Positions 1 to 64,000 of a stretch of DNA of 64,000 nt are shown here, piece after piece. The notes beneath the pieces are model-generated. The model was given only the letters and a program-made list of their open reading frames with translations. It searched no databases and was not told the origin of the DNA. The DNA is from an uncultured Cytophagales bacterium. GTDB lineage: Bacteria; Bacteroidota; Bacteroidia; Cytophagales; Thermoflexibacteraceae. Both the position numbers and the translations under genes were made by a program. Position 1 is the stretch's first letter, and every line of letters begins with the position of its first letter. The stretch spans positions 186,001-250,000 of the forward strand of contig CALHUI010000003.1 in assembly GCA_938039675.1 (NCBI GenBank). Direction: 5' to 3'.

Positions 1-412
1 GGAGGCATTTGTGGATGCTTTCACCAAATTGCACACGTTTCGCTTTGATGCTGCCTTTGGCTCATGGCTCAAACGGATTGTAATTAACCGTTGCATCAAC
101 GTTTTAAAAAAGCGCAAGTTGCTGACTATCAATGTAGAGGAGCCCAAGTTAGTCCATATCCCTGACGATACGGAGACAGACGAAAGCGAAATCGAATGGG
201 AAATTGGCCAAGTGCGCCGCTGTATGGATAAGTTGCCCGAAGGCGCGCGCATAGTACTGAACCTGTACCTGTTTGAAGGCTACGACCACGCAGAAATAGC
301 GGAAATTCTGAACATTACCGAATCAACCTCCAAAGCACAATACAGCAAAGCGCGTAAGCGCCTGCGTGAAGTTCTTACCAAAGAAAGGGCTGCATTATGG
401 AAGATAAGTTAA
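1..412 (+). CDS. ECF RNA polymerase sigma factor, C-terminal part (gene runs off the window start)
   Basis: The reading frame is open from the first bases (in frame from base 2) to a TAA at 410-412, so the true start lies upstream. What remains is the end of sigma region 2 (EAFVDAFTKLHTF, then GSWLKRIVINRCIN) and region 4, with the helix-turn-helix segment DHAEIAEILNITEST followed by KARKRLRE. This is the family layout for an ECF sigma factor directing extracytoplasmic or envelope responses. It overlaps the next gene by 16 bp, so the two are probably translationally coupled, as expected for a sigma/anti-sigma pair. The signal it responds to cannot be read from the sequence. Confidence 0.9.
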   Translation, partial: EAFVDAFTKLHTFRFDAAFGSWLKRIVINRCINVLKKRKLLTINVEEPKLVHIPDDTETDESEIEWEIGQVRRCMDKLPEGARIVLNLYLFEGYDHAEIAEILNITESTSKAQYSKARKRLREVLTKERAALWKIS

Positions 413-942
413 AAAAACTGGTGCAAATGCACCGCAAAGAAGCAGACACACTGCAAGCCCCCGATTTTTTGTGGGAGCGCATAGCGGCTGAATTAGACCA
501 ACAGCAACAAATCAATGTGCAACCGATGCGCCGTGTATGGCTCAAGCTACTTTTGCGCGTGGCAGCGGCGGCAACAGTTTTGCTGGTGGCAGGTATTTTT
601 GCTATTAGGCAATGGCAACCTACCAACAATACGGCAAGCACATGGGCAAACTACCCCGAATTGCAACAAGCAGAAGCCTACTTTCAACCGATGATTGTTG
701 CCAAAGTGCAACGCTTGGAACAAATCGGCGACAAAGCACTGACAGCGGCACTGCTGCAAGACCTTGCCCTGCTGGAAAAAGACTACGAAACGCTCGCCAA
801 AGATTTGCGAGATAATGCTGATAATCAGCAACTTGTAAAAGCAATGGTAGAAAATTACCGCAGCCGTTTGCAACTGTTGGAGCGAATTCTGAACGAAATA
901 GAACAAAAGCAAAGCAATGAAAAAGCGGATACTCAGTTATAG
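397..942 (+). CDS. Putative anti-sigma factor, single-pass membrane protein
   Basis: A 181-residue protein with a charged cytoplasmic N-terminus (about residues 1-47), one hydrophobic segment (about 49-70, LLLRVAAAATVLLVAGIFAI) and a long helical, Gln/Leu-rich extracytoplasmic part with probable coiled coil. It starts inside the last codons of the sigma factor gene and its own end overlaps the following gene by 26 bp. Position and topology are those of Bacteroidota anti-sigma proteins that hold an ECF sigma factor at the membrane. No zinc-type HxxxCxxC anti-sigma motif is present, so the assignment rests on context and topology. Confidence 0.6.
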   Translation: MEDKLKKLVQMHRKEADTLQAPDFLWERIAAELDQQQQINVQPMRRVWLKLLLRVAAAATVLLVAGIFAIRQWQPTNNTASTWANYPELQQAEAYFQPMIVAKVQRLEQIGDKALTAALLQDLALLEKDYETLAKDLRDNADNQQLVKAMVENYRSRLQLLERILNEIEQKQSNEKADTQL

Positions 943-2104
943 ATGGATTTTTTGGGCACTCTTGCTGCCTGTGTATGCAGCCGCTGCTCGTCCGTTCAAC
1001 AATGAAACCGACGAAACAACCGATAGCAAGGAAGTGCGCGTTTCCAAAAAGTTGGCATTTGATTTCAAATCGCAACCCGACCTGACCGCGCAGCTCAATC
1101 TGAAATATGCGCAGATTGTGATAGTCGGCTGGGCAAAAGACTCGGTGAAAGTAGAAGCTGAAATTACAGCCACAGGTGCAAACGTTGCCGAAGCCAATAA
1201 AATTCTGGAACGGGTGGCGTTGAAGTACGAGCACACCCCTAACCGATTGAATATGCGGCTTGATATTACACAAGAACCAACCGTTACCAAAAAAGAAGAC
1301 AGCGGTTTTGGCAATATTATGAGCGGATTGGTGCAATCGTTTGCCGGAGGTGCCGCCCTCAAAACCTCAGGCAATAGCAATGTCAATATAGACCAGAATA
1401 ACTTGAAAGTGGCTATAAAAGTGCGACTGCCGCAGGCAGCAATGCTCGTGATAGAGAATCGCTACGGCAATACCGAACTGACGGGCAGTTTTATCAACAA
1501 AATAACAGCCAACCTATTCTATGGCGACTTCAGAGCCGAGCGCCTCAATGCCGTACAATTAGATATCAGCTACGGGGAAATTTACATCCGCCAATTGCTG
1601 AAAGGTACTTTATACTTGCGTCAGGGAAGCATGAAATTGGAACGCGGCAGCGAGTTAAACCTCCATTCCAACGGAGCTACCATTGAACTCGATTCGGTAG
1701 CCAACCTGTGGTTAGACTCCCGCAACGATGATGTAGCAGTCAAAAAAGCGGGCAAACTGAACGGCAAAACGCATTTTACCAAGTTAGACATTCAACAACT
1801 GAGCACTGAAAGCAACCTTGAAACACAGTTTGGCAGTTTGCAAATAGCGCGCTTGCACCCCTCGCTTACTACGCTGGACGTAATGGCACGCTCTACCGAT
1901 ATCCGCTTGGACAACCTGCCGACCGACACCCGCTATGACCTTGTGGTGCGCCCCGATAAGTGGCAAGCTCCCGAGCGCCTGCTGCGCATGGAGCGGCAGC
2001 CGTTTGAGGCAGCCAAAGGGCATGTGCGCATTATTTGGACAGAAGGCAGCTCCAAACGAAACATCGCTATAGAAAACCGCGAAGGCAGCTTATTGATGAA
2101 ATAG
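917..2104 (+). CDS. Secreted DUF4097-like (putative adhesin) beta-helix protein
   Basis: A 395-residue protein with an N-terminal signal peptide (MKKRILSYRWIFWALLLPVYAAAA). The mature part is beta-rich with repeated short strands: the segment around 170-330 reads as successive rungs (ENRYGNTELTG, ANLFYGDFRAE, LDISYGEIYIRQ). This pattern is typical of the DUF4097 putative-adhesin fold that often follows sigma/anti-sigma pairs in Bacteroidota. It overlaps the anti-sigma gene by 26 bp and is probably the last gene of that operon, hence a likely target or sensor of the sigma system. A specific ligand cannot be inferred. Confidence 0.6.
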   Translation: MKKRILSYRWIFWALLLPVYAAAARPFNNETDETTDSKEVRVSKKLAFDFKSQPDLTAQLNLKYAQIVIVGWAKDSVKVEAEITATGANVAEANKILERVALKYEHTPNRLNMRLDITQEPTVTKKEDSGFGNIMSGLVQSFAGGAALKTSGNSNVNIDQNNLKVAIKVRLPQAAMLVIENRYGNTELTGSFINKITANLFYGDFRAERLNAVQLDISYGEIYIRQLLKGTLYLRQGSMKLERGSELNLHSNGATIELDSVANLWLDSRNDDVAVKKAGKLNGKTHFTKLDIQQLSTESNLETQFGSLQIARLHPSLTTLDVMARSTDIRLDNLPTDTRYDLVVRPDKWQAPERLLRMERQPFEAAKGHVRIIWTEGSSKRNIAIENREGSLLMK

Positions 2105-2127
2105 CAAAGACACATTCGCCGTTATGC

Positions 2128-2163
2128 AAAAACCTGAGAGGCTCTAAAACTTATCAGGTTTAA
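2128..2163. repeat. Intergenic palindrome, copy 1 (degenerate)
   Basis: AAACCTGA (2130-2137) and TCAGGTTT (2154-2161) form the arms. It is the most degenerate of six related copies in this window. It sits 24 bp after the stop of the secreted DUF4097-like gene, in the gap before a convergent lipoprotein gene, so it may act as a terminator stem for the plus strand. The rest of the gap up to about 2276 shows nothing I can name. Confidence 0.6.
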
Positions 2164-2276
2164 ACATCTGTTTTTGAGTAATTTATATGAAAAATTTCGC
2201 AAACCTTTTGCACTTTTTATGTAAGTGCTACACAGACAATACGCGGCAATAAACACCGACACTGCATTCCATTGAA

Positions 2277-2313
2277 AATCCCGACAGGTGGTAGGAAAGA
2301 TGCTGTCGAGATT
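2277..2313 (-). terminator. Possible stem-loop terminator downstream of the coiled-coil lipoprotein gene
   Basis: AATC-CGACAG at 2277-2287 can pair with CTGTCG-GATT at 2303-2313, with one bulged or mismatched position in each arm. It lies 46 bp beyond the stop codon of the minus-strand lipoprotein gene. There is only a short T-rich tail on the minus strand, so termination activity is uncertain. Confidence 0.3.
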
Positions 2314-2359
2314 GGACTTTTGGGATATGACCTTTGTATGCGGCCTGTACGCCCATTGC

Positions 2360-3184
2360 TCAATTATTGCCGCCGGTTTTTGCGGTTTTGATTTTTGCGG
2401 CAACTGTATTGATTTTCCGTTCTATTCGCTGGCGTTCTATGCCGGGCGGCATGTGTGTTTCGTACAGTTGCAGCGCCTGACGGTAGCTCTCGTCGGCTTT
2501 GCGGAGCAGTTGCTGCTTTTTGGTATTTTTACCTACCGCAAGCCATATTTTGTTGGCATCTTCCAGGTCTTCATCGCCCTGCAAAATCAGTTTTTCTATC
2601 TGCATTTTCACTGTTGCCAACTCTGCTGCTTTCTTAGCTTCTTGCGTGCGGCTGAGCTCTTCTTCACGATTCCGGATAGCTTCCTCCTTGGCTGTTAAAA
2701 CGCTGTCTTTCTTCAAATTAACCGTTTGCAATCGGGCAACTTCTGCGCGTGTGTTGGTCAGCTCGGTTTCTAATTGCGCCACCCTTTCCTTTTGCATTTC
2801 CAGTTCGGCTTTGAATCGTTCCAATGCTTTTGTCAAACCTTCTGCACGTATTTTGTAGCGGGTAGCTTGCTGTTGCGCAAGTGTGATTTTATCATTGGCC
2901 TGTTGCATATAATGCTCAATGGCGGCAATGCGTTCCATTAGCTCACTCCGTTTGAACTTGCGGCGCTCCGATTGCAGCTTGTTAGTGCCGAAAGCCACTG
3001 AATCGAGCGAGTTGCTGACCTCAGTCAGCAATGAGTCAATTTCCCGGTAGGCCTCATGCTGTTCTAAATAGTCGGCTTTCAGAATGGCAAGTTCCTGCCG
3101 CAGCGCATCTGCCTCGGGGTTGCTTTGCGGGCTACAGGCCAACATGACAAGTGCAAGAAGCACTATCAGTTTGTTCGTTTTCAT
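2360..3184 (-). CDS. Coiled-coil lipoprotein, function unknown
   Basis: The start is placed at 3184, where the protein begins MKTNKLIVLLALVMLAC. This is a signal peptide with lipobox LMLAC-like spacing, so Cys-17 is the expected lipid-modified residue. An upstream in-frame extension to 3328 lacks any signal-like sequence and is rejected. The 274-residue protein is almost entirely heptad-patterned (residues about 25-230, rich in E, K, Q, L), followed by a short basic helix repeat near the C-terminus. It is probably anchored to the inner face of the outer membrane or the outer leaflet of the inner membrane. No named family is recognised. Confidence 0.75.
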   Translation of the reverse strand: MKTNKLIVLLALVMLACSPQSNPEADALRQELAILKADYLEQHEAYREIDSLLTEVSNSLDSVAFGTNKLQSERRKFKRSELMERIAAIEHYMQQANDKITLAQQQATRYKIRAEGLTKALERFKAELEMQKERVAQLETELTNTRAEVARLQTVNLKKDSVLTAKEEAIRNREEELSRTQEAKKAAELATVKMQIEKLILQGDEDLEDANKIWLAVGKNTKKQQLLRKADESYRQALQLYETHMPPGIERQRIERKINTVAAKIKTAKTGGNN

Positions 3185-3436
3185 GGCAAGAAATAGTTGG
3201 TAAAATTTGCGATTTTGAGAATAATGAAAAATCGGATTAGATATTACTGGATTATTACGTTTTATTCGTTGATAAAATTCTGATGTGGGATTGGGTGGTA
3301 AACAACAACACCTTATGTTACAAGCCACCTACTTAGATTATACAAAAAACTTTCGGAAAGGCAAAAGCGGGCTGCATTTTGTGCGAGTGCTTGGTTATGA
3401 ATGACTCTTAACACACAGTAAATGGAATGATGAGGC

Positions 3437-3991
3437 CTATTGTATAATTACTGGCGGAAGCGTAAACAAAAATCTCCTTTGCAGCAAAATCGTAACCTCT
3501 ATTCGGAAAGTAATCGTATCGCGCCTGCCGATGGAAGTATTCAGCTTCAATTTCAGTTGGTCAGTAACATGCACAGGAGGAGGACGACGCACAAAGCTAT
3601 CGAGTGTTATTAGAAAGCCGTCGTTGGCAATATTTGCTAAAAACAACTTGCTCAAATCCTCTCTCGGTTCTTTGCTTCCAATCGGTCGGTCAGCCGAGAT
3701 ATAGATTCCTTGTATCACATTGTTCAACAGCGGTTTTCTGCTTGCCGAGAGATTCCCCGAACTGATGGAAAGCATAGGGGCAGTGGTAAAAAGCATTTAA
3801 ATTCCATAGTCGCCGGCACGTACAGAGGCGTTATTTGCAGCAAGCGTATCGCCTGTGCGCAAGTTGATATGGCGGGCACGAAAGCTACTCCATGCCTCCA
3901 CATCATAAGTTAAGTTGTGCCGCAAGCCATGCAGACTGGGGCACAACCGATTTATGACAGGCAAACTTCTGATGTGCCGAAACAACATCAT
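3437..3991 (-). pseudogene. Uncharacterised gene interrupted by an in-frame stop
   Basis: Two open segments share one frame: 3797-3991 (64 residues, ending RAGDYGI) and 3437-3796 (119 residues, starting MLFTTAP), separated only by TAA at 3797-3799. Read through, the product is a single beta-rich protein resembling small Bacteroidota lipoproteins that carry a '...NASVRAGDYGI-x-LFTTAP' strand pair; a CAA to TAA change would explain the break. The first ATG at 3989-3991 overlaps the stop of the upstream gene (TAATG), which suggests coupling. Alternatively, ATG directly after the TAA could allow re-initiation, giving two polypeptides. Family assignment is weak. Confidence 0.45.
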
Positions 3992-4227
3992 TAAGACTGC
4001 TTTTGGGTAGAACAAGATTTGCCGGCATCTCCCCTCTGGCAGCAAGATGGTTTTTTCTTGTCGGCCTTAGCTTTTTTCTTGTCGGCTTTGCTCTCTTTTT
4101 TGTTATCGTCGCCGCCGCTGCGTGTTACTACAGTGGTCAGGTTGTTGTCTATGGAAATAACGGCTGCCTGTACACTGCTTAGGGTTATTATCATGCCCGC
4201 GAAAATCAATAAAAACGTCTTTTTCAT
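3991..4227 (-). CDS. Small secreted Lys/Cys-rich protein
   Basis: A 78-residue product with a clear signal peptide (MKKTFLLIFAGMIITLSSVQA), a short linker, a lysine/alanine/aspartate-rich stretch (residues about 42-60) and a cysteine-containing tail CCQRGDAGKSC. Short exported proteins ending in a CC...SC tail are common in Bacteroidota, but their function is unknown; metal binding is a guess. The stop overlaps the ATG of the following interrupted gene, so the two form a small transcription unit. A TACTTTTA box with an upstream TTG (about 4251-4282, minus strand) is a possible but imperfect promoter. Confidence 0.65.
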   Translation of the reverse strand: MKKTFLLIFAGMIITLSSVQAAVISIDNNLTTVVTRSGGDDNKKESKADKKKAKADKKKPSCCQRGDAGKSCSTQKQS

Positions 4228-4386
4228 GTGCGAAAATGTTTAGAGTGTTGTAAAAGTAAATGATTTCGTCGTATTATTACAACCCGATAAGCGATTTTAA
4301 CAAATCATGAAGCAAAGGCAGTTGCAGCTAAGTGCTTGTCTGTCAAATGAAAAAACAATAGTAAACACTCAAGTACACCCGTTCTG

Positions 4387-5991
4387 ATGAGTACTAATAA
4401 AGAATCATGGGGTTCTCGCGTAGGCCTCGTATTGGCAATGGCCGGCAACGCAGTTGGATTAGGTAATTTTCTGCGTTTTCCCGTACAGGCTATTCAAAAT
4501 GGCGGCGGGGCATTTATCATCCCTTACTTGGTCTGCTTCCTGCTGATGGGCATTCCGTTGCTGCTAGTAGAGTGGAGTATGGGGCGCTTCGGTGGAAAAT
4601 TCGGGCATCACAGTACGCCTTTTATCGTGGACTCGATGGATAAAAGACCTTTTTGGAAATATATAGGCGTATTTGGCATCTTTACCAACTTGGCAGTAGC
4701 GGCTTATTACTGCTATCTCGAATCATGGACACTGGCGTACATCTGGCACTCGCTGATAGGTACGTTCCACGGCATGGAAAGTTCACAAGTCGCTGCTTTT
4801 TTTGGACAATACGTAGATGTAACATCAAGCACTACCGGTATTCCTTATGAGGCAGTTATTTTCTGGTTGCTTTGCTTAGCATTAAATACCTATTTCCTTT
4901 CGCGCGGGTTGCGAGGCGGGGTAGAAAAGGTCGCCAAAGTAGCAATGCCGTTGCTAATCATGTTCGGTATATTTTTGGTAATTCAGGCCATTAGCATCAA
5001 AGCCGGAGAAAATGGCGCTATCAATAGTGGTACTGCCGGTTTAAATTTCCTCTGGACACCTGATTTTTCAAGTATTTGGAGTCCTAAGGTATGGTTGGCT
5101 GCGGCAGGACAAATTTTCTTCACCCTTTCGGTAGGCATGGGGTCTATTCAGTGCTATGCATCTTACCTGAAATCTAAGGACGATGTAGCCCTCAACGCCA
5201 TGAGTGCTGGTTGGATGAATGAGTTTGTGGAAGTAGTGCTTGGCAGTTCTATCCTTATCCCGATTGCCGTAGGTTATTTGGGCATTGATAATGTGATTGA
5301 GATGACTAAAAATGGCGGTCTGGGATTAGGTTTCCGCACATTGCCGTATTTGTTTGAGCAATGGGGTGCTGTTTTGGCTGCCCTGAGCGGTACATTCTGG
5401 TTTGGTCTGTTGTTTTTTGCCGGTATCACCTCATCGCTGGCAATGGGTACGCCTTTTGTCGGTTTCTTACAGGATGAGTTCAATTGGAATCGCAAGCAAG
5501 CGGCGTGGATGTTTGGCTTTATGATTTTGCTCTTGGGTGCGCCTACGGTGTTTTTCTTTGAATACGGAGTTTTTGACGAATATGATTTTTGGGCAGGAAC
5601 TTTCTCTTTGGTCGTATTTGCATTTGCTGAAATCATCCTGTTTGCATGGGTATTTGGTATGGACAAAGGCTGGGAGGAAATTAACAGCGGTGCCGATATC
5701 AAAATTCCGTACATCTATAAGCACATCATTAAGTATATTACTCCACTTTTACTGGGCGCTGTATTTTTCAGCAGTTTGCCTAATGTGTGGAAGCAAATTA
5801 CCAATCAGGCGATTTATGAGCAAATAGCAGCGGCGCAGGCAGCCCAAGACCTGACCAAAGCAGCATTTTTGCAGGATACCATCTTGTTTGTCAATAGCTC
5901 CCGAGTCTTGCTGTTGGTAACCTATTTGAGCATCGCCCTGCTGGTAGCAGCAGCTTATCGCAAGCGTATGCAAAAAAAATCATCTATATAA
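4387..5991 (+). CDS. Sodium-dependent amino-acid transporter, NSS (SNF) family
   Basis: A 534-residue polytopic membrane protein with about 12 hydrophobic segments. The first helix carries the family signature WGSRVGLVLAMAGNAVGLGN, which forms the unwound TM1 substrate and sodium site of neurotransmitter:sodium symporters. The downstream region FTLSVGMGSIQCYASYL corresponds to TM6/TM7 elements. It is expected to import amino acids by Na+ co-transport across the inner membrane; the substrate cannot be told. A 34-codon gene follows after 13 bp and looks like its small partner subunit. Confidence 0.93.
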   Translation: MSTNKESWGSRVGLVLAMAGNAVGLGNFLRFPVQAIQNGGGAFIIPYLVCFLLMGIPLLLVEWSMGRFGGKFGHHSTPFIVDSMDKRPFWKYIGVFGIFTNLAVAAYYCYLESWTLAYIWHSLIGTFHGMESSQVAAFFGQYVDVTSSTTGIPYEAVIFWLLCLALNTYFLSRGLRGGVEKVAKVAMPLLIMFGIFLVIQAISIKAGENGAINSGTAGLNFLWTPDFSSIWSPKVWLAAAGQIFFTLSVGMGSIQCYASYLKSKDDVALNAMSAGWMNEFVEVVLGSSILIPIAVGYLGIDNVIEMTKNGGLGLGFRTLPYLFEQWGAVLAALSGTFWFGLLFFAGITSSLAMGTPFVGFLQDEFNWNRKQAAWMFGFMILLLGAPTVFFFEYGVFDEYDFWAGTFSLVVFAFAEIILFAWVFGMDKGWEEINSGADIKIPYIYKHIIKYITPLLLGAVFFSSLPNVWKQITNQAIYEQIAAAQAAQDLTKAAFLQDTILFVNSSRVLLLVTYLSIALLVAAAYRKRMQKKSSI

Positions 5992-6004
5992 ATTCCGTTT
6001 GCCT

Positions 6005-6109
6005 ATGTCCATCACAGCCTTAATTATCATGGTAACCGTGCAAATACTTGTTACTTGTACAACAGGATATTTCTTTTGGCGTGTGCTGAAAATGCCGCCC
6101 AAATCTTAA
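6005..6109 (+). CDS. MetS-like small subunit of the NSS transporter (34 residues)
   Basis: An ATG at 6005 opens a 34-codon frame ending at TAA 6107-6109. The product begins MSITALIIMVTVQILV and has one transmembrane helix and a short basic tail (RVLKMPPKS). Size, single helix and position 13 bp behind an NSS symporter match the MetS-type small subunits known from other bacteria (the methionine/alanine MetPS transporter is the precedent). It is easily missed because of its length. The alternative is a chance frame, but hydrophobicity and placement argue for a real gene. Confidence 0.65.
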   Translation: MSITALIIMVTVQILVTCTTGYFFWRVLKMPPKS

Positions 6110-6121
6110 AATTGTATTGCT

Positions 6122-6688
6122 GTGCTTGTAAAAGATAAAAAATTTAAGCGCTACATTTCTGAAAGTGCGCTCAAACAACGCATAGAAGAACTGGGAAGAC
6201 AGTTGAGTGAAGACTATGCGGGAAAAAATCCACTGTTTATTGCTGTTCTGAACGGTGCTTTTATATTTGCCGCTGACCTGATGCGTGAAATAGACATCCC
6301 TTCGGAAATATCTTTTATCAAGTTTACGTCTTATCACAACATGCACAGTACAGGCGTTGTAGACCAAATTATTGGCATTGAAGAAGATTTGCGCGAGCGG
6401 CATATCGTAGTAATTGAAGACATCGTAGATACAGGTATTACAATGACCGAAGTGCTTGCCGAAATCAGACGCTATCACCCCGCTTCGGTAGAGGTAGTAG
6501 CACTGCTTACCAAGCCCAAAGCATTGCAACGCCCCGTTTCCATTAAGTACACAGGTTTTGAAATTGAGCCGAAATTTGTGGTAGGCTATGGCTTAGACTA
6601 CGACGGTTATGGGCGGAATCTTTGTGAAATACTGATTCTGGATGAGCCGGAACAATCGGATGAAAACGGCGATTGGGGTACAGAATAG
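6122..6688 (+). CDS. hpt: Hypoxanthine phosphoribosyltransferase
   Basis: A 188-residue purine-salvage enzyme converting hypoxanthine (and usually guanine) plus PRPP to IMP/GMP in the cytoplasm. The PRPP-binding signature VVIEDIVDTGITMTEV is present (about residues 98-113). The PPi-loop region LNGAFIFAADL and the C-terminal VVGYGLDYDGYGRNL, which contacts the base and Mg2+, are also intact. Translation seems to start at GTG 6122 (MLVKDKK), 12 bp after the small transporter gene; no better ATG exists before the conserved region. The C-terminus has a short acidic tail (DEPEQSDENG). Confidence 0.93.
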   Translation: MLVKDKKFKRYISESALKQRIEELGRQLSEDYAGKNPLFIAVLNGAFIFAADLMREIDIPSEISFIKFTSYHNMHSTGVVDQIIGIEEDLRERHIVVIEDIVDTGITMTEVLAEIRRYHPASVEVVALLTKPKALQRPVSIKYTGFEIEPKFVVGYGLDYDGYGRNLCEILILDEPEQSDENGDWGTE

Positions 6689-6897
6689 CCCATCCTACCG
6701 ATTTTTTTCATCTGATGCATGTTGCTTAGTAAATAGCGGTACGGAGTTATGCTTGCATGGCTTTGCCGCTGTGCAAATGTTCGGTTTCCTTTCAACAAAG
6801 GAACAACCGAAGCCCTGTACCACACTTACATGCAGCAAATTTTTAATCTCCTTCAATTACCTGCCTTACAAATCGGACAGCATATTCGGGTTAGCCA

Positions 6898-7551
6898 ATG
6901 GAACTGCGCGAATTAAAAAAATTAGTTGCTCAGGGAGAAGGTATCACGCTGGAGTTTAAGCGAAAGGCAGCGCATCCCGATAAAATTATGCGTGAAGTTG
7001 CTGCTTTTGCTAACACAGCAGGTGGCTTTTTGCTGATTGGTGTAGATGATGACGGCTCTATACCCGGGCTGAAATATCCCGATGAAGATGCGTATGTACT
7101 TAAAAATGCCATTGCCAAATATTGCAACCCGCCTGTTGAATATGAGCTCAAACAAGTGGTTGTAGCACCTAATCGCACGGTTCTGGTTTTTCATATCAAG
7201 CCCAACAAGCAAAAACCGGTATTTGTTATTTATAATTTCCGCAATCGCAGAGGGCGCGCCTACGTTCGGGTAGCAGACCGAAGCGTGCAGGCAAGCCGCG
7301 AAATGCGTCAGATACTCAGAATGGCAGACTCGCTGCAACAAGTAGGCTTTACATACGGCGAGCGCGAGCGCTTACTGATGCAGTATCTTGGGAAACATGA
7401 GAAAATCAACGTGGAAACACTTGCCCAAATAGGCGCTATGAGTGCCGATGAAGCCTCTGCACTGTTGGTAAGGCTCACGCTTGCACAAGTGCTCGAAATC
7501 GTGCCTAATGAATCGGGTGATTATTTTATCAGAAAGCCGGAAAATTGGTAA
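6898..7551 (+). CDS. AlbA_2 (Schlafen-like) domain protein
   Basis: A 217-residue protein whose N-terminal ~125 residues form an AlbA_2 domain. It has the typical entry motif GEGITLEFKRKAAHPDKIMREVAAFANTxGG followed by LLIGVDDDGSIPG and the HIKPNKQKPVFV strand. The C-terminal ~65 residues look like a winged helix (ERLLMQYLGKHEKINVETLAQI...). Such proteins are usually called transcriptional regulators or ATP-binding proteins, but their biochemical role is poorly defined. Its end overlaps the convergent hydrolase gene by 23 bp. The 209 bp before it hold no gene I can support. Confidence 0.75.
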   Translation: MELRELKKLVAQGEGITLEFKRKAAHPDKIMREVAAFANTAGGFLLIGVDDDGSIPGLKYPDEDAYVLKNAIAKYCNPPVEYELKQVVVAPNRTVLVFHIKPNKQKPVFVIYNFRNRRGRAYVRVADRSVQASREMRQILRMADSLQQVGFTYGERERLLMQYLGKHEKINVETLAQIGAMSADEASALLVRLTLAQVLEIVPNESGDYFIRKPENW

Positions 7552-8422
7552 TTTCCATCATCCACTCGCGCAGCAATTCGTTGCAAAGGTCAGCGGCCTC
7601 CAATGGAGGGAAATGTCCGCAAGCAGGCAACATGTGCAGTGTGGCATGAGGTAATCGGGAAACGCCCGTGTAGGCAATTTCCTCAGTCGTAACAGGGTTC
7701 AGATAGCGGTTGGGAATATATTGGTCATATTCGCCATAAAAAACCAAGGTCGGTTGCATCAAATCCGGCAGCCACTCAAAAACAGGCTCGTCCAGCATCC
7801 CACTTGCCGAAGCACTCACACAATAAGTAAAATATTCATAGTCAGTACCTTGCATAATCAGCAATCGGTCGTCTATCAGTTCCTGTGCCTGCGGGCTGAC
7901 GGCGGAAAAATTGCGCTCCATATTAGCCCGTACCGTCTGAGGAGAGGCTGCCAAAACATCCTGAGGATTAAACCATTTCTTTATCAGTTCTGAAGCCTCT
8001 TTTGTAAACGTTTCAAATCCGGCAGGAGCAAACAAAGCCATTGCCTTGCACTGCTGCGGCTGTCGTCGGGCAATGTGCATGGCAATTTGCCCGCCCATAG
8101 AGTGGCCAATAATCACATAGTGCTGAATGTCAAGTATTTCCAACAATCGGCAAACGGTTTCGGCAAAGAAAGTCATTGTGCAGGGGAACTTGCCTTTTGC
8201 CGATTTACCGAATCCGGGTAAATCAATGGCAATACAACGGTAATCTTTAACAAATGCAGGCAAGTTGCATTGCCATGCTTTCAAATTGCTGCCAAGGCCG
8301 TGCAGGAATACGAGTGTTTGCCTGCTGCTGCCTATATCTATGTATGCAATATCGCCAATATCCGGCAGTGGAATATAGGATACTTCAAAAGGATAAAACA
8401 ATAGCTCGCGAATGGTAAACAT
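7529..8422 (-). CDS. Alpha/beta-fold hydrolase
   Basis: A 297-residue cytoplasmic hydrolase. The oxyanion region HGLGSNLKAW, the nucleophile elbow GHSMGG (serine at about residue 107), an acid in the FYGEYDQYIP segment and the C-terminal catalytic histidine in ACGHFPPLEA are all present and in the usual order. This is the classical ester/C-C hydrolase layout; the substrate is unknown. There is no signal peptide. It converges on and overlaps the AlbA_2 gene by 23 bp and lies 17 bp behind the upstream membrane gene, so it may be co-transcribed with it. Confidence 0.88.
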   Translation of the reverse strand: MFTIRELLFYPFEVSYIPLPDIGDIAYIDIGSSRQTLVFLHGLGSNLKAWQCNLPAFVKDYRCIAIDLPGFGKSAKGKFPCTMTFFAETVCRLLEILDIQHYVIIGHSMGGQIAMHIARRQPQQCKAMALFAPAGFETFTKEASELIKKWFNPQDVLAASPQTVRANMERNFSAVSPQAQELIDDRLLIMQGTDYEYFTYCVSASASGMLDEPVFEWLPDLMQPTLVFYGEYDQYIPNRYLNPVTTEEIAYTGVSRLPHATLHMLPACGHFPPLEAADLCNELLREWMMEITNFPAF

Positions 8423-8439
8423 AAGAGTACTTGTTTTGT

Positions 8440-9114
8440 TTAATTACACTCTTTCAATGCTTTTTCATAATAACGAATCAGCACCTGATTGTCTAATTTA
8501 TTGACGGTTAATACCATGTCAGCCTGAATATCGGTATCAAAAACAAACGGCTTCGGCGATGTTTCGGCTTGCAGAAAGCGCAGTTGGGATTGGAGTTGCG
8601 GTAGCTTGTTTTGCAGACGATTTATCAGTTGTGCAGGGTCGGGAAGGGCAGCACCAGCCAGTACAAGCACTTGTGCGATAGTGTCTTTCAGCGTGCTGTA
8701 TTCTTTAATGATGCGAGTAACCAACGGAATTTCTAAGCCTACAAGCGTTCCAAGAACGGCAATCAGCAAAAAAGCAACTAAACAATACAACTCGGTCATT
8801 GTATGGGCGGCATAGAGCAATGCTGTTGAAACACCGCCAAGCAGCCCAAGTACTATCTCCACATTGACAAATAAATCGAGCAGATTTTTGTCAAAAAACT
8901 TAGATATGTATGAGCCGACACCCATGAAAAACATGAACAGGCCAATCGTGAGGGAAAATTGCAGCACACTGCTCCCCAGAAAATAGGAGGAAACCGTACT
9001 AATCAGCAATTCGTAAAAAATCGCACAAGTAGCAATCAGGAATACAGAACCCGGCAAAACAGGCAGGTCAAAACGCAAATCAGGCTTTGTGCCTTTGTCT
9101 TCTTCCATGTACAA
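8440..9114 (-). pseudogene. Spermidine-synthase-type membrane protein lacking its catalytic domain
   Basis: Residues 25-150 match the N-terminal membrane region of long bacterial spermidine synthases: FYELLISTVSSYFLGSSVLQ, a GVGSYIS loop, and LVGLEIPLVTRIIKE at the end of the last helix. Residues about 185-224 match the extreme C-terminus of the same family (VNKLDNQVLIRYYEKAL). The ~250-residue aminopropyltransferase (Rossmann) domain that should lie between them is missing, with the junction near residue 150-185 (about 8560-8665), and the frame is intact. It is therefore either an internally deleted pseudogene or a reduced membrane-only derivative. A frameshifted DUF350 gene, a frequent partner of these synthases, lies just upstream, which favours decay. 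Confidence 0.6.
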
Positions 9115-9241
9115 TTAAGCAAGCAAGCAAAATAAAACAGCATTTCGGATTGGGCATTTCGGACTAAAAAATCTGCCAAAACCTGTGTCATCCGTAGCAA
9201 GCCGCGTGCTTATGTCATGCGTTTTTAAATTGCTCAAACGG

Positions 9242-9489
9242 TTAGCTTGCAATGGCTGCGGCAATGATGACGCAAATGCCCAAAATCATGGCACTTGCCA
9301 CAATGCCTACCGCCACGTTTTTCTCATCTGCCATCTGATGCGTCATTTTACCGGGCAGCAACCAATAATCTTAAAGGCAATGACCGACATAACAATGCCT
9401 ATGGCAAAAAATATAATTGTACCGGGAATCCCTACTTCGTAAAACTGTTTAGTGGTTTTCAGCAATACAAACGACAAAGAGTTTATCAT
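9242..9489 (-). pseudogene. DUF350 membrane protein, disrupted by a frameshift
   Basis: From ATG 9487-9489 the minus strand encodes a first helix (GIPGTIIFFAIGIVMSVIAFK) and then hits a stop. In the -1 frame the sequence continues as WLLPGKMTHQMADEKNVAVG and IVASAMILGICVIIAAAIAS to TAA at 9242-9244, which is the second half of a DUF350 two-helix unit with its conserved NVAxGIV segment. The shift lies near 9362-9374 and looks like loss of one base in an AAG-GAT context. DUF350 genes often accompany spermidine-synthase-like genes in bacteria, and a reduced one lies next door. A sequencing error is the main alternative. Confidence 0.65.
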
Positions 9490-9542
9490 AGCTCATTACA
9501 TTTGAAGCTAAGATAAAACTTTTTTACCGGTGTAGCGAAGAA

Positions 9543-10451
9543 TTACAGGAGTTCGTTAGAGAATCTATCTTGCAGGTCGTAAGCATTAGGTTCCAAATTT
9601 TTATCTCGCAGCCAATGGAGGAACTTCAACACTCGGTCGGGTTGCATAATACCCCACGTTTCGGCACTGCCAAAAAAGGGTGCTGTCTTTTGCAGGCTGT
9701 TCACCACATTTATTCGGGCTCGGTCGCGCTCACTCATATGTGGTTCTAATATGTGGGCGGCTTCTTCCATGTGTTGTTGGGCATACAAAAAGCCCTGCTT
9801 GGTAGCTTGCAAAAAATAACGATATTCTTTGCAATATGTGTCAATTCTATCTGTTGCAGATAATATAACAGGTGAGTAGCTGTAAGGAATATTGTAATCT
9901 GACAAGTAAAAGGTGTTTAGCACTATGCCGTTCTGTTCCGCTTCAATGCCTTCCCAGTTGGTAAAAATCCACGTGGCATCTGCCTTGCCTGCCAATAAAG
10001 TGTCCCAAATGCTGAGTTTTTCAGGATAACTGATTTGAATAGAACCCTTTCCGCCATCATTGACAATCATCTGGCGGACAATATCGTCTTCATAGCGGGC
10101 TTTGTAAGAAGCATATATCTTTCCATCCAGCATCTGCGGGCGGTTAATACCGGAAGAGGCAAGCGTTACAATAGCACTTAAATCTTCTTGCAACAGTGCA
10201 GCTACCGCACTCACTGCAAAAGGTTGCGCCTTTGTATTAAGGCTAATTACTGTTTCGGAAGGTGCTATGGCAAAATCTACTTTGCCAAGTTCCAATTTTT
10301 TTGCAGGAGTAAGCAAATAGTTATCTGTTCCGGGGTGAATAATTGTTGTGTGTACATCATACTCCTTGTAGAAGCCAAGTTCCTGTGCAATAAAAAAACC
10401 TATATGATTGACGTTGGGTGTCCAATCGAGTGCTATTTTGACAGAGAACAT
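9543..10451 (-). CDS. NMT1/THI5-like solute-binding domain protein without signal peptide
   Basis: The start is placed at 10451 (MFSVKIALDWTPNVNH); an in-frame extension to 10520 overlaps the upstream gene and adds no signal sequence. The 302-residue product has the type II periplasmic-binding fold of the NMT1/THI5 family, which binds thiamine-pyrimidine or related compounds: ALDWTPNxNH at the start, FFIAQELGFYKEY, and LGKVDFAIAPSETVI. Relatives are mostly ABC-transporter binding proteins, but here no export signal and no permease or ATPase neighbour is visible. The cysteine-rich iron motif of yeast THI5 enzymes is absent. The role is therefore open. Confidence 0.75.
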   Translation of the reverse strand: MFSVKIALDWTPNVNHIGFFIAQELGFYKEYDVHTTIIHPGTDNYLLTPAKKLELGKVDFAIAPSETVISLNTKAQPFAVSAVAALLQEDLSAIVTLASSGINRPQMLDGKIYASYKARYEDDIVRQMIVNDGGKGSIQISYPEKLSIWDTLLAGKADATWIFTNWEGIEAEQNGIVLNTFYLSDYNIPYSYSPVILSATDRIDTYCKEYRYFLQATKQGFLYAQQHMEEAAHILEPHMSERDRARINVVNSLQKTAPFFGSAETWGIMQPDRVLKFLHWLRDKNLEPNAYDLQDRFSNELL

Positions 10452-10495
10452 GATAAAAAACTTGTATGAAATTACTTTTTTTATTGCTTTGTTTA

Positions 10496-10503
10496 CAAAA
10501 TTA
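10496..10503 (-). promoter_or_regulatory. Possible -7 promoter box for the NMT1-like gene
   Basis: On the minus strand TAATTTTG matches the Bacteroidota TAnnTTTG element, 45 bp upstream of the chosen ATG at 10451. It overlaps the stop codon of the preceding DUF4249 gene. No convincing TTG -33 box at the right distance is visible. Confidence 0.35.
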
Positions 10504-11397
10504 ACGCTTTTTCGGTTCAATCTTTTGCGTAAAAACGCTCACTTCCGAAACACAAAACCAACCCACAGCAGGTAAAGAAACATTAGCCGGGCTTGTGATA
10601 TTGGTTCGGGTATTTTCCAGCGGGCGAGCAAACAAACCGCTGTTGTTAATCTGATTTTCGGCTTGCTCCAAAAACAAATAGGTTGGGCGATTGATAGACC
10701 ATATTTCTACGCGCACCTCATCGCCCACCTGATAAGGGTCTTGCGAGTCGGTAATGCGGTTGCGAATGGGCGGAATAAATACAAAACCATCTGCACCTGC
10801 CCCTGAACCTCCCCTGACTGCATTGAAAGCATAATTAATCAGGGTTGGTTTGGTAATTAATTTGCCGTTTTTGTAGGCGCGAATCCAGTAAAAATCATCT
10901 TGTCCGGGTAAATCAGAGCCGTAAAATTGTGCATAATACCCCTCTTTGGCATCTCCTATATTGGGGCGTTCACGAAATTCGTATGTGATAGAATCTACGC
11001 TTGTAGTCCTATTCAGGGGCGAGCTTGCCATATAAATATTACCCTGATAGTTTACCGTCAGGCGAAAGTTATCCCCAATATTACCTAACCGTTCATTTTC
11101 AGTTGGTTGCCAGCAGTACTCCCCATTTTGTCGGGTATCGGTAAAAACGAAACGACGGTTTTGCGTCAAATTTTCAACAATAACTTCCGCATCTTGCACA
11201 GGCGGCGTTACAGTATTAAAATAAGGTGCCGTACTTGTCAGACGAATAATTTGCGGAGTGTTTGTATTGGCTATAAAAGCGTCAATTACCAACTGCGGAC
11301 GTGAAGCCGCCAAATTAACGCTTACAACATCCTCACACGCTGACAGGAAAGCCACTGACAGCAAAAAAGAAAGAATGCGGAAGACATTATTCCGCAT
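10501..11397 (-). CDS. DUF4249 family lipoprotein
   Basis: The start at 11397 gives MRNNVFRILSFLLSVAFLSAC, a lipoprotein signal peptide with a lipobox ending at Cys-21 (FLSAC). The 298-residue protein has the DUF4249 pattern: VNLAASRPQLVIDAFIAN, then VQDAEVIVENLTQNRRFVF, a Tyr/Trp-rich middle part (GQDDFYWIRAYKNGK) and a C-terminal segment with NITSPANVSLPAVGWF. In Bacteroidota these proteins are usually found beside TonB-dependent receptors and are thought to sit at the outer membrane. Here no receptor gene is adjacent, so it is an orphan copy. Confidence 0.8.
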   Translation of the reverse strand: MRNNVFRILSFLLSVAFLSACEDVVSVNLAASRPQLVIDAFIANTNTPQIIRLTSTAPYFNTVTPPVQDAEVIVENLTQNRRFVFTDTRQNGEYCWQPTENERLGNIGDNFRLTVNYQGNIYMASSPLNRTTSVDSITYEFRERPNIGDAKEGYYAQFYGSDLPGQDDFYWIRAYKNGKLITKPTLINYAFNAVRGGSGAGADGFVFIPPIRNRITDSQDPYQVGDEVRVEIWSINRPTYLFLEQAENQINNSGLFARPLENTRTNITSPANVSLPAVGWFCVSEVSVFTQKIEPKKR

Positions 11398-11464
11398 AAG
11401 TACTTTCGGCCGAAGTCTAAATTTAATCATCACAATCAGTAAACGATAAACTTGCCGATAGTGT

Positions 11465-11881
11465 TTAGTTTACAATATAAAGTTTCTTGATTTTGTTGAT
11501 TGGTCCCGGACAATATTTTTGATGACAGGCAATACATGAAAGCACAACGGTATTAAAATTTTGTACTTGGTCGCCATCGTTTTGATAAATGCGTTCCAAA
11601 GCCAATAAAAAGCCGTTGCTGAATGGGGCAAAGTTCTCATCGCGTACATTGGCATCGGTAGGTGTTGCCGTGTGAATTGCTTTGAACTTTTCGCGGAAAT
11701 CTTCGGGGAGTCGCTTTTCAAGGATTGCCTTTCGGATGGCTTCCGAATCGTTGTACATGGCACGCATCAGGAGTGCCAGTTCGCTGTCGTCATTTTGCGG
11801 CGTCAGCTGCGGGCTGACAAATCCGTAGCCCACAGCCGATACGTAAATAAACAGTACCAGCAGAAAAACCGGAGCTTTCAT
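11465..11881 (-). CDS. Small exported c-type cytochrome-like protein
   Basis: A 138-residue product with a signal peptide (about residues 1-20, MKAPVFLLVLFIYVSAVGYG) and a single haem-attachment motif CIACH at residues 116-120 near the C-terminus, followed by QKYCPGPI. The helical body before the motif suggests a four-helix cytochrome c' like fold, where haem attachment is C-terminal. A fourth cysteine (HQKYC) could form a disulfide. It starts 2 bp after the stop of the DUF4920 gene, so the two are translationally coupled. An electron-transfer or gas-binding role in the periplasm is plausible but not shown. Confidence 0.7.
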   Translation of the reverse strand: MKAPVFLLVLFIYVSAVGYGFVSPQLTPQNDDSELALLMRAMYNDSEAIRKAILEKRLPEDFREKFKAIHTATPTDANVRDENFAPFSNGFLLALERIYQNDGDQVQNFNTVVLSCIACHQKYCPGPINKIKKLYIVN

Positions 11882-11883
11882 GT

Positions 11884-12363
11884 TTACTTTTTTTGATAAC
11901 CTTTGATAATCACGCCGCTTGCCTCAAAAGTGATTTCTTCTTTCGGAGCAACAATCTGCGCAATTTCTTCTTTACTTTTGCCTGCATCCTGTGCATGGTG
12001 GCGCAATTCTTCCACGCTGCGCATTTCCTTATGGGCTACTCCTTCAAAAATTACTTCCAAACCTTCGGCACCGCTTTTAGGAACGAAAAAGCCGTAGTCT
12101 TTGAAACGCACGGTCATTTTTTCGTTGTTGCCAATATCTACGGTCATCCAGCAGCCTTTTTTCAGACAAGTCTGAACAATGGTTCCTTTCACTTTGAAAG
12201 TGCCTTCCTGCTTTTCTTTCATGAGTTGGCTTATTTCTGAGGCTGCTATTGCTCCTTCCTCCGTAATTTTATCGCCGTAATAGCTAAGGTTATCTTGGGC
12301 AAACGATTGCACAGAAAAAACTATCAAGTAAATCAGCGGAAGGGTGAAAAGATTTTTTATCAT
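11884..12363 (-). CDS. DUF4920 family secreted protein
   Basis: A 159-residue protein with a signal peptide (MIKNLFTLPLIYLIVFSVQSFAQ). The mature domain carries the DUF4920 features: VKGTIVQTCLKKGCWMTVDIG with its paired cysteines, then MTVRFKDYGFFVPK. The fold is probably an OB-like beta barrel. The CxxxGCWM segment looks like a metal or redox site, and the paired cytochrome gene 2 bp downstream would fit a redox role, but this is inference. It heads a compact minus-strand run with the cytochrome and DUF4249 genes. Confidence 0.8.
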   Translation of the reverse strand: MIKNLFTLPLIYLIVFSVQSFAQDNLSYYGDKITEEGAIAASEISQLMKEKQEGTFKVKGTIVQTCLKKGCWMTVDIGNNEKMTVRFKDYGFFVPKSGAEGLEVIFEGVAHKEMRSVEELRHHAQDAGKSKEEIAQIVAPKEEITFEASGVIIKGYQKK

Positions 12364-12390
12364 AGAGAAAATAATTTTGATAATGTAAAA

Positions 12391-13122
12391 TTAATTACGA
12401 CTATTGTATCTGCTGCGCAGCTCGGCTATTTGTTTCATTTTGAGGTCTAACAAAGCCGCTTCTTGATCTTCTACCCATTTAATCAGTGGGTACTTGTTGT
12501 CAGGATGCTTTTCGTGATAGTAAATGTACTGAATGTTGAACTCTTTGAAAATTTGTTCATACAGCGACTCAATCATGGCAAAGTTGGCTTTGGGATTGCT
12601 TTTCAGGCGTTTTAACTCTTCGTTTTCCTGTAAAATAACCGCTTCCATACCTGCAAATTCTGCTTTTACTACGCCTGATTTACCTTTCTTAGCACCTTCC
12701 TTGGCTTTTTTGATTGCTTCCAGCATTTCCAAAAAGGCATATTCATCAATAAAGAAGTCGGCAGAGCGAAATTCGGGTTTGATAACAAAGCCAATTATAC
12801 TTTCATTATTGGCTAACTGGCGAAGCATTAATTGTTGTTTCCAATGATTGATAGTTTCCATATCCTTGATGGTCATCTGCTTCCAGTTTTTGCCGTAATA
12901 TTCTACCCACAACGAAGAATCCAGAGGATTTTTAATAAGTTGTTTCCAAACATCGGGAATTTTCCGTGGGTCATTAATCCAGTCTGTGGTTCTGGCACCT
13001 TGACTCACATTTCCGGCGTTTAAATCTTGCGCAATTGACTTGCCTGTCAGGCCGCATAAGGTAAGTGTTACCACAAAGTATGGCAATGCAGTGAATAAGC
13101 GGAATAGAGATAAAAAGTGCAT
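12391..13122 (-). CDS. Secreted protein of unknown function
   Basis: The start at 13122 (MHFLSLFRLFTALPYFVVTL) opens a signal peptide ending near SIAQ; an upstream extension to 13227 overlaps the transporter gene and is rejected. The remaining ~210 residues are mostly helical and charged, with a basic patch (KKAKEGAKKGKSG) and many aromatic residues at the C-terminal half (YIYYHEKHPDNKYPLIKW). No family is recognised. It lies 40 bp downstream of an MFS transporter gene on the same strand and 27 bp upstream of the DUF4920 gene, so it may be part of that transcription unit. Confidence 0.7.
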   Translation of the reverse strand: MHFLSLFRLFTALPYFVVTLTLCGLTGKSIAQDLNAGNVSQGARTTDWINDPRKIPDVWKQLIKNPLDSSLWVEYYGKNWKQMTIKDMETINHWKQQLMLRQLANNESIIGFVIKPEFRSADFFIDEYAFLEMLEAIKKAKEGAKKGKSGVVKAEFAGMEAVILQENEELKRLKSNPKANFAMIESLYEQIFKEFNIQYIYYHEKHPDNKYPLIKWVEDQEAALLDLKMKQIAELRSRYNSRN

Positions 13123-13162
13123 AGTAATCAAAACTTTAGCTTCTTTATTGCAATTATTGTGC

Positions 13163-14491
13163 CTATGAATCAGCAATTTTCGGGTTGGTATCATTAACAA
13201 ACAGCGTGATGAAAGCAGCAATGCCAATAAGTACTCCCCCTAATATAACAGCTGCCACTCGGTCGTTGTTTAGCCATGTTTCCATCACCTTTCCAAAGAA
13301 TAACGAGGCAATGATTTCCGGCAGCACAATAAAGAAGTTAAAAATTCCCATATAAATTCCCATTTTTTCCTGAGGCAGGTGGCGTACCAGCATAGCATAA
13401 GGCATGGAGAGAATACTCGCCCATGCAATACCTACGCCAGTCATAGAAATCAGGAGTTCGTATTTGTTACTTGCAAGGCTTACATACCAAAGCCCTGAGG
13501 CACCGATAAATAAACAAATACTGTGGGTTAGTTTACGCCCGATGCGGTCGGCAATGAGTGGCAAAAGCGGGGAGAACAAAAAAGTAACCAATGAATAAAA
13601 AGCAAAACAGATACCTGCCCAAGCTACACCTTCGGCATACTGCGGAGATTGGGTATCGGTTGCGCCGAATATGTTGCGGGCAACAGCAACCGAAAAATAG
13701 AACCACATCAGGAAAAGCCCCGGCCATGTAAAAAATTGCACCAATGCCAATTGGCGCATCACCTTGGGCATGTGGAAGATGTTTTCAAAAATTTCTTTCG
13801 CACCGTTTAGGAAGCCGCTGCTTGCCGCTTTCTGCGCTTCAAATGCTGCCATGTTGTCAGGTGGGTATTCTTTGGTGGTAACAATGGTGTAGATAACGGC
13901 AAAGAAGAAAGCCCCCGCGCCTAAATAAAACGACAATCGGACAGTGAAAGGGATAGTGTCCGCGGCATGGCTGCCCGAAATATGAAACCAGTTTTCAAGC
14001 ATCCAAGGCAGGGCAGAGGCAACTACTGCCCCTAAACCAATGAAGAAACTTTGCATGGCATAACCCTTTGTTTGCTGCTCGCGCGGCAACATATCGGCTA
14101 CGAATGCCCGAAAAGGCTCCATGCTGATGTTGATAGAAGCATCAAGAATCCACAGCAGGCCGGCAGCTATCCACAGCGCAGATGAATTAGGCATTAGCAC
14201 TAACGCGATTGAGGAGAGGATAGCACCTGTCAGGAAATAAGGTTTGCGCCGCCCCAGCGAAGTCCATGTGCGGTCGGAAAGGTAGCCGATAATAGGTTGT
14301 ACAATGAGCCCGGTAAGTGGTGCGGCCAGCCACAACATCGGAATATTTTCTGGTTCTGCGCCCAAATACTCGTAAATGGCACTCATATTGGCCATTTGAA
14401 GTGCCCATCCAAACTGAATACCAAAGAAACCGAAACTCATGTTCCATATCTGGAAAAAACTGAGCATCGGTTTGTTTTTATGTAGTGTCAT
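13163..14491 (-). CDS. MFS transporter, SLC45/GPH-like sugar transporter type
   Basis: A 442-residue integral membrane protein with about 12 hydrophobic helices. The cytoplasmic loop between helices 2 and 3 carries the MFS signature in the form GYLSDRTWTSLGRRKPYFL; this, with the opening FFGIQFGWALQMANMSAIYEYLGA, is typical of bacterial relatives of eukaryotic sucrose transporters. A second half motif IADRIGRK is found after helix 8. It probably exchanges or imports a di- or monosaccharide with a cation, but no sugar-metabolic genes are adjacent. A second possible start lies 8 codons in (MLSFF). Confidence 0.85.
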   Translation of the reverse strand: MTLHKNKPMLSFFQIWNMSFGFFGIQFGWALQMANMSAIYEYLGAEPENIPMLWLAAPLTGLIVQPIIGYLSDRTWTSLGRRKPYFLTGAILSSIALVLMPNSSALWIAAGLLWILDASINISMEPFRAFVADMLPREQQTKGYAMQSFFIGLGAVVASALPWMLENWFHISGSHAADTIPFTVRLSFYLGAGAFFFAVIYTIVTTKEYPPDNMAAFEAQKAASSGFLNGAKEIFENIFHMPKVMRQLALVQFFTWPGLFLMWFYFSVAVARNIFGATDTQSPQYAEGVAWAGICFAFYSLVTFLFSPLLPLIADRIGRKLTHSICLFIGASGLWYVSLASNKYELLISMTGVGIAWASILSMPYAMLVRHLPQEKMGIYMGIFNFFIVLPEIIASLFFGKVMETWLNNDRVAAVILGGVLIGIAAFITLFVNDTNPKIADS

Positions 14492-14552
14492 TGCTGTTTG
14501 TTTTCATTTGATACACAATATAAAACAATCAGCGGCTGTTTTTCAAATGGAT

Positions 14553-14585
14553 AAGCCTCGGCAGTAATGAATATTGCCGAGGCTT
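14553..14585 (-). terminator. Perfect 11-bp stem-loop after the YtxH gene
   Basis: AAGCCTCGGCA (14553-14563) pairs with TGCCGAGGCTT (14575-14585) around an 11-nt loop, 21 bp past the YtxH stop codon and upstream of the MFS gene. There is no T-run, so it could be a weak terminator, a transcript-stabilising stem or a protein-binding palindrome. Confidence 0.5.
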
Positions 14586-14606
14586 GCATGTAAGGGTGGG
14601 TAAGGA

Positions 14607-14933
14607 TTAGGCCTTATCCGTAATTTCTGTTTTCTTTCCGTTTGCCAATGTTTCTTTGGCGCTCGCAACCAGTCCTTCGGCAAATTTGGTAAGTTTGGTT
14701 TTGCTTAATTCCAGTTGCTCGTCCAGTTCCTTTTTCAACTCGGCAGATTTGCGGGTAATATCTTTTTTCAGTTCAGAAGCCTTATCTTCCATGTCTCTGC
14801 GTAAACGAGCAGAGCCGTCTGCAATACGCTTGCGCGTTTTTTCACCTTTATCAGGAGCCAAAAGTACGCCTGCCAATGCACCGATAGCAACACCTGCCAT
14901 CAATGCTAACAAATTGCTTTCTAATTTGCGCAT
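14607..14933 (-). CDS. YtxH domain protein
   Basis: Starting at 14933 (MRKLESNLLALMAGVAIGAL), this 108-residue protein has one glycine-rich transmembrane helix followed by LLAPDKGEKTRKRI, the YtxH/gas-vesicle-like signature. It continues into a long amphipathic helical tail (KASELKKDITRKSAELKKEL and so on) with an apolipoprotein-like repeat. YtxH proteins are small membrane-associated stress proteins of unknown mechanism. An alternative start 7 codons upstream (14954) is possible. It appears to be monocistronic, with queA 48 bp upstream ending on the other side of a spacer... both on the minus strand. Confidence 0.8.
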   Translation of the reverse strand: MRKLESNLLALMAGVAIGALAGVLLAPDKGEKTRKRIADGSARLRRDMEDKASELKKDITRKSAELKKELDEQLELSKTKLTKFAEGLVASAKETLANGKKTEITDKA

Positions 14934-15002
14934 AAAAAAATGTAGTTTAGTCAATAATCATATTTAATACGTAATATCTGTATGTAAAGTTGCAATTTTT
15001 TT

Positions 15003-16049
15003 CTAAATAATCAACATGGCATCACCATATGTGAAAAAGCGGTAGCGTTCTTTGATGGCAATTTCATATGCGCTCATAATAAGGTCATACCCGCCAAATG
15101 CGCAAGTCGTCATCAAGAGGGTGGATACCGGTTTGTGGAAGTTGGTAACAAGTGCCGAGCAGATTTTAAAATCGTAAGGCGGGAAGATAAACTTATCAGT
15201 CCATCCTTTGCTAGGCTTAAGCCTTCCCCCGGCAGAAACCGAAGTTTCTAATGCCCGCATGGAGGTAGTGCCAATGGCGCAAATTTTATGGCGTTTATCC
15301 AAGGCTTCGTTTACAACCTCAGCGGTACGTTCGCTGACTTCGTATTGTTCCGAGTCGGTTTTATGTTTGGTTAAGTCTTCTACATCTACCTCGCGAAAAG
15401 TTCCTAACCCAACATGTAAGGTTATAGGTTCAATATTTACTCCTTTCAATTGCAGACGGCGAATCAGCTGCGGAGTAAAGTGCAAGCCGGCAGTAGGAGC
15501 AGCCACCGCACCAATATGCTCGGCAAAAATGGTCTGGAACCGTTCATTATCAATGCTCTCATTAGTTCGCCCTATGTCGCGGGGGATGGGCATTTCGCCA
15601 AGTTCGTTAATAGCTTTGTAGAAATCTTCGGTAGAGCCGTCGAACAAGAAGCGAATGGTACGACCGCGCGAAGTGGTATTGTCTATCACTTCTGCCACAA
15701 GCTCGCCGTCGCCAAAATACAATTTGTTGCCTACACGGATTTTACGGGCGGGGTCTACCAGCACATCCCATAAATGGGCATCGGGGTTAAGTTCGCGGAG
15801 CAGAAATACTTCAATTTTAGCTCCGGTTTTTTCTTTATTGCCGTAGAGGCGTGCAGGAAAAACCTTGGTATTATTTATTACCATAACGTCGCCTTCTTCA
15901 AAATACTCAATAATGTCTTTGAATATTTTGTGCTCAATTTGTCCGGTTTTGCGATGTACAACCATTAGCCGCGATTCATCACGGTTAGCTTCCGGATATT
16001 TTGCTATGGCATCATCTGGCAAGTCAAATTTAAAGGCGGATAATTTCAT
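15003..16049 (-). CDS. queA: S-adenosylmethionine:tRNA ribosyltransferase-isomerase
   Basis: A 348-residue QueA, of usual length for the family. It transfers and isomerises the ribosyl part of S-adenosylmethionine onto 7-aminomethyl-7-deazaguanine in tRNA, making epoxyqueuosine. Recognisable parts are [73 protein letters not shown] and TSMRALET, and the end [14 protein letters not shown]. All conserved blocks are present, so the enzyme should be active in the cytoplasm. A distant ptpS/queD-like gene occurs at 37.2 kb, but no other queuosine genes adjoin. Confidence 0.95.
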
Positions 16050-16097
16050 ATGTCAAGGGCTTTTTGTTGTCTTTGGTTTACTTAGAAATTAGAATCG

Positions 16098-17462
16098 CTA
16101 CTGCGAGAGTTCCGTGTAAAAAAGTTTCAATCGCATACGCTCGGCCGGAACAACAGCGTTTTGGTCGCCTACTATTAACAGGTTGCCGGGTGCAGTGTTC
16201 AGCAGGCTCATCAGCAACATCCCGTTGTTAGGCGTTTTCCCGTCCAGCAGTCGCTGAACATAAGTCGTGATATCCAAATCGGGATAGGTGCGTCCCGCTT
16301 CTACATAATTTCTTTCCAGACGCACATTGGGGTTTCTTTCGTCCGGCACAAAAATCGGTATGCCCGAGGCATTGCGTACAATTCTGCCATTGCGGTCTGA
16401 AATACCGAGCAGCACGGTTGCCGGCGGCGGGGCATTAACTTTTCCGGCAGCCTCGAAGTTGCGGGCAGAAGGATTGAAAGAAAGCAATGCCCGATTAATC
16501 AAAATGCGTTTATTGGGTTTTTGCAGTGTCTGCAAATGCGGTATCTCAATGCGGGTGGCAATCCCCATGCCGCTGTGTACGTATCCAAAGTTGCCGACTT
16601 GCTGGGTAGGGATGCTGCGTTTTGCGGGAAGATTGGCAAACAATCTGCCCTTGCTGAAATCGGCATTCAGGCGTGCGAATGCACTGCCGTCGCGCAGGAT
16701 AATTTGATTGAGGGCATCCCGAGCAGGGTTATAAAAATAGAAACTGTGCGATTTGGAGACCGTATCGGCTGCATTATTGCGATAAAACAGCGACATGCGG
16801 GACTGAATCAGGTCAAAACCGAAGATAGCAGCATTATCAGGCCCTTCGGCTGCAATGCGCAGGCCTTTAAAATACTGCTCAAAATTGGTCTGGTTCAGCA
16901 ACTCGGGGCGGCCTTCTTTACTGATAAGGTCGCGGGCAAACGCATCGCTCATCCTGATACGCATAGAGGCGCGGTTGCGAGGCAAGCGATAGGTAAATCT
17001 GCCCAACTCTTCGCCAAAAGGCATACGCTCAAATGAATAGTAGTTGCGGGCTGTATCAGGCGATGCCGTCAGGCGATTAACAACAATTGTTTGAGCCACT
17101 GTCGTATCGCCGTACTGATAATTGTAGTCTAAAATGAGCACCAGCGAATCAAATATAACGGTATTGTTGCCCGCTACCGTAAAACGGAGCGTGTCGCGCG
17201 GGAGCAATACTTTAAAAAATGATTCGGCACGTAGCGTGCCTACTTCTGCATCTGCTGTGCTTCCTACCAGAATAAAATTGTTGGTCTGGATGGAGTCTAA
17301 GTACTGCACATTGGTACGCAAAGTGAGCGTGTCAGTATATACCGTATTAATAAGTTCAGTTTGTCGGATATCCAGTGTAAGGTCAAAACTATCGTCGCAG
17401 GCAGTCAATATGCCGAGTGCAACAACAATCCATGCCCCCCACCGCTTTAGAAGGGATAGCAT
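16098..17462 (-). CDS. DUF4270 family lipoprotein
   Basis: A 454-residue exported protein with signal peptide MLSLLKRWGAWIVVALGILTAC; the lipobox ILTAC places the lipid anchor at Cys-22. The mature part is the beta-rich DUF4270 domain (DTLTLRTNVQYLDSIQTNNFILVGSTADAEVGTLRAESFFK and the late PDLDITTYVQRLLDGKTPNNG, LLIVG). In Bacteroidota this gene is regularly found beside the short GT5 gene and panC, exactly as here, but its function is unknown. It has its own likely promoter within the end of the upstream GT5 gene. Confidence 0.85.
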   Translation of the reverse strand: MLSLLKRWGAWIVVALGILTACDDSFDLTLDIRQTELINTVYTDTLTLRTNVQYLDSIQTNNFILVGSTADAEVGTLRAESFFKVLLPRDTLRFTVAGNNTVIFDSLVLILDYNYQYGDTTVAQTIVVNRLTASPDTARNYYSFERMPFGEELGRFTYRLPRNRASMRIRMSDAFARDLISKEGRPELLNQTNFEQYFKGLRIAAEGPDNAAIFGFDLIQSRMSLFYRNNAADTVSKSHSFYFYNPARDALNQIILRDGSAFARLNADFSKGRLFANLPAKRSIPTQQVGNFGYVHSGMGIATRIEIPHLQTLQKPNKRILINRALLSFNPSARNFEAAGKVNAPPPATVLLGISDRNGRIVRNASGIPIFVPDERNPNVRLERNYVEAGRTYPDLDITTYVQRLLDGKTPNNGMLLMSLLNTAPGNLLIVGDQNAVVPAERMRLKLFYTELSQ

Positions 17463-17499
17463 ACGTATGATAACGATGATGTATTGTTAAGAATGCCTG

Positions 17500-17528
17500 C
17501 AAAAATATAATCAATTGGCAGATGAGCA
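17500..17528 (-). promoter_or_regulatory. Bacteroidota-type promoter for the DUF4270 gene
   Basis: On the minus strand a TTG (17526-17528) is followed after 18 bp by TATTTTTG (17500-17507), an exact match to TAnnTTTG and followed by C. The -7 box lies 37 bp upstream of ATG 17462. The -33 box falls in the last codons of the GT5 gene. Confidence 0.5.
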
Positions 17529-18335
17529 ATTTAAAAGCTCATGATAGATACTGTAATAATCGTCCGTAAATGACTCGGCTGTTTCTTCAATGGTTGGTAC
17601 AGGTTTACCCGAAAGTGCTTCCAAGTCGGGCACTACGTGTGCTGCGTTGGGGTCTGCCTTCACTACGGAATCGGAATAACGCGCTCCTATGCGAATAAAA
17701 CCTGAATAATCGAAAGGACGCAGACTTTGCAATGCATCGTCGTCAATATCCAACATTTTTACCTTGCCTACCAATGATTCATCGAACTGATAGTCAAATT
17801 TGCTGTCATATACCGTAAATACGGTTTTAGCATCTTTGAACATCGGGTCGTTGCGATAGGTGGTTTTCAGATACAGCGGAATCAGGCTGGTCATCCAGTC
17901 GTTGCAATGAACAATGTCAGGGGCCCATCCTAATTTTTTTACTGTTTCAATTACACCTTTGCAGAAAAATACGGCACGCTCGTCGTTGTCGGCATAGAAT
18001 CGGTTGTCTTTATCGGTAAAAACATGCTTGCGTTGGAAGTAATCCTCATTATCAATAAAATAGACTTGCAACTTAGCATTAGGTACAGAGGCTACTTTGA
18101 TAATGAGTGGTTTCTCCTCATCGCCGACAGCTATATTAATGCCCGAAAGGCGGACTACCTCATGCAGACGATTTTTTCGTTCATTAATTAAGCCGAAACG
18201 CGGCACTAAAATCCTGATTTCCATTCCCCTGTCATGCATGGCTTGGGGTAGTTTTCGCACATAGTCTGAAACAGCAGAGGTTTTTAAAAACGGATAAATT
18301 TCGCTGGATACATACAGGATTTTAATTTTTGACAT
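17511..18335 (-). CDS. Short glycogen/starch-synthase-like protein (GT5 N-terminal domain only)
   Basis: A 274-residue protein matching only the N-terminal Rossmann domain of GT5 glycogen synthases: IKILYVSSEIYPFLKTSAVSDYVRKLP, MEIRILVPRFG, and PDIVHCNDWMTSLIPLYLKT. The C-terminal GT1-type domain that completes the active site is absent. The ADP-glucose-binding K-T-G-G-L motif reads KTSAV, so the glycines are lost. It is therefore unlikely to be a glycogen synthase. This short form upstream of panC is a Bacteroidota family; its role is unknown. It is divergently transcribed from panC across 177 bp. Confidence 0.8.
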   Translation of the reverse strand: MSKIKILYVSSEIYPFLKTSAVSDYVRKLPQAMHDRGMEIRILVPRFGLINERKNRLHEVVRLSGINIAVGDEEKPLIIKVASVPNAKLQVYFIDNEDYFQRKHVFTDKDNRFYADNDERAVFFCKGVIETVKKLGWAPDIVHCNDWMTSLIPLYLKTTYRNDPMFKDAKTVFTVYDSKFDYQFDESLVGKVKMLDIDDDALQSLRPFDYSGFIRIGARYSDSVVKADPNAAHVVPDLEALSGKPVPTIEETAESFTDDYYSIYHELLNCSSAN

Positions 18336-18370
18336 AGCGAAAGGCGGGTTTTGTGAATATTATTCTACTG

Positions 18371-18406
18371 CAAAATTACAAAAAATTAATTTAAAACTCA
18401 CACAAA
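18371..18406 (-). promoter_or_regulatory. Likely promoter of the short GT5 gene
   Basis: Minus-strand TAATTTTG (18371-18378), followed by C, fits TAnnTTTG and lies 36 bp before ATG 18335. A TTTG at 18403-18406 could be the -33 box, with a rather long 24-bp spacing. The remaining A/T-rich part of this divergent gap should also hold the panC promoter, which I cannot place. Confidence 0.4.
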
Positions 18407-18512
18407 TCATTTTGTTATCATATTATTGCAGCCTAATTGCCCCGTTTATTGCTTTTTGAAAAGTACAATTTTTCAAAAATAAAAAAACACTTGTTTCTGA
18501 CAACTTTCTTAC

Positions 18513-19355
18513 ATGCAATTATTCCGAAATGCTGCTGAACTGATGCAATGGCGCCGTGAGAACCGACTGTTGTCTGTTGGTTTTGTTCCCACCATGGGTG
18601 CTTTGCACAACGGCCATCTTTCTTTGATTGAAAAAGCTAAATCGGAAAACCCGCTGGTGCTTTGCAGCATTTTTGTCAATCCGACACAGTTTAACGATGT
18701 AGATGACCTGAGGCGTTATCCGCGCATGCCGGAACAGGATTTGGCTATGCTGGCTGCGGCAGGTTGTGATGTGGTTTTTATGCCGGATGAGGCAGAGATG
18801 TACCCTAATCCCCCGCAAATGCAGCTTAGTTTCGGCAATTTGGAAGAGGTGATGGAAGGTCTGCATCGTCCGGGACACTTCAACGGCGTGGGATTAGTTG
18901 TTAGTAAACTGTTCCACATAGTGCAGCCCGACCGCGCTTATTTTGGGCAGAAAGACCTGCAACAGTTCCTGATTATCAGAAGATTAGTAACAGACCTATC
19001 GTTTCCTGTGCAGTTGGTTTGCTGCCCTGTCGTGCGCGAAGCCGACGGACTGGCGATGTCTTCCCGCAACGCGCGACTAAGTGCGGAGGCGCGCCTGCAA
19101 GCCCCTGCGCTTTATCGCGCGCTTACGGAGGCACAACAAAGAATTATCCAAGGCGAAAATCCGCAAATGGTTTGCAGTGAAATTACGCAGCGGTTAAACG
19201 AAACGGGCTTTTTCAGCGTTGAATACTTGACATTGGTCGATATGCAAACGCTGGCAAGTGTACAATCGCCGCAGGCAGGTGTGGAATATGCCCTCTGCAT
19301 CGCTGCTTTTCTGGATGGAGTGCGGCTCATAGACAATGTAGTGTTCCGCATGTAA
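18513..19355 (+). CDS. panC: Pantothenate synthetase
   Basis: A 280-residue enzyme joining pantoate and beta-alanine with ATP to make pantothenate (coenzyme A pathway, cytoplasm). The nucleotidyl-transferase HxGH motif occurs in VPTMGALHNGHLSLI (about residues 25-39). FGQKDLQQFLIIRRLV and the KMSKS-equivalent SSRNARLS follow in order, and pantoate-binding VNPTQFN is intact. panD follows after 94 bp, so the two adjacent steps of the pathway are likely co-transcribed; panB is not in this window. Confidence 0.96.
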   Translation: MQLFRNAAELMQWRRENRLLSVGFVPTMGALHNGHLSLIEKAKSENPLVLCSIFVNPTQFNDVDDLRRYPRMPEQDLAMLAAAGCDVVFMPDEAEMYPNPPQMQLSFGNLEEVMEGLHRPGHFNGVGLVVSKLFHIVQPDRAYFGQKDLQQFLIIRRLVTDLSFPVQLVCCPVVREADGLAMSSRNARLSAEARLQAPALYRALTEAQQRIIQGENPQMVCSEITQRLNETGFFSVEYLTLVDMQTLASVQSPQAGVEYALCIAAFLDGVRLIDNVVFRM

Positions 19356-19449
19356 TCCGGCAGGATTGATTTAGCTTTGCGGCGGCCAAACTAACGGCAA
19401 CTTCATTCATGTTTCTGACACCTTATTTTAACAATGAGCCGATATTCAC

Positions 19450-19797
19450 ATGTTTATCCACGTTTTAAAATCCAAAATACACCGCGTTAAGGTAACGCAG
19501 GCGGAGTTGAACTATGTAGGCAGCATTACTATAGACCAGGATTTGATGGATGCTGCCAACCTGATTCCGGGCGAAAAAGTGCAGGTGGTGAATAATAACA
19601 ACGGGGAACGGTTTGAAACTTACACCATTCCCGGGGGGCGCGGCTCGGGAGTGATTTGCCTCAATGGAGCGGCAGCGCGCCGCGTACAAGTGGGCGACAT
19701 CATCATTATTATTGCCTATGCGATAATGGAAGCCAAGGAGGCTGCTAATTTTAAGCCTGCGCTCGTATTCCCCGACGAAAACAATCGCCTCATATAA
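19450..19797 (+). CDS. panD: Aspartate 1-decarboxylase proenzyme
   Basis: A 115-residue pyruvoyl enzyme making beta-alanine from aspartate, which panC uses. The self-cleavage site is the Gly24-Ser25 bond in YVGSITID; Ser25 becomes the pyruvoyl group. The catalytic Tyr region (ERFETYTI) and [20 protein letters not shown] are present. The length is slightly under the E. coli enzyme and typical for Bacteroidota. The position directly after panC supports the call. Confidence 0.96.
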
Positions 19798-19833
19798 GGC
19801 GTTGTATTATTACTGCCTTTCAGAGGTTGTTTT

Positions 19834-20475
19834 TTATTGTGTTTCTTTCTTGTAATTGTAAGGTTTTTTCTTGCCGGAGGGTGTGTAGCGAAACCACTCT
19901 CCGGTTTTTTGTCCTTTCGAAAAGTGCCCTTCGTATTCTAACTTGCCGTCGGGGTAATAGAATTTCCAAAGCCCCTCTTCTTTGCCGTTTACGTAAGCAC
20001 CTGCCTGAATGAGTTGCCCTTTTTCGTTGTAAATTTCCCAGTCGCCGTGGGGCAGCCCTTGTTTATATGCGCCCCGTTGCCGCAATGAGCCGTTGGGATT
20101 ATAGTGTATCCATACACCCTCGTACATACCGTCTTTGAAAATACCGTGTTTGCGGATGCGCTGCCCCGGGTAGTAGAAAACGGCTGAGTCGGTCTGGATG
20201 CCGTCGCGCCAGTTTTCCTTGCGCTCCAATTCTCCGTTGAGGTCATAATATTTGGCGATGCCGTTCAGTACGCCGTCCCGATAGGTTTCTATGGCACTCA
20301 TGTTGCCGTTAGGATGATAAAAATACCAGTATCCATACTTTTTCCCGTTGAGCAGTTGCCCTTTGGCTTTTAGGGTAATAAAATCGGGATAAGTTTCGGT
20401 TACTTCCTCCTGCGCAAAGGCTGTGCTTGCCCAAAAAAGGCATAGAAAGATTGTGATGAGCCTGTTTTTTTGCAT
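19834..20475 (-). CDS. Secreted MORN-repeat (YwqK-type) protein
   Basis: The start at 20475 gives a signal peptide (MQKNRLITIFLCLFWASTAFAQ); the in-frame extension upstream runs over a palindromic repeat and is rejected. The 213-residue protein contains about six tandem MORN_2 repeats of the form G-x-W-x-x-Y-x-x-N/D-G-x-L (GYWYFYHPNGNMS, GVWIHYNPNGSLRQ, GDWEIYNEKGQLIQ, GLWKFYYPDGKLEY, GEWFRYTPSGK). Such repeats form stacked hairpins. Annotation pipelines often label them 'antitoxin YwqK', which is not supported here: no toxin gene adjoins. Confidence 0.8.
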   Translation of the reverse strand: MQKNRLITIFLCLFWASTAFAQEEVTETYPDFITLKAKGQLLNGKKYGYWYFYHPNGNMSAIETYRDGVLNGIAKYYDLNGELERKENWRDGIQTDSAVFYYPGQRIRKHGIFKDGMYEGVWIHYNPNGSLRQRGAYKQGLPHGDWEIYNEKGQLIQAGAYVNGKEEGLWKFYYPDGKLEYEGHFSKGQKTGEWFRYTPSGKKKPYNYKKETQ

Positions 20476-20502
20476 AGCATTAATTTGCTTTGTTGCTGCC
20501 GG

Positions 20503-20530
20503 ACCTGACAGGTTTTCAAAACCTGTCAGA
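20503..20530. repeat. Intergenic palindrome, copy 2
   Basis: CTGACAGGTTTT (20505-20516) and AAAACCTGTCAG (20518-20529) are perfect 12-bp arms around a single C. It lies between the UMF1 transporter stop and the MORN gene start, both on the minus strand. It is the most compact of six related copies in the window. Confidence 0.8.
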
Positions 20531-20564
20531 TTCGTAAAATTATTTTTAGGCAAACATCGTGCAA

Positions 20565-21866
20565 TTATGCCGCAGCCTGCGCATGTGCCTTCGGAATTTT
20601 GACTTGTTGCAATGCCATCAGCCCTGCCATAAAGAAGATGGAAAGTGCAATAGCACTGTTGCGCATGGAGCCGCCCGAAAGTTGGATGATGATGCCGTAA
20701 ACCATTGTTCCCAAAACGGTAGAGCATTTGTCTAAAACATCATAAAAACTGAAAAATGAGGCAGTATCGTGCGTATGCTCGGGGATGAGCTTGCTGTAAG
20801 TAGCCCGTGAAAGCGATTGTACCCCACCCATGACCATGCCTACGCCGCCTGCCAAGATGTAAAAGCCCGTAGCATCGTAAACAAAGTAAGCGGCTATGCA
20901 AACGGATATCCAAATCATTAGAATGACGCACAGAGCAAAGCGGTTGCCTTTGGCATCGGATACTCTTGCAAAAAGCGTTGCGCCTACAATGGCTACTACT
21001 TGCAAGAGCAAAATAGTGGCAATGAGTTGCCTTGTTTCCAATTTGAGTTCATCGCTGCCAAAGAGGCTTGCTAAGTAGATGGTAGTTTGTACGCCTGTAT
21101 TGTAAAGGAAAAACGCAAGCAAAAAAATACGCATATGGCGGTGGTGCTGCAAACTTTTCCATACTTTTTTCAATTCTTTGAAACCGCGCGCCAAAAGGTC
21201 GGAATGAAAAGCATGTCCTTTGCGCTCCTGCAAGCCGTTGAAGGTGATTTGGGAAAAGCCTATCCACCACAGCCCAACCATCACAAAGGATATGCGTGTG
21301 GCAATGCCTGCATGGGGCAAACCAAACCATGTGGGTTGTTGTATCATTGCCAAAATGAGAATCAGCAGCAGTACGCTGCCCAAATAGCCGTAGGAAAAGC
21401 CCTTGGCACTGATGCGGTCGAATTGGTCGGCGGTGGCTATTTCGGGCAAAAAAGCGTTGTAGAACACTAATGCCCCCGCATAGCCGATGCTTGCCAGTAC
21501 CGAAGCGATGATGCCCAATTCTATATTGCTGCCTGTAAAAAAGAACAGCGAAAGGCAGGCAACCGCGCCAAGCACTGTAAAAAAACGCATGAATTGCTTT
21601 TTTGAGCCGCCGTAGTCGGCAATGCCCGAAAGCACTGGCGAAAGTGCCGCAATAAGCAGAAACGAAAACGCAATTGCATAGGAATACAGCGCCCCTTTGT
21701 CTATCTCCATACCAAAAAACCGCACCATGCGACTGCCAAAAGCGCTTTCGGTAACAGCACTGTAATACAGCGGAAAAACGGCGGTAGTGATGACCAATGA
21801 ATAGGCAGAGTTTGCCCAATCAAAAAAACACCATGCGCGAATGGTATGTGGCTGATTCAGTTCCAT
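20565..21866 (-). CDS. MFS transporter, UMF1/Atg22-like family
   Basis: A 433-residue membrane protein with about 12 helices. The opening IRAWCFFDWANSAYSLVITTAVFPLYY is the hallmark of the UMF1 (Atg22-like) family, and GAVACLSLFFFTGSN, ISAKGFSYGYLGSVLLL and the late GGVQSLSRATYSKLIPE box fit the same family. Fungal relatives export amino acids from the vacuole; bacterial substrates are unknown. It is divergent from pyruvate carboxylase across 296 bp that contain a 62-bp stem-loop. Confidence 0.88.
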   Translation of the reverse strand: MELNQPHTIRAWCFFDWANSAYSLVITTAVFPLYYSAVTESAFGSRMVRFFGMEIDKGALYSYAIAFSFLLIAALSPVLSGIADYGGSKKQFMRFFTVLGAVACLSLFFFTGSNIELGIIASVLASIGYAGALVFYNAFLPEIATADQFDRISAKGFSYGYLGSVLLLILILAMIQQPTWFGLPHAGIATRISFVMVGLWWIGFSQITFNGLQERKGHAFHSDLLARGFKELKKVWKSLQHHRHMRIFLLAFFLYNTGVQTTIYLASLFGSDELKLETRQLIATILLLQVVAIVGATLFARVSDAKGNRFALCVILMIWISVCIAAYFVYDATGFYILAGGVGMVMGGVQSLSRATYSKLIPEHTHDTASFFSFYDVLDKCSTVLGTMVYGIIIQLSGGSMRNSAIALSIFFMAGLMALQQVKIPKAHAQAAA

Positions 21867-21941
21867 GCGGTTGGGGTGCGTGAGTTCGGATGAGCCAAAT
21901 TAGCAAGCAGGCAGGCAAAAAGCAAAAATTGTTGCCCCAAT

Positions 21942-22003
21942 CTGCTGACGAGGACTTTGCCCGCCGGTAAGGATTGTTCTTCGCCTCCTAAACTCGTCAG
22001 CAG
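21942..22003. other. 62-bp stem-loop with perfect 11-bp arms in the UMF1/pyc divergent gap
   Basis: CTGCTGACGAG (21942-21952) is the exact inverse complement of CTCGTCAGCAG (21993-22003). The 40-nt loop is GC-rich and purine/pyrimidine biased (GCCCGCCGG, CTTCGCCTCC). Such long perfect arms are unlikely by chance in a short gap. It could be a structured leader, a small RNA, or a REP/MITE-like repeat; no second copy is seen in this window. The rest of the gap shows no gene. Confidence 0.55.
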
Positions 22004-22162
22004 TGGACATTGCAGCTGCAAAGAAGTAACCGCACCCTGATGATTTTTTTATCCAAATAAAACTAATTTGCCGCTGTGCTACCGTTTCGGTGCTTTTTTG
22101 TTGCTTGAACGTCTTCCTGTCTTTTTTTACTATTTTGCCATCGCTAAATTGACGATTTAATT

Positions 22163-25100
22163 ATGCGCAAAATAGAGCGACTATTGGTAGCCAATCGCGG
22201 TGAAATTGCCATCCGAATTCTGAGGGCTGCTTCCGAATTGCATATCAACACCCTTGCGGTTTATACTTATGAAGACCGTTATTCGCTGCATCGCTACAAG
22301 GCGGACGAGGCCTATCAGATAGGTGCAGACGATGACCCACTGAAACCCTATTTGGACATTGAGGGGCTGATTAGTCTTGCCAAAGCCAAAAAAGTGGATG
22401 CCATACATCCGGGCTATGGTTTTTTGTCGGAGAATGTACATTTTGCCCGACGTTGCGAAGAAGAAGGTATTATTTTCGTCGGGCCGCGTTCGGGGGTGAT
22501 GGCGCAATTGGGCGACAAGGTAGCTGCCAAAAAAATTGCCCTTAGGGCAGGTGTGCCCATGATTGAGGACAGCGAAGCCGACCTCTCTACCTATGAAATT
22601 GCTCTTGCGGAAGCACGCCGTATCGGCTTTCCGGTCATACTGAAAGCTGCTGCGGGCGGCGGCGGTAGGGGGATGCGCGTCATTCGCTCCGAAGCCGACT
22701 TAGAACGCCTCTACAACGAAGCCCGCAACGAAGCCGCCAATGCCTTTGGCGACAGTACGGTATTTATTGAAAAATTTATTGATGAGCCGAAGCACATTGA
22801 AGTCCAGATTATGGGCGATAATTTCGGTAATATTGTCCACCTTTATGAGCGCGACTGTTCGGTGCAGCGCCGATTCCAAAAGGTGATAGAAGTTGCGCCG
22901 AGCATAGGACTGGCAGATGAAACCCGTCAGAAACTCTATAATTACGCTCTCCGAATTGCGCGCGCCGTGGACTACAACAACGTGGGAACGGTAGAATTTT
23001 TGGTGGATAAAGACCAAAATATTTACTTCATCGAGGTAAACCCCCGCGTACAGGTAGAGCACACCATCACCGAAGAAATTACGGGCATTGACATTGTACG
23101 CTCTCAAATACTGATTGCGCAAGGCTGTGCCCTTTCCGATAAACAAATTTACATCCACAGTCAGGAAGATGTGCAAATCAACGGTTTTGCCGTGCAGTGC
23201 CGCATCACGACCGAAGACCCCGAGAACGGTTTCAAGCCCGATTACGGAACCATTATTGCCTACCGCAACGCAGGCGGCTTCGGCATCCGCACCGACGAGG
23301 GCAGTTCTTATCCGGGCGTGCGCATTTCGCCCTTTTTCGATTCCATGCTGGTAAAAGTTACTGCCAAAGGGCGTACACTTTGGGGGGCTTGCGACCGCCT
23401 GCACCGCGCCCTGCGCGAGTTCAGAATTCGCGGCGTGAAAACCAACATCGGCTTCCTGCTCAATGTGATTTCGCATCCCGAGTTCATCAAAGGCAAAGCA
23501 ACGGTTCAGTTCATAGAACAGAATCCTGACCTTTTGAAAATGCCGCTGCGTTTAGACAGGGGCACGCGCCTGCTGCATTATTTGGCAGATGTGATTGTAA
23601 ACGGCAACCCCGATGTGCGCGGCGCAAAGCCCGAAAAGCCGTTCCGAACCCCCAAAGTACCCGCTTGCAACCGCTTCGGAGCGTTTCCGCAGGGCAGCCG
23701 CGACCGCTTGAAAGCACTGGGGCGCGAGAAATTTATTGAGTGGTTGAAACAGGAAAAAGCTGTTCATTTTACCGATACTACTTTCCGCGATGCCCACCAG
23801 TCGCTGCTGGCAACGCGCATGCGAACCATAGATATGCTGCGAGTGGCAGAAAGTTACGCGCGCAACGTTCCACAAGTATTTTCTATGGAAATGTGGGGCG
23901 GTGCAACCTTTGATGTGGCGATGCGTTTCCTGAAAGAATGTCCGTGGGAGCGCTTGCGCCGCTTGCGCGGCGCCATGCCCAATGTGCTGTTTCAGATGCT
24001 GCTGCGCGGCGCCAATGCGGTTGGGTACAAGTCATATCCTGCCAACTTGGTAGAAAAGTTTGTGGAACGCGCTGCCGCCAACGGCATTGATGTTTTCCGA
24101 ATTTTCGATTCGCTCAATTGGGTGGAGGCGATGAAAACCAGCATCCGCGCCGTAGTTGAACGCACCGATGCACTCGCGGAAGGTGCAGTTTGCTACACGG
24201 GCGAAATTATGAACCCCAACAGCAAATACAATCTGCAATACTACCTCGATTTGGCGCGGCAGTTGGAGGATTTGGGCATCCACATCTTAGCCATTAAGGA
24301 CATGTCGGGCTTGCTGAAACCGTACAGTGCCGAATTGCTGATTACCGAGCTGAAAAAAGCCGTTTCCGTGCCGATTCACCTGCACACCCACGATACGGCA
24401 GGCATTCAGTCCGCGACGCTGCTCAAAGCCATTGATGCGGGAGTTGATATTATTGACGTTTCCATTGCCTCCATGTCGGGGCTGACGGCACAGCCTAATT
24501 TTAACTCATTGGTGGCTGTACTGGAACACCACCCGCGCCGTCAGGACATAGATTTGCATAAACTGAATGCCTTTGCTTCCTATTGGGAAGATGTGCGCGA
24601 GTATTATTTCCCCTTCGAGTCTGACTTGAAGGCAGGTACCGCCGAAGTTTACGACAACGAAATCCCCGGCGGGCAGTATTCCAACCTTCGCCCGCAGGCC
24701 ATTGCGCTGGGGTTGGGCGATAAATTTGAACAAATCAAGAAAAACTATGTCGTTGCCAACAAGTTGCTGGGCGATATTGTCAAGGTAACGCCAAGCTCAA
24801 AGGTAGTAGGTGATTTGGCTCTCTTCCTGACGGCAAACAACCTGACCGAAGCCGATGTATGGCAGCGCGGGCATGAGTTATCGTTCCCCGAATCGGTAAA
24901 AGAGCTGCTTCGCGGCGATATGGGTCGTCCGCCGGAGGGTTTTCCTGCCCAAATCGTGCGCTTGGTGCTCAAAGACGAGCAACCCGACTACGGCGTGCCG
25001 GGCTATAACCTGCCTGCCGTCAATTTTGCTGCCGAAAAATCCTCTTTTGAGAAGAAATTCTCCAACAAAAGCTATCCCACAGAATCGGAAGAGGACGAGT

Positions 25101-25612
25101 TGCTTTCCTACTTGCTTTACCCAAAAGTGTATGAAGAATACAATGAGAACCGCAATCGCTATGGCGACCTTTCCGTACTGCCTTCGCCACAATTTTTCTA
25201 TGGCATGAAAGAAGGAGAGGAGGTACTCATAGAATTAAGTGAAGGCAAATCTATCATGGTGCGGCTACTGGCGGTTTTCAAGCCCGATGAGAACGGTATG
25301 CGCACGGTATCTTTTGAACTCAACGGCCAGACCCGCCGTTTGCAAGTACGCGACCGCAGTTTTAAAGTTACCAAAGTTGCTAACCGAAAAGCCCAAAACG
25401 AGGGCGAAATCGGTGCGCCGCTGCAAGGCCGCCTGTCTAAAATTATGGTCAATGTAGGTGATAAAGTAGTTGTTAATACGCCACTGTTCGTTATTGAAGC
25501 CATGAAAATGGAAAGCACCATTACTGCACCGCGTGCAGGCGTTGTCAAACAAGTATTTTTACCCGCCGGCAGCATGGTTGAACAAGAAGATGCCATTATT
25601 CGGATTGCATGA
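22163..25612 (+). CDS. pyc: Pyruvate carboxylase
   Basis: A 1149-residue single-chain biotin enzyme forming oxaloacetate from pyruvate, bicarbonate and ATP. Domains in order: biotin carboxylase (about 1-455; KAAAGGGGRGMRV ATP loop, FIEVNPRVQVEHTITEEITG), carboxyltransferase (about 535-810; FTDTTFRDAHQSLLATRMRT, metal-binding HLHTHDTAG), the tetramerisation/conserved linker region, and a C-terminal biotinyl domain with the biotinylated lysine in EAMKMES (about residue 1114). The length is that of complete enzymes. A preceding TACTATTTTGC box near 22128 could be the promoter but is imperfect. It acts as an anaplerotic enzyme. Confidence 0.97.
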   Translation: MRKIERLLVANRGEIAIRILRAASELHINTLAVYTYEDRYSLHRYKADEAYQIGADDDPLKPYLDIEGLISLAKAKKVDAIHPGYGFLSENVHFARRCEEEGIIFVGPRSGVMAQLGDKVAAKKIALRAGVPMIEDSEADLSTYEIALAEARRIGFPVILKAAAGGGGRGMRVIRSEADLERLYNEARNEAANAFGDSTVFIEKFIDEPKHIEVQIMGDNFGNIVHLYERDCSVQRRFQKVIEVAPSIGLADETRQKLYNYALRIARAVDYNNVGTVEFLVDKDQNIYFIEVNPRVQVEHTITEEITGIDIVRSQILIAQGCALSDKQIYIHSQEDVQINGFAVQCRITTEDPENGFKPDYGTIIAYRNAGGFGIRTDEGSSYPGVRISPFFDSMLVKVTAKGRTLWGACDRLHRALREFRIRGVKTNIGFLLNVISHPEFIKGKATVQFIEQNPDLLKMPLRLDRGTRLLHYLADVIVNGNPDVRGAKPEKPFRTPKVPACNRFGAFPQGSRDRLKALGREKFIEWLKQEKAVHFTDTTFRDAHQSLLATRMRTIDMLRVAESYARNVPQVFSMEMWGGATFDVAMRFLKECPWERLRRLRGAMPNVLFQMLLRGANAVGYKSYPANLVEKFVERAAANGIDVFRIFDSLNWVEAMKTSIRAVVERTDALAEGAVCYTGEIMNPNSKYNLQYYLDLARQLEDLGIHILAIKDMSGLLKPYSAELLITELKKAVSVPIHLHTHDTAGIQSATLLKAIDAGVDIIDVSIASMSGLTAQPNFNSLVAVLEHHPRRQDIDLHKLNAFASYWEDVREYYFPFESDLKAGTAEVYDNEIPGGQYSNLRPQAIALGLGDKFEQIKKNYVVANKLLGDIVKVTPSSKVVGDLALFLTANNLTEADVWQRGHELSFPESVKELLRGDMGRPPEGFPAQIVRLVLKDEQPDYGVPGYNLPAVNFAAEKSSFEKKFSNKSYPTESEEDELLSYLLYPKVYEEYNENRNRYGDLSVLPSPQFFYGMKEGEEVLIELSEGKSIMVRLLAVFKPDENGMRTVSFELNGQTRRLQVRDRSFKVTKVANRKAQNEGEIGAPLQGRLSKIMVNVGDKVVVNTPLFVIEAMKMESTITAPRAGVVKQVFLPAGSMVEQEDAIIRIA

Positions 25613-25627
25613 GCAACCTTTCGCAGT

Positions 25628-25652
25628 GGTTTGCTGTCTGTAATAGCAAACC
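25628..25652 (+). terminator. Small stem-loop after pyc
   Basis: GGTTTGCT (25628-25635) pairs with AGCAAACC (25645-25652), 16 bp past the pyc stop. There is no T-run, so it is a weak candidate for termination or transcript-end protection. Confidence 0.3.
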
Positions 25653-25707
25653 GGCATTGCCTTAGGGGTAAAGTCGGTTTTGCAAAACCTAAAAACTAAT
25701 TCATTTT

Positions 25708-26511
25708 ATGAAACGCTTACTTAGATATGCAGCAGGAGCAGCGCTTATACTTGCCCCTTTAACAGCATTTTCACAAAATACAGATAACCCGCCACCCTCA
25801 TCAGAACCGGTATTTAAAAACAGTCCCATTGATATAAATCGCGGGCGCAAAAATCGCCCCGGCAGCAACCACGTGGCCAAAATAGGCTTTGGCGGACTGA
25901 TTGGTATGCCTATCAGCGAGTTTCAGGAGGTAGCAGGCGATGTTATTCCTTGGGGCTATGGCATCAATGCTGCTTTTCGCATCAGCGGCAAATCACCCGT
26001 TTTTGCAGGTTTGGACTTTGGTTACATGGGTATGGGGCGCAATGTGGACGTGTTTACTGCCATCAACGGTACTACAAGCCGTGTTGCCCGCCGCAACCGT
26101 ATTATTACTGGCCATGCCCTATTGCGCCTGCAACCCAATGTCAGTGGTTCTATTCGCCCCTATTTTGAAGGGATGTTCGGCTTAAAATATTTTCGCACCG
26201 CTACTGAAATTGAAAACAACCGGAACAATTGGTGGAACAACAATAACAATCGCAACTCTAATGTTATCACTGTTCCGAACCATGAAGATGTAGCACTCAG
26301 CTATGGCGGCGGCATCGGCCTTAACATCTTACTGGGTGAAAATGTGTGGTTAGACCTGCGTACAGCCTATTTACCCGGCACGGTGGCATCCTACGTCAAG
26401 CGCGGCGATGTCTATCCTGACCCCAATGACCCGGCGCGTACTATTGTCATTAAGTCGCGCTCCGCTACCGGTATGCTCAACCATCAAGTGGGTATTACGT
26501 TCAGTTTCTAA
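25708..26511 (+). CDS. Outer-membrane beta-barrel protein, unknown function
   Basis: A 267-residue exported protein with signal peptide MKRLLRYAAGAALILAPLTAFSQ. The mature part alternates aromatic and small residues in strands of a small beta barrel (KIGFGGLIGMPISEFQ, PVFAGLDFGYMGMGRN, ITGHALLRLQPN, LSYGGGIGLNILLG) and ends in QVGITFSF, a typical outer-membrane C-terminal strand with terminal Phe. A low-complexity Asn-rich loop (ENNRNNWWNNNNNRNSN) probably faces outward. It lies 95 bp after pyc, and a 14-bp palindrome precedes it. No ligand is suggested. Confidence 0.75.
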   Translation: MKRLLRYAAGAALILAPLTAFSQNTDNPPPSSEPVFKNSPIDINRGRKNRPGSNHVAKIGFGGLIGMPISEFQEVAGDVIPWGYGINAAFRISGKSPVFAGLDFGYMGMGRNVDVFTAINGTTSRVARRNRIITGHALLRLQPNVSGSIRPYFEGMFGLKYFRTATEIENNRNNWWNNNNNRNSNVITVPNHEDVALSYGGGIGLNILLGENVWLDLRTAYLPGTVASYVKRGDVYPDPNDPARTIVIKSRSATGMLNHQVGITFSF

Positions 26512-26662
26512 TGCAAATTATTTGCTATTGGATGGATAATCAGCATATTTAACGCCAACTGACAACATGAAGCATTAGTATAAAAGTAACTACATCGTTA
26601 GATGGTATTTTTCAGTGTGCGGGCATGTCTGTTAGGACAAGGCAAGGCTTGTTCCCGGTTGC

Positions 26663-27127
26663 TCAATCCATCTCATCGGGCGGGCGTGTGCCCTTACCTA
26701 TCCGTTCCAGTAGCAGGCGTTTAAATTCCAACTCCGATTGGTACAGTTCGGCTACCTGACGGATGTTAAGTATTGTCAAAAATTCTTTGTGATATTTGCG
26801 GGCAAGTGCTACCTCTTTTTCGCGCAGGTCAAACTCCTGCTCCATTGCTTTTCTCAGGTCTTCATCGGTCATTACCAGACTTTTGCGACGCAGTTTCATG
26901 ATTTGCCGGCGTAGTTCCATTTGCTCCTTGCGGTAGCGGTTCAGCACGGGCATGAAATTTTTGGCCTGTTCGGCGGTGAGTTGCAGTCGCTCCTGAATAA
27001 TGGACGTGCGGATTTTTTCCATCTCGGCGCGGTCGAGCATTTGCTGGGCGTACAAGTTGTCTTTCGGCAGCAAGAGGCAAATAATGGCAAAGGCAATATA
27101 TGGAATATATGGTAAGTATTTTTTCAT
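26663..27127 (-). CDS. Spy/CpxP-like periplasmic protein
   Basis: A 154-residue exported protein (signal peptide about 1-28, ending LYAQ). Its helical body has the heptad-like pattern ERLQLTAEQAKNFMPVLNRYRKEQMELRRQ, similar to the LTxxQ repeat of Spy/CpxP periplasmic chaperone and sensor proteins. It closes a three-gene unit: sigma factor, anti-sigma-like protein, then this gene, with gaps of only 3-4 bp. The role as sensor or target of that sigma system is inferred from context. The 151 bp beyond its end hold nothing I can name. Confidence 0.65.
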   Translation of the reverse strand: MKKYLPYIPYIAFAIICLLLPKDNLYAQQMLDRAEMEKIRTSIIQERLQLTAEQAKNFMPVLNRYRKEQMELRRQIMKLRRKSLVMTDEDLRKAMEQEFDLREKEVALARKYHKEFLTILNIRQVAELYQSELEFKRLLLERIGKGTRPPDEMD

Positions 27128-27131
27128 GTGT

Positions 27132-27518
27132 TTAGCGGATTAGTTGTTCAACATCGTCTTCCGAAATATCGTACAAAAGTTCATCCATAGTAATGGTATC
27201 TTGGTTTTCATCGGCTTGCATGGCATAATAATCCCAAAGTTCAGCTTCCGAAAAATCGTTTTCTAAGAGCAATTCCTCTACTGAAACCCATGCTTCCATT
27301 TGATTATCAGTAGGTTGTAGGCTGTAAATCGCTATGACTACGGCAACAATCGCAACCATTGCAGGTACTGCATAGGTTAGGCGAAGCAATGCCGGCAGGG
27401 AAAAGGCTTCCTTTTTGGGCGCACGCACCTTGCGCGCTACTTTTTGCGGCAACGTATCAAAATAGCCCTCCGGCGTGCGAAATATAGGTTCGTTTTTGAG
27501 TATATCGTTTAGTTGCAT
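27132..27518 (-). CDS. Putative anti-sigma factor (membrane protein)
   Basis: A 128-residue protein: basic N-terminal cytoplasmic part with the motif TPEGYFDTLPQKV, one transmembrane helix (about 45-67, LTYAVPAMVAIVAVVIAIYSL) and an acidic C-terminus with DELLYDISEDDVEQLI. This layout recurs in Bacteroidota directly downstream of ECF sigma genes. It is separated from the sigma gene by 3 bp and from the Spy-like gene by 4 bp. It probably binds the sigma factor through its N-terminal part, which is inference. Confidence 0.65.
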   Translation of the reverse strand: MQLNDILKNEPIFRTPEGYFDTLPQKVARKVRAPKKEAFSLPALLRLTYAVPAMVAIVAVVIAIYSLQPTDNQMEAWVSVEELLLENDFSEAELWDYYAMQADENQDTITMDELLYDISEDDVEQLIR

Positions 27519-27521
27519 GGC

Positions 27522-28163
27522 TTAGGCATTGGTTAAGTATTCTTCAATTTTTTTAACGGCGTGATGATAAGATGCTTTCAAAGCACCTACCGAAGTGCCC
27601 GTAATACCGGCAATTTCTTCATAGCTCAACTCATCGTAATACCGCATATTGAATACGAGTTTTTGCTTATCGGGTAACGTGAGCAGCGCTTTTTGCAGTT
27701 TCAAATGAATTTCATCGCCCGTAAAACCACTGTTACTCTCTAATTTGCTTGCCAATTCTTTGCGCACATCGTGAATGGGCAGGAAGTAGCGGCGGCGTTT
27801 CTTGTCCAAAAAATTCAGACATTCGTTAGAGGCTATGCGATAAAGCCATGTAAACAGTTGCGAGTCTTCTCTGAACTTGTCTAAGTTGTGCCATACTTTT
27901 ACAAAAACCTCCTGAGTGAGGTCGTCGGCATCGTCGTGGTCAATCACCATTTTGCGGATGAGCATATAAACCCTTTGCTGGTATTTTCGCATGAGTTGGT
28001 CAAACGCCCAATTTTTGGATGATTCTTGCCTGAATTGAGCCAGAATTTTGCGGTCATCGGTTGCGGTATCCATGTTTTTGGTGGGTTTGACTTCCCATTC
28101 ATGCCGAGCATCGGCATTTGCCTTGTCCCGTTCTGCCCGAATATACTTCAAAGGATTCATCAT
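27522..28163 (-). CDS. ECF RNA polymerase sigma factor, complete
   Basis: A 213-residue sigma-70 family protein with region 2 (DQLMRKYQQRVYMLIRKMVIDHDDADDLTQEVFVKVW, then FTWLYRIASNECLNFLDKKRR) and region 4 (LPDKQKLVFNMRYYDELSYEEIAGITGTSVGALKASYHHAVKKI). The N-terminal ~30 residues (to TKNMDTATDD) are an extension before the usual start, so the true start could be Met-31. It directs the operon of the anti-sigma-like and Spy-like genes below it, by analogy with envelope-stress systems. Confidence 0.92.
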   Translation of the reverse strand: MMNPLKYIRAERDKANADARHEWEVKPTKNMDTATDDRKILAQFRQESSKNWAFDQLMRKYQQRVYMLIRKMVIDHDDADDLTQEVFVKVWHNLDKFREDSQLFTWLYRIASNECLNFLDKKRRRYFLPIHDVRKELASKLESNSGFTGDEIHLKLQKALLTLPDKQKLVFNMRYYDELSYEEIAGITGTSVGALKASYHHAVKKIEEYLTNA

Positions 28164-28252
28164 TCAGCCACTTTTGCAGGTTAGAACAACTTGTGCAAAA
28201 AAGGTTTAATCAGGGGCTTCGTTTTTTTGATTTTTTATTGCAAATTTGAATT

Positions 28253-29239
28253 ATGCCGTCATCGTATCTCAATTTCAGGTTTCACTTTTTGAATGAGGAA
28301 GGGAAAAAACAGTCTATTATTCCGCTGAACGGACGCGCCGATGGCGAAAGTGGTCTGCGACTGACCGAATATGCCATTCCGATAGAAGACATCGTACATG
28401 TTTATCGTCATCAGGAGAAACTTGCCGTCATCTTGAAGCCTTATTTGGCCTTACCTAAAAATCTGGCAGTCAATGTATTACCCGAAACAAGTGCGCTGTT
28501 GATAGAAGTTGCCGATGGCTTTGCATTTAACGTGAAAAGTGCCATAGACCAGCATTTGAGCCGCTTGCATATTGCCCAAGCACGGATGCGATGGGAGGCT
28601 GAAGGCAAGGGTAAGCTATTCAGAACCATTACTTGCCCTGTTTGCGAGGCTACTACCGATACTACTGCTATCTTTTCGGAATACATTTATTGTCATTATT
28701 GTACAACCATTTTCAACCAATACCGGCAGTTACTGCTCAAGTCGGAGCAATACAATATTTGCCCGCGCTGCAACTACTACGGGCGCTTGCAGATGTACCC
28801 CGAAGTGCGTTTTTTCTGGCTGCCCAAAGAGAAAGAATTTTCATTTGGCGAAAACTACATTTGCGACACCTGTGCAGGGAGAACTTACGATGAAACCATT
28901 TGGAGAAACGCCCTCTATTTGGTCGGTTTACCTTTTACTTTGTACCTAAAATACATGATGAGCAAAGAGCAAGACCCGATTCTGACAGAAATGGCACAAG
29001 CTAATCGGTTGGCACAAGATGGCAACATGGTAGAGGCAGACGTTCTTTATTCCGCCATGCTGTTGCGCAATGCCAATCATCCCGGCTTGCTCTATAACTA
29101 CGGGCTGGCATGGCTGCACAACAACGAACCTAAAAAAGCATTTAACTATCTCAGTCGTGTATTGGAGTTGTGTTACAATTACGAGCCTGCCCGCGAGATT
29201 TTGGAAATTTACAAGGATACGGAAATCATCCGCAATTGA
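28253..29239 (+). CDS. Zinc-ribbon and TPR protein of unknown function
   Basis: A 328-residue protein without signal peptide. Residues 1-115 are a beta-rich region with no known match. Four CxxC pairs follow: C128/C131, C147/C150, C170/C173 and C204/C207, enough for two zinc ribbons. The last ~90 residues form TPR-like helices (ANRLAQDGNMVEADVLYSAMLLRN, NYGLAWLHNNEPKKAFNYLSRVLELC). The CxxC spacing suggests structural metal binding; the TPR part suggests a partner protein. It is single and divergent from the sigma gene. No named family is recognised. Confidence 0.7.
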   Translation: MPSSYLNFRFHFLNEEGKKQSIIPLNGRADGESGLRLTEYAIPIEDIVHVYRHQEKLAVILKPYLALPKNLAVNVLPETSALLIEVADGFAFNVKSAIDQHLSRLHIAQARMRWEAEGKGKLFRTITCPVCEATTDTTAIFSEYIYCHYCTTIFNQYRQLLLKSEQYNICPRCNYYGRLQMYPEVRFFWLPKEKEFSFGENYICDTCAGRTYDETIWRNALYLVGLPFTLYLKYMMSKEQDPILTEMAQANRLAQDGNMVEADVLYSAMLLRNANHPGLLYNYGLAWLHNNEPKKAFNYLSRVLELCYNYEPAREILEIYKDTEIIRN

Positions 29240-29301
29240 TTATACGTAAGGGCAAGCGGTTTGCGGAAAATATTTTGTGCAAGTTGTTCAAAATGAAATA
29301 T

Positions 29302-29799
29302 TTAAATCAATGCTTTTAAAGCTGCCGCCTGTGCAGCATCAGGTCTGCCTTCGCGCAGCATGAAAGCAGCCATTTTACTGACATGTTCAGAGGGAATCTC
29401 ACCTGTGTGAGCAAAGCGTGGCAATTGTTCGCAAATAACAGCCCTGTCTTCGACCGTATGATGGCTCAAACTTAGGTAGCCGGGCAGCCCTAACTGGATA
29501 GAAAATCGCAAAAAGCGTATTTCAGGATTTTCGGGAGCAAGCGCAACAGCCTTGGCAAGTGTTTCCTGAGAGAGTTTGGTTAGCCGCAACTTCTCTAACG
29601 GATTGAAAACACCGCGTGCCTGTAAAGTTTGCAGCGCACCGTAATAAGCTATCCACAAAGCCTCATCTTGTCGGGGTAGGGCTTCCATTTGCCGCATCAT
29701 AGCTGTGGCACTAATTTGATTATCAACTACTTTGGGATAGTCGCTGCGAATTTTTTCCCAATTGACAGACCCGTCGGGGTTGGCTAACAATGACTTCAT
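29302..29799 (-). CDS. Hypothetical protein
   Basis: A 165-residue soluble, mostly helical protein; the start is set at 29799 (MKSLLANPDGSVNWEKI), with a possible start 6 codons upstream. It has no signal peptide or membrane segment. The middle contains a helix pair reminiscent of a TPR (LSQETLAKAVALAPENPEIRFLRFSIQ), which suggests a repeat-like fold, and the pattern GYLSLSHHTVED. I do not recognise a family. It stands between the convergent TPR protein and the divergent polA gene. Confidence 0.6.
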   Translation of the reverse strand: MKSLLANPDGSVNWEKIRSDYPKVVDNQISATAMMRQMEALPRQDEALWIAYYGALQTLQARGVFNPLEKLRLTKLSQETLAKAVALAPENPEIRFLRFSIQLGLPGYLSLSHHTVEDRAVICEQLPRFAHTGEIPSEHVSKMAAFMLREGRPDAAQAAALKALI

Positions 29800-29986
29800 G
29801 GTATATAATAAAGTCAATTACTGCCAAATTTCCAAAAAATGAGAATCTTTTACACACTCTTTTTAATTGTGGATTTTTTGAATCCTGTAATGCTGTTTTT
29901 TTATGCGGAAGCAGCACAACGGTATATTTCAACCGATATTTAGCCCAATCCCGAATCGGCAATCCAAAATTGACTTATTTTGCCCT

Positions 29987-32788
29987 ATGAAAAAGTTATT
30001 TCTGCTGGATGCCATGGCGCTGATTTATCGCGCCCATTTTGCATTGAGTAAAAATCCGCGCATTACTTCCAAAGGTTTGAATACGAGCGCTGTTTTCGGC
30101 TTTACCAATACCTTACTGGAAGTGATTGCCAAAGAGAAACCCACTCATTTGGGGGTTGCTTTTGATACAGCTACGCCTACTTTTCGTCATAGGGCTTTTG
30201 AAGCCTACAAAGCACAACGGCAGGAACAACCGGAAGATATTACCGTTGCCATTCCTTTGGTGAAGCGATTGTGCTGCGCCATGGGCATCCCTGTGCTGGA
30301 ATTGGACGGCTACGAAGCAGACGATATTATTGGCACGTTTGCCAAAATTGCTGCCCGTCGTGGCTTTCAGGTTTACATGATGACACCCGATAAAGACTAC
30401 GGGCAGTTGGTAGAAGAAAACATACTCCTCTACAAACCTGCATTTATGGGCAATGGCGTAGAGGTGTTAGGTCCTCGAGAAGTGTGCGAAAAATGGGGGA
30501 TTCAGCGTGTGGAGCAAGTAGTGGACATTCTGGGGCTTATGGGCGATGCAGTGGACAATATTCCCGGCATTCCCGGCATTGGTGAGAAAACCGCTGCCAA
30601 GCTGATTGCCGAATTTGATACCATAGAAAACCTACTGGCCAACACAGACCAATTGAAAGGGAAGCAAAAAGAAAACGTTGTCCGATATGCCGAGCAAGGG
30701 CTTATGTCAAAAGAATTAGCAAAGATTAACACGCAAGTGCCTTTGTCTTTTGACGAAGAACATTTGAAGTTACACTTCACCAAAGGTGAAGAGCTGAAAC
30801 AGTTGCTTGACGAGCTGGAATTCCGAACCATCAAAAAGCGTCTTTTTGGCGAAGAATCGGGCGAAGAGAAGCCCCCCAAACCTGCTGTTGCATCTGCACA
30901 GGGTTCGCTGTTTGCGCAGCCTGTACCCGAGCAAGAAGCCCATAAACCCAATGGGGAGTTTTTGCATAGCAAGGAAAAGCAAAACATACGTACCGTCGCC
31001 GTTGATTATTACACAGTAGATACGCCCGAACTGCGCCGCCAACTTATTCAATTTCTGGGCATGCAAAAGGCTTTTTGTTTTGATACGGAAACCACTTCGG
31101 AAAATGCCTATGAGGCCGAAGTCGTAGGTTTGTCCTTTTGTTACCGCAAAGGAGAGGCTTTTTACGTGCCACTGCCCGAAAACCGCAAAGCCGCCGCTGC
31201 CGTTTTACAAGAGTTTCAAGGAGTGTTTGCCAACGAAAAAATCGGCAAAATCGGTCAAAATTTGAAGTACGACCTCATTGCCTTGGCCAACTACGGCATA
31301 GAGGTCAAAGGTGAATTGTTCGACACTATGCTGGCGCATTATCTCATTGAGCCCGAGGGCAGGCACGGTATGGATGTTATGGCTGAAAATTATCTGAACT
31401 ACAAAACTATCAGCTACGACGAGCTGACCATGCGTGGTAAAAAACAAATTCCCATCCGCGAGGTGCCACTTGCCGACCTGACCGAGTATGCTGCCGAAGA
31501 TGCCGATATTACCTTCCAATTACAGGAAAAATTTGCACCTCTGCTCAAAAAAGACGGGCTGCAAGTACTCTTTCGGGAGGTAGAAATGCCTTTGGTGCAA
31601 GTGCTGGCAGATATGGAGCGGGCAGGCGTGCGCATTGATACGGAAGCACTGGCGGCGTATTCCAAAGAGTTGGAAGTTGATATTCGTGCGGCTGAGCAAA
31701 AAGTATATGCCGATGCAGGCGAGGAATTTAACATCGGCTCACCTAAGCAACTGGGGCAGATTTTGTTTGACAAACTCAAACTGATTGATAAGCCCAAAAA
31801 AACCGCTACGGGGCAGTATGCCACAGGCGAAGAAATTTTGGTGCAGTTAGCCCCCGAGCATCCGATTGCACAACACATCTTGGATTTCAGGCAGTTACAG
31901 AAATTGAAATCTACCTATGTAGATGCACTGCCGCAACTGCTCAGCCCCAAAGATGGCCTGATTCACACTACCTATAATCAAGCAGTAGCCGCTACAGGCC
32001 GCCTGAGCAGCAACAACCCGAACCTGCAAAATATCCCTATCCGCACCGATAAGGGCCGCGAAATCCGCCGTGCGTTTGTGCCGCGAAGCCCTGATTTTGT
32101 GCTCATGTCTGCCGACTATTCACAAATTGAGTTGCGTATTATGGCCTCATTCAGCAAAGACGAATCTATGATAGAGGCGTTCCGGCAAAAGCGCGACATC
32201 CACGCAGCTACAGCTGCCAAAATTTTTAAAGTGCCGATTGAAAAAGTGGACAGTGAAATGCGCCGTCGTGCAAAAACTGCCAATTTTGGTATCATTTACG
32301 GCATTTCGGCCTTCGGATTGGCACAACGGCTCAACATCCCGCGTAAAGAGGCCACCGAACTGATTAACGCCTATTTTGCCGAATTCCCCGCCGTTAAAAA
32401 ATATATGGACGAGGTGGTGCAACTTGCTCATGAGCGCGAGTACGTTGAAACCATTCTGAAACGCCGCCGCTACCTGCGCGATATTAACAGTCGCAACTTC
32501 ACCCAACGAGGTTTTGCCGAACGAAACGCCATCAACGCCCCCATACAGGGCAGCGCCGCCGATTTGATTAAAATAGCCATGATAAAAATTCACAATTGGC
32601 TGAAAAGCAGTGGTTTGCAATCAAAAATGATTTTGCAGGTGCACGATGAACTTGTATTTGACGTATATCGCCCCGAGCAGGAAACGATGCACGCAAAAGT
32701 AAAAGAATTGATGGAGTCGGCCTTTACCTTAGAAGTACCGCTGGAAGTAGAAGTAGGGATAGGCGAGAACTGGTTGGAAGCACATTAA
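29987..32788 (+). CDS. polA: DNA polymerase I
   Basis: The start at 29987 (MKKLFLLDAMALIYRAHFALS) is chosen because the conserved exonuclease domain begins there; a GTG/ATG extension from 29903 is not conserved-looking. The 933-residue protein has the 5'-3' exonuclease (about 1-290, with DATPTFRHRAFEAYKAQR and GIPGIGEKTAAKLI), a 3'-5' proofreading domain whose DEDD acids appear intact (FDTETTS, NLKYDLIAL, YAAEDADIT) and polymerase motifs A (ADYSQIELRIMA), B (RRAKTANFGIIYG) and C (QVHDELVFD). It functions in replication and repair. An unusual linker of about 60 residues joins the first two domains. Confidence 0.97.
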   Translation: MKKLFLLDAMALIYRAHFALSKNPRITSKGLNTSAVFGFTNTLLEVIAKEKPTHLGVAFDTATPTFRHRAFEAYKAQRQEQPEDITVAIPLVKRLCCAMGIPVLELDGYEADDIIGTFAKIAARRGFQVYMMTPDKDYGQLVEENILLYKPAFMGNGVEVLGPREVCEKWGIQRVEQVVDILGLMGDAVDNIPGIPGIGEKTAAKLIAEFDTIENLLANTDQLKGKQKENVVRYAEQGLMSKELAKINTQVPLSFDEEHLKLHFTKGEELKQLLDELEFRTIKKRLFGEESGEEKPPKPAVASAQGSLFAQPVPEQEAHKPNGEFLHSKEKQNIRTVAVDYYTVDTPELRRQLIQFLGMQKAFCFDTETTSENAYEAEVVGLSFCYRKGEAFYVPLPENRKAAAAVLQEFQGVFANEKIGKIGQNLKYDLIALANYGIEVKGELFDTMLAHYLIEPEGRHGMDVMAENYLNYKTISYDELTMRGKKQIPIREVPLADLTEYAAEDADITFQLQEKFAPLLKKDGLQVLFREVEMPLVQVLADMERAGVRIDTEALAAYSKELEVDIRAAEQKVYADAGEEFNIGSPKQLGQILFDKLKLIDKPKKTATGQYATGEEILVQLAPEHPIAQHILDFRQLQKLKSTYVDALPQLLSPKDGLIHTTYNQAVAATGRLSSNNPNLQNIPIRTDKGREIRRAFVPRSPDFVLMSADYSQIELRIMASFSKDESMIEAFRQKRDIHAATAAKIFKVPIEKVDSEMRRRAKTANFGIIYGISAFGLAQRLNIPRKEATELINAYFAEFPAVKKYMDEVVQLAHEREYVETILKRRRYLRDINSRNFTQRGFAERNAINAPIQGSAADLIKIAMIKIHNWLKSSGLQSKMILQVHDELVFDVYRPEQETMHAKVKELMESAFTLEVPLEVEVGIGENWLEAH

Positions 32789-32804
32789 AAAATCGTAGTT
32801 CATT

Positions 32805-33170
32805 ATGAAACAAGCAGCAAAAAATGTTTTAGGCAGCGAATTAATTCCATGCAGCTTAAACCCATTGACAGGCTATTATCGCGACGGCTGTTGCCACACA
32901 GGCGAAGAAGATTCGGGCACGCACACGGTCTGTGCCGTTGTAACCGATGAATTTCTGCATTTTTCACTCCGCAGAGGCAACAACCTGATTACACCGCGCC
33001 CCGAGTACCGCTTTCCCGGCCTAAAAGCCGGCGATAAGTGGTGTCTCTGTGCCTCCCGATGGGTAGAGGCCTACCGGGCAGGCGTAGCACCCCCCATTAT
33101 TTTGGAAGCTACACACGAAAAAACGTTGCAATATGTATCCTTAGATGTGCTGATTGAATATGCTGCTTAA
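32805..33170 (+). CDS. DUF2237 family protein
   Basis: A 121-residue cytoplasmic protein with the DUF2237 features NVLGSELIPCSLNPLTGYYRDGCC, EDSGTHTVCAVVTDEFL, RGNNLITPRPEYRFPGLKAGDKWCLCASRW and the end APPIILEATHEKTL. Several conserved cysteines (PCS, GCC, WCLC) hint at metal or iron binding. The biochemical role of the family is not established. It starts 16 bp after polA and is likely co-transcribed with it. Confidence 0.88.
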   Translation: MKQAAKNVLGSELIPCSLNPLTGYYRDGCCHTGEEDSGTHTVCAVVTDEFLHFSLRRGNNLITPRPEYRFPGLKAGDKWCLCASRWVEAYRAGVAPPIILEATHEKTLQYVSLDVLIEYAA

Positions 33171-33202
33171 TGAATAGCAGCCTGTAATTGCTCTTTGTAA
33201 GA

Positions 33203-33529
33203 CTATGGAATTGCCATAGAAGTCATGGCAACAAAATCAAAGCCCACCAGCACGAACGTAGCTTCTGCCAGCGTCAGCCAACCTTCTCCGTCAGGTTGAG
33301 CCAGCAAACTGTTGAAAGTCACGCTTTTGTTGCCTACGTTCGTGCATTGCAAAAAGCCGTACAATTCACCTTTGTAAGTAATCGGTACGTGGTAGTTGAT
33401 GTTCGCGTTGGCAACTACCGGCCCATGGCGTTCCCAGTCCCATGCCAATACCTGATTCAAAAATCGGATGCGGGTTTCTTCAAAATAAGTCATCACCTTG
33501 GCGTTGTTTAACCATGCGTGCCTCATCAA
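33203..33529 (-). pseudogene. Acyl-CoA thioesterase (hot-dog fold), N-terminally truncated remnant
   Basis: The 108-residue frame matches 4HBT-type thioesterases from NNAKVMTYFEETRIRFL onward, with NANINYHVPITYKGELY, CTNVGNKSVTFNSLLAQ and AEATFVLVGFDF in order. In intact relatives the start of the domain carries D-x-D/M-x-R/G-H-V-N-N, containing the active-site acid. Here the sequence reads MMRHAWLNNAK: the R-H-V-N-N junction has a 3-residue insertion, and a stop codon occurs nine codons upstream, so the first ~15 residues are missing. It is most likely a pseudogene or start-damaged gene. Confidence 0.55.
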
Positions 33530-33621
33530 GGTCTGACTATCTTTTATCTATTTTTATATTGAATTAGTACAATTTTTCGGGATTCATATTTGCTAAAATT
33601 AGGTTTTTAGAAAATCCGTGC

Positions 33622-33629
33622 TATTTTTG
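33622..33629 (+). promoter_or_regulatory. Possible -7 box for the NlpC/P60 lipoprotein gene
   Basis: TATTTTTG followed by C matches TAnnTTTG, 47 bp before ATG 33677, in an A/T-rich gap. No clear -33 TTG at the expected spacing was found. Confidence 0.4.
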
Positions 33630-33676
33630 CCGTCGGAATTGTGCAAAGCTATTCTAAACAAACTACATAATTAGGC

Positions 33677-34450
33677 ATGATTTTACTGCAACGAAGTCTT
33701 TGGACGGGGTTGTGTGTGTTGCTCTTGTTACTGACAAGTTGTACGCAATTCAGTCCATTCTCAGCGTTAGTCAATAATCGCCCTGATAGCGGAAACAGAC
33801 GCATTAAGCAAGCTCAGCCCGCATCAACTGCTACGATTACCGCGCTTCCTACATTGCCCGTTCAATGGGAATTTGAACTCCCAAAATTGGCTGCCGACCC
33901 ACAACCGATATTTACCCCCTCTTACCTGTGGCAGCCCGAACCTTGCGAATCACTCCGCGACAGCATCATTCTTTTTGCTAAACAATACATCGGCAGGCCG
34001 TACCGTCGTGCCGGAAAAGGACCTAAAGCATTTGACTGTTCTGGCTTTACTTCCTTTGTGATGCGCAATTTCGGGTACTATCTGCCTCCTTCTTCTGCTT
34101 CACAGGCTGTTTTCGGCACGCCGATAAGCATAGAGGAAGCCCGCAAAGGCGATTTAATTTTCTTCGGCAACAAAGACCGCAAAGGTCGCTACCGCGTAAA
34201 CCATGCAGCGCTTGTAATTTCCGAACAGGGCGAGGAATTAATGATGATTCATGCTGCCAACAGAGGCATTACGATTGATAATGTAAGCAATGTCAATTGG
34301 CAGTCTTACTACGGGCGCAGGCTGATAGGCGCGCGCCGCATTATTCACGAGGGGGTATTGCCTACGCCGGACGAACTGCGCGACCTGATAGCTTCCGATG
34401 TGAAGGCTCAGGATTCTACGGGCAAGCACGTACAAAGCAACGGTTTATAG
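33677..34450 (+). CDS. NlpC/P60 family cell-wall peptidase lipoprotein
   Basis: A 257-residue protein with a lipoprotein signal (LCVLLLLLTSC, lipid anchor near Cys-22), a ~60-residue linker and an NlpC/P60 cysteine-peptidase domain (about 105-230). The catalytic cysteine is in AFDCSGFTSFV, the histidine in NHAALVISE and the third polar residue in IHAANRGI. Family members cut peptide stems of peptidoglycan (D-gamma-glutamyl bonds). It is expected in the outer membrane facing the periplasm. It is followed by a strong terminator and is probably monocistronic. Confidence 0.93.
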   Translation: MILLQRSLWTGLCVLLLLLTSCTQFSPFSALVNNRPDSGNRRIKQAQPASTATITALPTLPVQWEFELPKLAADPQPIFTPSYLWQPEPCESLRDSIILFAKQYIGRPYRRAGKGPKAFDCSGFTSFVMRNFGYYLPPSSASQAVFGTPISIEEARKGDLIFFGNKDRKGRYRVNHAALVISEQGEELMMIHAANRGITIDNVSNVNWQSYYGRRLIGARRIIHEGVLPTPDELRDLIASDVKAQDSTGKHVQSNGL

Positions 34451-34470
34451 CAAGTGTATGTCTTGCAGCG

Positions 34471-34507
34471 AAAAACGGCATTGGCAAGGGTCTGATGCCG
34501 TTTTTTT
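34471..34507 (+). terminator. Rho-independent terminator after the NlpC/P60 gene
   Basis: AAAAACGGCAT (34471-34481) pairs with ATGCCGTTTTT (34495-34505) and is followed by a run of seven T residues. It lies 20 bp after the stop codon. Confidence 0.85.
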
Positions 34508-34603
34508 ATTCGGCAACTAAATTTTTTTCAAAATCAGGGAACATTTGTGAAGATGTGGTATCAAACAATGAAAAAACACCACCATCTAAATTTATTCACA
34601 ACC

Positions 34604-35008
34604 ATGAACCTGATTGCAAAACTTTGTATGGATTATCTCCGCAGCGAAGGCTACGTTCCGCGCTTAGACGAAGAAGGAAATGTTGTTTTCAAGTTTGAAG
34701 GCAAGTTTTTTGTCGTAACAACCGATAACAACGACCCGCAATTTCTACGGGTTGTTATGCCCAACTTTTGGGAAATAGAAAGCGAGCAGGAAAAACGGCT
34801 GGCGCTGGAAGTAGCCAATCAGGTGAATGAGCGCATCAAGGTGAGCAAGGTAGTGGTGAAGCGCAATAACCACGTTTGGGCAATGGCCGAGCAGTTTATT
34901 GACAGCTCTCCCGATTTGGAAGATTTTTTCAAACGAACCATTCGCGTATTAAACGCTGCCGCCGATGAATTTGCACAGCGCATGGTACAACTTCAAGGCA
35001 TGAACTGA
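34604..35008 (+). CDS. YbjN-like (type III secretion chaperone fold) domain protein
   Basis: The start is placed at 34604 (MNLIAKLCMDYLRSEGY), where homology to YbjN-type proteins begins; in-frame ATGs at 34547 and 34568 are alternatives. The 134-residue protein follows the usual layout: a first helix, the hairpin VPRLDEEGNVVFKFEGKFFVV, LRVVMPNFWEIES, then a helix LALEVANQVNERIKVSKVVV and NHVWAMAEQFI. The fold resembles secretion chaperones, but no secretion system is nearby. The cellular role is unknown. Confidence 0.7.
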   Translation: MNLIAKLCMDYLRSEGYVPRLDEEGNVVFKFEGKFFVVTTDNNDPQFLRVVMPNFWEIESEQEKRLALEVANQVNERIKVSKVVVKRNNHVWAMAEQFIDSSPDLEDFFKRTIRVLNAAADEFAQRMVQLQGMN

Positions 35009-35049
35009 TTCCTAATCTCTTAATCTTTAATCTATCAATCCACTTTCTT

Positions 35050-35463
35050 ATGAGTTTCTTCAAAAATTTATTTTCCGGCGCTGAAACCAAGTGCCGTAAG
35101 AGTCCATGATGAACCTACTTTCTGTGGCTGCTGCCGATGGCGAAATTACCCGTGAAGAAATAGACTGTTTGTGGCACATGAGAACGCATTTACATGCCCG
35201 ATGAGGAGTTTATGGATGTGTTGAAAAACCCGCAAGACGTGATATTTTATCCGCCTGACAGCAACCGCGAACGTTTAAACCAACTCCACGACTTGGTAGG
35301 TATGATGATGATTGACGGGAATATAGACCCCAATGAGGTTATCCGTTGCAAAATGTTTGCGCAAAAACTCGGCTTCAAGACCGCTGTAATAGATGCAATT
35401 TTTGCAAATATTATTAATGTATTTGTTAATAATACTTATATAAAAGCTATTTTGCAAAAGTAA
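35050..35463 (+). pseudogene. TerB-like (tellurite-resistance family) gene with two frameshifts
   Basis: Three segments of one TerB-like protein lie in different frames: MSFFKNLFSGAETK (from 35050), then MNLLSVAAADGEITREEID (35109 on, +2 relative), then MPDEEFMDVLKNPQDVIFYP to VIRCKMFAQKLGFK (from 35194, back in the first frame). The shifts fall near 35100-35110 and 35178-35190. Together they would restore a single ~135-residue protein with the acidic metal-site pattern AADGEITREE and MMIDGNIDPNE. Either the gene is decayed or the sequence has errors. The C-terminus (VFVNNTYIKAILQK) appears intact. Confidence 0.65.
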
Positions 35464-35489
35464 TGCAAATGCTTTAACCGCAACGTACA

Positions 35490-36980
35490 TTATAACCAAT
35501 CTCTCTTCAACTTTTCATAGGCAATAATGCCGCTTAATACTACTCCGGGTATTCCTTGTCCGGGATATGTTGTATCGCCGCAAATGTAGGCGCGTCGGCC
35601 GTCTAATCGGGCATCGAGCATCTGCCAAGGCTTAATGCGCATGAATTGCGGATAACCGCCGACAAAACCATACTGCCGTTGCGTCCATTTTTCCCAAGCG
35701 GCAGGCGTAGAGGAATGTTTGTAAACAATATTTTCAGGTTTGATAAAATCAAGTTCTGACAGGTGCTGAATAACGGCTTGTTCTGCTACCTGTTTGTCAA
35801 AGTGCATGTGCGCTGCCGGATGCGCTACGTGGGTACTCACCGAAGCAACGGCAAGTCCCGGTTCATCGCTGCGCGAGTGGTCATCGGGGTGACTGAGGCT
35901 AAGAAAAATGCTGGCTGAGCCTGTTTCGGGCAAAGGTGCGCGCAAGTGAATCTGGTGGTGGATACATTCGTAGGACTTGTGAGGTCGAAACCCGATGCCC
36001 ATTTGAAAAGCACTGTTCAGTTGGGGGGAGTCTAACTGTTGTTTTTTGAGGTGTTGTAGGCGTTTTTGCGTGGCAGATGGGATTTTGCCGTTGAACAGCG
36101 GCAGCGTGTTATTAATCGGTATGCCCGAAATGAGAAAGCGGCATTGAAAATCAACGGATTTCTTCCCTTTTATATGCGCACTGACGCAGTAGCCATCATC
36201 CGTTGTGCCAACTGCCGTTACTTTGTGCCGCAAGAATACTTTGCCTTCTTTTTGTTCAATGTAATCTACAAAAGGCTGCACAAGCTGAATCAGCCCGCCA
36301 TTGACATAATAGTTGCCAAAATTGGTGTAGCACAAAGCCGTTGCACCAAACAATACGTTTACTTCCGGCGCATAGTTTTGAGCAGTGATGAGCAGTTGCT
36401 CGTTCACAAAGTCTACAAACAGACGATTGCGGTGCAGGTTGTATTTTTTCAGCAGCCATTCGGTAGAAAAAAACGCGTAGCCTGCATAGCGCAATTGTTC
36501 GGGGGTTGCTCGCAGTGCACATTGCATCAAGTCGCCGGCCGAAGTAGGAGGGAAGGCGGTCTGCTGCAGCGAAGTGCGCCAAACAAACCGACTGATGCGG
36601 TAGCAAAACTCCCAGAAAAGCCGCTGCCCTTCTTTACCGAATACGCGCTCTGCTTCGGCAATCCATTGGTTGAGGTCTTGGTAGCGGGTAATTGTTTGGC
36701 CATCGGACAGATGTACTTGCATGGGCATTTTCAGCGGTACTGCATCAATGTGGATGCCTGTTCGTTGTAGCACGGCTTGCAGCGGCATCCCTTCATCCAG
36801 CCCGACCAGCGTGGTTGCACCTGCTTCAAAAACAAAGCCCTTGCGCCAATAGGCACTTGTACAGCCGCCGGGTAGCCAATTCTGTTCCAGAACAGCTACT
36901 TTGAGCCCATCGGCAGCCAACAGCGCAGCCGCACTTAAAGCCCCCATACCGCTGCCAATAATTACCGCATCAAATACCAT
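35490..36980 (-). CDS. FAD-dependent oxidoreductase, CrtI/CrtISO/RetSat type
   Basis: The start at 36980 (MVFDAVIIGSGMGALSAAALLAADG) puts the FAD-binding GxGxxG at the N-terminus; the 18-residue extension is rejected. The 496-residue protein continues with VAVLEQNWLPGGCTSAYWRKGFVFEAGATTLVG and ends with RAYICGDTTYPGQGIPGVVLSG, the C-terminal FAD motif of phytoene-desaturase-like enzymes. The closest described relatives are carotenoid isomerase and retinol saturase. No carotenoid synthesis genes are adjacent, so the substrate is open; carotenoid or polyene chemistry is a guess. Confidence 0.85.
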   Translation of the reverse strand: MVFDAVIIGSGMGALSAAALLAADGLKVAVLEQNWLPGGCTSAYWRKGFVFEAGATTLVGLDEGMPLQAVLQRTGIHIDAVPLKMPMQVHLSDGQTITRYQDLNQWIAEAERVFGKEGQRLFWEFCYRISRFVWRTSLQQTAFPPTSAGDLMQCALRATPEQLRYAGYAFFSTEWLLKKYNLHRNRLFVDFVNEQLLITAQNYAPEVNVLFGATALCYTNFGNYYVNGGLIQLVQPFVDYIEQKEGKVFLRHKVTAVGTTDDGYCVSAHIKGKKSVDFQCRFLISGIPINNTLPLFNGKIPSATQKRLQHLKKQQLDSPQLNSAFQMGIGFRPHKSYECIHHQIHLRAPLPETGSASIFLSLSHPDDHSRSDEPGLAVASVSTHVAHPAAHMHFDKQVAEQAVIQHLSELDFIKPENIVYKHSSTPAAWEKWTQRQYGFVGGYPQFMRIKPWQMLDARLDGRRAYICGDTTYPGQGIPGVVLSGIIAYEKLKRDWL

Positions 36981-37158
36981 GGTATTAAAATGTTTAATTA
37001 TATTCGGGTGAACATTAAACAAAACGCACTGCAAAAGGTTTTAAACATAGGTTGATTGCTTGCACAGGCGTAGATGCAGCGGTAGTACTGAAAGTTGCGC
37101 TTTTGCTGCAAAACACAGGTGCTTGAATATTAACTTGCTGTTTATTTTGAACTAACCA

Positions 37159-37566
37159 ATGAAAGTTGCCGTTTATAGGAAAGAACATTTTAACGCTGCT
37201 CACCGTTTGCACAATCCTGCACTAAGCGAAGAAGAAAATGCAAAAATTTTCGGCAAGTGCAACAACGCCAATTATCACGGACATAACTACGAACTGATTG
37301 TCAAGGTAGTAGGAGAACCCGACCCGCTGACTGGGTATGTAATGGACATGAAAGTCCTTTCAGACCTGATTAGAGCACACGTAACAGACCGTTTTGACCA
37401 CAAAAATTTAAACTTAGATGTAGATGACTTTAAAAATCTCAACCCTACGGCAGAGAACATTGCTGTGGTTATTTGGCATCTTTTAAGGAAACACATCCAC
37501 CCATCATTAGACCTCAAAGTAACACTTTATGAAACAGAACGAAATTTTGTTGAATTTCCGGCCTAA
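37159..37566 (+). CDS. 6-pyruvoyltetrahydropterin synthase / QueD family protein
   Basis: A 135-residue enzyme of the PTPS/QueD family. Zinc ligands appear as FNAAH (about His-15) and YHGHNY (residues about 41-44), and the catalytic cysteine as FGKC, with DFKNLNPTAENIAV and LYETERNFVEF near the end. It could make 6-pyruvoyltetrahydropterin (tetrahydrobiopterin route) or 6-carboxytetrahydropterin (queuosine). The gene overlaps the following folE by 38 bp, so both act on the product of GTP cyclohydrolase I. Which product it makes cannot be read off. Confidence 0.9.
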   Translation: MKVAVYRKEHFNAAHRLHNPALSEEENAKIFGKCNNANYHGHNYELIVKVVGEPDPLTGYVMDMKVLSDLIRAHVTDRFDHKNLNLDVDDFKNLNPTAENIAVVIWHLLRKHIHPSLDLKVTLYETERNFVEFPA

Positions 37567-38281
37567 CGGCAACGGATACACTCATAAAAACGGACATGCG
37601 CACAACTGCAACCATGACCACAGCATCGAGGAGCTCACAGACCAAATCGGTGACGAGCATATAGCTACTTCTTACGACACTCCCATGCGGGCAGATGCGT
37701 TTGAGATGGACGATGCAACCAAAATCAAAAAAATTGAAGAGCATTTTCGCCACATTATGGACATCCTTGGTCTGGATTTGACCGATGACAGCTTGAAAGG
37801 AACGCCGCACAGGGTGGCTAAAATGTATGTAAAAGAAATTTTCAGCGGATTAAACCCCGCCAATAAGCCTGTTGCCAAACTTTTCGATAATAAATTCCAA
37901 TACGGAGAAATGTTGGTAGAGCGCAACATCACATTCTATTCAAACTGTGAGCACCACTTTGTACCGATTTTCGGGCGCGCCCACGTTGCTTATATTTCCA
38001 GTGGTAAAGTTATCGGCCTTTCTAAACTGAACCGCATTGTGCAGTATTTCTCCCGTCGCCCGCAAGTGCAGGAGCGACTGACGAACCAGATTGCCAAGGA
38101 GTTACAGGAGGTACTGCAAACGGAAGATGTAGCTGTGATTATGGATGCTACGCATATGTGTGTATGCTCTCGCGGCGTGCAGGACGTAAATTCCAGTACT
38201 GTAACCTCTTTCTACGGCGGCAAATTCCGCGAAGAATCTGTGCGCAACGAGTTTTTGAAGTACGTATATAATAAGGCATAA
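37529..38281 (+). CDS. folE: GTP cyclohydrolase I with His-rich N-terminus
   Basis: A 250-residue GTP cyclohydrolase I converting GTP to dihydroneopterin triphosphate, first step of folate and pterin synthesis. The zinc-ligand region NCEHHFVPIFGRAHVAYI (Cys and His) and the second set in ATHMCVCSRGVQ are present, with the GKVIGLSKLNRIV block. The first ~35 residues are an unusual extension with H19, H23, H25, C27, H29 and H31, a possible metal-binding tail. Using the Met near residue 51 would avoid the 38-bp overlap with the PTPS gene, but the extension is in frame and coding-like. Confidence 0.95.
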   Translation: MKQNEILLNFRPNGNGYTHKNGHAHNCNHDHSIEELTDQIGDEHIATSYDTPMRADAFEMDDATKIKKIEEHFRHIMDILGLDLTDDSLKGTPHRVAKMYVKEIFSGLNPANKPVAKLFDNKFQYGEMLVERNITFYSNCEHHFVPIFGRAHVAYISSGKVIGLSKLNRIVQYFSRRPQVQERLTNQIAKELQEVLQTEDVAVIMDATHMCVCSRGVQDVNSSTVTSFYGGKFREESVRNEFLKYVYNKA

Positions 38282-38368
38282 ACTTTCCGTTAAAACGCCT
38301 CATATATACAAAAGTAAAAGCAGGTTGCAAAAAGATATTTTTTGTAAGTTGCTGAAATATAAGTACAT

Positions 38369-38404
38369 AAACCTGACAGGTCTCTAAAACCTATCAGGTT
38401 TTTT
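38369..38404. repeat. Intergenic palindrome, copy 3, bidirectional terminator position
   Basis: AAACCTGACAGG and CCTATCAGGTTT form arms separated by TCTCTAAAA, with six T residues after the right arm. It lies between the convergent folE and pruA genes and fits a terminator for folE; the arms are slightly imperfect. Confidence 0.75.
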
Positions 38405-38465
38405 GTATAAAAACGTAGTATATCGACATTTTGCGGTTTATTTATTTTGCATCAATCAATCAGTC

Positions 38466-40097
38466 TTACTCCTCCACCATGAATGGATAGCGGTAGTCGA
38501 TTGGCGGAACAAAGGTTTCCTTGATGGTGCGGGTAGAAACCCAACGCAACAGATTGTAAATCGCACCGGCTTTGTCGTTAGTTCCCGAAGCGCGTGCTCC
38601 GCCAAAAGGTTGCTGGCCAACTACTGCACCCGTTGGTTTGTCGTTGATGTAGAAATTACCTGCGGCATTTTGCAGTTTGCGCGATGCAAGTTCTATGGCA
38701 TATCTGTCTTTTGCAAAAATGCTGCCCGTGAGCGCATAAGGCGAGGTTTGGTCGGTCAGTTCCAGCACCTCCTCAAACAGTTCGGGTTGATAGACATAGA
38801 CCGTCAGTACAGGGCCGAAAATTTCTTCCACCATTGTGCGGTATTGGTTGTCTTCCACTTTCAGGATGGTAGGTTGGATAAAATAACCGACGGATTTATC
38901 GCAGTTGCCACCCCAAACCAATTCAACGCCTGCATCTTTTTTGGCTTGCTCAATGTAGCCTGCAATTTTATCAAAGGCTTTTTCGTCAATAACGGCATTG
39001 ATAAAATTGCGGAAATCTTCTGTGCCGCCCATGCGTATGCTTTCCAAGTCGGCAATCATATAATTTTTCACTTCTTCCCACAAGTTGGAAGGAATATAGG
39101 CACGGGAAGCCGCTGAACATTTCTGTCCCTGATATTCAAACGCACCGCGAATGAGTGCCGTAGCTACTGCCTTAGCGTCGGCAGATTTATGTGCCACAAC
39201 AAAGTCCTTACCGCCTGTTTCGCCTACAATGCGCGGGTAGCTTTTGTAAATCGGCAGGTTGTTGCCGATAGTTTGCCACAAGTGGCGGAATACGCCCGTG
39301 CTGCCCGTAAAGTGCAGGCCTGCAAAATCAGGATGCTTAAATACCACTTCGCCTGCTTCCGGGCCATCTACGTAAATCAGGTTGATAACGCCATCGGGTA
39401 CGCCTGCTTCGCGGAAGATTTCCATGAGCACATTGGCAGAGTATATCTGTGTGAAGGCAGGTTTCCATACAATGGTGTTGCCCATCATGGCAGGTGCGGT
39501 AGGCAAATTACCTGCAATGGCAGTAAAGTTAAAAGGTGTAACGGCAAAAATGAAGCCTTCTAATGGTCTGTGTTCCAGTCTGTTCCATATGCCGGGTGCG
39601 CTGGCTACTTGCTGGCGGTAGATTTCCTGCATGAAATATACGTTGAAGCGCAAAAAGTCAATGATTTCACATGCAGAGTCAATTTCTGCCTGAAATACAT
39701 TTTTAGACTGCCCCAGCATGGTGGCAGCGTTCAACTTGACGCGATAAGGCCCTGCAATCAGGTCGGCTGCTTTGAGGAAAATGGCCGCGCGATGCTCCCA
39801 CGGCATGGTTGCCCACATTTCTTTCGCACCCAGCGCCGCATTAATGGCTTGCTCTACATGCCCTTTGTCGCCTACCGAAAAGTAGCCGAGTGTGTGGCGG
39901 TGGTCATGCGGAGGGGCAAGTCGATGCTTGTTGTCGGTATAAATTTTTTCACTGCCGATATACATCGGGATATCAACGGTGCGGCTGCGCATATCGGCAA
40001 TAGCAGCTTTGAGTGCCTGCTTTTCGGGCGAACCGGGTGCGTAACTTTTTACGGGCTCATTGGCAGGCGGCGGTACTTGAAAAATTCCGAAAGACAT
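38466..40097 (-). CDS. pruA: L-glutamate gamma-semialdehyde (delta-1-pyrroline-5-carboxylate) dehydrogenase
   Basis: A 543-residue aldehyde dehydrogenase of the P5CDH subgroup, oxidising glutamate semialdehyde to glutamate with NAD+ in proline catabolism. Key parts: FIFAVTPFNFTAIAGNLPTAPAMMGN, HFTGSTGVFRHLW, the catalytic glutamate in VGETGGKDFVV and nucleophile cysteine in FEYQGQKCSAASRAY, and the conserved GSIFAKDR late block. Length and subgroup features match monofunctional Bacteroidota enzymes. A clear TATATTTGC promoter lies 36 bp upstream of the ATG. No putA-type domain or proline dehydrogenase is adjacent. Confidence 0.95.
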   Translation of the reverse strand: MSFGIFQVPPPANEPVKSYAPGSPEKQALKAAIADMRSRTVDIPMYIGSEKIYTDNKHRLAPPHDHRHTLGYFSVGDKGHVEQAINAALGAKEMWATMPWEHRAAIFLKAADLIAGPYRVKLNAATMLGQSKNVFQAEIDSACEIIDFLRFNVYFMQEIYRQQVASAPGIWNRLEHRPLEGFIFAVTPFNFTAIAGNLPTAPAMMGNTIVWKPAFTQIYSANVLMEIFREAGVPDGVINLIYVDGPEAGEVVFKHPDFAGLHFTGSTGVFRHLWQTIGNNLPIYKSYPRIVGETGGKDFVVAHKSADAKAVATALIRGAFEYQGQKCSAASRAYIPSNLWEEVKNYMIADLESIRMGGTEDFRNFINAVIDEKAFDKIAGYIEQAKKDAGVELVWGGNCDKSVGYFIQPTILKVEDNQYRTMVEEIFGPVLTVYVYQPELFEEVLELTDQTSPYALTGSIFAKDRYAIELASRKLQNAAGNFYINDKPTGAVVGQQPFGGARASGTNDKAGAIYNLLRWVSTRTIKETFVPPIDYRYPFMVEE

Positions 40098-40132
40098 GGT
40101 GTTTTTGGTTAAAGTTCCGTTCTGTAATGTTG

Positions 40133-40140
40133 CAAATATA
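40133..40140 (-). promoter_or_regulatory. -7 promoter element of pruA
   Basis: The minus strand reads TATATTTG followed by C, an exact match to the Bacteroidota TAnnTTTG element, 35 bp upstream of ATG 40097. A distinct -33 TTG was not found at normal spacing. Confidence 0.55.
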
Positions 40141-40300
40141 CCGTAGAACAGGGGTTTTGTTTGTAACCTAAGTAAACAGGCAGATTTTTACGCTTTTTGA
40201 ATACAACTGTTATTTGGGTTGATTATGAGCAGCTGCATGAATGCTTATCTGTATTGCAGTATAAGTGGTTTGCAAAAAAAATGTGCAAATTATTAAAAAT

Positions 40301-40334
40301 CAAACCTGACAGGTCTTGAAAACTGTCAGGTTTG
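40301..40334. repeat. Intergenic palindrome, copy 4
   Basis: CAAACCTGACAG (40301-40312) and CTGTCAGGTTTG (40323-40334) are perfect 12-bp arms around GTCTTGAAAA. It lies 29 bp past the stop of the acr3 gene on the minus strand and probably ends the arsenic operon before the pruA promoter region. The 200 bp between this repeat and pruA hold only the pruA promoter. Confidence 0.85.
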
Positions 40335-40362
40335 ATTGCTATATCATATTTTGTTGAACTGC

Positions 40363-41406
40363 CTATTGCGATGCAAACCGCCGTTCCCACTTCAAGGCAA
40401 CATTGACCAACAGAATCAGCACGGGCACTTCTATCAGCGGCCCAACGACACAGGCAAATGCCTGCCCCGATTGAATGCCGAAAGTAGCTACGGCAACGGC
40501 TATGCCCAGCTCAAAATTGTTGCCCGCTGCCGTAAAAGCCAACGAGGTGCTTTTGGCATAGTCCGCCCCTGCGCGTTTGGCAAGCCAAAAGGCAGTAAAA
40601 AACATGATGACAAAATAAAAAGTCAGCGGAACAGCGATGCGCACTACGTCTAACGGAATATCCACAATCATTTGCCCTTTCAAGCTGAACATAACCAGAA
40701 TCGTAAACAGCAGTGCCACCAGCGTTATTGGGCTGATTTTGGGCAGAAATACCCGCTGATACCATTCTGTGCCTTTGGCGCGTATGAGCAAACGACGAGT
40801 CAGCATACCCGCAAAAAACGGGATGCCGAGATAAATCAGCACGCTCATAGCAATATCGACGATGCTGATATTGACCACCGCACCCGCAAAACCAAACATC
40901 GGCAGCAGCAGCGTAATGAATAAATAGGCATAAACGCTGTAAAAAAGTACCTGAAAAATGCTGTTGAAAGCTACCAGCCCCGCTACATATTCGTTGTCGC
41001 CTTTGGCAAGGTCGTTCCAAACAATCACCATGGCAATGCAGCGAGCAATGCCAATCATAATTAAGCCGATGACATAGTCGGGTTTATCGGGCAGGAAAAT
41101 CACCGCCAGCCCGAACATCAGCAGCGGCCCGATGACCCAGTTTTGCAGCAACGAAAGCCCCAAAATCCGCCTGTTGCGGAATACTTTGGGCAGTTCCTCA
41201 TATTTCACCTTTGCCAACGGCGGATACATCATCAAAATCAGCCCGACGGCAATCGGAATATTGGTTGTTCCTACCTGAAATTGGTTAAGAAAATTTTCGC
41301 TCTGCGGAAAAAAATAACCGATGGCTACACCTGCAAACATGGCAAGGAAAATCCAAGCCGTCAGATAGCGGTCTAAGAATGAGAGTTGTTTTTTTGCTGT
41401 ATTCAT
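40363..41406 (-). CDS. acr3: Arsenite efflux permease, ACR3 family
   Basis: A 347-residue membrane protein with about ten helices (start set at 41406, [15 protein letters not shown]). The diagnostic ACR3 segment [35 protein letters not shown] carries the conserved cysteine needed for As(III) transport. The late [20 protein letters not shown] and [21 protein letters not shown] are typical as well. It pumps arsenite (and perhaps antimonite) out across the inner membrane, using the proton gradient. It is the last gene of the arsR operon, with repeat copies on both sides. Confidence 0.95.
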
Positions 41407-41464
41407 CAAAATCAATATTGACTTGCGAAGAAAATTTACGTAACAAATTGAAATTCAATAGATT

Positions 41465-41498
41465 AAACCTGACGGGTCTTTAAAGACCTGTCAGGTTT
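41465..41498. repeat. Intergenic palindrome, copy 5
   Basis: AAACCTGACGGGTCTTT (41465-41481) and AAAGACCTGTCAGGTTT (41482-41498) form a 34-bp palindrome with one G/T mismatch per arm and no loop. It lies between dinB and acr3 inside the arsenic operon, so it could partly terminate or process the transcript. Confidence 0.85.
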
Positions 41499-41509
41499 GT
41501 GTATCATAA

Positions 41510-41959
41510 TCAGTTCCCATATTTCAGCACTATAGCCAGCTGCCCTGCGTGATAGGCGGTATGCGACACAATGCGCCCAAGTGCTTCGGCTTTGGTCTTA
41601 GTGCCAAATTCGGGGGTTGCGACGGTGCCTTCCCAATCGGTCGTTGCCTGAATGGCTGCTTGCAATTGCTCAAAAGCTGTTTGCTGATAGGCGAGCAAGT
41701 CGGCAAGATGAGTCCATTCGCCTGTATCACGCTTGTCTATCACCGTGCGCGCAACTACCTGAACGTCAGTTTTTTTAAAAACATTCTTGGCAAAAAGCAA
41801 TTCCACGTCGGCAACGTGGCGAATTAGAAAACCCACGCTGTTGGGGCTTGTACCGAGTTTTTTGTGCAAATCCTGCACGGTAATGGCTTGCAACTGATTG
41901 GAAAAGCGCGTGCGGGCTTCTTGCCATAGCGCGAGATAGTGAGCAGTAGTCATCAGCAT
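41510..41959 (-). CDS. DinB-family four-helix protein
   Basis: A 149-residue protein of the DinB/YfiT-like superfamily. Three histidines that would bind a divalent metal are visible: FLIRHVADVE (about His-48) and SHTAYHAGQLAIV (about His-132 and His-136). Relatives act as thiol-dependent S-transferases with bacillithiol or mycothiol, or have unknown roles. Its place between an ArsC-like phosphatase and acr3 suggests a link to arsenic or thiol chemistry, which is inference. It is separated from acr3 by a palindrome. Confidence 0.8.
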   Translation of the reverse strand: MLMTTAHYLALWQEARTRFSNQLQAITVQDLHKKLGTSPNSVGFLIRHVADVELLFAKNVFKKTDVQVVARTVIDKRDTGEWTHLADLLAYQQTAFEQLQAAIQATTDWEGTVATPEFGTKTKAEALGRIVSHTAYHAGQLAIVLKYGN

Positions 41960-41998
41960 TGATTATTGGTTAGAGTGGATGTTTGTTTGAGATGTTTT

Positions 41999-42694
41999 TC
42001 AGTTTTTCAGCAAGGCAAATACATAAAACATTTCCCGTGCAATCAGGCGGCAAGTGGCATCATAAGTTGCTGATTCTTCGGGGCTTCCGTCCGATTTTTT
42101 GGGGTCTTCATAGCCGTGATAGATGCGTTCCGATGCACCGCGCACCATTGGGCAGGCTTCGTCGGCTTGTGAGCAGACCAGCACGGCAGCGTAGTCCTTT
42201 TGCGGATTAGAAGCATCGCCATACACTTTGGAAAACAGCTGCAACGGGGCTTGACCTTCGGCAAAAGTGAGTGCGTAAATCGGGTTGGTCGGGCTGATTT
42301 CCCCAGCCTTACTTACCTGAAAACCGGCACGTTGTAAAGCGGCTATGGTGCGTTCGTTGCAGGCGGTAGCTTCCGTTCCGCCCGAAAAAGTTTCCAATTT
42401 TTCGGGAGCAATGCCGTAGTACATGCCCGCCGTTTTTGCCCAAACCTGCCCCAGTTGGCTGCGGCGCGAGTTATGGGTACAAACGAAAGTCAGACGGATG
42501 ATTTCGCCCGCATCAGCTTTGGCTTTCACGTAGGCAGCAATTTTCTGCAAATTTTCTTTACGTTCATCGCTGATTTGGTTGAATTCGGCTTCAATGCCTC
42601 TGCAATACTCTTGCAGCGCAGGCAATAGGTTTTGTGCAGAACCTGACATGATGCTTGTGAGGAATAGTGAGACGGTGAGTAAAACGGTTTTCAT
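41999..42694 (-). CDS. Exported ArsC-like low-molecular-weight phosphatase
   Basis: The start at 42694 (MKTVLLTVSLFLTSIMSGSA) opens a signal peptide that cleaves before QN; an earlier in-frame start overlaps arsR. The mature ~210 residues belong to the thioredoxin-linked ArsC/low-MW tyrosine phosphatase fold: the phosphate loop FVCTHNSRRSQ gives C72-X5-R78, a second cysteine pair is in LVCSQADEACP, and YDATCRLIAREMFY is near the end. Arsenate reductases are normally cytoplasmic, so an exported copy in an arsenic operon is unusual. It starts 7 bp after arsR. Confidence 0.8.
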   Translation of the reverse strand: MKTVLLTVSLFLTSIMSGSAQNLLPALQEYCRGIEAEFNQISDERKENLQKIAAYVKAKADAGEIIRLTFVCTHNSRRSQLGQVWAKTAGMYYGIAPEKLETFSGGTEATACNERTIAALQRAGFQVSKAGEISPTNPIYALTFAEGQAPLQLFSKVYGDASNPQKDYAAVLVCSQADEACPMVRGASERIYHGYEDPKKSDGSPEESATYDATCRLIAREMFYVFALLKN

Positions 42695-42701
42695 GGTAAA
42701 A

Positions 42702-43031
42702 TCAGCAATCGCAGTCAAAAGATGTGGTGGTTTGATTGAAAAAATATTCAAAATATTGTCGGACTTCCTGCCATTTTTCCGTATTGAGGCAGTAATTGAC
42801 GTTCAACCCGCAAATTTCGCCTTTGATAAGCCCGCCCTGTTTGAGTTCCTGCAAATGTTGGCTGACGGTAGAGCGGCTCAACGGCAGTTCTTCGGCAATA
42901 TCGCCCGAAATGCACTGCTTTTTTTCTGCCAACAGGTAGATAATAGCTACCCTCGCAGGGTGCGAGAGTAGCCGTGCGTACTGCGCAATGGTTTGTAAAT
43001 CAGTGGAAAAGTGTTCGGTCTTAGCTTGCAT
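42702..43031 (-). CDS. arsR: ArsR-family transcriptional repressor
   Basis: A 109-residue winged-helix repressor (start ATG 43029-43031). The DNA-binding helix pair is in CISGDIAEELPLSRSTVSQHLQELKQGGLI, after LLSHPARVAIIYLLAEKKQ. Cysteines at the C-terminus (FDCDC, and CGLNVNYC) and in KKQCISG may bind As(III), in place of the classical ELCVCDL motif, which is absent. It heads the operon arsR - arsC-like - dinB - acr3 and is followed after 7 bp by the ArsC-like gene. A strong inverted repeat lies right before its start. Confidence 0.92.
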   Translation of the reverse strand: MQAKTEHFSTDLQTIAQYARLLSHPARVAIIYLLAEKKQCISGDIAEELPLSRSTVSQHLQELKQGGLIKGEICGLNVNYCLNTEKWQEVRQYFEYFFNQTTTSFDCDC

Positions 43032-43033
43032 AG

Positions 43034-43062
43034 TATTTCGTATGACGCAAACATACGAAATA
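43034..43062 (-). promoter_or_regulatory. ArsR operator with embedded -7 promoter box
   Basis: TATTTCGTATG (43034-43044) and CATACGAAATA (43052-43062) form perfect 11-bp arms around ACGCAAA. On the minus strand the centre contains TATGTTTG (43048-43055) followed by C, an exact TAnnTTTG -7 element 16 bp before ATG 43031. Repressor binding here would cover the promoter, so autorepression relieved by arsenite is the expected mode. Confidence 0.85.
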
Positions 43063-43095
43063 AACCTAAATATCGTCAGACATCCTTACCTAAAC

Positions 43096-44946
43096 TTAAT
43101 TTTTTACTACTTCGTCGTCGTAAGGAATCACGGTTGTGATGCGGCAGCCATTGCCCGGTGAGGTTTCAATGTGCAGGTTGCCGTTGAGCAGGCGGGCACG
43201 CTGTGCCATATTGGCAAGGCCTTGTCCTCTGCTGACGGTTTCCGGGTCGAAACCTTTGCCGTCGTCTTCAATAATGAGTTCCAACCGGTTGCCTTCGTCG
43301 CGCAGTTCCAAATAGAGGTGGCGTGCTTCGCTGTATTTGAAGGTATTGTTAAAAATCTCTTGGGCAACGCGAAAAATACAGATTTCAATAGCACTTTCGT
43401 AGCGGTTTGTGTCAATAAAAATACGGCGTTCTATTTCAATAGAACTGTTTTGCTCAGTAGTATGGCAGAGAAATTCCAGTGCTTCTGCTAGCCCAAAATC
43501 GTTAAGAACGCTTGGCATCAGGTTGCGTGAGATGCGACGGATTTCCTGTTGTACTTGAACGATTTGGTCAACAATAGATTGTAGGTTTTGCTGTTGCTCA
43601 TTAGGAAGCAGGCTGTTTTTCAGGTAATCGGCTTGCAGGCGCAGTGCGGTCAGTGATTGACCTACGCCATCGTGCAAATCCATTGCGAGCCGCCTGCGTT
43701 CGTCCTCCTGCCCCTGAATGATGGCCAGCGAACGGATGCGCTCCTGTTCGCGTTCCTGTTCGCGAAGTTTTTCTTCTATGCGTCGCTTTTCGGTAACATC
43801 TTCCGATGTAATGAGGATGCCCAAAATTTGCCCGATGCTGTCGCGGAGGGGTACTTTATTGCTTTGCAGCCAAAATTTTTCGCCATGTGAGGTAACAAGA
43901 GGTTCTATTACTGAAGCAAACACTTTTCCGGCCAGCACTTCTGCTATTTGACTGCGTGCCTTGCTTGCCCATTCGGAAGTAATCGGCAGGTCGGCGAAAG
44001 TCATGCCGATAAGGTCGGAGGGCTTTTCAAAGTTCATCGCCTGTGCAAAGTTGCGGTTACAACCTATTATTTCCAGTTCGCGGTTGAGCATATAAATCCA
44101 GCCGGGGATGTTGTCAAAAAGCAGGTCTAAGGTTGTTTTCCACTTGTCGGCCTGTTCTTCGGCTGCAAAATAGGCGGAGATATCCGTTGTTGAAATCAGA
44201 ATATCGGGCAGTTCATCGGGGCGGGAGGTAGGCAGCAATCGCATGGAAAGCTGTAAGGAACGCTGTTTGCCGCCTTGCACACGCTGTTTGACTTCTCCTT
44301 GCCAAAATTTTTTTTGCAGCAAATCTTCGTGTATTTGTTCAATGGGTTGTCCGTATCGGAACTGTGTGGTAATCAAATCTGTCCATTTTTTGCCGATAGC
44401 CTCCAAAGCGCTGATGCCGTACATCTGTGCGGCGGCTTCATTCCAAAATTCTACTACGAACAGCGCATTGGTTACTATAATGGCTTCATTGGTATTTTGC
44501 AGCAGTTGTTGCAGGCGTTGGCTTTGGAATTTATCAGCAGGCAAATCAGGTGATATTTCCTGCATGATTCCTCTGTAAATCAGGGGGTTATAGCTGCTCA
44601 CATGAGCGCGTAGCCCGATGTGCCGCACTTTGCCGTCGGGCAGCAGGATGCGATATTCCAATGCCAGCGGTTGTTGGCGGTTGGTCGCTTCTTTGAGTTT
44701 CTGCATGACCGAAGCTGCATCTTCGGGGTGAATGGTTTTAAAAAAGTAGTTGCCCGGCAAAGAGGCATGAGTAGCAAAAGAAAGCCCGAACAGGCGGTAG
44801 GCTTCCTCTGTCCATCGGATTTTACGTGCCGTAAAATCAATTTCAATGGCGGCAGTACCCGTAAGTACTTGTAAATCCCGCAGTGTTTGCTCGGCGGAGG
44901 CCAATTGCTGTTTCAGGCGAATGATTTCCTGTTCAGGCTGATTCAT
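43096..44946 (-). CDS. PAS-domain sensor histidine kinase, HisKA_3 (NarX/DesK-like) type
   Basis: A 616-residue cytoplasmic kinase. It has an N-terminal coiled coil, three PAS-like domains (about 15-130, 145-265, 275-395, with the PAS-3 style HPEDAASVMQKL and PDGKVRHIGL in the first), then the HisKA_3 dimerisation helix with the phospho-acceptor histidine in RRLAMDLHDGVGQSL. It ends with a HATPase domain (NNTFKYSEARHL N box, EDDGKGFD, and GQGLANMAQRARLLNGNL). No transmembrane segment is present. No response regulator is next to it, so it is an orphan sensor; it lies 64 bp from the arsR operator but reads the same way. Confidence 0.9.
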   Translation of the reverse strand: MNQPEQEIIRLKQQLASAEQTLRDLQVLTGTAAIEIDFTARKIRWTEEAYRLFGLSFATHASLPGNYFFKTIHPEDAASVMQKLKEATNRQQPLALEYRILLPDGKVRHIGLRAHVSSYNPLIYRGIMQEISPDLPADKFQSQRLQQLLQNTNEAIIVTNALFVVEFWNEAAAQMYGISALEAIGKKWTDLITTQFRYGQPIEQIHEDLLQKKFWQGEVKQRVQGGKQRSLQLSMRLLPTSRPDELPDILISTTDISAYFAAEEQADKWKTTLDLLFDNIPGWIYMLNRELEIIGCNRNFAQAMNFEKPSDLIGMTFADLPITSEWASKARSQIAEVLAGKVFASVIEPLVTSHGEKFWLQSNKVPLRDSIGQILGILITSEDVTEKRRIEEKLREQEREQERIRSLAIIQGQEDERRRLAMDLHDGVGQSLTALRLQADYLKNSLLPNEQQQNLQSIVDQIVQVQQEIRRISRNLMPSVLNDFGLAEALEFLCHTTEQNSSIEIERRIFIDTNRYESAIEICIFRVAQEIFNNTFKYSEARHLYLELRDEGNRLELIIEDDGKGFDPETVSRGQGLANMAQRARLLNGNLHIETSPGNGCRITTVIPYDDEVVKN

Positions 44947-44959
44947 GCGCTTATTCGGC

Positions 44960-46048
44960 TTACTGGTTGGGCTTGGCTATCCATGCTGCCGGTACAAGTT
45001 CTATCAACTCCTCTCGCTTGCTTTTTGCGGCGGCTTCGCTTAAACCCGTGATAGCAATGCGATAAGTTTTTATTTTGCTATTGTAAACAATCTCCGTTTC
45101 TATACCTTTTTTGGCAAGTTCTTTTTGTAATTTTTGGGCAGCTGACTCTTTGGCAAGGCTGCCAAGAACTACCATATAGCCGCCCTTAGATTCGTCAATA
45201 GCAGGTTTGACGGGCTCGGGTTGCGTTTCGGGTGCAGGCTCTGCAATAGTACCATTGTCGGAAAAATTATTGTCATTTCCGCTGCTAATGTCGGTATTTT
45301 CGTCAAAGGGTATATTGTCGCCCGTGTTCTCTTCTTGTGGAAGTTCAGTGATGACTTGTTCCTGCGCGTCACCGCTCACCCACGCGCGGAATTGCAACTG
45401 TGCGGTTTCATCCACCATTAGGTAGATGAGAAAAACAAACAGCATAATCAGCGGAATCATGGCTAACCACCATACCTTATCGGCATTGTTGTTTTTTCCG
45501 TTACCAGCGGCAGGGATGGTTTGAGCGCTTTCTTGGGCAGTTTGTTGCGTATTGTCGGGTTGTTCCTGAGCAGTTGTTTGCTGTGCGGGTTCATCTTTAA
45601 CAGGCTTGCTCTTTTGCGGTTCTGCTGCTTGAATCGGGCGGGCGGTCAGTTTGGGCAGGCCGTAGCTACTCTCGAGCAGGTTGTAGTCGGTGTTGTTTTC
45701 AATCAGTAGTTTGCCGTCCGCATTGCGTTTTAGATAGCCTACACCCGGAATTTCATAGAGTCCGTATCGGCTGATTTGCTCATTGATTTTATTGACATAG
45801 GCTTCCAAGTTTTTGTTAAATTCATCAACGCCAATCTGTTCCGTTCCGATAATGTAGTTTTGAAAAGTGTTGCTGCTGTCTTCCTGTTCCGTATCGTCAA
45901 ATGTTACTTGTTTGCGCGGCGGAAGAATCACTCCTTCATCTTTGAGAATTTGAGCGGTGATATGATGCGCGGCAAATGTACCTAACCATGGCACGGTTAG
46001 GTGGTTTTCTTTACTCAACAGTTGGCGAATATGGTTGTCCATTGTCAA
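44960..46048 (-). CDS. HU/CCDC81-like N-terminal domain protein with C-terminal SPOR domain
   Basis: A 362-residue bitopic membrane protein. Residues 1-155 resemble the HU-CCDC81 bacterial domain (LSKENHLTVPWLGTFAAHHI, YVNKINEQISRYGLYEIPGVGYLKRNADGKL). A low-complexity Gln/Pro linker and one transmembrane helix follow (about 196-216, WLAMIPLIMLFVFLIYLMV), then an acidic Asn/Asp-rich stretch and a C-terminal SPOR domain (about 290-362, GGYMVVLGSLAKESAAQKLQKELAKKGIETEIVY). SPOR domains bind denuded peptidoglycan at division sites. The topology puts the HU-like part in the cytoplasm and SPOR in the periplasm. Confidence 0.82.
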   Translation of the reverse strand: MTMDNHIRQLLSKENHLTVPWLGTFAAHHITAQILKDEGVILPPRKQVTFDDTEQEDSSNTFQNYIIGTEQIGVDEFNKNLEAYVNKINEQISRYGLYEIPGVGYLKRNADGKLLIENNTDYNLLESSYGLPKLTARPIQAAEPQKSKPVKDEPAQQTTAQEQPDNTQQTAQESAQTIPAAGNGKNNNADKVWWLAMIPLIMLFVFLIYLMVDETAQLQFRAWVSGDAQEQVITELPQEENTGDNIPFDENTDISSGNDNNFSDNGTIAEPAPETQPEPVKPAIDESKGGYMVVLGSLAKESAAQKLQKELAKKGIETEIVYNSKIKTYRIAITGLSEAAAKSKREELIELVPAAWIAKPNQ

Positions 46049-46144
46049 TCTTGGTTTAGGGGGTACATGGAGTATGGCAGTGTCTGTGAGAGACTTTGAC
46101 TGCCAAACAAGGCAATATTGTTTTCAAATTAAGCCAATCAGCGT

Positions 46145-47782
46145 CTAAAAAGCAATTCCGACCCCTCCTAATACGGTCAGTTGGCGCACATCGTAGTTCA
46201 GAAACCGCCGGTAGCGCTGCGAAAACAGGTTGTAACCTCCCAGAAATACGGAGAACTGATTGTTAATAAAATAGTCAATCTGTAAGTTGAGGTCAAAAAT
46301 CGGCTTCAGGCTGATTTGAGCGCCTGTGCGCGGGCTGAATGCCCTGATGCCGGCCAAGTGGTACAAATCTGAACCGACGCGCAACTTGTTCTCTATCAGG
46401 TAGGAAGCGTTCAAATTGGCAGTGAACAGCGGACGGTGCCAAGGGCGCGCCAAGTCTTGCGTGTTATAGCCGAAAAATCCTGTTTTACCGATGAGTTTCA
46501 ATCTGCCCGTGGCATAGCTCAGTTCGCCTTGTACCTGAAAAACGGGCACTTTGCCCCTGTCATACAGGATGTTAAACTTGCTGGAATCTGATGCGCTGTT
46601 AGCAAAAAAGTGCAGGTTGCGATAAACGCCGTAGCTGCTTTTTATCTGAAAGCCCCATTGTGTGGAAATATTGCCGCGCAGGCCGCCCGTAGCTTCCCAC
46701 AATTGGCTCGTATGTGCCAGTGCTACATTAGGGCCTAAGAAGGGGTTTTCTTCTGCCATGCTGCGAAAGGTGCGGCGGATAGTGTTGCCTTCCAATGAGG
46801 CAAATGCTGTTAGGCGGTCTTTCACCAAATCGGCAGAGGCATGAATAATGGGGTAGAACCTGCCTTTGGGTTGGTTAGTAAGCGAGTCGCCGTCTGCTAC
46901 GGCACGCACGCCTGCGCTGATGGTGAAACCTTCCTGCCGCAGTTCATATTTGGGTGCGAAAATGAGCAGGTTGCGTGTTTGCCCGCCGACCTCGTCGCGG
47001 CGGTTGATGAGGTCTAACGAAAGGTCGGTGGTCAGATAAGAGGTTTCGCCGAGTTTTGCGTCTAAGTTGCCTGCAAGTTGAAAAGTCGCTTCACTGGCCT
47101 TATAGCGGTCAGTAAACAGGTAAAAGCCGCCCTCAGCCCTGTATTGGAAAGTTGCAATGGGGTCTATATTTTCATAGCCGGCTCTGATTTCGGTCAGTGA
47201 GAAAGTTTGGCGGATATCGCTGCGTTCAACGGTGCTGCTTTGCAAGGGGCTGTACCCGTAGAAATGCAGCCCGTCGCGGCGGTAGGTGGCGTTGCCGTAA
47301 ATTTTGCCGTTGTTCATAAATTTGGCAAGCTCGCCGTGAATTTGGTTCAGGCTGTTACCCGAGTTTTTACCGTCCACAGGCCCGGTTTGTGAGGAAAAAT
47401 GCAGCCCGTGCACCTTATACTGCCAATCGGCATCTTTCGGTGCGGTCAGGAATAGTTCTGCATAGAGAGAGTTGTAATTGCCGAAACCCGCCTTGGCAAG
47501 GTTGCGGAAGGGGGGGGCATCCTTTTTTTGTGCTACTTGCTGGCGCAAGGGCGAAGTATTGACTGCCAACAAAGGCAAGGTATAGTTAAAGCGCGGCAAC
47601 TGGTATTGCTGAGCGGTGTTGCCTTCGGAAAGTTCCGTCTTGGGCATTCGCTCAAAACTGCGCGATGCTTTGGAAAGTCGCAGTACGCGCTCTTTTTCTA
47701 CTTCAAATTTTCCTTCGTCTAATTTCTGGGCGGCTGCCGAAAGCGGCATAACCAACCATAATACTATCAAAATTTTTTTCAT
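46145..47782 (-). CDS. Outer-membrane beta-barrel protein, TonB-receptor-like
   Basis: The start at 47782 gives a signal peptide (MKKILIVLWLVMPLSAAAQ); the longer frame is not used. The 545-residue protein has no plug domain or TonB box that I can see, but repeated beta strands (YAELFLTAPKDADWQYKVHGLHF, GNATYRRDGLHFYGYS, LNLQIDYFINNQFSVFLGGYNLF) and ends in LGGVGIAF, an outer-membrane C-terminal motif. It lies 128 bp downstream of the giant TPR gene and is on the same strand. The pair is recurrent in Bacteroidota and may work as one envelope unit, which is inference. Confidence 0.75.
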   Translation of the reverse strand: MKKILIVLWLVMPLSAAAQKLDEGKFEVEKERVLRLSKASRSFERMPKTELSEGNTAQQYQLPRFNYTLPLLAVNTSPLRQQVAQKKDAPPFRNLAKAGFGNYNSLYAELFLTAPKDADWQYKVHGLHFSSQTGPVDGKNSGNSLNQIHGELAKFMNNGKIYGNATYRRDGLHFYGYSPLQSSTVERSDIRQTFSLTEIRAGYENIDPIATFQYRAEGGFYLFTDRYKASEATFQLAGNLDAKLGETSYLTTDLSLDLINRRDEVGGQTRNLLIFAPKYELRQEGFTISAGVRAVADGDSLTNQPKGRFYPIIHASADLVKDRLTAFASLEGNTIRRTFRSMAEENPFLGPNVALAHTSQLWEATGGLRGNISTQWGFQIKSSYGVYRNLHFFANSASDSSKFNILYDRGKVPVFQVQGELSYATGRLKLIGKTGFFGYNTQDLARPWHRPLFTANLNASYLIENKLRVGSDLYHLAGIRAFSPRTGAQISLKPIFDLNLQIDYFINNQFSVFLGGYNLFSQRYRRFLNYDVRQLTVLGGVGIAF

Positions 47783-47909
47783 GGCATATTGTTGTTTTAA
47801 AGGCTGATTGCGGCCGGATTGTACGAGTTTACGCCGTTTCTGCGTGTTTGCTCTCCAAGCATAATCCATGTTCATTGGCGCAATTTGCTGTTTACCTGTG
47901 TGCTAACTG

Positions 47910-50858
47910 TCATATTTCGCTCAGGCGCTTGCTTGCACGTTGCTTAATGGTTGGGTCTTTGGTGTAGTCTATGATGGAGTTGAGCGTGGCGCGTGCCTGA
48001 AAGAGATTGTTCAGGTCAATGTAGTTCTCGGCAATCAGCAGGAAGGCCTCGGCCACCCAATCGGGATGATGTTCGAACTGTGTTTTCATTTTGGTCAGTT
48101 CGTTGATGGAAGCATTGTAATTTTTTTGCAACCGCAGGGTCGTGCCTGCCAAATACAGCGCTTCGGCACCGCTGGCATCGGTGTAGTTGTTGGCTACCTG
48201 ACGAAATTGTGCCAGTGCACGGTCGGGTTGTGTGCGTTCCAGCATGATTTTGCCAAGGTGCAATTCTGCCACGGCGCGTGCCCCTCCGACAGACAGGTTG
48301 CGGGAAATCACATCGTTGCAGTAGGCTTCTGTTTGAGCAGTTTGACCTATTTGAAACGAGGAGCGAATAAGGCCTATCATCACACGTGCCAAATTGCGGT
48401 TATCGGTAGCCAGTGGCTGCAAGCTGCGGTAGCGGTTAAATGCAGCCTGTGCATCGCCAAGTTCAAGTTCCAGCTCGGCGGCGCGCAAACCCGACCGAAG
48501 GCTGCTGCTGCCTCTCACAAGGCTGTATTGCTGAATGGCACCGCGTTTATCGCCTGTTTCGTCCATGGAGAAAGCAAGCATGAATCGCGCCTCATCGGTG
48601 AAGGCAGAGGCCGGATACCGTTTGATAAAGTCGTTGAGCGTATGAATGGCTGCGGCGTAGTTGCCATTGTCATAAGGCACGCGTGCGCTCTTGAAGTCCA
48701 ATTGTATGGATGTGTTACTCTCCGGATTGTTGCGGATGTAGGCCTGTTTATAGCGCTCAAAATCGGGCACAGGTACGCCTCGGTCATTCATTTCTTGTAA
48801 GGAATTTATGGCCTCCGCTGCGTTCGGGTGCATAGGGAAACGGTCTAAAATGGCTTTGTAGTCGGCAATGGCCTGATTGTTTTGCCCTAAAATGCCGTAT
48901 GCCATTCCCCGTTTAAACAGCGCATCGGGCACCTGTTCGCTGTTGGGGTGGTCGGCGATAAGCTGTGAATAGGTACGGACTGCCAAATCTTTGCGCTCGG
49001 CCTCAAATTGCAATTCGGCTTTTACAAATATGGCCGAAGCCGCCATGCGTGAGCTGCGGTTGGCTATAATGCGGTCTAAAATGCGGATGGCTTCATCGCG
49101 ATTTTGCAAGCCTACGTTACACAGTGCTATCTGATAATTGATGTAGTCGGTATCAGCTTCGGCTACTGTCAATGCCTGATTGTAGAACGATAGTGCCTCT
49201 CTGAAATCGCGGTTGATATAGCGGCAGTCGCCTATGCGGGTTTGGGCATCGGCACGGTTCTGTCGGCTGTTAAGGTTGAGAAACTGCCTAAAAAGTTGTT
49301 CTGCCTGTGTATAGTTTTCTTTGTTGAAGGCAATATACCCCAAGGCATAGACAGCGGTGGGATATTCTTTGGCGGTATTGGCCACCTGATTGTATGCGCG
49401 GATAGCCTCGTCCGGTTTATCCTGACGAACGAGGCTTTCTCCCATCCAGAAGTGCGCAGCCTGCACCAAGTCGCCGGCTATCGGCCTTCGCAGCGACTTT
49501 TGCAGTGCCTCAATGGCTTGTGCAAACTTTTCTTCGTTATACAAAATGGCGGCATAGTTAAAGGCAATGCGCTGATAAGCGGCTTGCAGGCGTTGATTCG
49601 GGTTGCGAATCTGCTCGATGTATCGCAAAGCTCCTGCATAATTGCCGCCGCTGATGTACGCTTCACTTTTCAGATAAGAGATTTCGTCCATATACTCGCC
49701 TTGCGGAAATTGCTGTTCGTAGAAGGTAGCGCCGTCAATCACATCGGAGTAGTTTTTCATCTCAAAATTGGCCTTGACAAAGTTGTAAGCCCCCAATTCG
49801 CGCAGGCGGCGGTCAAAGTTTAGGTCTCGGGCACGCTTGAAGGCATTGGCCGCTGCCTGTTGCTGCCGCAAATCAATATAGTTAAGTGCCATTTGGTAGG
49901 CAGCCATTTGTGCGAGCGAATCGTTGCCCTCTGCCACTCTGCTGTAAGCATTAACGGCTTGTTGCAACTGCTTGCTGAGTTTGTAGCAATGCCCCAGTCT
50001 GTAATATATGGAGCGGTCCTTGCTTTTCTGACGGGCGAGTGCTTCCAGCAAGGGCAGGGCTTTGTCGCAGCGGTTGGCAGCATAATAGCTGTCGGCAAGA
50101 GGCGCTTGCAGGTTGGCAGGAATCTTTTTGCCTTGTCGTTCCAATTGTTCGGCAAAACCAATGACGCGGTTATAGTCGCGGCGGAGGTAGTGAATGTTGA
50201 AAATCAGTGTATTAGCCTCATCTGTGTAGCGGCTGTCGGTGGCGGCGTGCTCCAAGTCGGGCAGCGCTTCCTGATAGCGCTTGTCCTGAAAGGCAATGTA
50301 GCCTGCATAATAGCTTGCTGCGGTTGCGTAGCTGCTGCCACCGCTTTTCAATCGGTTGAATACACCTTGCGCCAGTTGGTATTTTTGTTCGGAAAAATAA
50401 CTGTAACCTAGTTTAAAAGCAATTTCAGCATCTTCTTCCGACTTGCCCGCAGGCCGATAAACGCGCGCTAAGTATTGGTAGGCTTCTGTGTAAATGCCCT
50501 CATCGTAGTACGAAAGCCCGATGGTACGATAAGCATTGCGTGCCATCAGGTGCGTGGGATATTTGCGCACGAAGTTTTCCAACATCAGGTTGAATTCGGG
50601 GCTTTGCTCTTTCATGGCACACATGCAGGCATAGTATTCTGCCTCAATTTGGCGTTCATCCTGCAAATTGCGGCGGATGTAGGCCTCAAATTGTTGTCTT
50701 GCACCGGCATAGAGGCCGCGTTCGTACAAGTCCATTCCTTTGCGGAAGTCAAGCGAGGGGTCGGTGAAATTGAGTGTTTGTTGCGCAGGGGCTATCAGGA
50801 CAATAAACATCCAGCTCAACAGCAACAAGTACATACGCATTGCCTGTTTTTGATACAT
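47910..50858 (-). CDS. Large secreted TPR-repeat protein
   Basis: A 982-residue protein with a signal peptide (about 1-25, MYLLLLSWMFIVLIAPAQ) and TPR repeats over nearly its whole length, for example AEIAFKLGYSYFSEQKYQLAQGVFNRLK, YYAGYIAFQDKRYQEALPDLEHA and ALGYIAFNKENYTQAEQLFRQFLN. About 20 repeats are visible, with the later ones resembling YbgF/BamD-type envelope TPRs. It should form a long periplasmic scaffold. The neighbouring gene downstream encodes an outer-membrane barrel, so assembly or anchoring of an envelope complex is suggested. Confidence 0.85.
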   Translation of the reverse strand: MYQKQAMRMYLLLLSWMFIVLIAPAQQTLNFTDPSLDFRKGMDLYERGLYAGARQQFEAYIRRNLQDERQIEAEYYACMCAMKEQSPEFNLMLENFVRKYPTHLMARNAYRTIGLSYYDEGIYTEAYQYLARVYRPAGKSEEDAEIAFKLGYSYFSEQKYQLAQGVFNRLKSGGSSYATAASYYAGYIAFQDKRYQEALPDLEHAATDSRYTDEANTLIFNIHYLRRDYNRVIGFAEQLERQGKKIPANLQAPLADSYYAANRCDKALPLLEALARQKSKDRSIYYRLGHCYKLSKQLQQAVNAYSRVAEGNDSLAQMAAYQMALNYIDLRQQQAAANAFKRARDLNFDRRLRELGAYNFVKANFEMKNYSDVIDGATFYEQQFPQGEYMDEISYLKSEAYISGGNYAGALRYIEQIRNPNQRLQAAYQRIAFNYAAILYNEEKFAQAIEALQKSLRRPIAGDLVQAAHFWMGESLVRQDKPDEAIRAYNQVANTAKEYPTAVYALGYIAFNKENYTQAEQLFRQFLNLNSRQNRADAQTRIGDCRYINRDFREALSFYNQALTVAEADTDYINYQIALCNVGLQNRDEAIRILDRIIANRSSRMAASAIFVKAELQFEAERKDLAVRTYSQLIADHPNSEQVPDALFKRGMAYGILGQNNQAIADYKAILDRFPMHPNAAEAINSLQEMNDRGVPVPDFERYKQAYIRNNPESNTSIQLDFKSARVPYDNGNYAAAIHTLNDFIKRYPASAFTDEARFMLAFSMDETGDKRGAIQQYSLVRGSSSLRSGLRAAELELELGDAQAAFNRYRSLQPLATDNRNLARVMIGLIRSSFQIGQTAQTEAYCNDVISRNLSVGGARAVAELHLGKIMLERTQPDRALAQFRQVANNYTDASGAEALYLAGTTLRLQKNYNASINELTKMKTQFEHHPDWVAEAFLLIAENYIDLNNLFQARATLNSIIDYTKDPTIKQRASKRLSEI

Positions 50859-51084
50859 CTGATTATCAGCTAATTATGATTTAAACACAAATTCGGCAGT
50901 GCACGCAGCAGGTGCGGATTGCTCAGGATAATTGCTACAGGTAAATCTGTGTCATGCGCAAGTGTTTAAGAGCCGATACGCTACTGTTTGGCAATATCTG
51001 CTTGAGAATCTGTCAAAAATTGAGCAAAACTAAGAAAAGTTGCTATTTTTAAGCGATTTTTCATCTAATCACTCTTTCGTTCGC

Positions 51085-51459
51085 ATGTCATACGAAGCAA
51101 AAGGAAAACTTACTGTCATTTACGATACGCAACAAGTAACTGAAAAATTTCGCAAACGCGAATTTGTGGTAGAATTGCTCAATGGTGCGTACAGTGAATT
51201 TATCAAATTTCAACTCACACAGGACAAGTGTGGTTTGCTGGACGGCATGTCAGTCGGTGATGAAGTAAAAGTAAGTTTTACTCTTCGTGGCAGGCCTTAC
51301 ACCAAAGACGGCAATACAACCTATTTCACCAACTTGGAGGCATGGCGTGTGGAAGTTGCCGCTCCTGCTGCCACAGGCGGCCGCGATATTCCGCCACCAG
51401 AAGAAGACTTTAGCGGCTTTCAGTCGGTTTCCGGTAGCGACGATGATTTACCTTTTTAA
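51085..51459 (+). CDS. DUF3127 protein with SSB-like acidic C-terminal tip
   Basis: A 124-residue protein starting at ATG 51085 (MSYEAKGKLTVIYDTQQVTEKFRKREFVVEL). The body is the DUF3127 domain, an OB-type fold with GLLDGMSVGDEVKVSFTLRGRPY. The C-terminus is a flexible Gly/Pro region ending GSDDDLPF at residues 117-124. That acidic, Phe-ended tip is the hallmark of single-stranded DNA-binding proteins, where it recruits repair and replication partners. A DNA-binding role is therefore suspected. argD follows 66 bp downstream. Confidence 0.8.
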   Translation: MSYEAKGKLTVIYDTQQVTEKFRKREFVVELLNGAYSEFIKFQLTQDKCGLLDGMSVGDEVKVSFTLRGRPYTKDGNTTYFTNLEAWRVEVAAPAATGGRDIPPPEEDFSGFQSVSGSDDDLPF

Positions 51460-51524
51460 TGCGACGTAGCAGCCGGCCTACTGCGGCATGTTCGTTTTTT
51501 TATTTACTCCATTACAAAATTGCC

Positions 51525-52670
51525 ATGCATCTTTTTGACGTTTATCAACTGAACCGAATTGCACCTGTGCGTGCGTTGGGTTCACACCTGTGGGATGAAG
51601 CAGGGAATCAATATCTGGATTTGTACGGTGGTCATGCCGTTATTTCCATCGGGCACACGCATCCGCACTATGTCAAACGAATTACCGAACAACTCAATAA
51701 AATCGGGTTTTATTCCAATTCCATTATCAACCCCGTGCAGGAAGCCCTTGCAAAAAAGTTAGGCGAAATGTGCGGGCATCCCGATTTTGCGCTATTTATG
51801 TGCAACTCGGGCGCAGAGGCCAACGAAAACGCACTGAAAGTGGCTTCTTTCTACAACGGTCGTACCAAAATTGTGGTGCTGAAAGGCTCATTCCATGGTC
51901 GCACGTCGGGAGTGGTAGCGACAACGGACAACCCTGCCATTGTTGCGCCGATTAACTTTAACCAACACGTCGTTTTTATTCCCCACAACGATATTGCTGC
52001 TTTGGAGGCAGCCGTAGATGACCAAACTTGCGCCGTTATGATTGAAGGTATGCAGGGAGTCGGCGGCGTGCATGTGGCAAGCGATGAGTTTTGGCAAACC
52101 GCCCGCCACCTTTGCAACAAGCACAATGCCGTTCTGATTTCCGACAGCGTGCAGTGCGGCTACGGACGCTCCGGCAAGTTCTTTTCGCACCAGTTCAGCG
52201 GCATAGAGCCCGACCTTATTTCGGTGGCCAAAGGCATGGGCAACGGCTTCCCCGTAGCGGGTTTGCTGATTCACCCCAAATTCAAGCCTAAATACGGCAT
52301 GTTGGGAACAACTTTTGGCGGCAATCATTTGGCGTGTGCAGCTGCGCTGGCAGTGTTGGAGATAATAGAAGCCGAAAACCTGATGGCTCACGCTGCTCAA
52401 ATGGGCGAATACCTCAAAACCGCCATCAGCCAAATGCCCGGCGTTGTAACGGTGCGCGGCAGAGGGCTGATGCTTGGCGTGCTATTGGAGATGCCTTGCA
52501 ACCCCGTGCGCGACGAACTGCTCTACGAACACCGCATTTTCACGGGTTCTTCATCAGACAAGTTTACCATGCGCCTGCTGCCTGCGCTCAATCTGAAAAA
52601 AGAGGATGCAGACTTGTTCCTCGAAAAATTCAGGCTGGTGATGCAGAAATACGTGACGGCTGCGGCCTAA
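51525..52670 (+). CDS. argD: Acetylornithine (or succinylornithine) aminotransferase
   Basis: The start is set at 51525 (MHLFDVYQLNRIAPV). A 381-residue class III PLP aminotransferase; the PLP lysine is in SVAKGMGNGFPVAG and the cofactor aspartate and Gly region in LISDSVQCGYGRSGKFFSH. The opening WDEAGNQYLDLYGGHAVISIGHTHPHYV is the Bacteroidota ArgD pattern. The enzyme moves an amino group onto N-acylglutamate semialdehyde in arginine synthesis. argH lies 4.7 kb away on the opposite strand, and no other arg genes are adjacent. Confidence 0.85.
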   Translation: MHLFDVYQLNRIAPVRALGSHLWDEAGNQYLDLYGGHAVISIGHTHPHYVKRITEQLNKIGFYSNSIINPVQEALAKKLGEMCGHPDFALFMCNSGAEANENALKVASFYNGRTKIVVLKGSFHGRTSGVVATTDNPAIVAPINFNQHVVFIPHNDIAALEAAVDDQTCAVMIEGMQGVGGVHVASDEFWQTARHLCNKHNAVLISDSVQCGYGRSGKFFSHQFSGIEPDLISVAKGMGNGFPVAGLLIHPKFKPKYGMLGTTFGGNHLACAAALAVLEIIEAENLMAHAAQMGEYLKTAISQMPGVVTVRGRGLMLGVLLEMPCNPVRDELLYEHRIFTGSSSDKFTMRLLPALNLKKEDADLFLEKFRLVMQKYVTAAA

Positions 52671-52689
52671 CTTTGTGATAATATCTTCC

Positions 52690-52726
52690 AAACCTGACAG
52701 GTCTTGGAGACCCGACAGGTTTTTTT
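52690..52726. repeat. Intergenic palindrome, copy 6, terminator position
   Basis: AAACCTGACAGGTCT and GAGACCCGACAGGTTT pair with two mismatches, and seven T residues follow. It lies between the argD stop and the DUF3109 start, so it fits a plus-strand terminator for argD. Confidence 0.8.
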
Positions 52727-52742
52727 ATCAAAATTAATACCC

Positions 52743-53318
52743 ATGTTTATCGTAGGACAAACCGTATTGAGCGACGACATCGCAGAAAATTTTTTTGTGT
52801 GCCACATTGAAAAATGCAAAGGCGCATGTTGTGTGGAAGGTGATGCCGGTGCTCCGTTGTCCGAAGACGAGTTACCTGTGCTGGAACAGATTTTTGACAG
52901 TGTCAAACCTTTTTTAACTGCGGAAGGTGTTGCGGCCATAGAATCACAAGGTACACACGTGATAGACCAAGACGGAGAACATGCCACTCCGCTAAAACCT
53001 TCGGGGGCGTGTGCCTATGCCGTTACCGATGAAAAAGGCCTGCTCAAATGCGGTATTGAGCAGGCATATTTGGCTGGCAAGACAACCTTTCGCAAGCCGA
53101 TTTCCTGCCATTTGTACCCCATTCGCGTCAGCAAGTTTGGGGAGTATGACGCGTTGAACTACCATCGTTGGCACATTTGCGGCGATGCCTGCACATTAGG
53201 AGAGCATCTCGGCGTACCTTTGTATATTTTTTTGAAAGACGCACTCATTCGCGCCTACGGCGAGGATTGGTATAGGGACTTGGTGCAAGCAATCCAAGAA
53301 CGGAAGCACCAAGAATAG
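52743..53318 (+). CDS. DUF3109 family Fe-S/zinc-type protein
   Basis: A 191-residue cytoplasmic protein starting at 52743 ([36 protein letters not shown]), after the palindrome. The C-x4-C-x3-CC cluster near the start and later cysteines ([35 protein letters not shown]) resemble the YkgJ/DUF3109 family, which is thought to bind a metal or Fe-S cluster. HLYPIR near the middle is conserved. The function is unknown. The 233 bp after it contain two stem-loops. Confidence 0.85.
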
Positions 53319-53357
53319 GAGGGAAACAGTACACACTCTCTATTTCAGCATACCAAA

Positions 53358-53385
53358 AAAATCCCGATGTGATGAATCGGGGTTT
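53358..53385 (-). terminator. Stem-loop with T-run on the minus strand
   Basis: AAATCCCGAT pairs with ATCGGGGTTT around GTGATGA; the minus strand then has seven T residues. It lies 40 bp past the DUF3109 stop and in the convergent gap with the large ThuA gene, so it could serve as a terminator mainly for the minus strand. Confidence 0.5.
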
Positions 53386-53492
53386 GCTTGTGCACTAATA
53401 AATCATTGACTGTTTTGCATTTGCTTTCAATCTGATTTACTTTTTATGAGTTTTTTGTAAAAAACTTTCTTTATCGGTGCTGCCGTATGAAA

Positions 53493-53527
53493 AACAACGC
53501 TTCCCTGCTTAGCAGGGAGGCGTTGTT
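53493..53527 (-). terminator. Rho-independent terminator for the ThuA/PQQ fusion gene
   Basis: AACAACGC-TCCCTGC and GCAGGGA-GCGTTGTT form long arms with a TTA loop and one mismatch, and the minus strand continues with five T residues. It lies 25 bp beyond the stop codon of the large gene. Confidence 0.75.
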
Positions 53528-53551
53528 GAGTAGCGCAAATTACGGGCTTTC

Positions 53552-56500
53552 TTATTGCTCAAACTGCAGCCATTCCATGGCAATCATGGGTTGCGCTTTT
53601 ACTTCTTTGATGCGGCAAACCAAAAACAGCGAATGAATACCTGCTTGCGGCTGAATGGCAATTTTCGGCATCTGGAAAATAGGCTCGCTCGCAATGTCGG
53701 CTTTGCCTATCAAAGTGCCGTCGGGCGCATCTAATCGGATTTCAATGGTGGCACTTGCACCTTGCGTAGCTGCCCCTAATGTAATGCTTGTAATACCTGT
53801 CAGGTCTATATTTTTGTATTCTGCAAAGGCATTATTGACCAAAATTGCAAAATCCTTTCCGTTGAAATTGACTTTCATCAGTGCCGCAGGTGCATCGGCT
53901 GCCACTGCTTTCAGCATAGGTGAACGTAGTACGATGGTTTGGCTGCCTGTGATAGGCCCCACGCCGTTTGCGCCTTTGTCGGTATAGGCAGCACGTATAA
54001 CGTAAACGCCTTTTTCATTTTTGCCAATGTGCTTATCAGGCATAAACTCGCCTTTCAGCGGCAGCACGTTGTCTTTTTTCTCTTGTGCAAGGCTAAGAAT
54101 ATAGCGCGACATCTCGGCAGCTTGCTCTAAGGAGATTTGCGGATGGGCAGCCATTCCTTTGTCGCCCCAAACACCCGAACCGCCTTTGACAATTTTTTCT
54201 GCCAGATAGTTGGCGGCATTGTTGTCTTTATGGTAGCGTTTGGCTATGTCTATATAGCTGGGGCCTACCGATTTTTGATTCATTGCATGGCAGGCGCGGC
54301 AGTCGCTGTCGTCAATCATGCGCTTGCCTGCCATAAAGCCTGTTACCTCGCTGCTGTTGGTTTGGTGTCCTTTTGCGATAACAGTCAGGTCTTTGCCTTC
54401 GGGCAAGTAGTCCATGCTTACAACAACTTCCTCGGGATTAATGCTGCCGCTTTCCACAGTGCCGTCTTCCTTGTCTTTCACGCTTGCGGTGTAGCTCCGT
54501 TTATCGTTGTCAAAATAAAAGGTTTGATTACCGCTCAGTGTGAGGCTTATCTCTGGCGGCGCATTCCCTGCCCGCACTTCTATTTGCTGCTGTGCGCTGC
54601 CGCCTTTACCGTCAGCAATGCGCAACGTAACTTTGTATATACCGGGTTTGGTGAAGGTATAGCTTGGGTTAGCAGCTGTTGCCTGTGCTTTTTTGGCATC
54701 CGGAGTAAAGAACCATTCGTAGCGCAGTGTATCGCCGTCGTAGTCCACCGTTCCTTTGGTGTCAAACCTTACGGTAAGCGGCACGGCACCCACCACCTTG
54801 TCGGCATTAATTTTGGCAATAGGCTTCCGATTACCGGCGCTGTATTCAATGCGCACCAAGCGTGCATCCTCGTTGCGGCTAAACCAGTTGGTACCGTATT
54901 CCAGCATATACAACGAACCATCAGGGGCAAATTCCATATCCATCGGGTTGTTAAACTTGGTGGAAGGCATAAAGCGCGAGAGGCTTTTCATGTTGCCCTG
55001 TTCGTCAAAAGTAACGGTCATAATCCAGCCGCGCATCCATTCGTAAATGAACAATTTACCATCAAAATAATCAGGGAAACCAATGTCAGACTTGCGGTAG
55101 CGGTTGGCGCGGAATACCTCACCGGCCATTGGGTTGCGTCCACCCGTGCCTACTATTGGAAACTCTTTGGACTCTCCGTAAGGATACCAAATCATTGGCT
55201 TTTGTGCGGGCGGCAATTCTTTCAGCCCGGTGTTGTGTGGTGAAAGATTTATCGGCTTTTCAGGATTGAAGAAGCCAAGCGATTGCTTTGTTGCAAAGTC
55301 GTAGCGCTGATAAGCCTTGTTGTCGGCTACAAAGTGCGGCCAGCCGAAGTTGCCCGGTGCTTTTGCCTGATTGACCTCGCAGTATCCCTTGGGCCCCCGG
55401 TCAGGATTGTCTTCGCCTGCATCGGGGCCTACATCGCCCCAGTAGAGATAGCCCGTTTGCTTGTCCACCGAAATGCGGTAAGGATTGCGGCAACCCATCA
55501 CATAGATTTCGGGGCGTGTATTTGGGGTTCCTTTGGAGAACAGGTTGCCTTCGGGTATGGTATAAGAGCCGTCGGGCTGCGGCTTGATTCTCAGGATTTT
55601 ACCGCGCAGGTCGTTGGTGTTGGCAGATGATTTCTGTGCATCCCACGGCGCGCGGTCGGGGCGTTCGTCAATGGGTGAGTAACCGTCGGAGGCAAAGGGG
55701 TTGGTGTTATCGCCTGTGGAAAGGAATAGGTTGCCCTGCCCGTCAAAGGCAATGGAGCCGCCTGTGTGGCAACATTCCTGCCGCTGTACAGGTACGCTGA
55801 GGATTTTCACTTCTGTACTGCGGTCAATACTGTCGCCTTTCATGGTAAAGCGCGAAAGTTGATTCACCGACTCAACGGGGTGCGAGTAATAAAGATAAAC
55901 CCATTGATTTTGTGTAAAATTCGGGTCGGCAGCAAGCCCCATCATGCCGTCTTCGTGAGTGGTGTTTACTTTAAACCGATTGACTTCTTTTACCTTGTTT
56001 TCATCCGGCCGATAGATTTTGACAGCACCTTTACGTTCAATGAACAGCACGCGACCATCGGGGAGCACGGCCAGTTCGGTAGGTTCGTCCAAATAATTTT
56101 CCAGAATAACCTTAGTAAATCGGTTTTCTTCGGGTACGCGTTTGCTTTTGGCCTTTCGGTAGTCCAAAGGCACGGCATTCCCGATGACATATTTTAGACC
56201 TCCGGCAATGTGGCGCAGGAAGTCCAGCTCTGAAAAACTCTCTTCCGTATGCCCGCCGGCGGTGTACCACGCTCTGCCGCCGTCAAATTCGTGATACCAA
56301 GCAATGGCATGTTGGTTGTTCATGTTGGAACCGATATAGGATTTTTCATTGATGCGCATCAACACCTTTACGCCCGGATACATGTTGCGGTAGTCGTACC
56401 ACTCGTCGGTGCGTTCCAGCGTATCGGCCAGGTGCTCGGTGGAAGGGTGTTTCTTATCTATCACAAAAATCTGCCCGCGCTGCACGTTGGAGGGCGTAGA

Positions 56501-56923
56501 AGGGTGGCCGTTGAAGTAGCCGCCGACCAATTGCCCGTACCAAGGCCAGTCGTATTCTGTATCGGCTGCGGCGTGAATGCCGACATAGCCGCCACCTGCT
56601 TGTATATACCGCTCAAAATCAGCCTGTTGTACATCGTCCAGCACGTCGCCTGTGGTGCTGAGGAAAACGACCGCCGCGTACTTTTTCAAATTGTCTTCGT
56701 TGAAATTGGCAGCGTTTTCGGTCGTATCCATCAGATAGCCGTTTTGTTCGGCTATTTTTTTCAGTGCTGCAATGCCGTTGGGAATGGAAGAGTGGCGGAA
56801 TCCTTTGGTTTTGGAAAATACCAAAATTCGGATGGGGTCTTTGAATCGCATAAAGCAACTGTCTGCTACCCAAACAAGGGCGAACAGCACGGTTGCTGCA
56901 AGTAATTCTGTTTTCATTTTCAT
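53552..56923 (-). CDS. ThuA - PQQ-type sugar dehydrogenase - PKD - cytochrome c fusion protein
   Basis: A 1123-residue exported protein (signal about 1-22). Domains in order: ThuA-like (about 30-245, RILVFSKTKGFRHSSIPNGI, GGGYVGIHAAADTEYDWPWYG); a PQQ-type glucose/sorbosone dehydrogenase beta-propeller (about 265-690, ILENYLDEPTELAVLPDGRVLFIER, MMGLAADPNF, GNLFLSTGDNTNPF); a PKD domain (about 700-790); a c-type cytochrome with CRACH near residue 878; and a C-terminal carbohydrate-binding-like sandwich (about 980-1123). It is probably a periplasmic or surface sugar-acid oxidising enzyme that hands electrons to its own haem. A ThuA domain fused to such an enzyme recurs in Bacteroidota and Planctomycetes. 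Confidence 0.9.
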   Translation of the reverse strand: MKMKTELLAATVLFALVWVADSCFMRFKDPIRILVFSKTKGFRHSSIPNGIAALKKIAEQNGYLMDTTENAANFNEDNLKKYAAVVFLSTTGDVLDDVQQADFERYIQAGGGYVGIHAAADTEYDWPWYGQLVGGYFNGHPSTPSNVQRGQIFVIDKKHPSTEHLADTLERTDEWYDYRNMYPGVKVLMRINEKSYIGSNMNNQHAIAWYHEFDGGRAWYTAGGHTEESFSELDFLRHIAGGLKYVIGNAVPLDYRKAKSKRVPEENRFTKVILENYLDEPTELAVLPDGRVLFIERKGAVKIYRPDENKVKEVNRFKVNTTHEDGMMGLAADPNFTQNQWVYLYYSHPVESVNQLSRFTMKGDSIDRSTEVKILSVPVQRQECCHTGGSIAFDGQGNLFLSTGDNTNPFASDGYSPIDERPDRAPWDAQKSSANTNDLRGKILRIKPQPDGSYTIPEGNLFSKGTPNTRPEIYVMGCRNPYRISVDKQTGYLYWGDVGPDAGEDNPDRGPKGYCEVNQAKAPGNFGWPHFVADNKAYQRYDFATKQSLGFFNPEKPINLSPHNTGLKELPPAQKPMIWYPYGESKEFPIVGTGGRNPMAGEVFRANRYRKSDIGFPDYFDGKLFIYEWMRGWIMTVTFDEQGNMKSLSRFMPSTKFNNPMDMEFAPDGSLYMLEYGTNWFSRNEDARLVRIEYSAGNRKPIAKINADKVVGAVPLTVRFDTKGTVDYDGDTLRYEWFFTPDAKKAQATAANPSYTFTKPGIYKVTLRIADGKGGSAQQQIEVRAGNAPPEISLTLSGNQTFYFDNDKRSYTASVKDKEDGTVESGSINPEEVVVSMDYLPEGKDLTVIAKGHQTNSSEVTGFMAGKRMIDDSDCRACHAMNQKSVGPSYIDIAKRYHKDNNAANYLAEKIVKGGSGVWGDKGMAAHPQISLEQAAEMSRYILSLAQEKKDNVLPLKGEFMPDKHIGKNEKGVYVIRAAYTDKGANGVGPITGSQTIVLRSPMLKAVAADAPAALMKVNFNGKDFAILVNNAFAEYKNIDLTGITSITLGAATQGASATIEIRLDAPDGTLIGKADIASEPIFQMPKIAIQPQAGIHSLFLVCRIKEVKAQPMIAMEWLQFEQ

Positions 56924-56976
56924 GGAGGAGAAGCGGGATGGATGTTTTATTAAAGTTCGGAAAAATCCGTTACAAA

Positions 56977-57012
56977 AAAATCCTGAGGCATATAAAATGT
57001 GCTCAGGATTTT
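56977..57012 (-). terminator. Terminator of the argH transcription unit
   Basis: AAAATCCTGAG (56977-56987) pairs with CTCAGGATTTT (57002-57012), and the minus strand then reads a run of T residues. It lies 22 bp past the stop codon of the small gene behind argH. Confidence 0.8.
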
Positions 57013-57033
57013 GATAAGCCTTTACTTGACAAC

Positions 57034-57333
57034 CTACGCAAAAATTTCCTCTTCAATTGCTTCCTCATGCTTCACCGCAATAGGGTCTGTAAGAAGTGCG
57101 AAGCGATTGGCGGTAAATGCAGGCTCAACCATGCCTTTTACCATGTCGATGTAAATGGGTGGATTGTGTATTTCTTCAAGCAAAATGCGGTAGCCCATGC
57201 CCTCAATGTACTGTTTTTGGCGCACGGTATAAACCTCGTCGCGCTTGGGCAGTTGTTTAAAAACGTCAAAAATGTTGGGATACATGGAAAAATCCGCGTT
57301 GATGCAAACGACTTTATCTCCGGGTTTAAACAT
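57034..57333 (-). CDS. Conserved small hypothetical protein
   Basis: A 99-residue soluble protein (MFKPGDKVVCINADFSMYPNIFDVF). It starts with a KPGDKVVCI strand like a small beta barrel (KOW/SH3-type look), has YTVRQKQYIEGMGYRILLEEI in the middle and an acidic tail (EEAIEEEIFA). It follows argH by 11 bp and ends at a strong terminator, so the two are co-transcribed. No family is recognised. Confidence 0.7.
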   Translation of the reverse strand: MFKPGDKVVCINADFSMYPNIFDVFKQLPKRDEVYTVRQKQYIEGMGYRILLEEIHNPPIYIDMVKGMVEPAFTANRFALLTDPIAVKHEEAIEEEIFA

Positions 57334-57344
57334 AGGTGATTAAA

Positions 57345-58673
57345 TTAATTGACTAACTCAAACATTCGTTGCGCTTTATCAAACCGAAAATCGCTGATAA
57401 TAGTTTCAATTTTGCGTCTGATTTCGCTGTTGCACAGGTTGCCAATGCTTCCCTCATGCGTATGTGATAACGTTGTTTCAGGGTGAAAATTGCCTTCTTC
57501 TATGATAAGTCCAATTTTTTTGTAAGCATCGCGGAAACTCATGCCTGCCAGTACTTCCTTATTAACCGCTTCTACGCTGAACAAGTATTTGTACTTTTCC
57601 TCGCTGATAATGGTTTCACGCACAATAATGCGCTCCAGCATGTAAGAGGCAAGGTCGATGCAATCGTTCAGTTCTGCAAAAGCAGGTAACAGGTTTTCCT
57701 TGATTAATTGCAAATCGCGATGATAGCCGGAAGGTAAATTAGCCAATATCATGCCTATTTCGGCTGGCAGCATTTGCAGGCGGTTGCACTTGGCGCGAAT
57801 CAACTCAAACACATCAGGGTTTTTCTTGTGCGGCATAATGCTCGAGCCGGTTGTCAGTTCGCGCGGGAAGGTCAGGAAATCCATGTTTTGGCACATGTAC
57901 AGGCAGACATCGGCTGCCAGTTTGCCTAAGGTAGCTGCTACGCTGCCCATGGCTACCGCCGTGATGCGCTCGGTTTTGCCGCGTGTCATTTGTGCATATA
58001 CGCTGTTGTAATTCAGGTCGGCAAAGCCCAGCAACTCGGTTGTCATACGTCTGTTCAGCGGAAAGGAAGAACCGTAGCCTGCCGCAGACCCCAGCGGATT
58101 TTGGTCGGCGGTGCGGTAGGCAGCCTGTACGGCCAGCAAATCATCGGCAAGGCTCTCGGCATAGGCCGCAAACCAAAGCCCGAAACTGGACGGCATGGCC
58201 AGTTGAAAATGTGTATAACCGGGCAACAAAACGTGTTTATAAGTTTCACTTTGCCTGATGAGCAAGTCGGCAAAAGAGGCAATATTTTCAACCAATTTCT
58301 GCAACTCGGCGCGAATGAACAACTTGATATCGGTTAGTACTTGGTCGTTGCGCGAGCGGCCGCTATGGATTTTTTTGCCTACTTCGCCCAGCCTTTCGGT
58401 GAGCAGTAACTCTACCTGTGAGTGGACATCTTCCACGCCTTCTCTGATAACAAACTGCCCACTCTCAATTTCGCAGTAAATTTCTTTTAATCCTTGTTGC
58501 AGTTGTTGCAGTTCTGCCGCAGTCAGCAAACCCACACTTTCCAGCATCTGAATGTGTGCCAACGACCCGAGAACATCGTAGCGGGCAAGGAGTAAATCGG
58601 TTTCACGGTCGCGCCCTGTGGTAAATTGCTCTATTTTTTCGTGTATATCAAAGTTCTTCTGCCAGAGCTTCAT
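57345..58673 (-). CDS. argH: Argininosuccinate lyase
   Basis: A 442-residue enzyme of the fumarase/aspartase superfamily, splitting argininosuccinate into arginine and fumarate. The superfamily signature is present as TTGSSIMPHKKNPDVFELIRAK, with the substrate-binding HSGRSRNDQVLTDIKLF and GYTHFQLAMPSSFGLW blocks. Length is typical, slightly short of 460. It is transcribed with a small hypothetical gene downstream, and the rest of the arginine pathway, except an argD-like gene at 51.5 kb, is elsewhere. No clear promoter was found in the 98-bp gap to the divergent gene. Confidence 0.96.
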   Translation of the reverse strand: MKLWQKNFDIHEKIEQFTTGRDRETDLLLARYDVLGSLAHIQMLESVGLLTAAELQQLQQGLKEIYCEIESGQFVIREGVEDVHSQVELLLTERLGEVGKKIHSGRSRNDQVLTDIKLFIRAELQKLVENIASFADLLIRQSETYKHVLLPGYTHFQLAMPSSFGLWFAAYAESLADDLLAVQAAYRTADQNPLGSAAGYGSSFPLNRRMTTELLGFADLNYNSVYAQMTRGKTERITAVAMGSVAATLGKLAADVCLYMCQNMDFLTFPRELTTGSSIMPHKKNPDVFELIRAKCNRLQMLPAEIGMILANLPSGYHRDLQLIKENLLPAFAELNDCIDLASYMLERIIVRETIISEEKYKYLFSVEAVNKEVLAGMSFRDAYKKIGLIIEEGNFHPETTLSHTHEGSIGNLCNSEIRRKIETIISDFRFDKAQRMFELVN

Positions 58674-58771
58674 GGGGTGTTTTTTATTGTTTCAAACCAA
58701 ATTTGTATAACAAAGATGAGAAACTTTGCGTCAATTATCTGTAAATTTCCGACACAAACCAATCATATACT

Positions 58772-59296
58772 GTGAATAACACTGCTATCCGCTATGGGCT
58801 AATTTTGGCTGTCATCGGCATGGTTTCGCAATTGACCATCTACATAATTAATATTGAATTAATGGCAAGCATGAGCGCCAGCCTGATTATGCTGGTTATC
58901 AGCATTGCTCTTATGGTTTATTTTGCGCGGCTATTGCGACAAAGTCGCGGCGGCTTTGCCACTTTCGGAGAGATGTTTGGCGATATTTTTACCATGCTGA
59001 TGATTAATGCACTTGTAGGTGCAATTTTTAACTATATCCTCTTCAATCTCATTGACCCCGAATTGGCGACAACAATTAAGAACCTGACCATCAAAAACAG
59101 TGAAGCCATGTTTGTCAAATTAGGCATGAGTGCCGAACAAATAGATTTGGCACTGGCCGAAATTGAAAAGCAGGATATGAGTATGACTATCGGCAAATCT
59201 GTACAGCAGTTAGCTGTTTCCAGCATCATATATGCTATCATCAGCGCTATTTTGGCAGCTATTTTGAGGAAAAACAAGCCTGAAGAAGTTTTCTAA
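58772..59296 (+). CDS. DUF4199 family membrane protein
   Basis: A 174-residue protein with four hydrophobic helices (about 8-28, 34-52, 70-92 and 145-168) and the DUF4199 pattern ALMVYFARLLRQSRGGFATFGEMFGDIFTMLMINALVG. The segment between helices 3 and 4 is amphipathic and charged. Inner-membrane location is expected; the role is unknown. Its stop overlaps the next start (TAATG), so the two are coupled. It is divergent from argH. Confidence 0.85.
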   Translation: MNNTAIRYGLILAVIGMVSQLTIYIINIELMASMSASLIMLVISIALMVYFARLLRQSRGGFATFGEMFGDIFTMLMINALVGAIFNYILFNLIDPELATTIKNLTIKNSEAMFVKLGMSAEQIDLALAEIEKQDMSMTIGKSVQQLAVSSIIYAIISAILAAILRKNKPEEVF

Positions 59297-59886
59297 TGCA
59301 CTATACCAAGTATCTTTTACTATTCCTGATTGTGTTCTTTGCCATTCGTTTGTGGTGGCAAAAAGCCGTTGAGCAACGCGAAACCGAGTGGCTCAACGCA
59401 AATACCGGCTTTGAACAGTACCAGCCTCAAACTATCAATAGCTACAAATACATCGTTAAAGAACCCGACGCACTCAAAAAGCTCGGTAACCCGGGCGATA
59501 CGCTTTGGCACAAAGAAAAATCGGCTGCCTTATGGAATTTGCTGCGCAATGTAACCTACAAAGCAACCAATATTTTTTATGAAGCCCACTTTTCTGACGA
59601 ATTGCAGGCTTTAGAAGGCCAAGAAGTAAGCCTCAAAGGATTCATTATTCCACTGGAAGAAAGCCTCGAAAGCACACATTTTGTTCTTTCTTATTTCCCT
59701 TATGCTTCCTGTTTTTTCTGTGGCGGCAGCGGCCCCGAAAGTGTGGTTGAAGTACATGCACAAAAGCCCGTTGCTTTTACAGATAAGCCCGTAGTTATCA
59801 GGGGAATACTGCGTTTGAACAGTGATGACCCCGAACAACTGTTTTTTGCCTTGGATGATGCAGTGTTAGAAAAATCCGCCAACTGA
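59296..59886 (+). CDS. Membrane-anchored protein with a DUF3299-like domain
   Basis: A 196-residue protein with an N-terminal hydrophobic anchor (LLLFLIVFFAIRLWW) and a beta-rich domain from about residue 100. The middle reads LEGQEVSLKGFIIPLEES, HFVLSYFPYASCFFCGGSGPES, which resembles DUF3299 domains in which a G-x-V-x-x-x-G-F-V/I-V/I-P-L motif precedes a cysteine. The CFFCGG pair suggests metal or redox chemistry. It is coupled to the DUF4199 gene. The 288 bp after it, up to the next gene, show nothing I can support. Confidence 0.5.
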   Translation: MHYTKYLLLFLIVFFAIRLWWQKAVEQRETEWLNANTGFEQYQPQTINSYKYIVKEPDALKKLGNPGDTLWHKEKSAALWNLLRNVTYKATNIFYEAHFSDELQALEGQEVSLKGFIIPLEESLESTHFVLSYFPYASCFFCGGSGPESVVEVHAQKPVAFTDKPVVIRGILRLNSDDPEQLFFALDDAVLEKSAN

Positions 59887-60174
59887 TTGGTGCAGGTAAG
59901 CAATCAAAACAAACGGCATTTTGTTGGCATTCGGTTTTGTGATTTCGGATTTTTTTACAACCGTCTGAATCGATGTCTATTCGTTTTAATGCCCAAATTG
60001 CTTACTTTACCCTGTGCTGCCGAATTGGCAAGTTGCAGCCAAAAGATTATTACAGCATACGGTTTCGGGTTTACTTTCTATACAGTAACTATTTCCAATC
60101 CTTAAAATACTTATTACTACTTTTTGATATTCCATCATCTTTTCTGTATCATTAAAGATGAAAATCACGCATCT

Positions 60175-61737
60175 ATGCAGCGTATTTTTAGTTTAATGAC
60201 CCTTACAGACTATCGGATGCAATCGCGTCAGACATTGTTATTTGCCGTTGCTGTGGTGAATTTAATACTTTGGGTAATGCTTGCCGTAGAATTGGTATTC
60301 GATTTACAGTCTCTCCATGCCCCTATCCTTTGGGTAGGCATGGCAGCGGCAGCACTAATTGCCCTGTTCGCTCGCTATAAGGATAACCATCTGATTGTCA
60401 GCAACGGGTTGGTTATATTGATTTATGGCATTGCAGAAGCCCACCTCATAACCAATCCTAAAATTTTTACTACAATCGTCTATTGGCTTCCCTTTGTTCC
60501 GCTGCTTGCATTGGTAACACGAGGGCTTCAATCTGCCCGCTGGTGGGTTGTCATTGTCCTGTTTACACATTTTTTTAACAGCTGGTATTTATACCAAACC
60601 CATGGCAAGTCGTATGACTTACAGGTCAGCACCTCTTCTTATGTTATATCGGGTGTCATCTTTTTTCTGGTCTTTCTGAGCGGCTGTCTTTTGCTGTATA
60701 AACTGCTTGGCGATGCCTACATTGCTGCCGAGCGAAAAAATCAGGAGTTGAAAACACTCAAAAATGAAATTGCAGACAGCAAAAAACAATTGGAATATTA
60801 TCAGTCGCAGCTAATATCCCTCACTCGTAATCCCTCTTTATTAGATTGGGATACAAACGTATTTTATGCGCATATTTGCCCAATTGCCAGTCATGCCCTT
60901 GGGGTAAGTCGGGTCAGCATTTGGCATATGGAAGACAATTATCAAAAGTTAGTATGTCAATATCTGCTGCATTGTGGCGAGGAAAAAAACTGTGAGCTGG
61001 CCATTTTGCTGCGGCAAGATGCCGAACCTTATTTTGATGCGTTGCTGAAAATGTCCTATATAGCCGCTGCTGATGCGCAAACAAACGAAGCTACTGCTTG
61101 TTTTACCGAATTCTACCTCAAGCCTTTGGATATTTATTCCATGCTGGACTGTCCTATATTGGCAGAAGGAAAGCCGATAGGTGTTATTTGCTGTGAACAA
61201 CAAAAAAGCTGCAAAGAGTGGCAAACACAAGATACATTGTTTCTTCAATCCTTAGCTGATTTAATTGCACTGCATCATAAAAACAGGCAAATTAAGCATT
61301 TATTGCAGGAAATCCGTCATCAGAATTTGGAACTTGTTTCCAAATCCAACGAAGTAGAAACCATGAATGAAGAGCTAAACGCCCTTAACGAGGAACTCCA
61401 AACCATCAACGAAACACTGGAACAACGCGTAGAAGAACGCACGCATCAGTTAGAGATTCAAAACCAACAACTGCGCGAATATGCTTTTATCAACTCGCAT
61501 GTTTTACGTGCACCCTTGGCGCGTATCAGAGGCCTGTTATATCTGATGACACACGACCCTAACGCCACCAACGACCGGGAACTCATCCGCATACTGATTG
61601 CAGAAGCTAATCAGTTAGATGCCATTACCACCAAAATCAGCGACATTTTATACGACGGCAGCAACCTTACGCGCGAAGACATGTTGTGCATGTTAGCCAA
61701 CAAAGAATCTGCCTCTGAGGATATTGAAATAGAATAA
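60175..61737 (+). CDS. Membrane sensor with GAF and HisKA-like helices but no ATPase domain
   Basis: A 520-residue protein (start set at 60175, MQRIFSLMTLTDYR; 60124 is an alternative). Six hydrophobic helices occupy about 20-195, then a coiled coil, a GAF-like domain (about 235-380, SHALGVSRVSIWHM and LDCPILAEGKPIGVICCEQQ), a second coiled coil and a HisKA-like helix with a histidine at about residue 442 in SHVLRAPLARIRGLLYL. The chain ends about 80 residues later; no N, G1, F or G2 box of a HATPase domain is present. It may therefore be a sensor that needs a partner kinase. A strong terminator follows directly. Confidence 0.75.
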   Translation: MQRIFSLMTLTDYRMQSRQTLLFAVAVVNLILWVMLAVELVFDLQSLHAPILWVGMAAAALIALFARYKDNHLIVSNGLVILIYGIAEAHLITNPKIFTTIVYWLPFVPLLALVTRGLQSARWWVVIVLFTHFFNSWYLYQTHGKSYDLQVSTSSYVISGVIFFLVFLSGCLLLYKLLGDAYIAAERKNQELKTLKNEIADSKKQLEYYQSQLISLTRNPSLLDWDTNVFYAHICPIASHALGVSRVSIWHMEDNYQKLVCQYLLHCGEEKNCELAILLRQDAEPYFDALLKMSYIAAADAQTNEATACFTEFYLKPLDIYSMLDCPILAEGKPIGVICCEQQKSCKEWQTQDTLFLQSLADLIALHHKNRQIKHLLQEIRHQNLELVSKSNEVETMNEELNALNEELQTINETLEQRVEERTHQLEIQNQQLREYAFINSHVLRAPLARIRGLLYLMTHDPNATNDRELIRILIAEANQLDAITTKISDILYDGSNLTREDMLCMLANKESASEDIEIE

Positions 61738-61740
61738 AAA

Positions 61741-61771
61741 AACGGGTTGCCGTTTTTTATGGCAACCCGTT
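61741..61771. terminator. Bidirectional terminator between the sensor gene and rpsJ
   Basis: AACGGGTTGCC (61741-61751) pairs with GGCAACCCGTT (61761-61771) around GTTTTTTAT. Runs of A on the left (T on the minus strand) and TTTTT shortly after the right arm make it usable in both directions, best for rpsJ. Confidence 0.85.
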
Positions 61772-61793
61772 CAGTTTTTCGGGATTCTCAAAA

Positions 61794-62099
61794 TCAAACT
61801 TTGATTTCTACATCCACGCCACTTGGCAACTCCAACTTCATCAGCGCATCTACTGTTTTTGAGCTGGTAGAATAAATATCCACCAGTCGCTTATAGGTGC
61901 ATAGTTGGAACTGCTCGCGTGATTTTTTGTTTACGTGTGGTGAACGCAGCACGGTGAATTTTTCCTTTTCGGTAGGTAAAGGAATAGGACCGCTAACCAC
62001 AGCGCCGGTAGCCTTAACGGCTTTCACGATTTTCTCCGATGACTTATCCACCAGATTGTGGTCGTAAGACTTCAATTTTATTCTTATCTTTTGATTCAT
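61794..62099 (-). CDS. rpsJ: 30S ribosomal protein S10
   Basis: A 101-residue S10 with the conserved [62 protein letters not shown]. It lies 11 bp downstream of fusA in the usual str-operon order. In most Bacteroidota rpsJ is the first gene of the long S10 operon, but here it is followed by a terminator and then by an oppositely oriented sensor gene, so the ribosomal run ends. S10 also acts in transcription antitermination (NusE). Confidence 0.97.
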
Positions 62100-62110
62100 G
62101 ACTCTGTTGA

Positions 62111-64000
62111 TTAAACGGTTGCACCTTTCAATTCAGCAATGATACCCTCGGCCAAGTTTTGAGGCACTTCTGCATAATGAGAGAACGTCAAGGTGGCAGA
62201 AGCACGGCCTGAAGAAATAGTACGCAAGTCGGTTACATAGCCGAACAACTCAGCCAGAGGAACATCGGCTTTGATAACCTGAGCTCCACCTTTGGTATCC
62301 ATACCCTTCATCATACCACGACGACGGTTCAAGTCGCCGGTTATAGGGCCTGTAAACTCATCAGGTGTAACTACTTCTACGCTCATGATAGGCTCTAACA
62401 AGCGTGGCTTACACTTCTTACCTGCCTCTTTGAAGCCCAAAATAGCGGCCATTTCAAATGACAGAGAGTCAGAGTCCACATCATGATAAGAACCGTGGAA
62501 CAGACGCACCTTCATTGAGTCAATTGGGAAGCCTGCCAATACGCCATTCTTCATGGCAGATTCAAAGCCTTTTTGAATGGCAGGGATGAATTCTTTAGGA
62601 ATTACACCACCCACGATGGCATTTTCAAACAGAAGTCCTTGCTGACCGTCTGTACGTGGCCCGATTTCAAATACGATATCGGCAAATTTACCACGACCAC
62701 CTGTTTGTTTCTTATAAACCTCACGGTGCTCGGTGCTGGCAGTAAAGTGCTCTTTGTAAGCTACCTGAGGCGCACCTTGGTTGATTTCAACTTTGAACTC
62801 GCGCTTCATGCGGTCAATGATGATTTCCAAGTGCAACTCGCCCATACCGCGTAGGATGGTTTGTCCTGTCTCTTGGTCGGTGAAGGCTTGCAGCGTAGGG
62901 TCTTCTTCCAACAGTTTGGAAATAGCCAACGACAATTTGTCTTGGTCTGCGGCTTTCTTAGGCTCGATAGCATAACCGATTACAGGCTCGGGGAATGTCA
63001 TAGATTCCAGAACAAGCTTGTGGTTTTCGTCGGTCAGCGTATCACCTGTTTTAATATCTTTAAAACCAACACCTGCACAGATATCGCCTGCTTCTACCGA
63101 TTCAATCGGATTTTGCTTGTTGGCGTGCATTTGTACCAAGCGAGAGATGCGCTCTTTATTGCCGGTACGTGAATTGTAAACATAAGAACCTTTGTCTAAT
63201 TTACCTGAATACACGCGCATGAAGCACAGACGACCCACGAAAGGATCTGTCATAATTTTAAATGCCAAGGCAGTGAACGGCTCGTTAACATCTGCTTTAC
63301 GCTCTTCTTCTTGCTCTGTATCAGGGTTGATACCTTTTACCGGGGGCAAATCCAGCGGTGAGGGCAAGTAAGCAACAACGGCATCCAGCATTGCTTGCAC
63401 ACCTTTATTTTTGAAGGCAGAGCCGCACAAAACAGGTGAAAAAGACATATCGATAACGGCCGCGCGAATAGCTGTCATCAGCTCTTCTTTGGTGATAGAA
63501 TCAGGGTCTTCAAAGAATTTCTCCAGCAACTTGTCGTCATACTCAGCCACTGATTCAATCAGACTTTGACGCCATTCAGCCACTTCGTCTTTAATGTCTT
63601 CGGGAATAGGAATCACTTTGTAGGTTTTTCCTTTGTCTTCCTCGTTCCAAATGATGGCTTCGTTGGTAATCAAATCTACCACGCCTTTGAAAGAGTCTTC
63701 AGCACCGATAGGTACTTGTAGAGGAACAGGCTTGGCACCGAGTTTCTCTTTAATTTCGCGAACAGCCTTGAAGAAGTCAGCACCTGCGCGGTCCATTTTG
63801 TTCACAAAACAGATACGAGGTACTTTGTACTTATCAGCCTGACGCCATACGGTTTCAGATTGCGGTTCAACGCCCGATACGGCACAAAACAGCGCAACTG
63901 CACCATCCAAAACGCGCAAAGAACGCTCCACTTCCACGGTAAAGTCCACGTGGCCGGGTGTATCGATAATGTTAATCTGATACGAACGGGTGTCGGGAGT
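62111..64000 (-). CDS. fusA: Elongation factor G (partial, N-terminus beyond the window)
   Basis: The frame is open through the right edge, so about 629 residues of an EF-G of about 700 are visible. The GTPase motifs [40 protein letters not shown] (G3) and [10 protein letters not shown] (G4) are present, followed by domain 2 ([22 protein letters not shown]), domain IV ([16 protein letters not shown]) and the C-terminal [28 protein letters not shown] block. It promotes translocation on the ribosome. It lies 11 bp upstream of rpsJ on the same strand. Confidence 0.97.

Follow-up and report, generated by a model that had tools for sequence, protein, structure and literature searches.

The window, that is, the whole stretch of 64,000 nucleotides analysed here, carries on its minus strand an ORF of 231 aa running from ATG to stop (41999-42694) that encodes an ArsC-like protein predicted to be exported. 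It belongs to an ars operon in which all genes lie on the minus strand in the order arsR, arsC-like gene, DinB-like gene and acr3. The gene for the arsR-type repressor (42702..43031) stops 7 bp before the ATG of the signal, a DinB-superfamily protein is encoded between the reductase gene and acr3 (41510..41959), and the acr3 arsenite efflux permease (40363..41415) matched TIGR00832 with 451.2 bits against a cut-off of 282.8. Immediately upstream of arsR, a PAS-domain histidine kinase of the HisKA_3 type is encoded on the same strand (43096-44946). Within the arsC-like gene, codons 1-20 (MKTVLLTVSLFLTSIMSGSA; 42635..42694, minus strand) encode a predicted Sec signal peptide, and an in-frame ATG at codon 16 (42647..42649, minus strand), retained among exported members of the family, is a candidate second start for a cytoplasmic form. 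Further downstream on this strand lie the catalytic P-loop C72-T-H-N-S-R-R78-S79 (42458..42481), the first relay cysteine C174 (42173..42175), the second relay cysteine C181 (42152..42154) and D197 of the DP loop (42104..42106), the catalytic acid position.

A phmmer search aligned the window protein with ArsC structures at the P-loop and, separately, around the relay cysteines. The CX5R loop, described as intact in an earlier note on this DNA, is indeed complete: C72-THNSR-R78, with its Asn and Ser and followed by S79, aligned with ArsC and reads CTHNSRRS where B. subtilis ArsC has CTGNSCRS. C174 and C181 matched the relay cysteine pair of the B. subtilis enzyme in the alignment; the relay cysteines of pI258 ArsC are C82 and C89. 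D197 likewise aligned with ArsC. In the family described below, C72, R78, C174 and C181 were present in 217/217 classed members, exported or cytoplasmic, and N75, S76, R77, S79 and D197 were replaced by no other residue wherever the alignment held a letter; because the loop pattern was the entry criterion for the set, loop invariance is partly by construction, and the free test of conservation is given by the relay cysteines, R77, S79 and D197 only. C31 and C112 occurred together in 12/64 exported and 0/153 cytoplasmic rows (classes before re-labelling), all 12 within the clade of the window protein, and this pair is a lead to a possible structural disulfide special to exported members.

Scores against curated families were low. 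The NCBIfam models for ArsC (TIGR02691 / PRK13530) gave 45.5 bits against a cut-off of 215 and 44.7 against 174.3, a shortfall that counts against the ArsC reading; PF01451 (LMW protein tyrosine phosphatase) gave 19.6 bits and did not reach its gathering cut-off of 23.2, and a Pfam scan of the window protein found no family at E<=0.001. The AlphaFold2 model, computed from the window protein together with five relatives taken from named records, reached a pLDDT of 87.1 and a pTM of 0.88, with helices at mature residues 5-15 and 23-41 forming a helical segment between the signal and the ArsC core. The top four Foldseek matches of the model were arsenate reductases, as were all of the best 13 VIA-align rows (Z 15.2 to 12.6, with 8p5n at 15.2 and 1lju at 14.0), while the best phosphatase, YwlE, scored Z 12.3. 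The best structural match, D. indicus ArsC2 (8p5n), superimposed with an rmsd of 2.3 over 137 residues, but shares 24% identity and leaves the first 42 residues of the model outside the alignment (range 43-209).

The window protein resembles ArsC of the pI258 / B. subtilis type (TIGR02691, PRK13530; 1lju, 1jl3) in its LMW-PTP fold, CX5R P-loop, two relay cysteines, DP loop and setting in an ars operon, but differs from it in having a signal peptide and, ahead of the core, an additional helical segment at the N-terminus, and it scores far below the curated cut-off. On account of the P-loop, the invariant relay cysteines, D197 and the fold matches to arsenate reductases, the predicted protein has the full outfit of a thioredoxin-type ArsC, and we infer that it would reduce arsenate. 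The earlier note had left the type between arsenate reductase and phosphatase. The first of these stands, and phosphatase activity as the main job is unlikely because the relay cysteines are invariant and solved arsenate reductases are the closest in fold.

The clear signal peptide claimed in the same note was borne out by the sequence. As judged by eye and by a home-made heuristic, Lys2 is followed by the hydrophobic run VLLTVSLFLTSI and a cut at SGSA^Q (MKTVLLTVSLFLTSIMSGSA^Q), so that by this heuristic the segment has the positive charge, the hydrophobic stretch and the small residues near the cleavage site that are expected of a Sec signal. The signal was found in all four same-genus genomes among the matches listed, the window's own included. 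Compared with a relative of 94% identity, 4 of codons 1-20 were changed, all synonymously, with 0 non-synonymous changes. Pooled over six closely related pairs, pN/pS was 0.34 in the part preceding the inner ATG, well below 1 (Fisher P 3e-5), and 0.20 downstream of it. The pooled test ruled out a chance hydrophobic leader, though two of the six pairs individually lacked a purifying pattern (L056/L072 with 0 synonymous and 2 non-synonymous changes, L105/L103 with 1 and 3). The distance from the arsR stop to the signal ATG, measured in 11 of the 13 exported members of the window's clade, was -10, -7, -1, 2, 6, 7, 7, 20, 25, 160 and 166 bp, and thus fell between -10 and +25 bp in 9 of the 11. The signal segment therefore looks translated and under protein-level selection. 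The earlier note held that a translational start downstream of the signal would overturn export. Such a start is unlikely as the sole one, because upstream pN/pS is low and the signal ATG lies close to the arsR stop; as an additional start it may hold, the ATG at codon 16 being strongly retained.

For the wider distribution, the family was found in 120/395 sampled genomes of the phylum and in at least 157/291 genomes of the order, two sets that overlap. From 228 loci, we obtained 220 distinct proteins with the loop after dropping two fragments without it; this sample represents part of the genome matches and leans to the order of the window. Homologues in other ars operons, which had been suggested as a check, carry signals too: by the home-made leader heuristic and manual review, 62 of the 220 members were called exported, 154 cytoplasmic and 3 ambiguous, with 1 unclassed. 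The heuristic itself gave no candidate leader in 141 members, a strongly hydrophobic one in 58 and a borderline one in 18. In control proteins expected to be cytoplasmic, a hydrophobic leader was called within the first 28 residues in 6/154 ArsR ORFs and 3/125 ORFs of another neighbour family, and from a Met within the first 60 residues in 2/154 and 1/125, respectively. The six nearest named records came from Bernardetiaceae, Cytophagales, Microscillaceae and an unplaced Bacteroidetes MAG; five had the signal and the sixth is a fragment without that end. Cytoplasmic members share about 35-51% identity and the same motifs with the window protein and are often found near arsR and acr3, but they have no signal, and in most of them the start codon precedes the catalytic Cys by 47-54 codons. 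Two plasmid-borne members were annotated as protein-tyrosine-phosphatase only, and surveys based on annotation may therefore miss them.

With the signal columns left out, the tree required 15 changes between exported and cytoplasmic labels against a shuffled mean of 55.7, and the starred branches force at least 7 (labels before re-labelling). One group of 60 rows, with an SH-aLRT of 90 and not starred, contained 53 exported and 7 cytoplasmic rows, or 54 exported, 5 cytoplasmic and 1 ambiguous after manual review, and so holds 54 of the 62 exported members with modest support. The set of the window itself comprises 14 rows, 13 exported and 1 cytoplasmic, and is starred at 98. Lipoprotein-like forms occur in other parts of the tree, the heuristic having picked out L059 and L083 and inspection by eye L003 and L085, and L106 within the 60-row group is lipoprotein-like by eye. 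The window gene is thus predicted to encode a thioredoxin-type ArsC that is exported, and it has many putatively exported counterparts in a diverged ArsC family of the phylum. An export signal common to many related bacteria points to arsenate reduction beyond the inner membrane, possibly alongside reduction inside the cell.

An exported ArsC, it had been argued, would imply a different reductant or a different job. The former is plausible, with DsbD found beside lipoprotein-like relatives, and the latter is not needed. In three relatives (G045, G577 and G578), a DsbD-like gene starts 6, 9 and 17 bp after the gene for a lipoprotein-like ArsC. Two of these three ArsC proteins were called lipoproteins by eye alone, the heuristic having scored them as Sec. 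Their DsbD-like neighbours, of 425-448 aa (L003:154-1491 and L059:203-1477 on the minus strand, L085:4616-5959 of G577 on the plus strand), have the DsbD_TM and Thioredoxin_7 domains and so resemble the DsbD / CcdA periplasmic reducing route, but differ from it in having no DsbD_N match and in adjoining an ArsC gene. When the top 4-5 candidates per genome were scored, homologues of this neighbour at E<=1e-45 were found in 2/291 order and 1/395 phylum genomes (overlapping sets), exclusively at the same three loci, and none was found in the plasmids searched at E<=1e-20. A trans-membrane thiol route is therefore a plausible source of periplasmic reductant by analogy with these lipoprotein-like relatives. 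In G045 and G577, however, the DsbD gene is flanked by an exported ArsC on one side and a cytoplasmic one, which begins 10-13 bp further on, on the other, so it might serve either. The ars region of L085 (G577) reads, in series, lipoprotein-like ArsC, DsbD-like, cytoplasmic ArsC, acr3-like, metallophosphatase-like and a second signal-bearing ArsC, and a gene named thioredoxin-reductase-like by resemblance lies immediately upstream.

The neighbour ORFs were searched for homologues of the DsbD-like, thioredoxin-reductase-like, CcdA-like and small thioredoxin-like genes. Near exported members, these were confined to the DsbD genes at the three loci above and a single thioredoxin-reductase-like gene (L085). 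Near cytoplasmic members, there were three of the thioredoxin-reductase-like type, four of the CcdA-like type and four of the small thioredoxin-like type (repeats of the L085 and G045 regions excluded); the CcdA-like genes, named by resemblance, lay within 24 bp in three cases and at 2.2 kb in one. These CcdA-like genes and the position of DsbD beside a cytoplasmic ArsC count against the reading of an exported ArsC fed by DsbD and slightly lowered our confidence in it. TlpA/AhpC-like neighbour ORFs showed no link to export: exported genes had 5 of them nearby and cytoplasmic genes 12.

The operon in the window contains no DsbD gene, and the DsbD-bearing relatives sit in a different part of the tree. 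A complete DsbD is encoded elsewhere in the window's genome, together with 16 matches to the AhpC-TSA family, 8 of which look exported and have a CxxC (one of these 8 below the family cut-off). In the same genome, searches for this ArsC family and for PF03960 found neither a second family member nor a PF03960 match at E<=0.01, and the sole LMW phosphatase over the cut-off has, by eye, no relay cysteine pair. No aquaglyceroporin exceeded the cut-off in this genome, where the best match had 17 bits and contained stops, and arsenite made outside may therefore re-enter slowly.

The reading we favour, and consider somewhat more probable than otherwise, is that a thioredoxin-type ArsC is exported by Sec and reduces arsenate in the periplasm with a periplasmic reducing chain as electron donor. 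It draws on what is seen in the sequence: an ORF in an ars operon, with a signal segment under selection, an intact triad and a modelled ArsC fold, together with the DsbD linkage of lipoprotein-like relatives and the DsbD of this genome. In pI258 ArsC, a cysteine of the C72 type attacks arsenate and the relay cysteines shuttle the resulting disulfide. Here, Sec would carry the protein into the periplasm, C72 would attack arsenate, and C174 and C181 would shuttle the disulfide outward in the same way. Electrons would pass from cytoplasmic thioredoxin through DsbD, the putative donor, to a periplasmic thioredoxin-fold domain. Arsenite would then form outside the inner membrane and exit via the outer membrane, and Acr3 would expel whatever is in the cytoplasm. 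Counting against this reading, arsenate already inside the cell would be unprotected by reduction outside, and the exported group, itself modestly supported (SH-aLRT 90), retains 5 apparently cytoplasmic rows among its 60.

As an extension of the favoured reading and compatible with export, one gene may serve two compartments, the signal ATG giving the periplasmic form and some product starting at codon 16 and remaining in the cytoplasm to feed Acr3. We advance this tentatively, as a serious but unproven possibility. The ATG at codon 16 falls where the hydrophobic run ends. It precedes the catalytic Cys by 56 codons and the signal ATG does so by 71, and most cytoplasmic members begin close to the former. 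In 47/62 exported members an in-frame ATG stood 44-62 codons ahead of the catalytic Cys, whereas matched windows of 235 control ORFs with signals predicted 17.7 and 10,000 draws reached at most 34; the 44-62 codon window had been picked after the sequences were inspected. Any start codon was present there in 57/62 against 37.3 expected. All 13 exported members of the window's clade keep the inner ATG even though its distance shifts between 52 and 58 codons. Furthermore, the ATG was rarer where a cytoplasmic copy had been fetched from the same genome (3/8 vs 44/54 without, P 0.016), though the same comparison with any start codon was not significant (6/8 vs 51/54, P 0.12). Adenine at -3 was enriched (27/47 inner ATGs vs 52/152 control Met codons, P 0.006), whereas -12 was marginal (P 0.04) and -6 and -13 were not enriched (P 0.86 and 0.61). 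All P values for the inner ATG are too small because the sequences are related, and the ATG could also be a relic of an ancestral start. PMC6847099 gives A at -3 as a positive determinant of initiation in F. johnsoniae and, in its abstract, says that AUG is under-represented in Bacteroidetes, an idea that its discussion ties to the start region.

In a still wider and rather doubtful picture, the phylum would reduce arsenate on both sides of the inner membrane, by one gene with two starts in many lineages, the window's included, and elsewhere by an outer lipoprotein ArsC with its own DsbD conduit beside a separate cytoplasmic copy.

A working enzyme confined to the cytoplasm, with the inner ATG as main start and the upstream hydrophobic segment little used or non-functional, is unlikely. 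Acr3 pumps from the cytoplasm, and the inner ATG lies near the start site of cytoplasmic relatives, both of which would suit such an enzyme. Nevertheless, the pN/pS of the upstream segment argues for selection on the protein it encodes, 62 members have a hydrophobic leader, the signal ATG of the window closely follows the arsR stop, and a DsbD gene adjoins three lipoprotein-like relatives. PMC9751042 describes ArsC as a cytoplasmic enzyme, in line with a cytoplasmic location.

Still less probable is that the ArsC fold has been preserved in the periplasm for phosphatase or other thiol chemistry while the arsenate job was lost: the CX5R loop, the LMW-PTP fold and the annotation of the two plasmid relatives would fit this reading, but it is disfavoured by the relay cysteine pair in every classed member, missing by eye from the genome's own LMW phosphatase, by arsR and acr3 as gene neighbours, and by the fold ranking, in which the lowest arsenate reductase narrowly outranks the best phosphatase (Z 12.6 vs 12.3).

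The favoured exported ArsC is predicted to be a new form of a known enzyme type, and a literature search, largely without full texts, found no earlier description of one. If true, a lineage of ArsC working beyond the inner membrane would alter current views on the site of arsenate reduction, on its cost through the DsbD route and on the exit of arsenite, and the retained inner ATG would offer a simple, testable case of a single bacterial gene serving two compartments. As to the other neighbours of the arsC-like genes, counts are lower bounds because many loci carry only about 1.5 kb of flank; DinB-like genes, as in the window, were found near 14/220 family loci, and a family of neighbour proteins (155 aa in L064, 157 aa in L083), possibly DUF6428, near 119/220.
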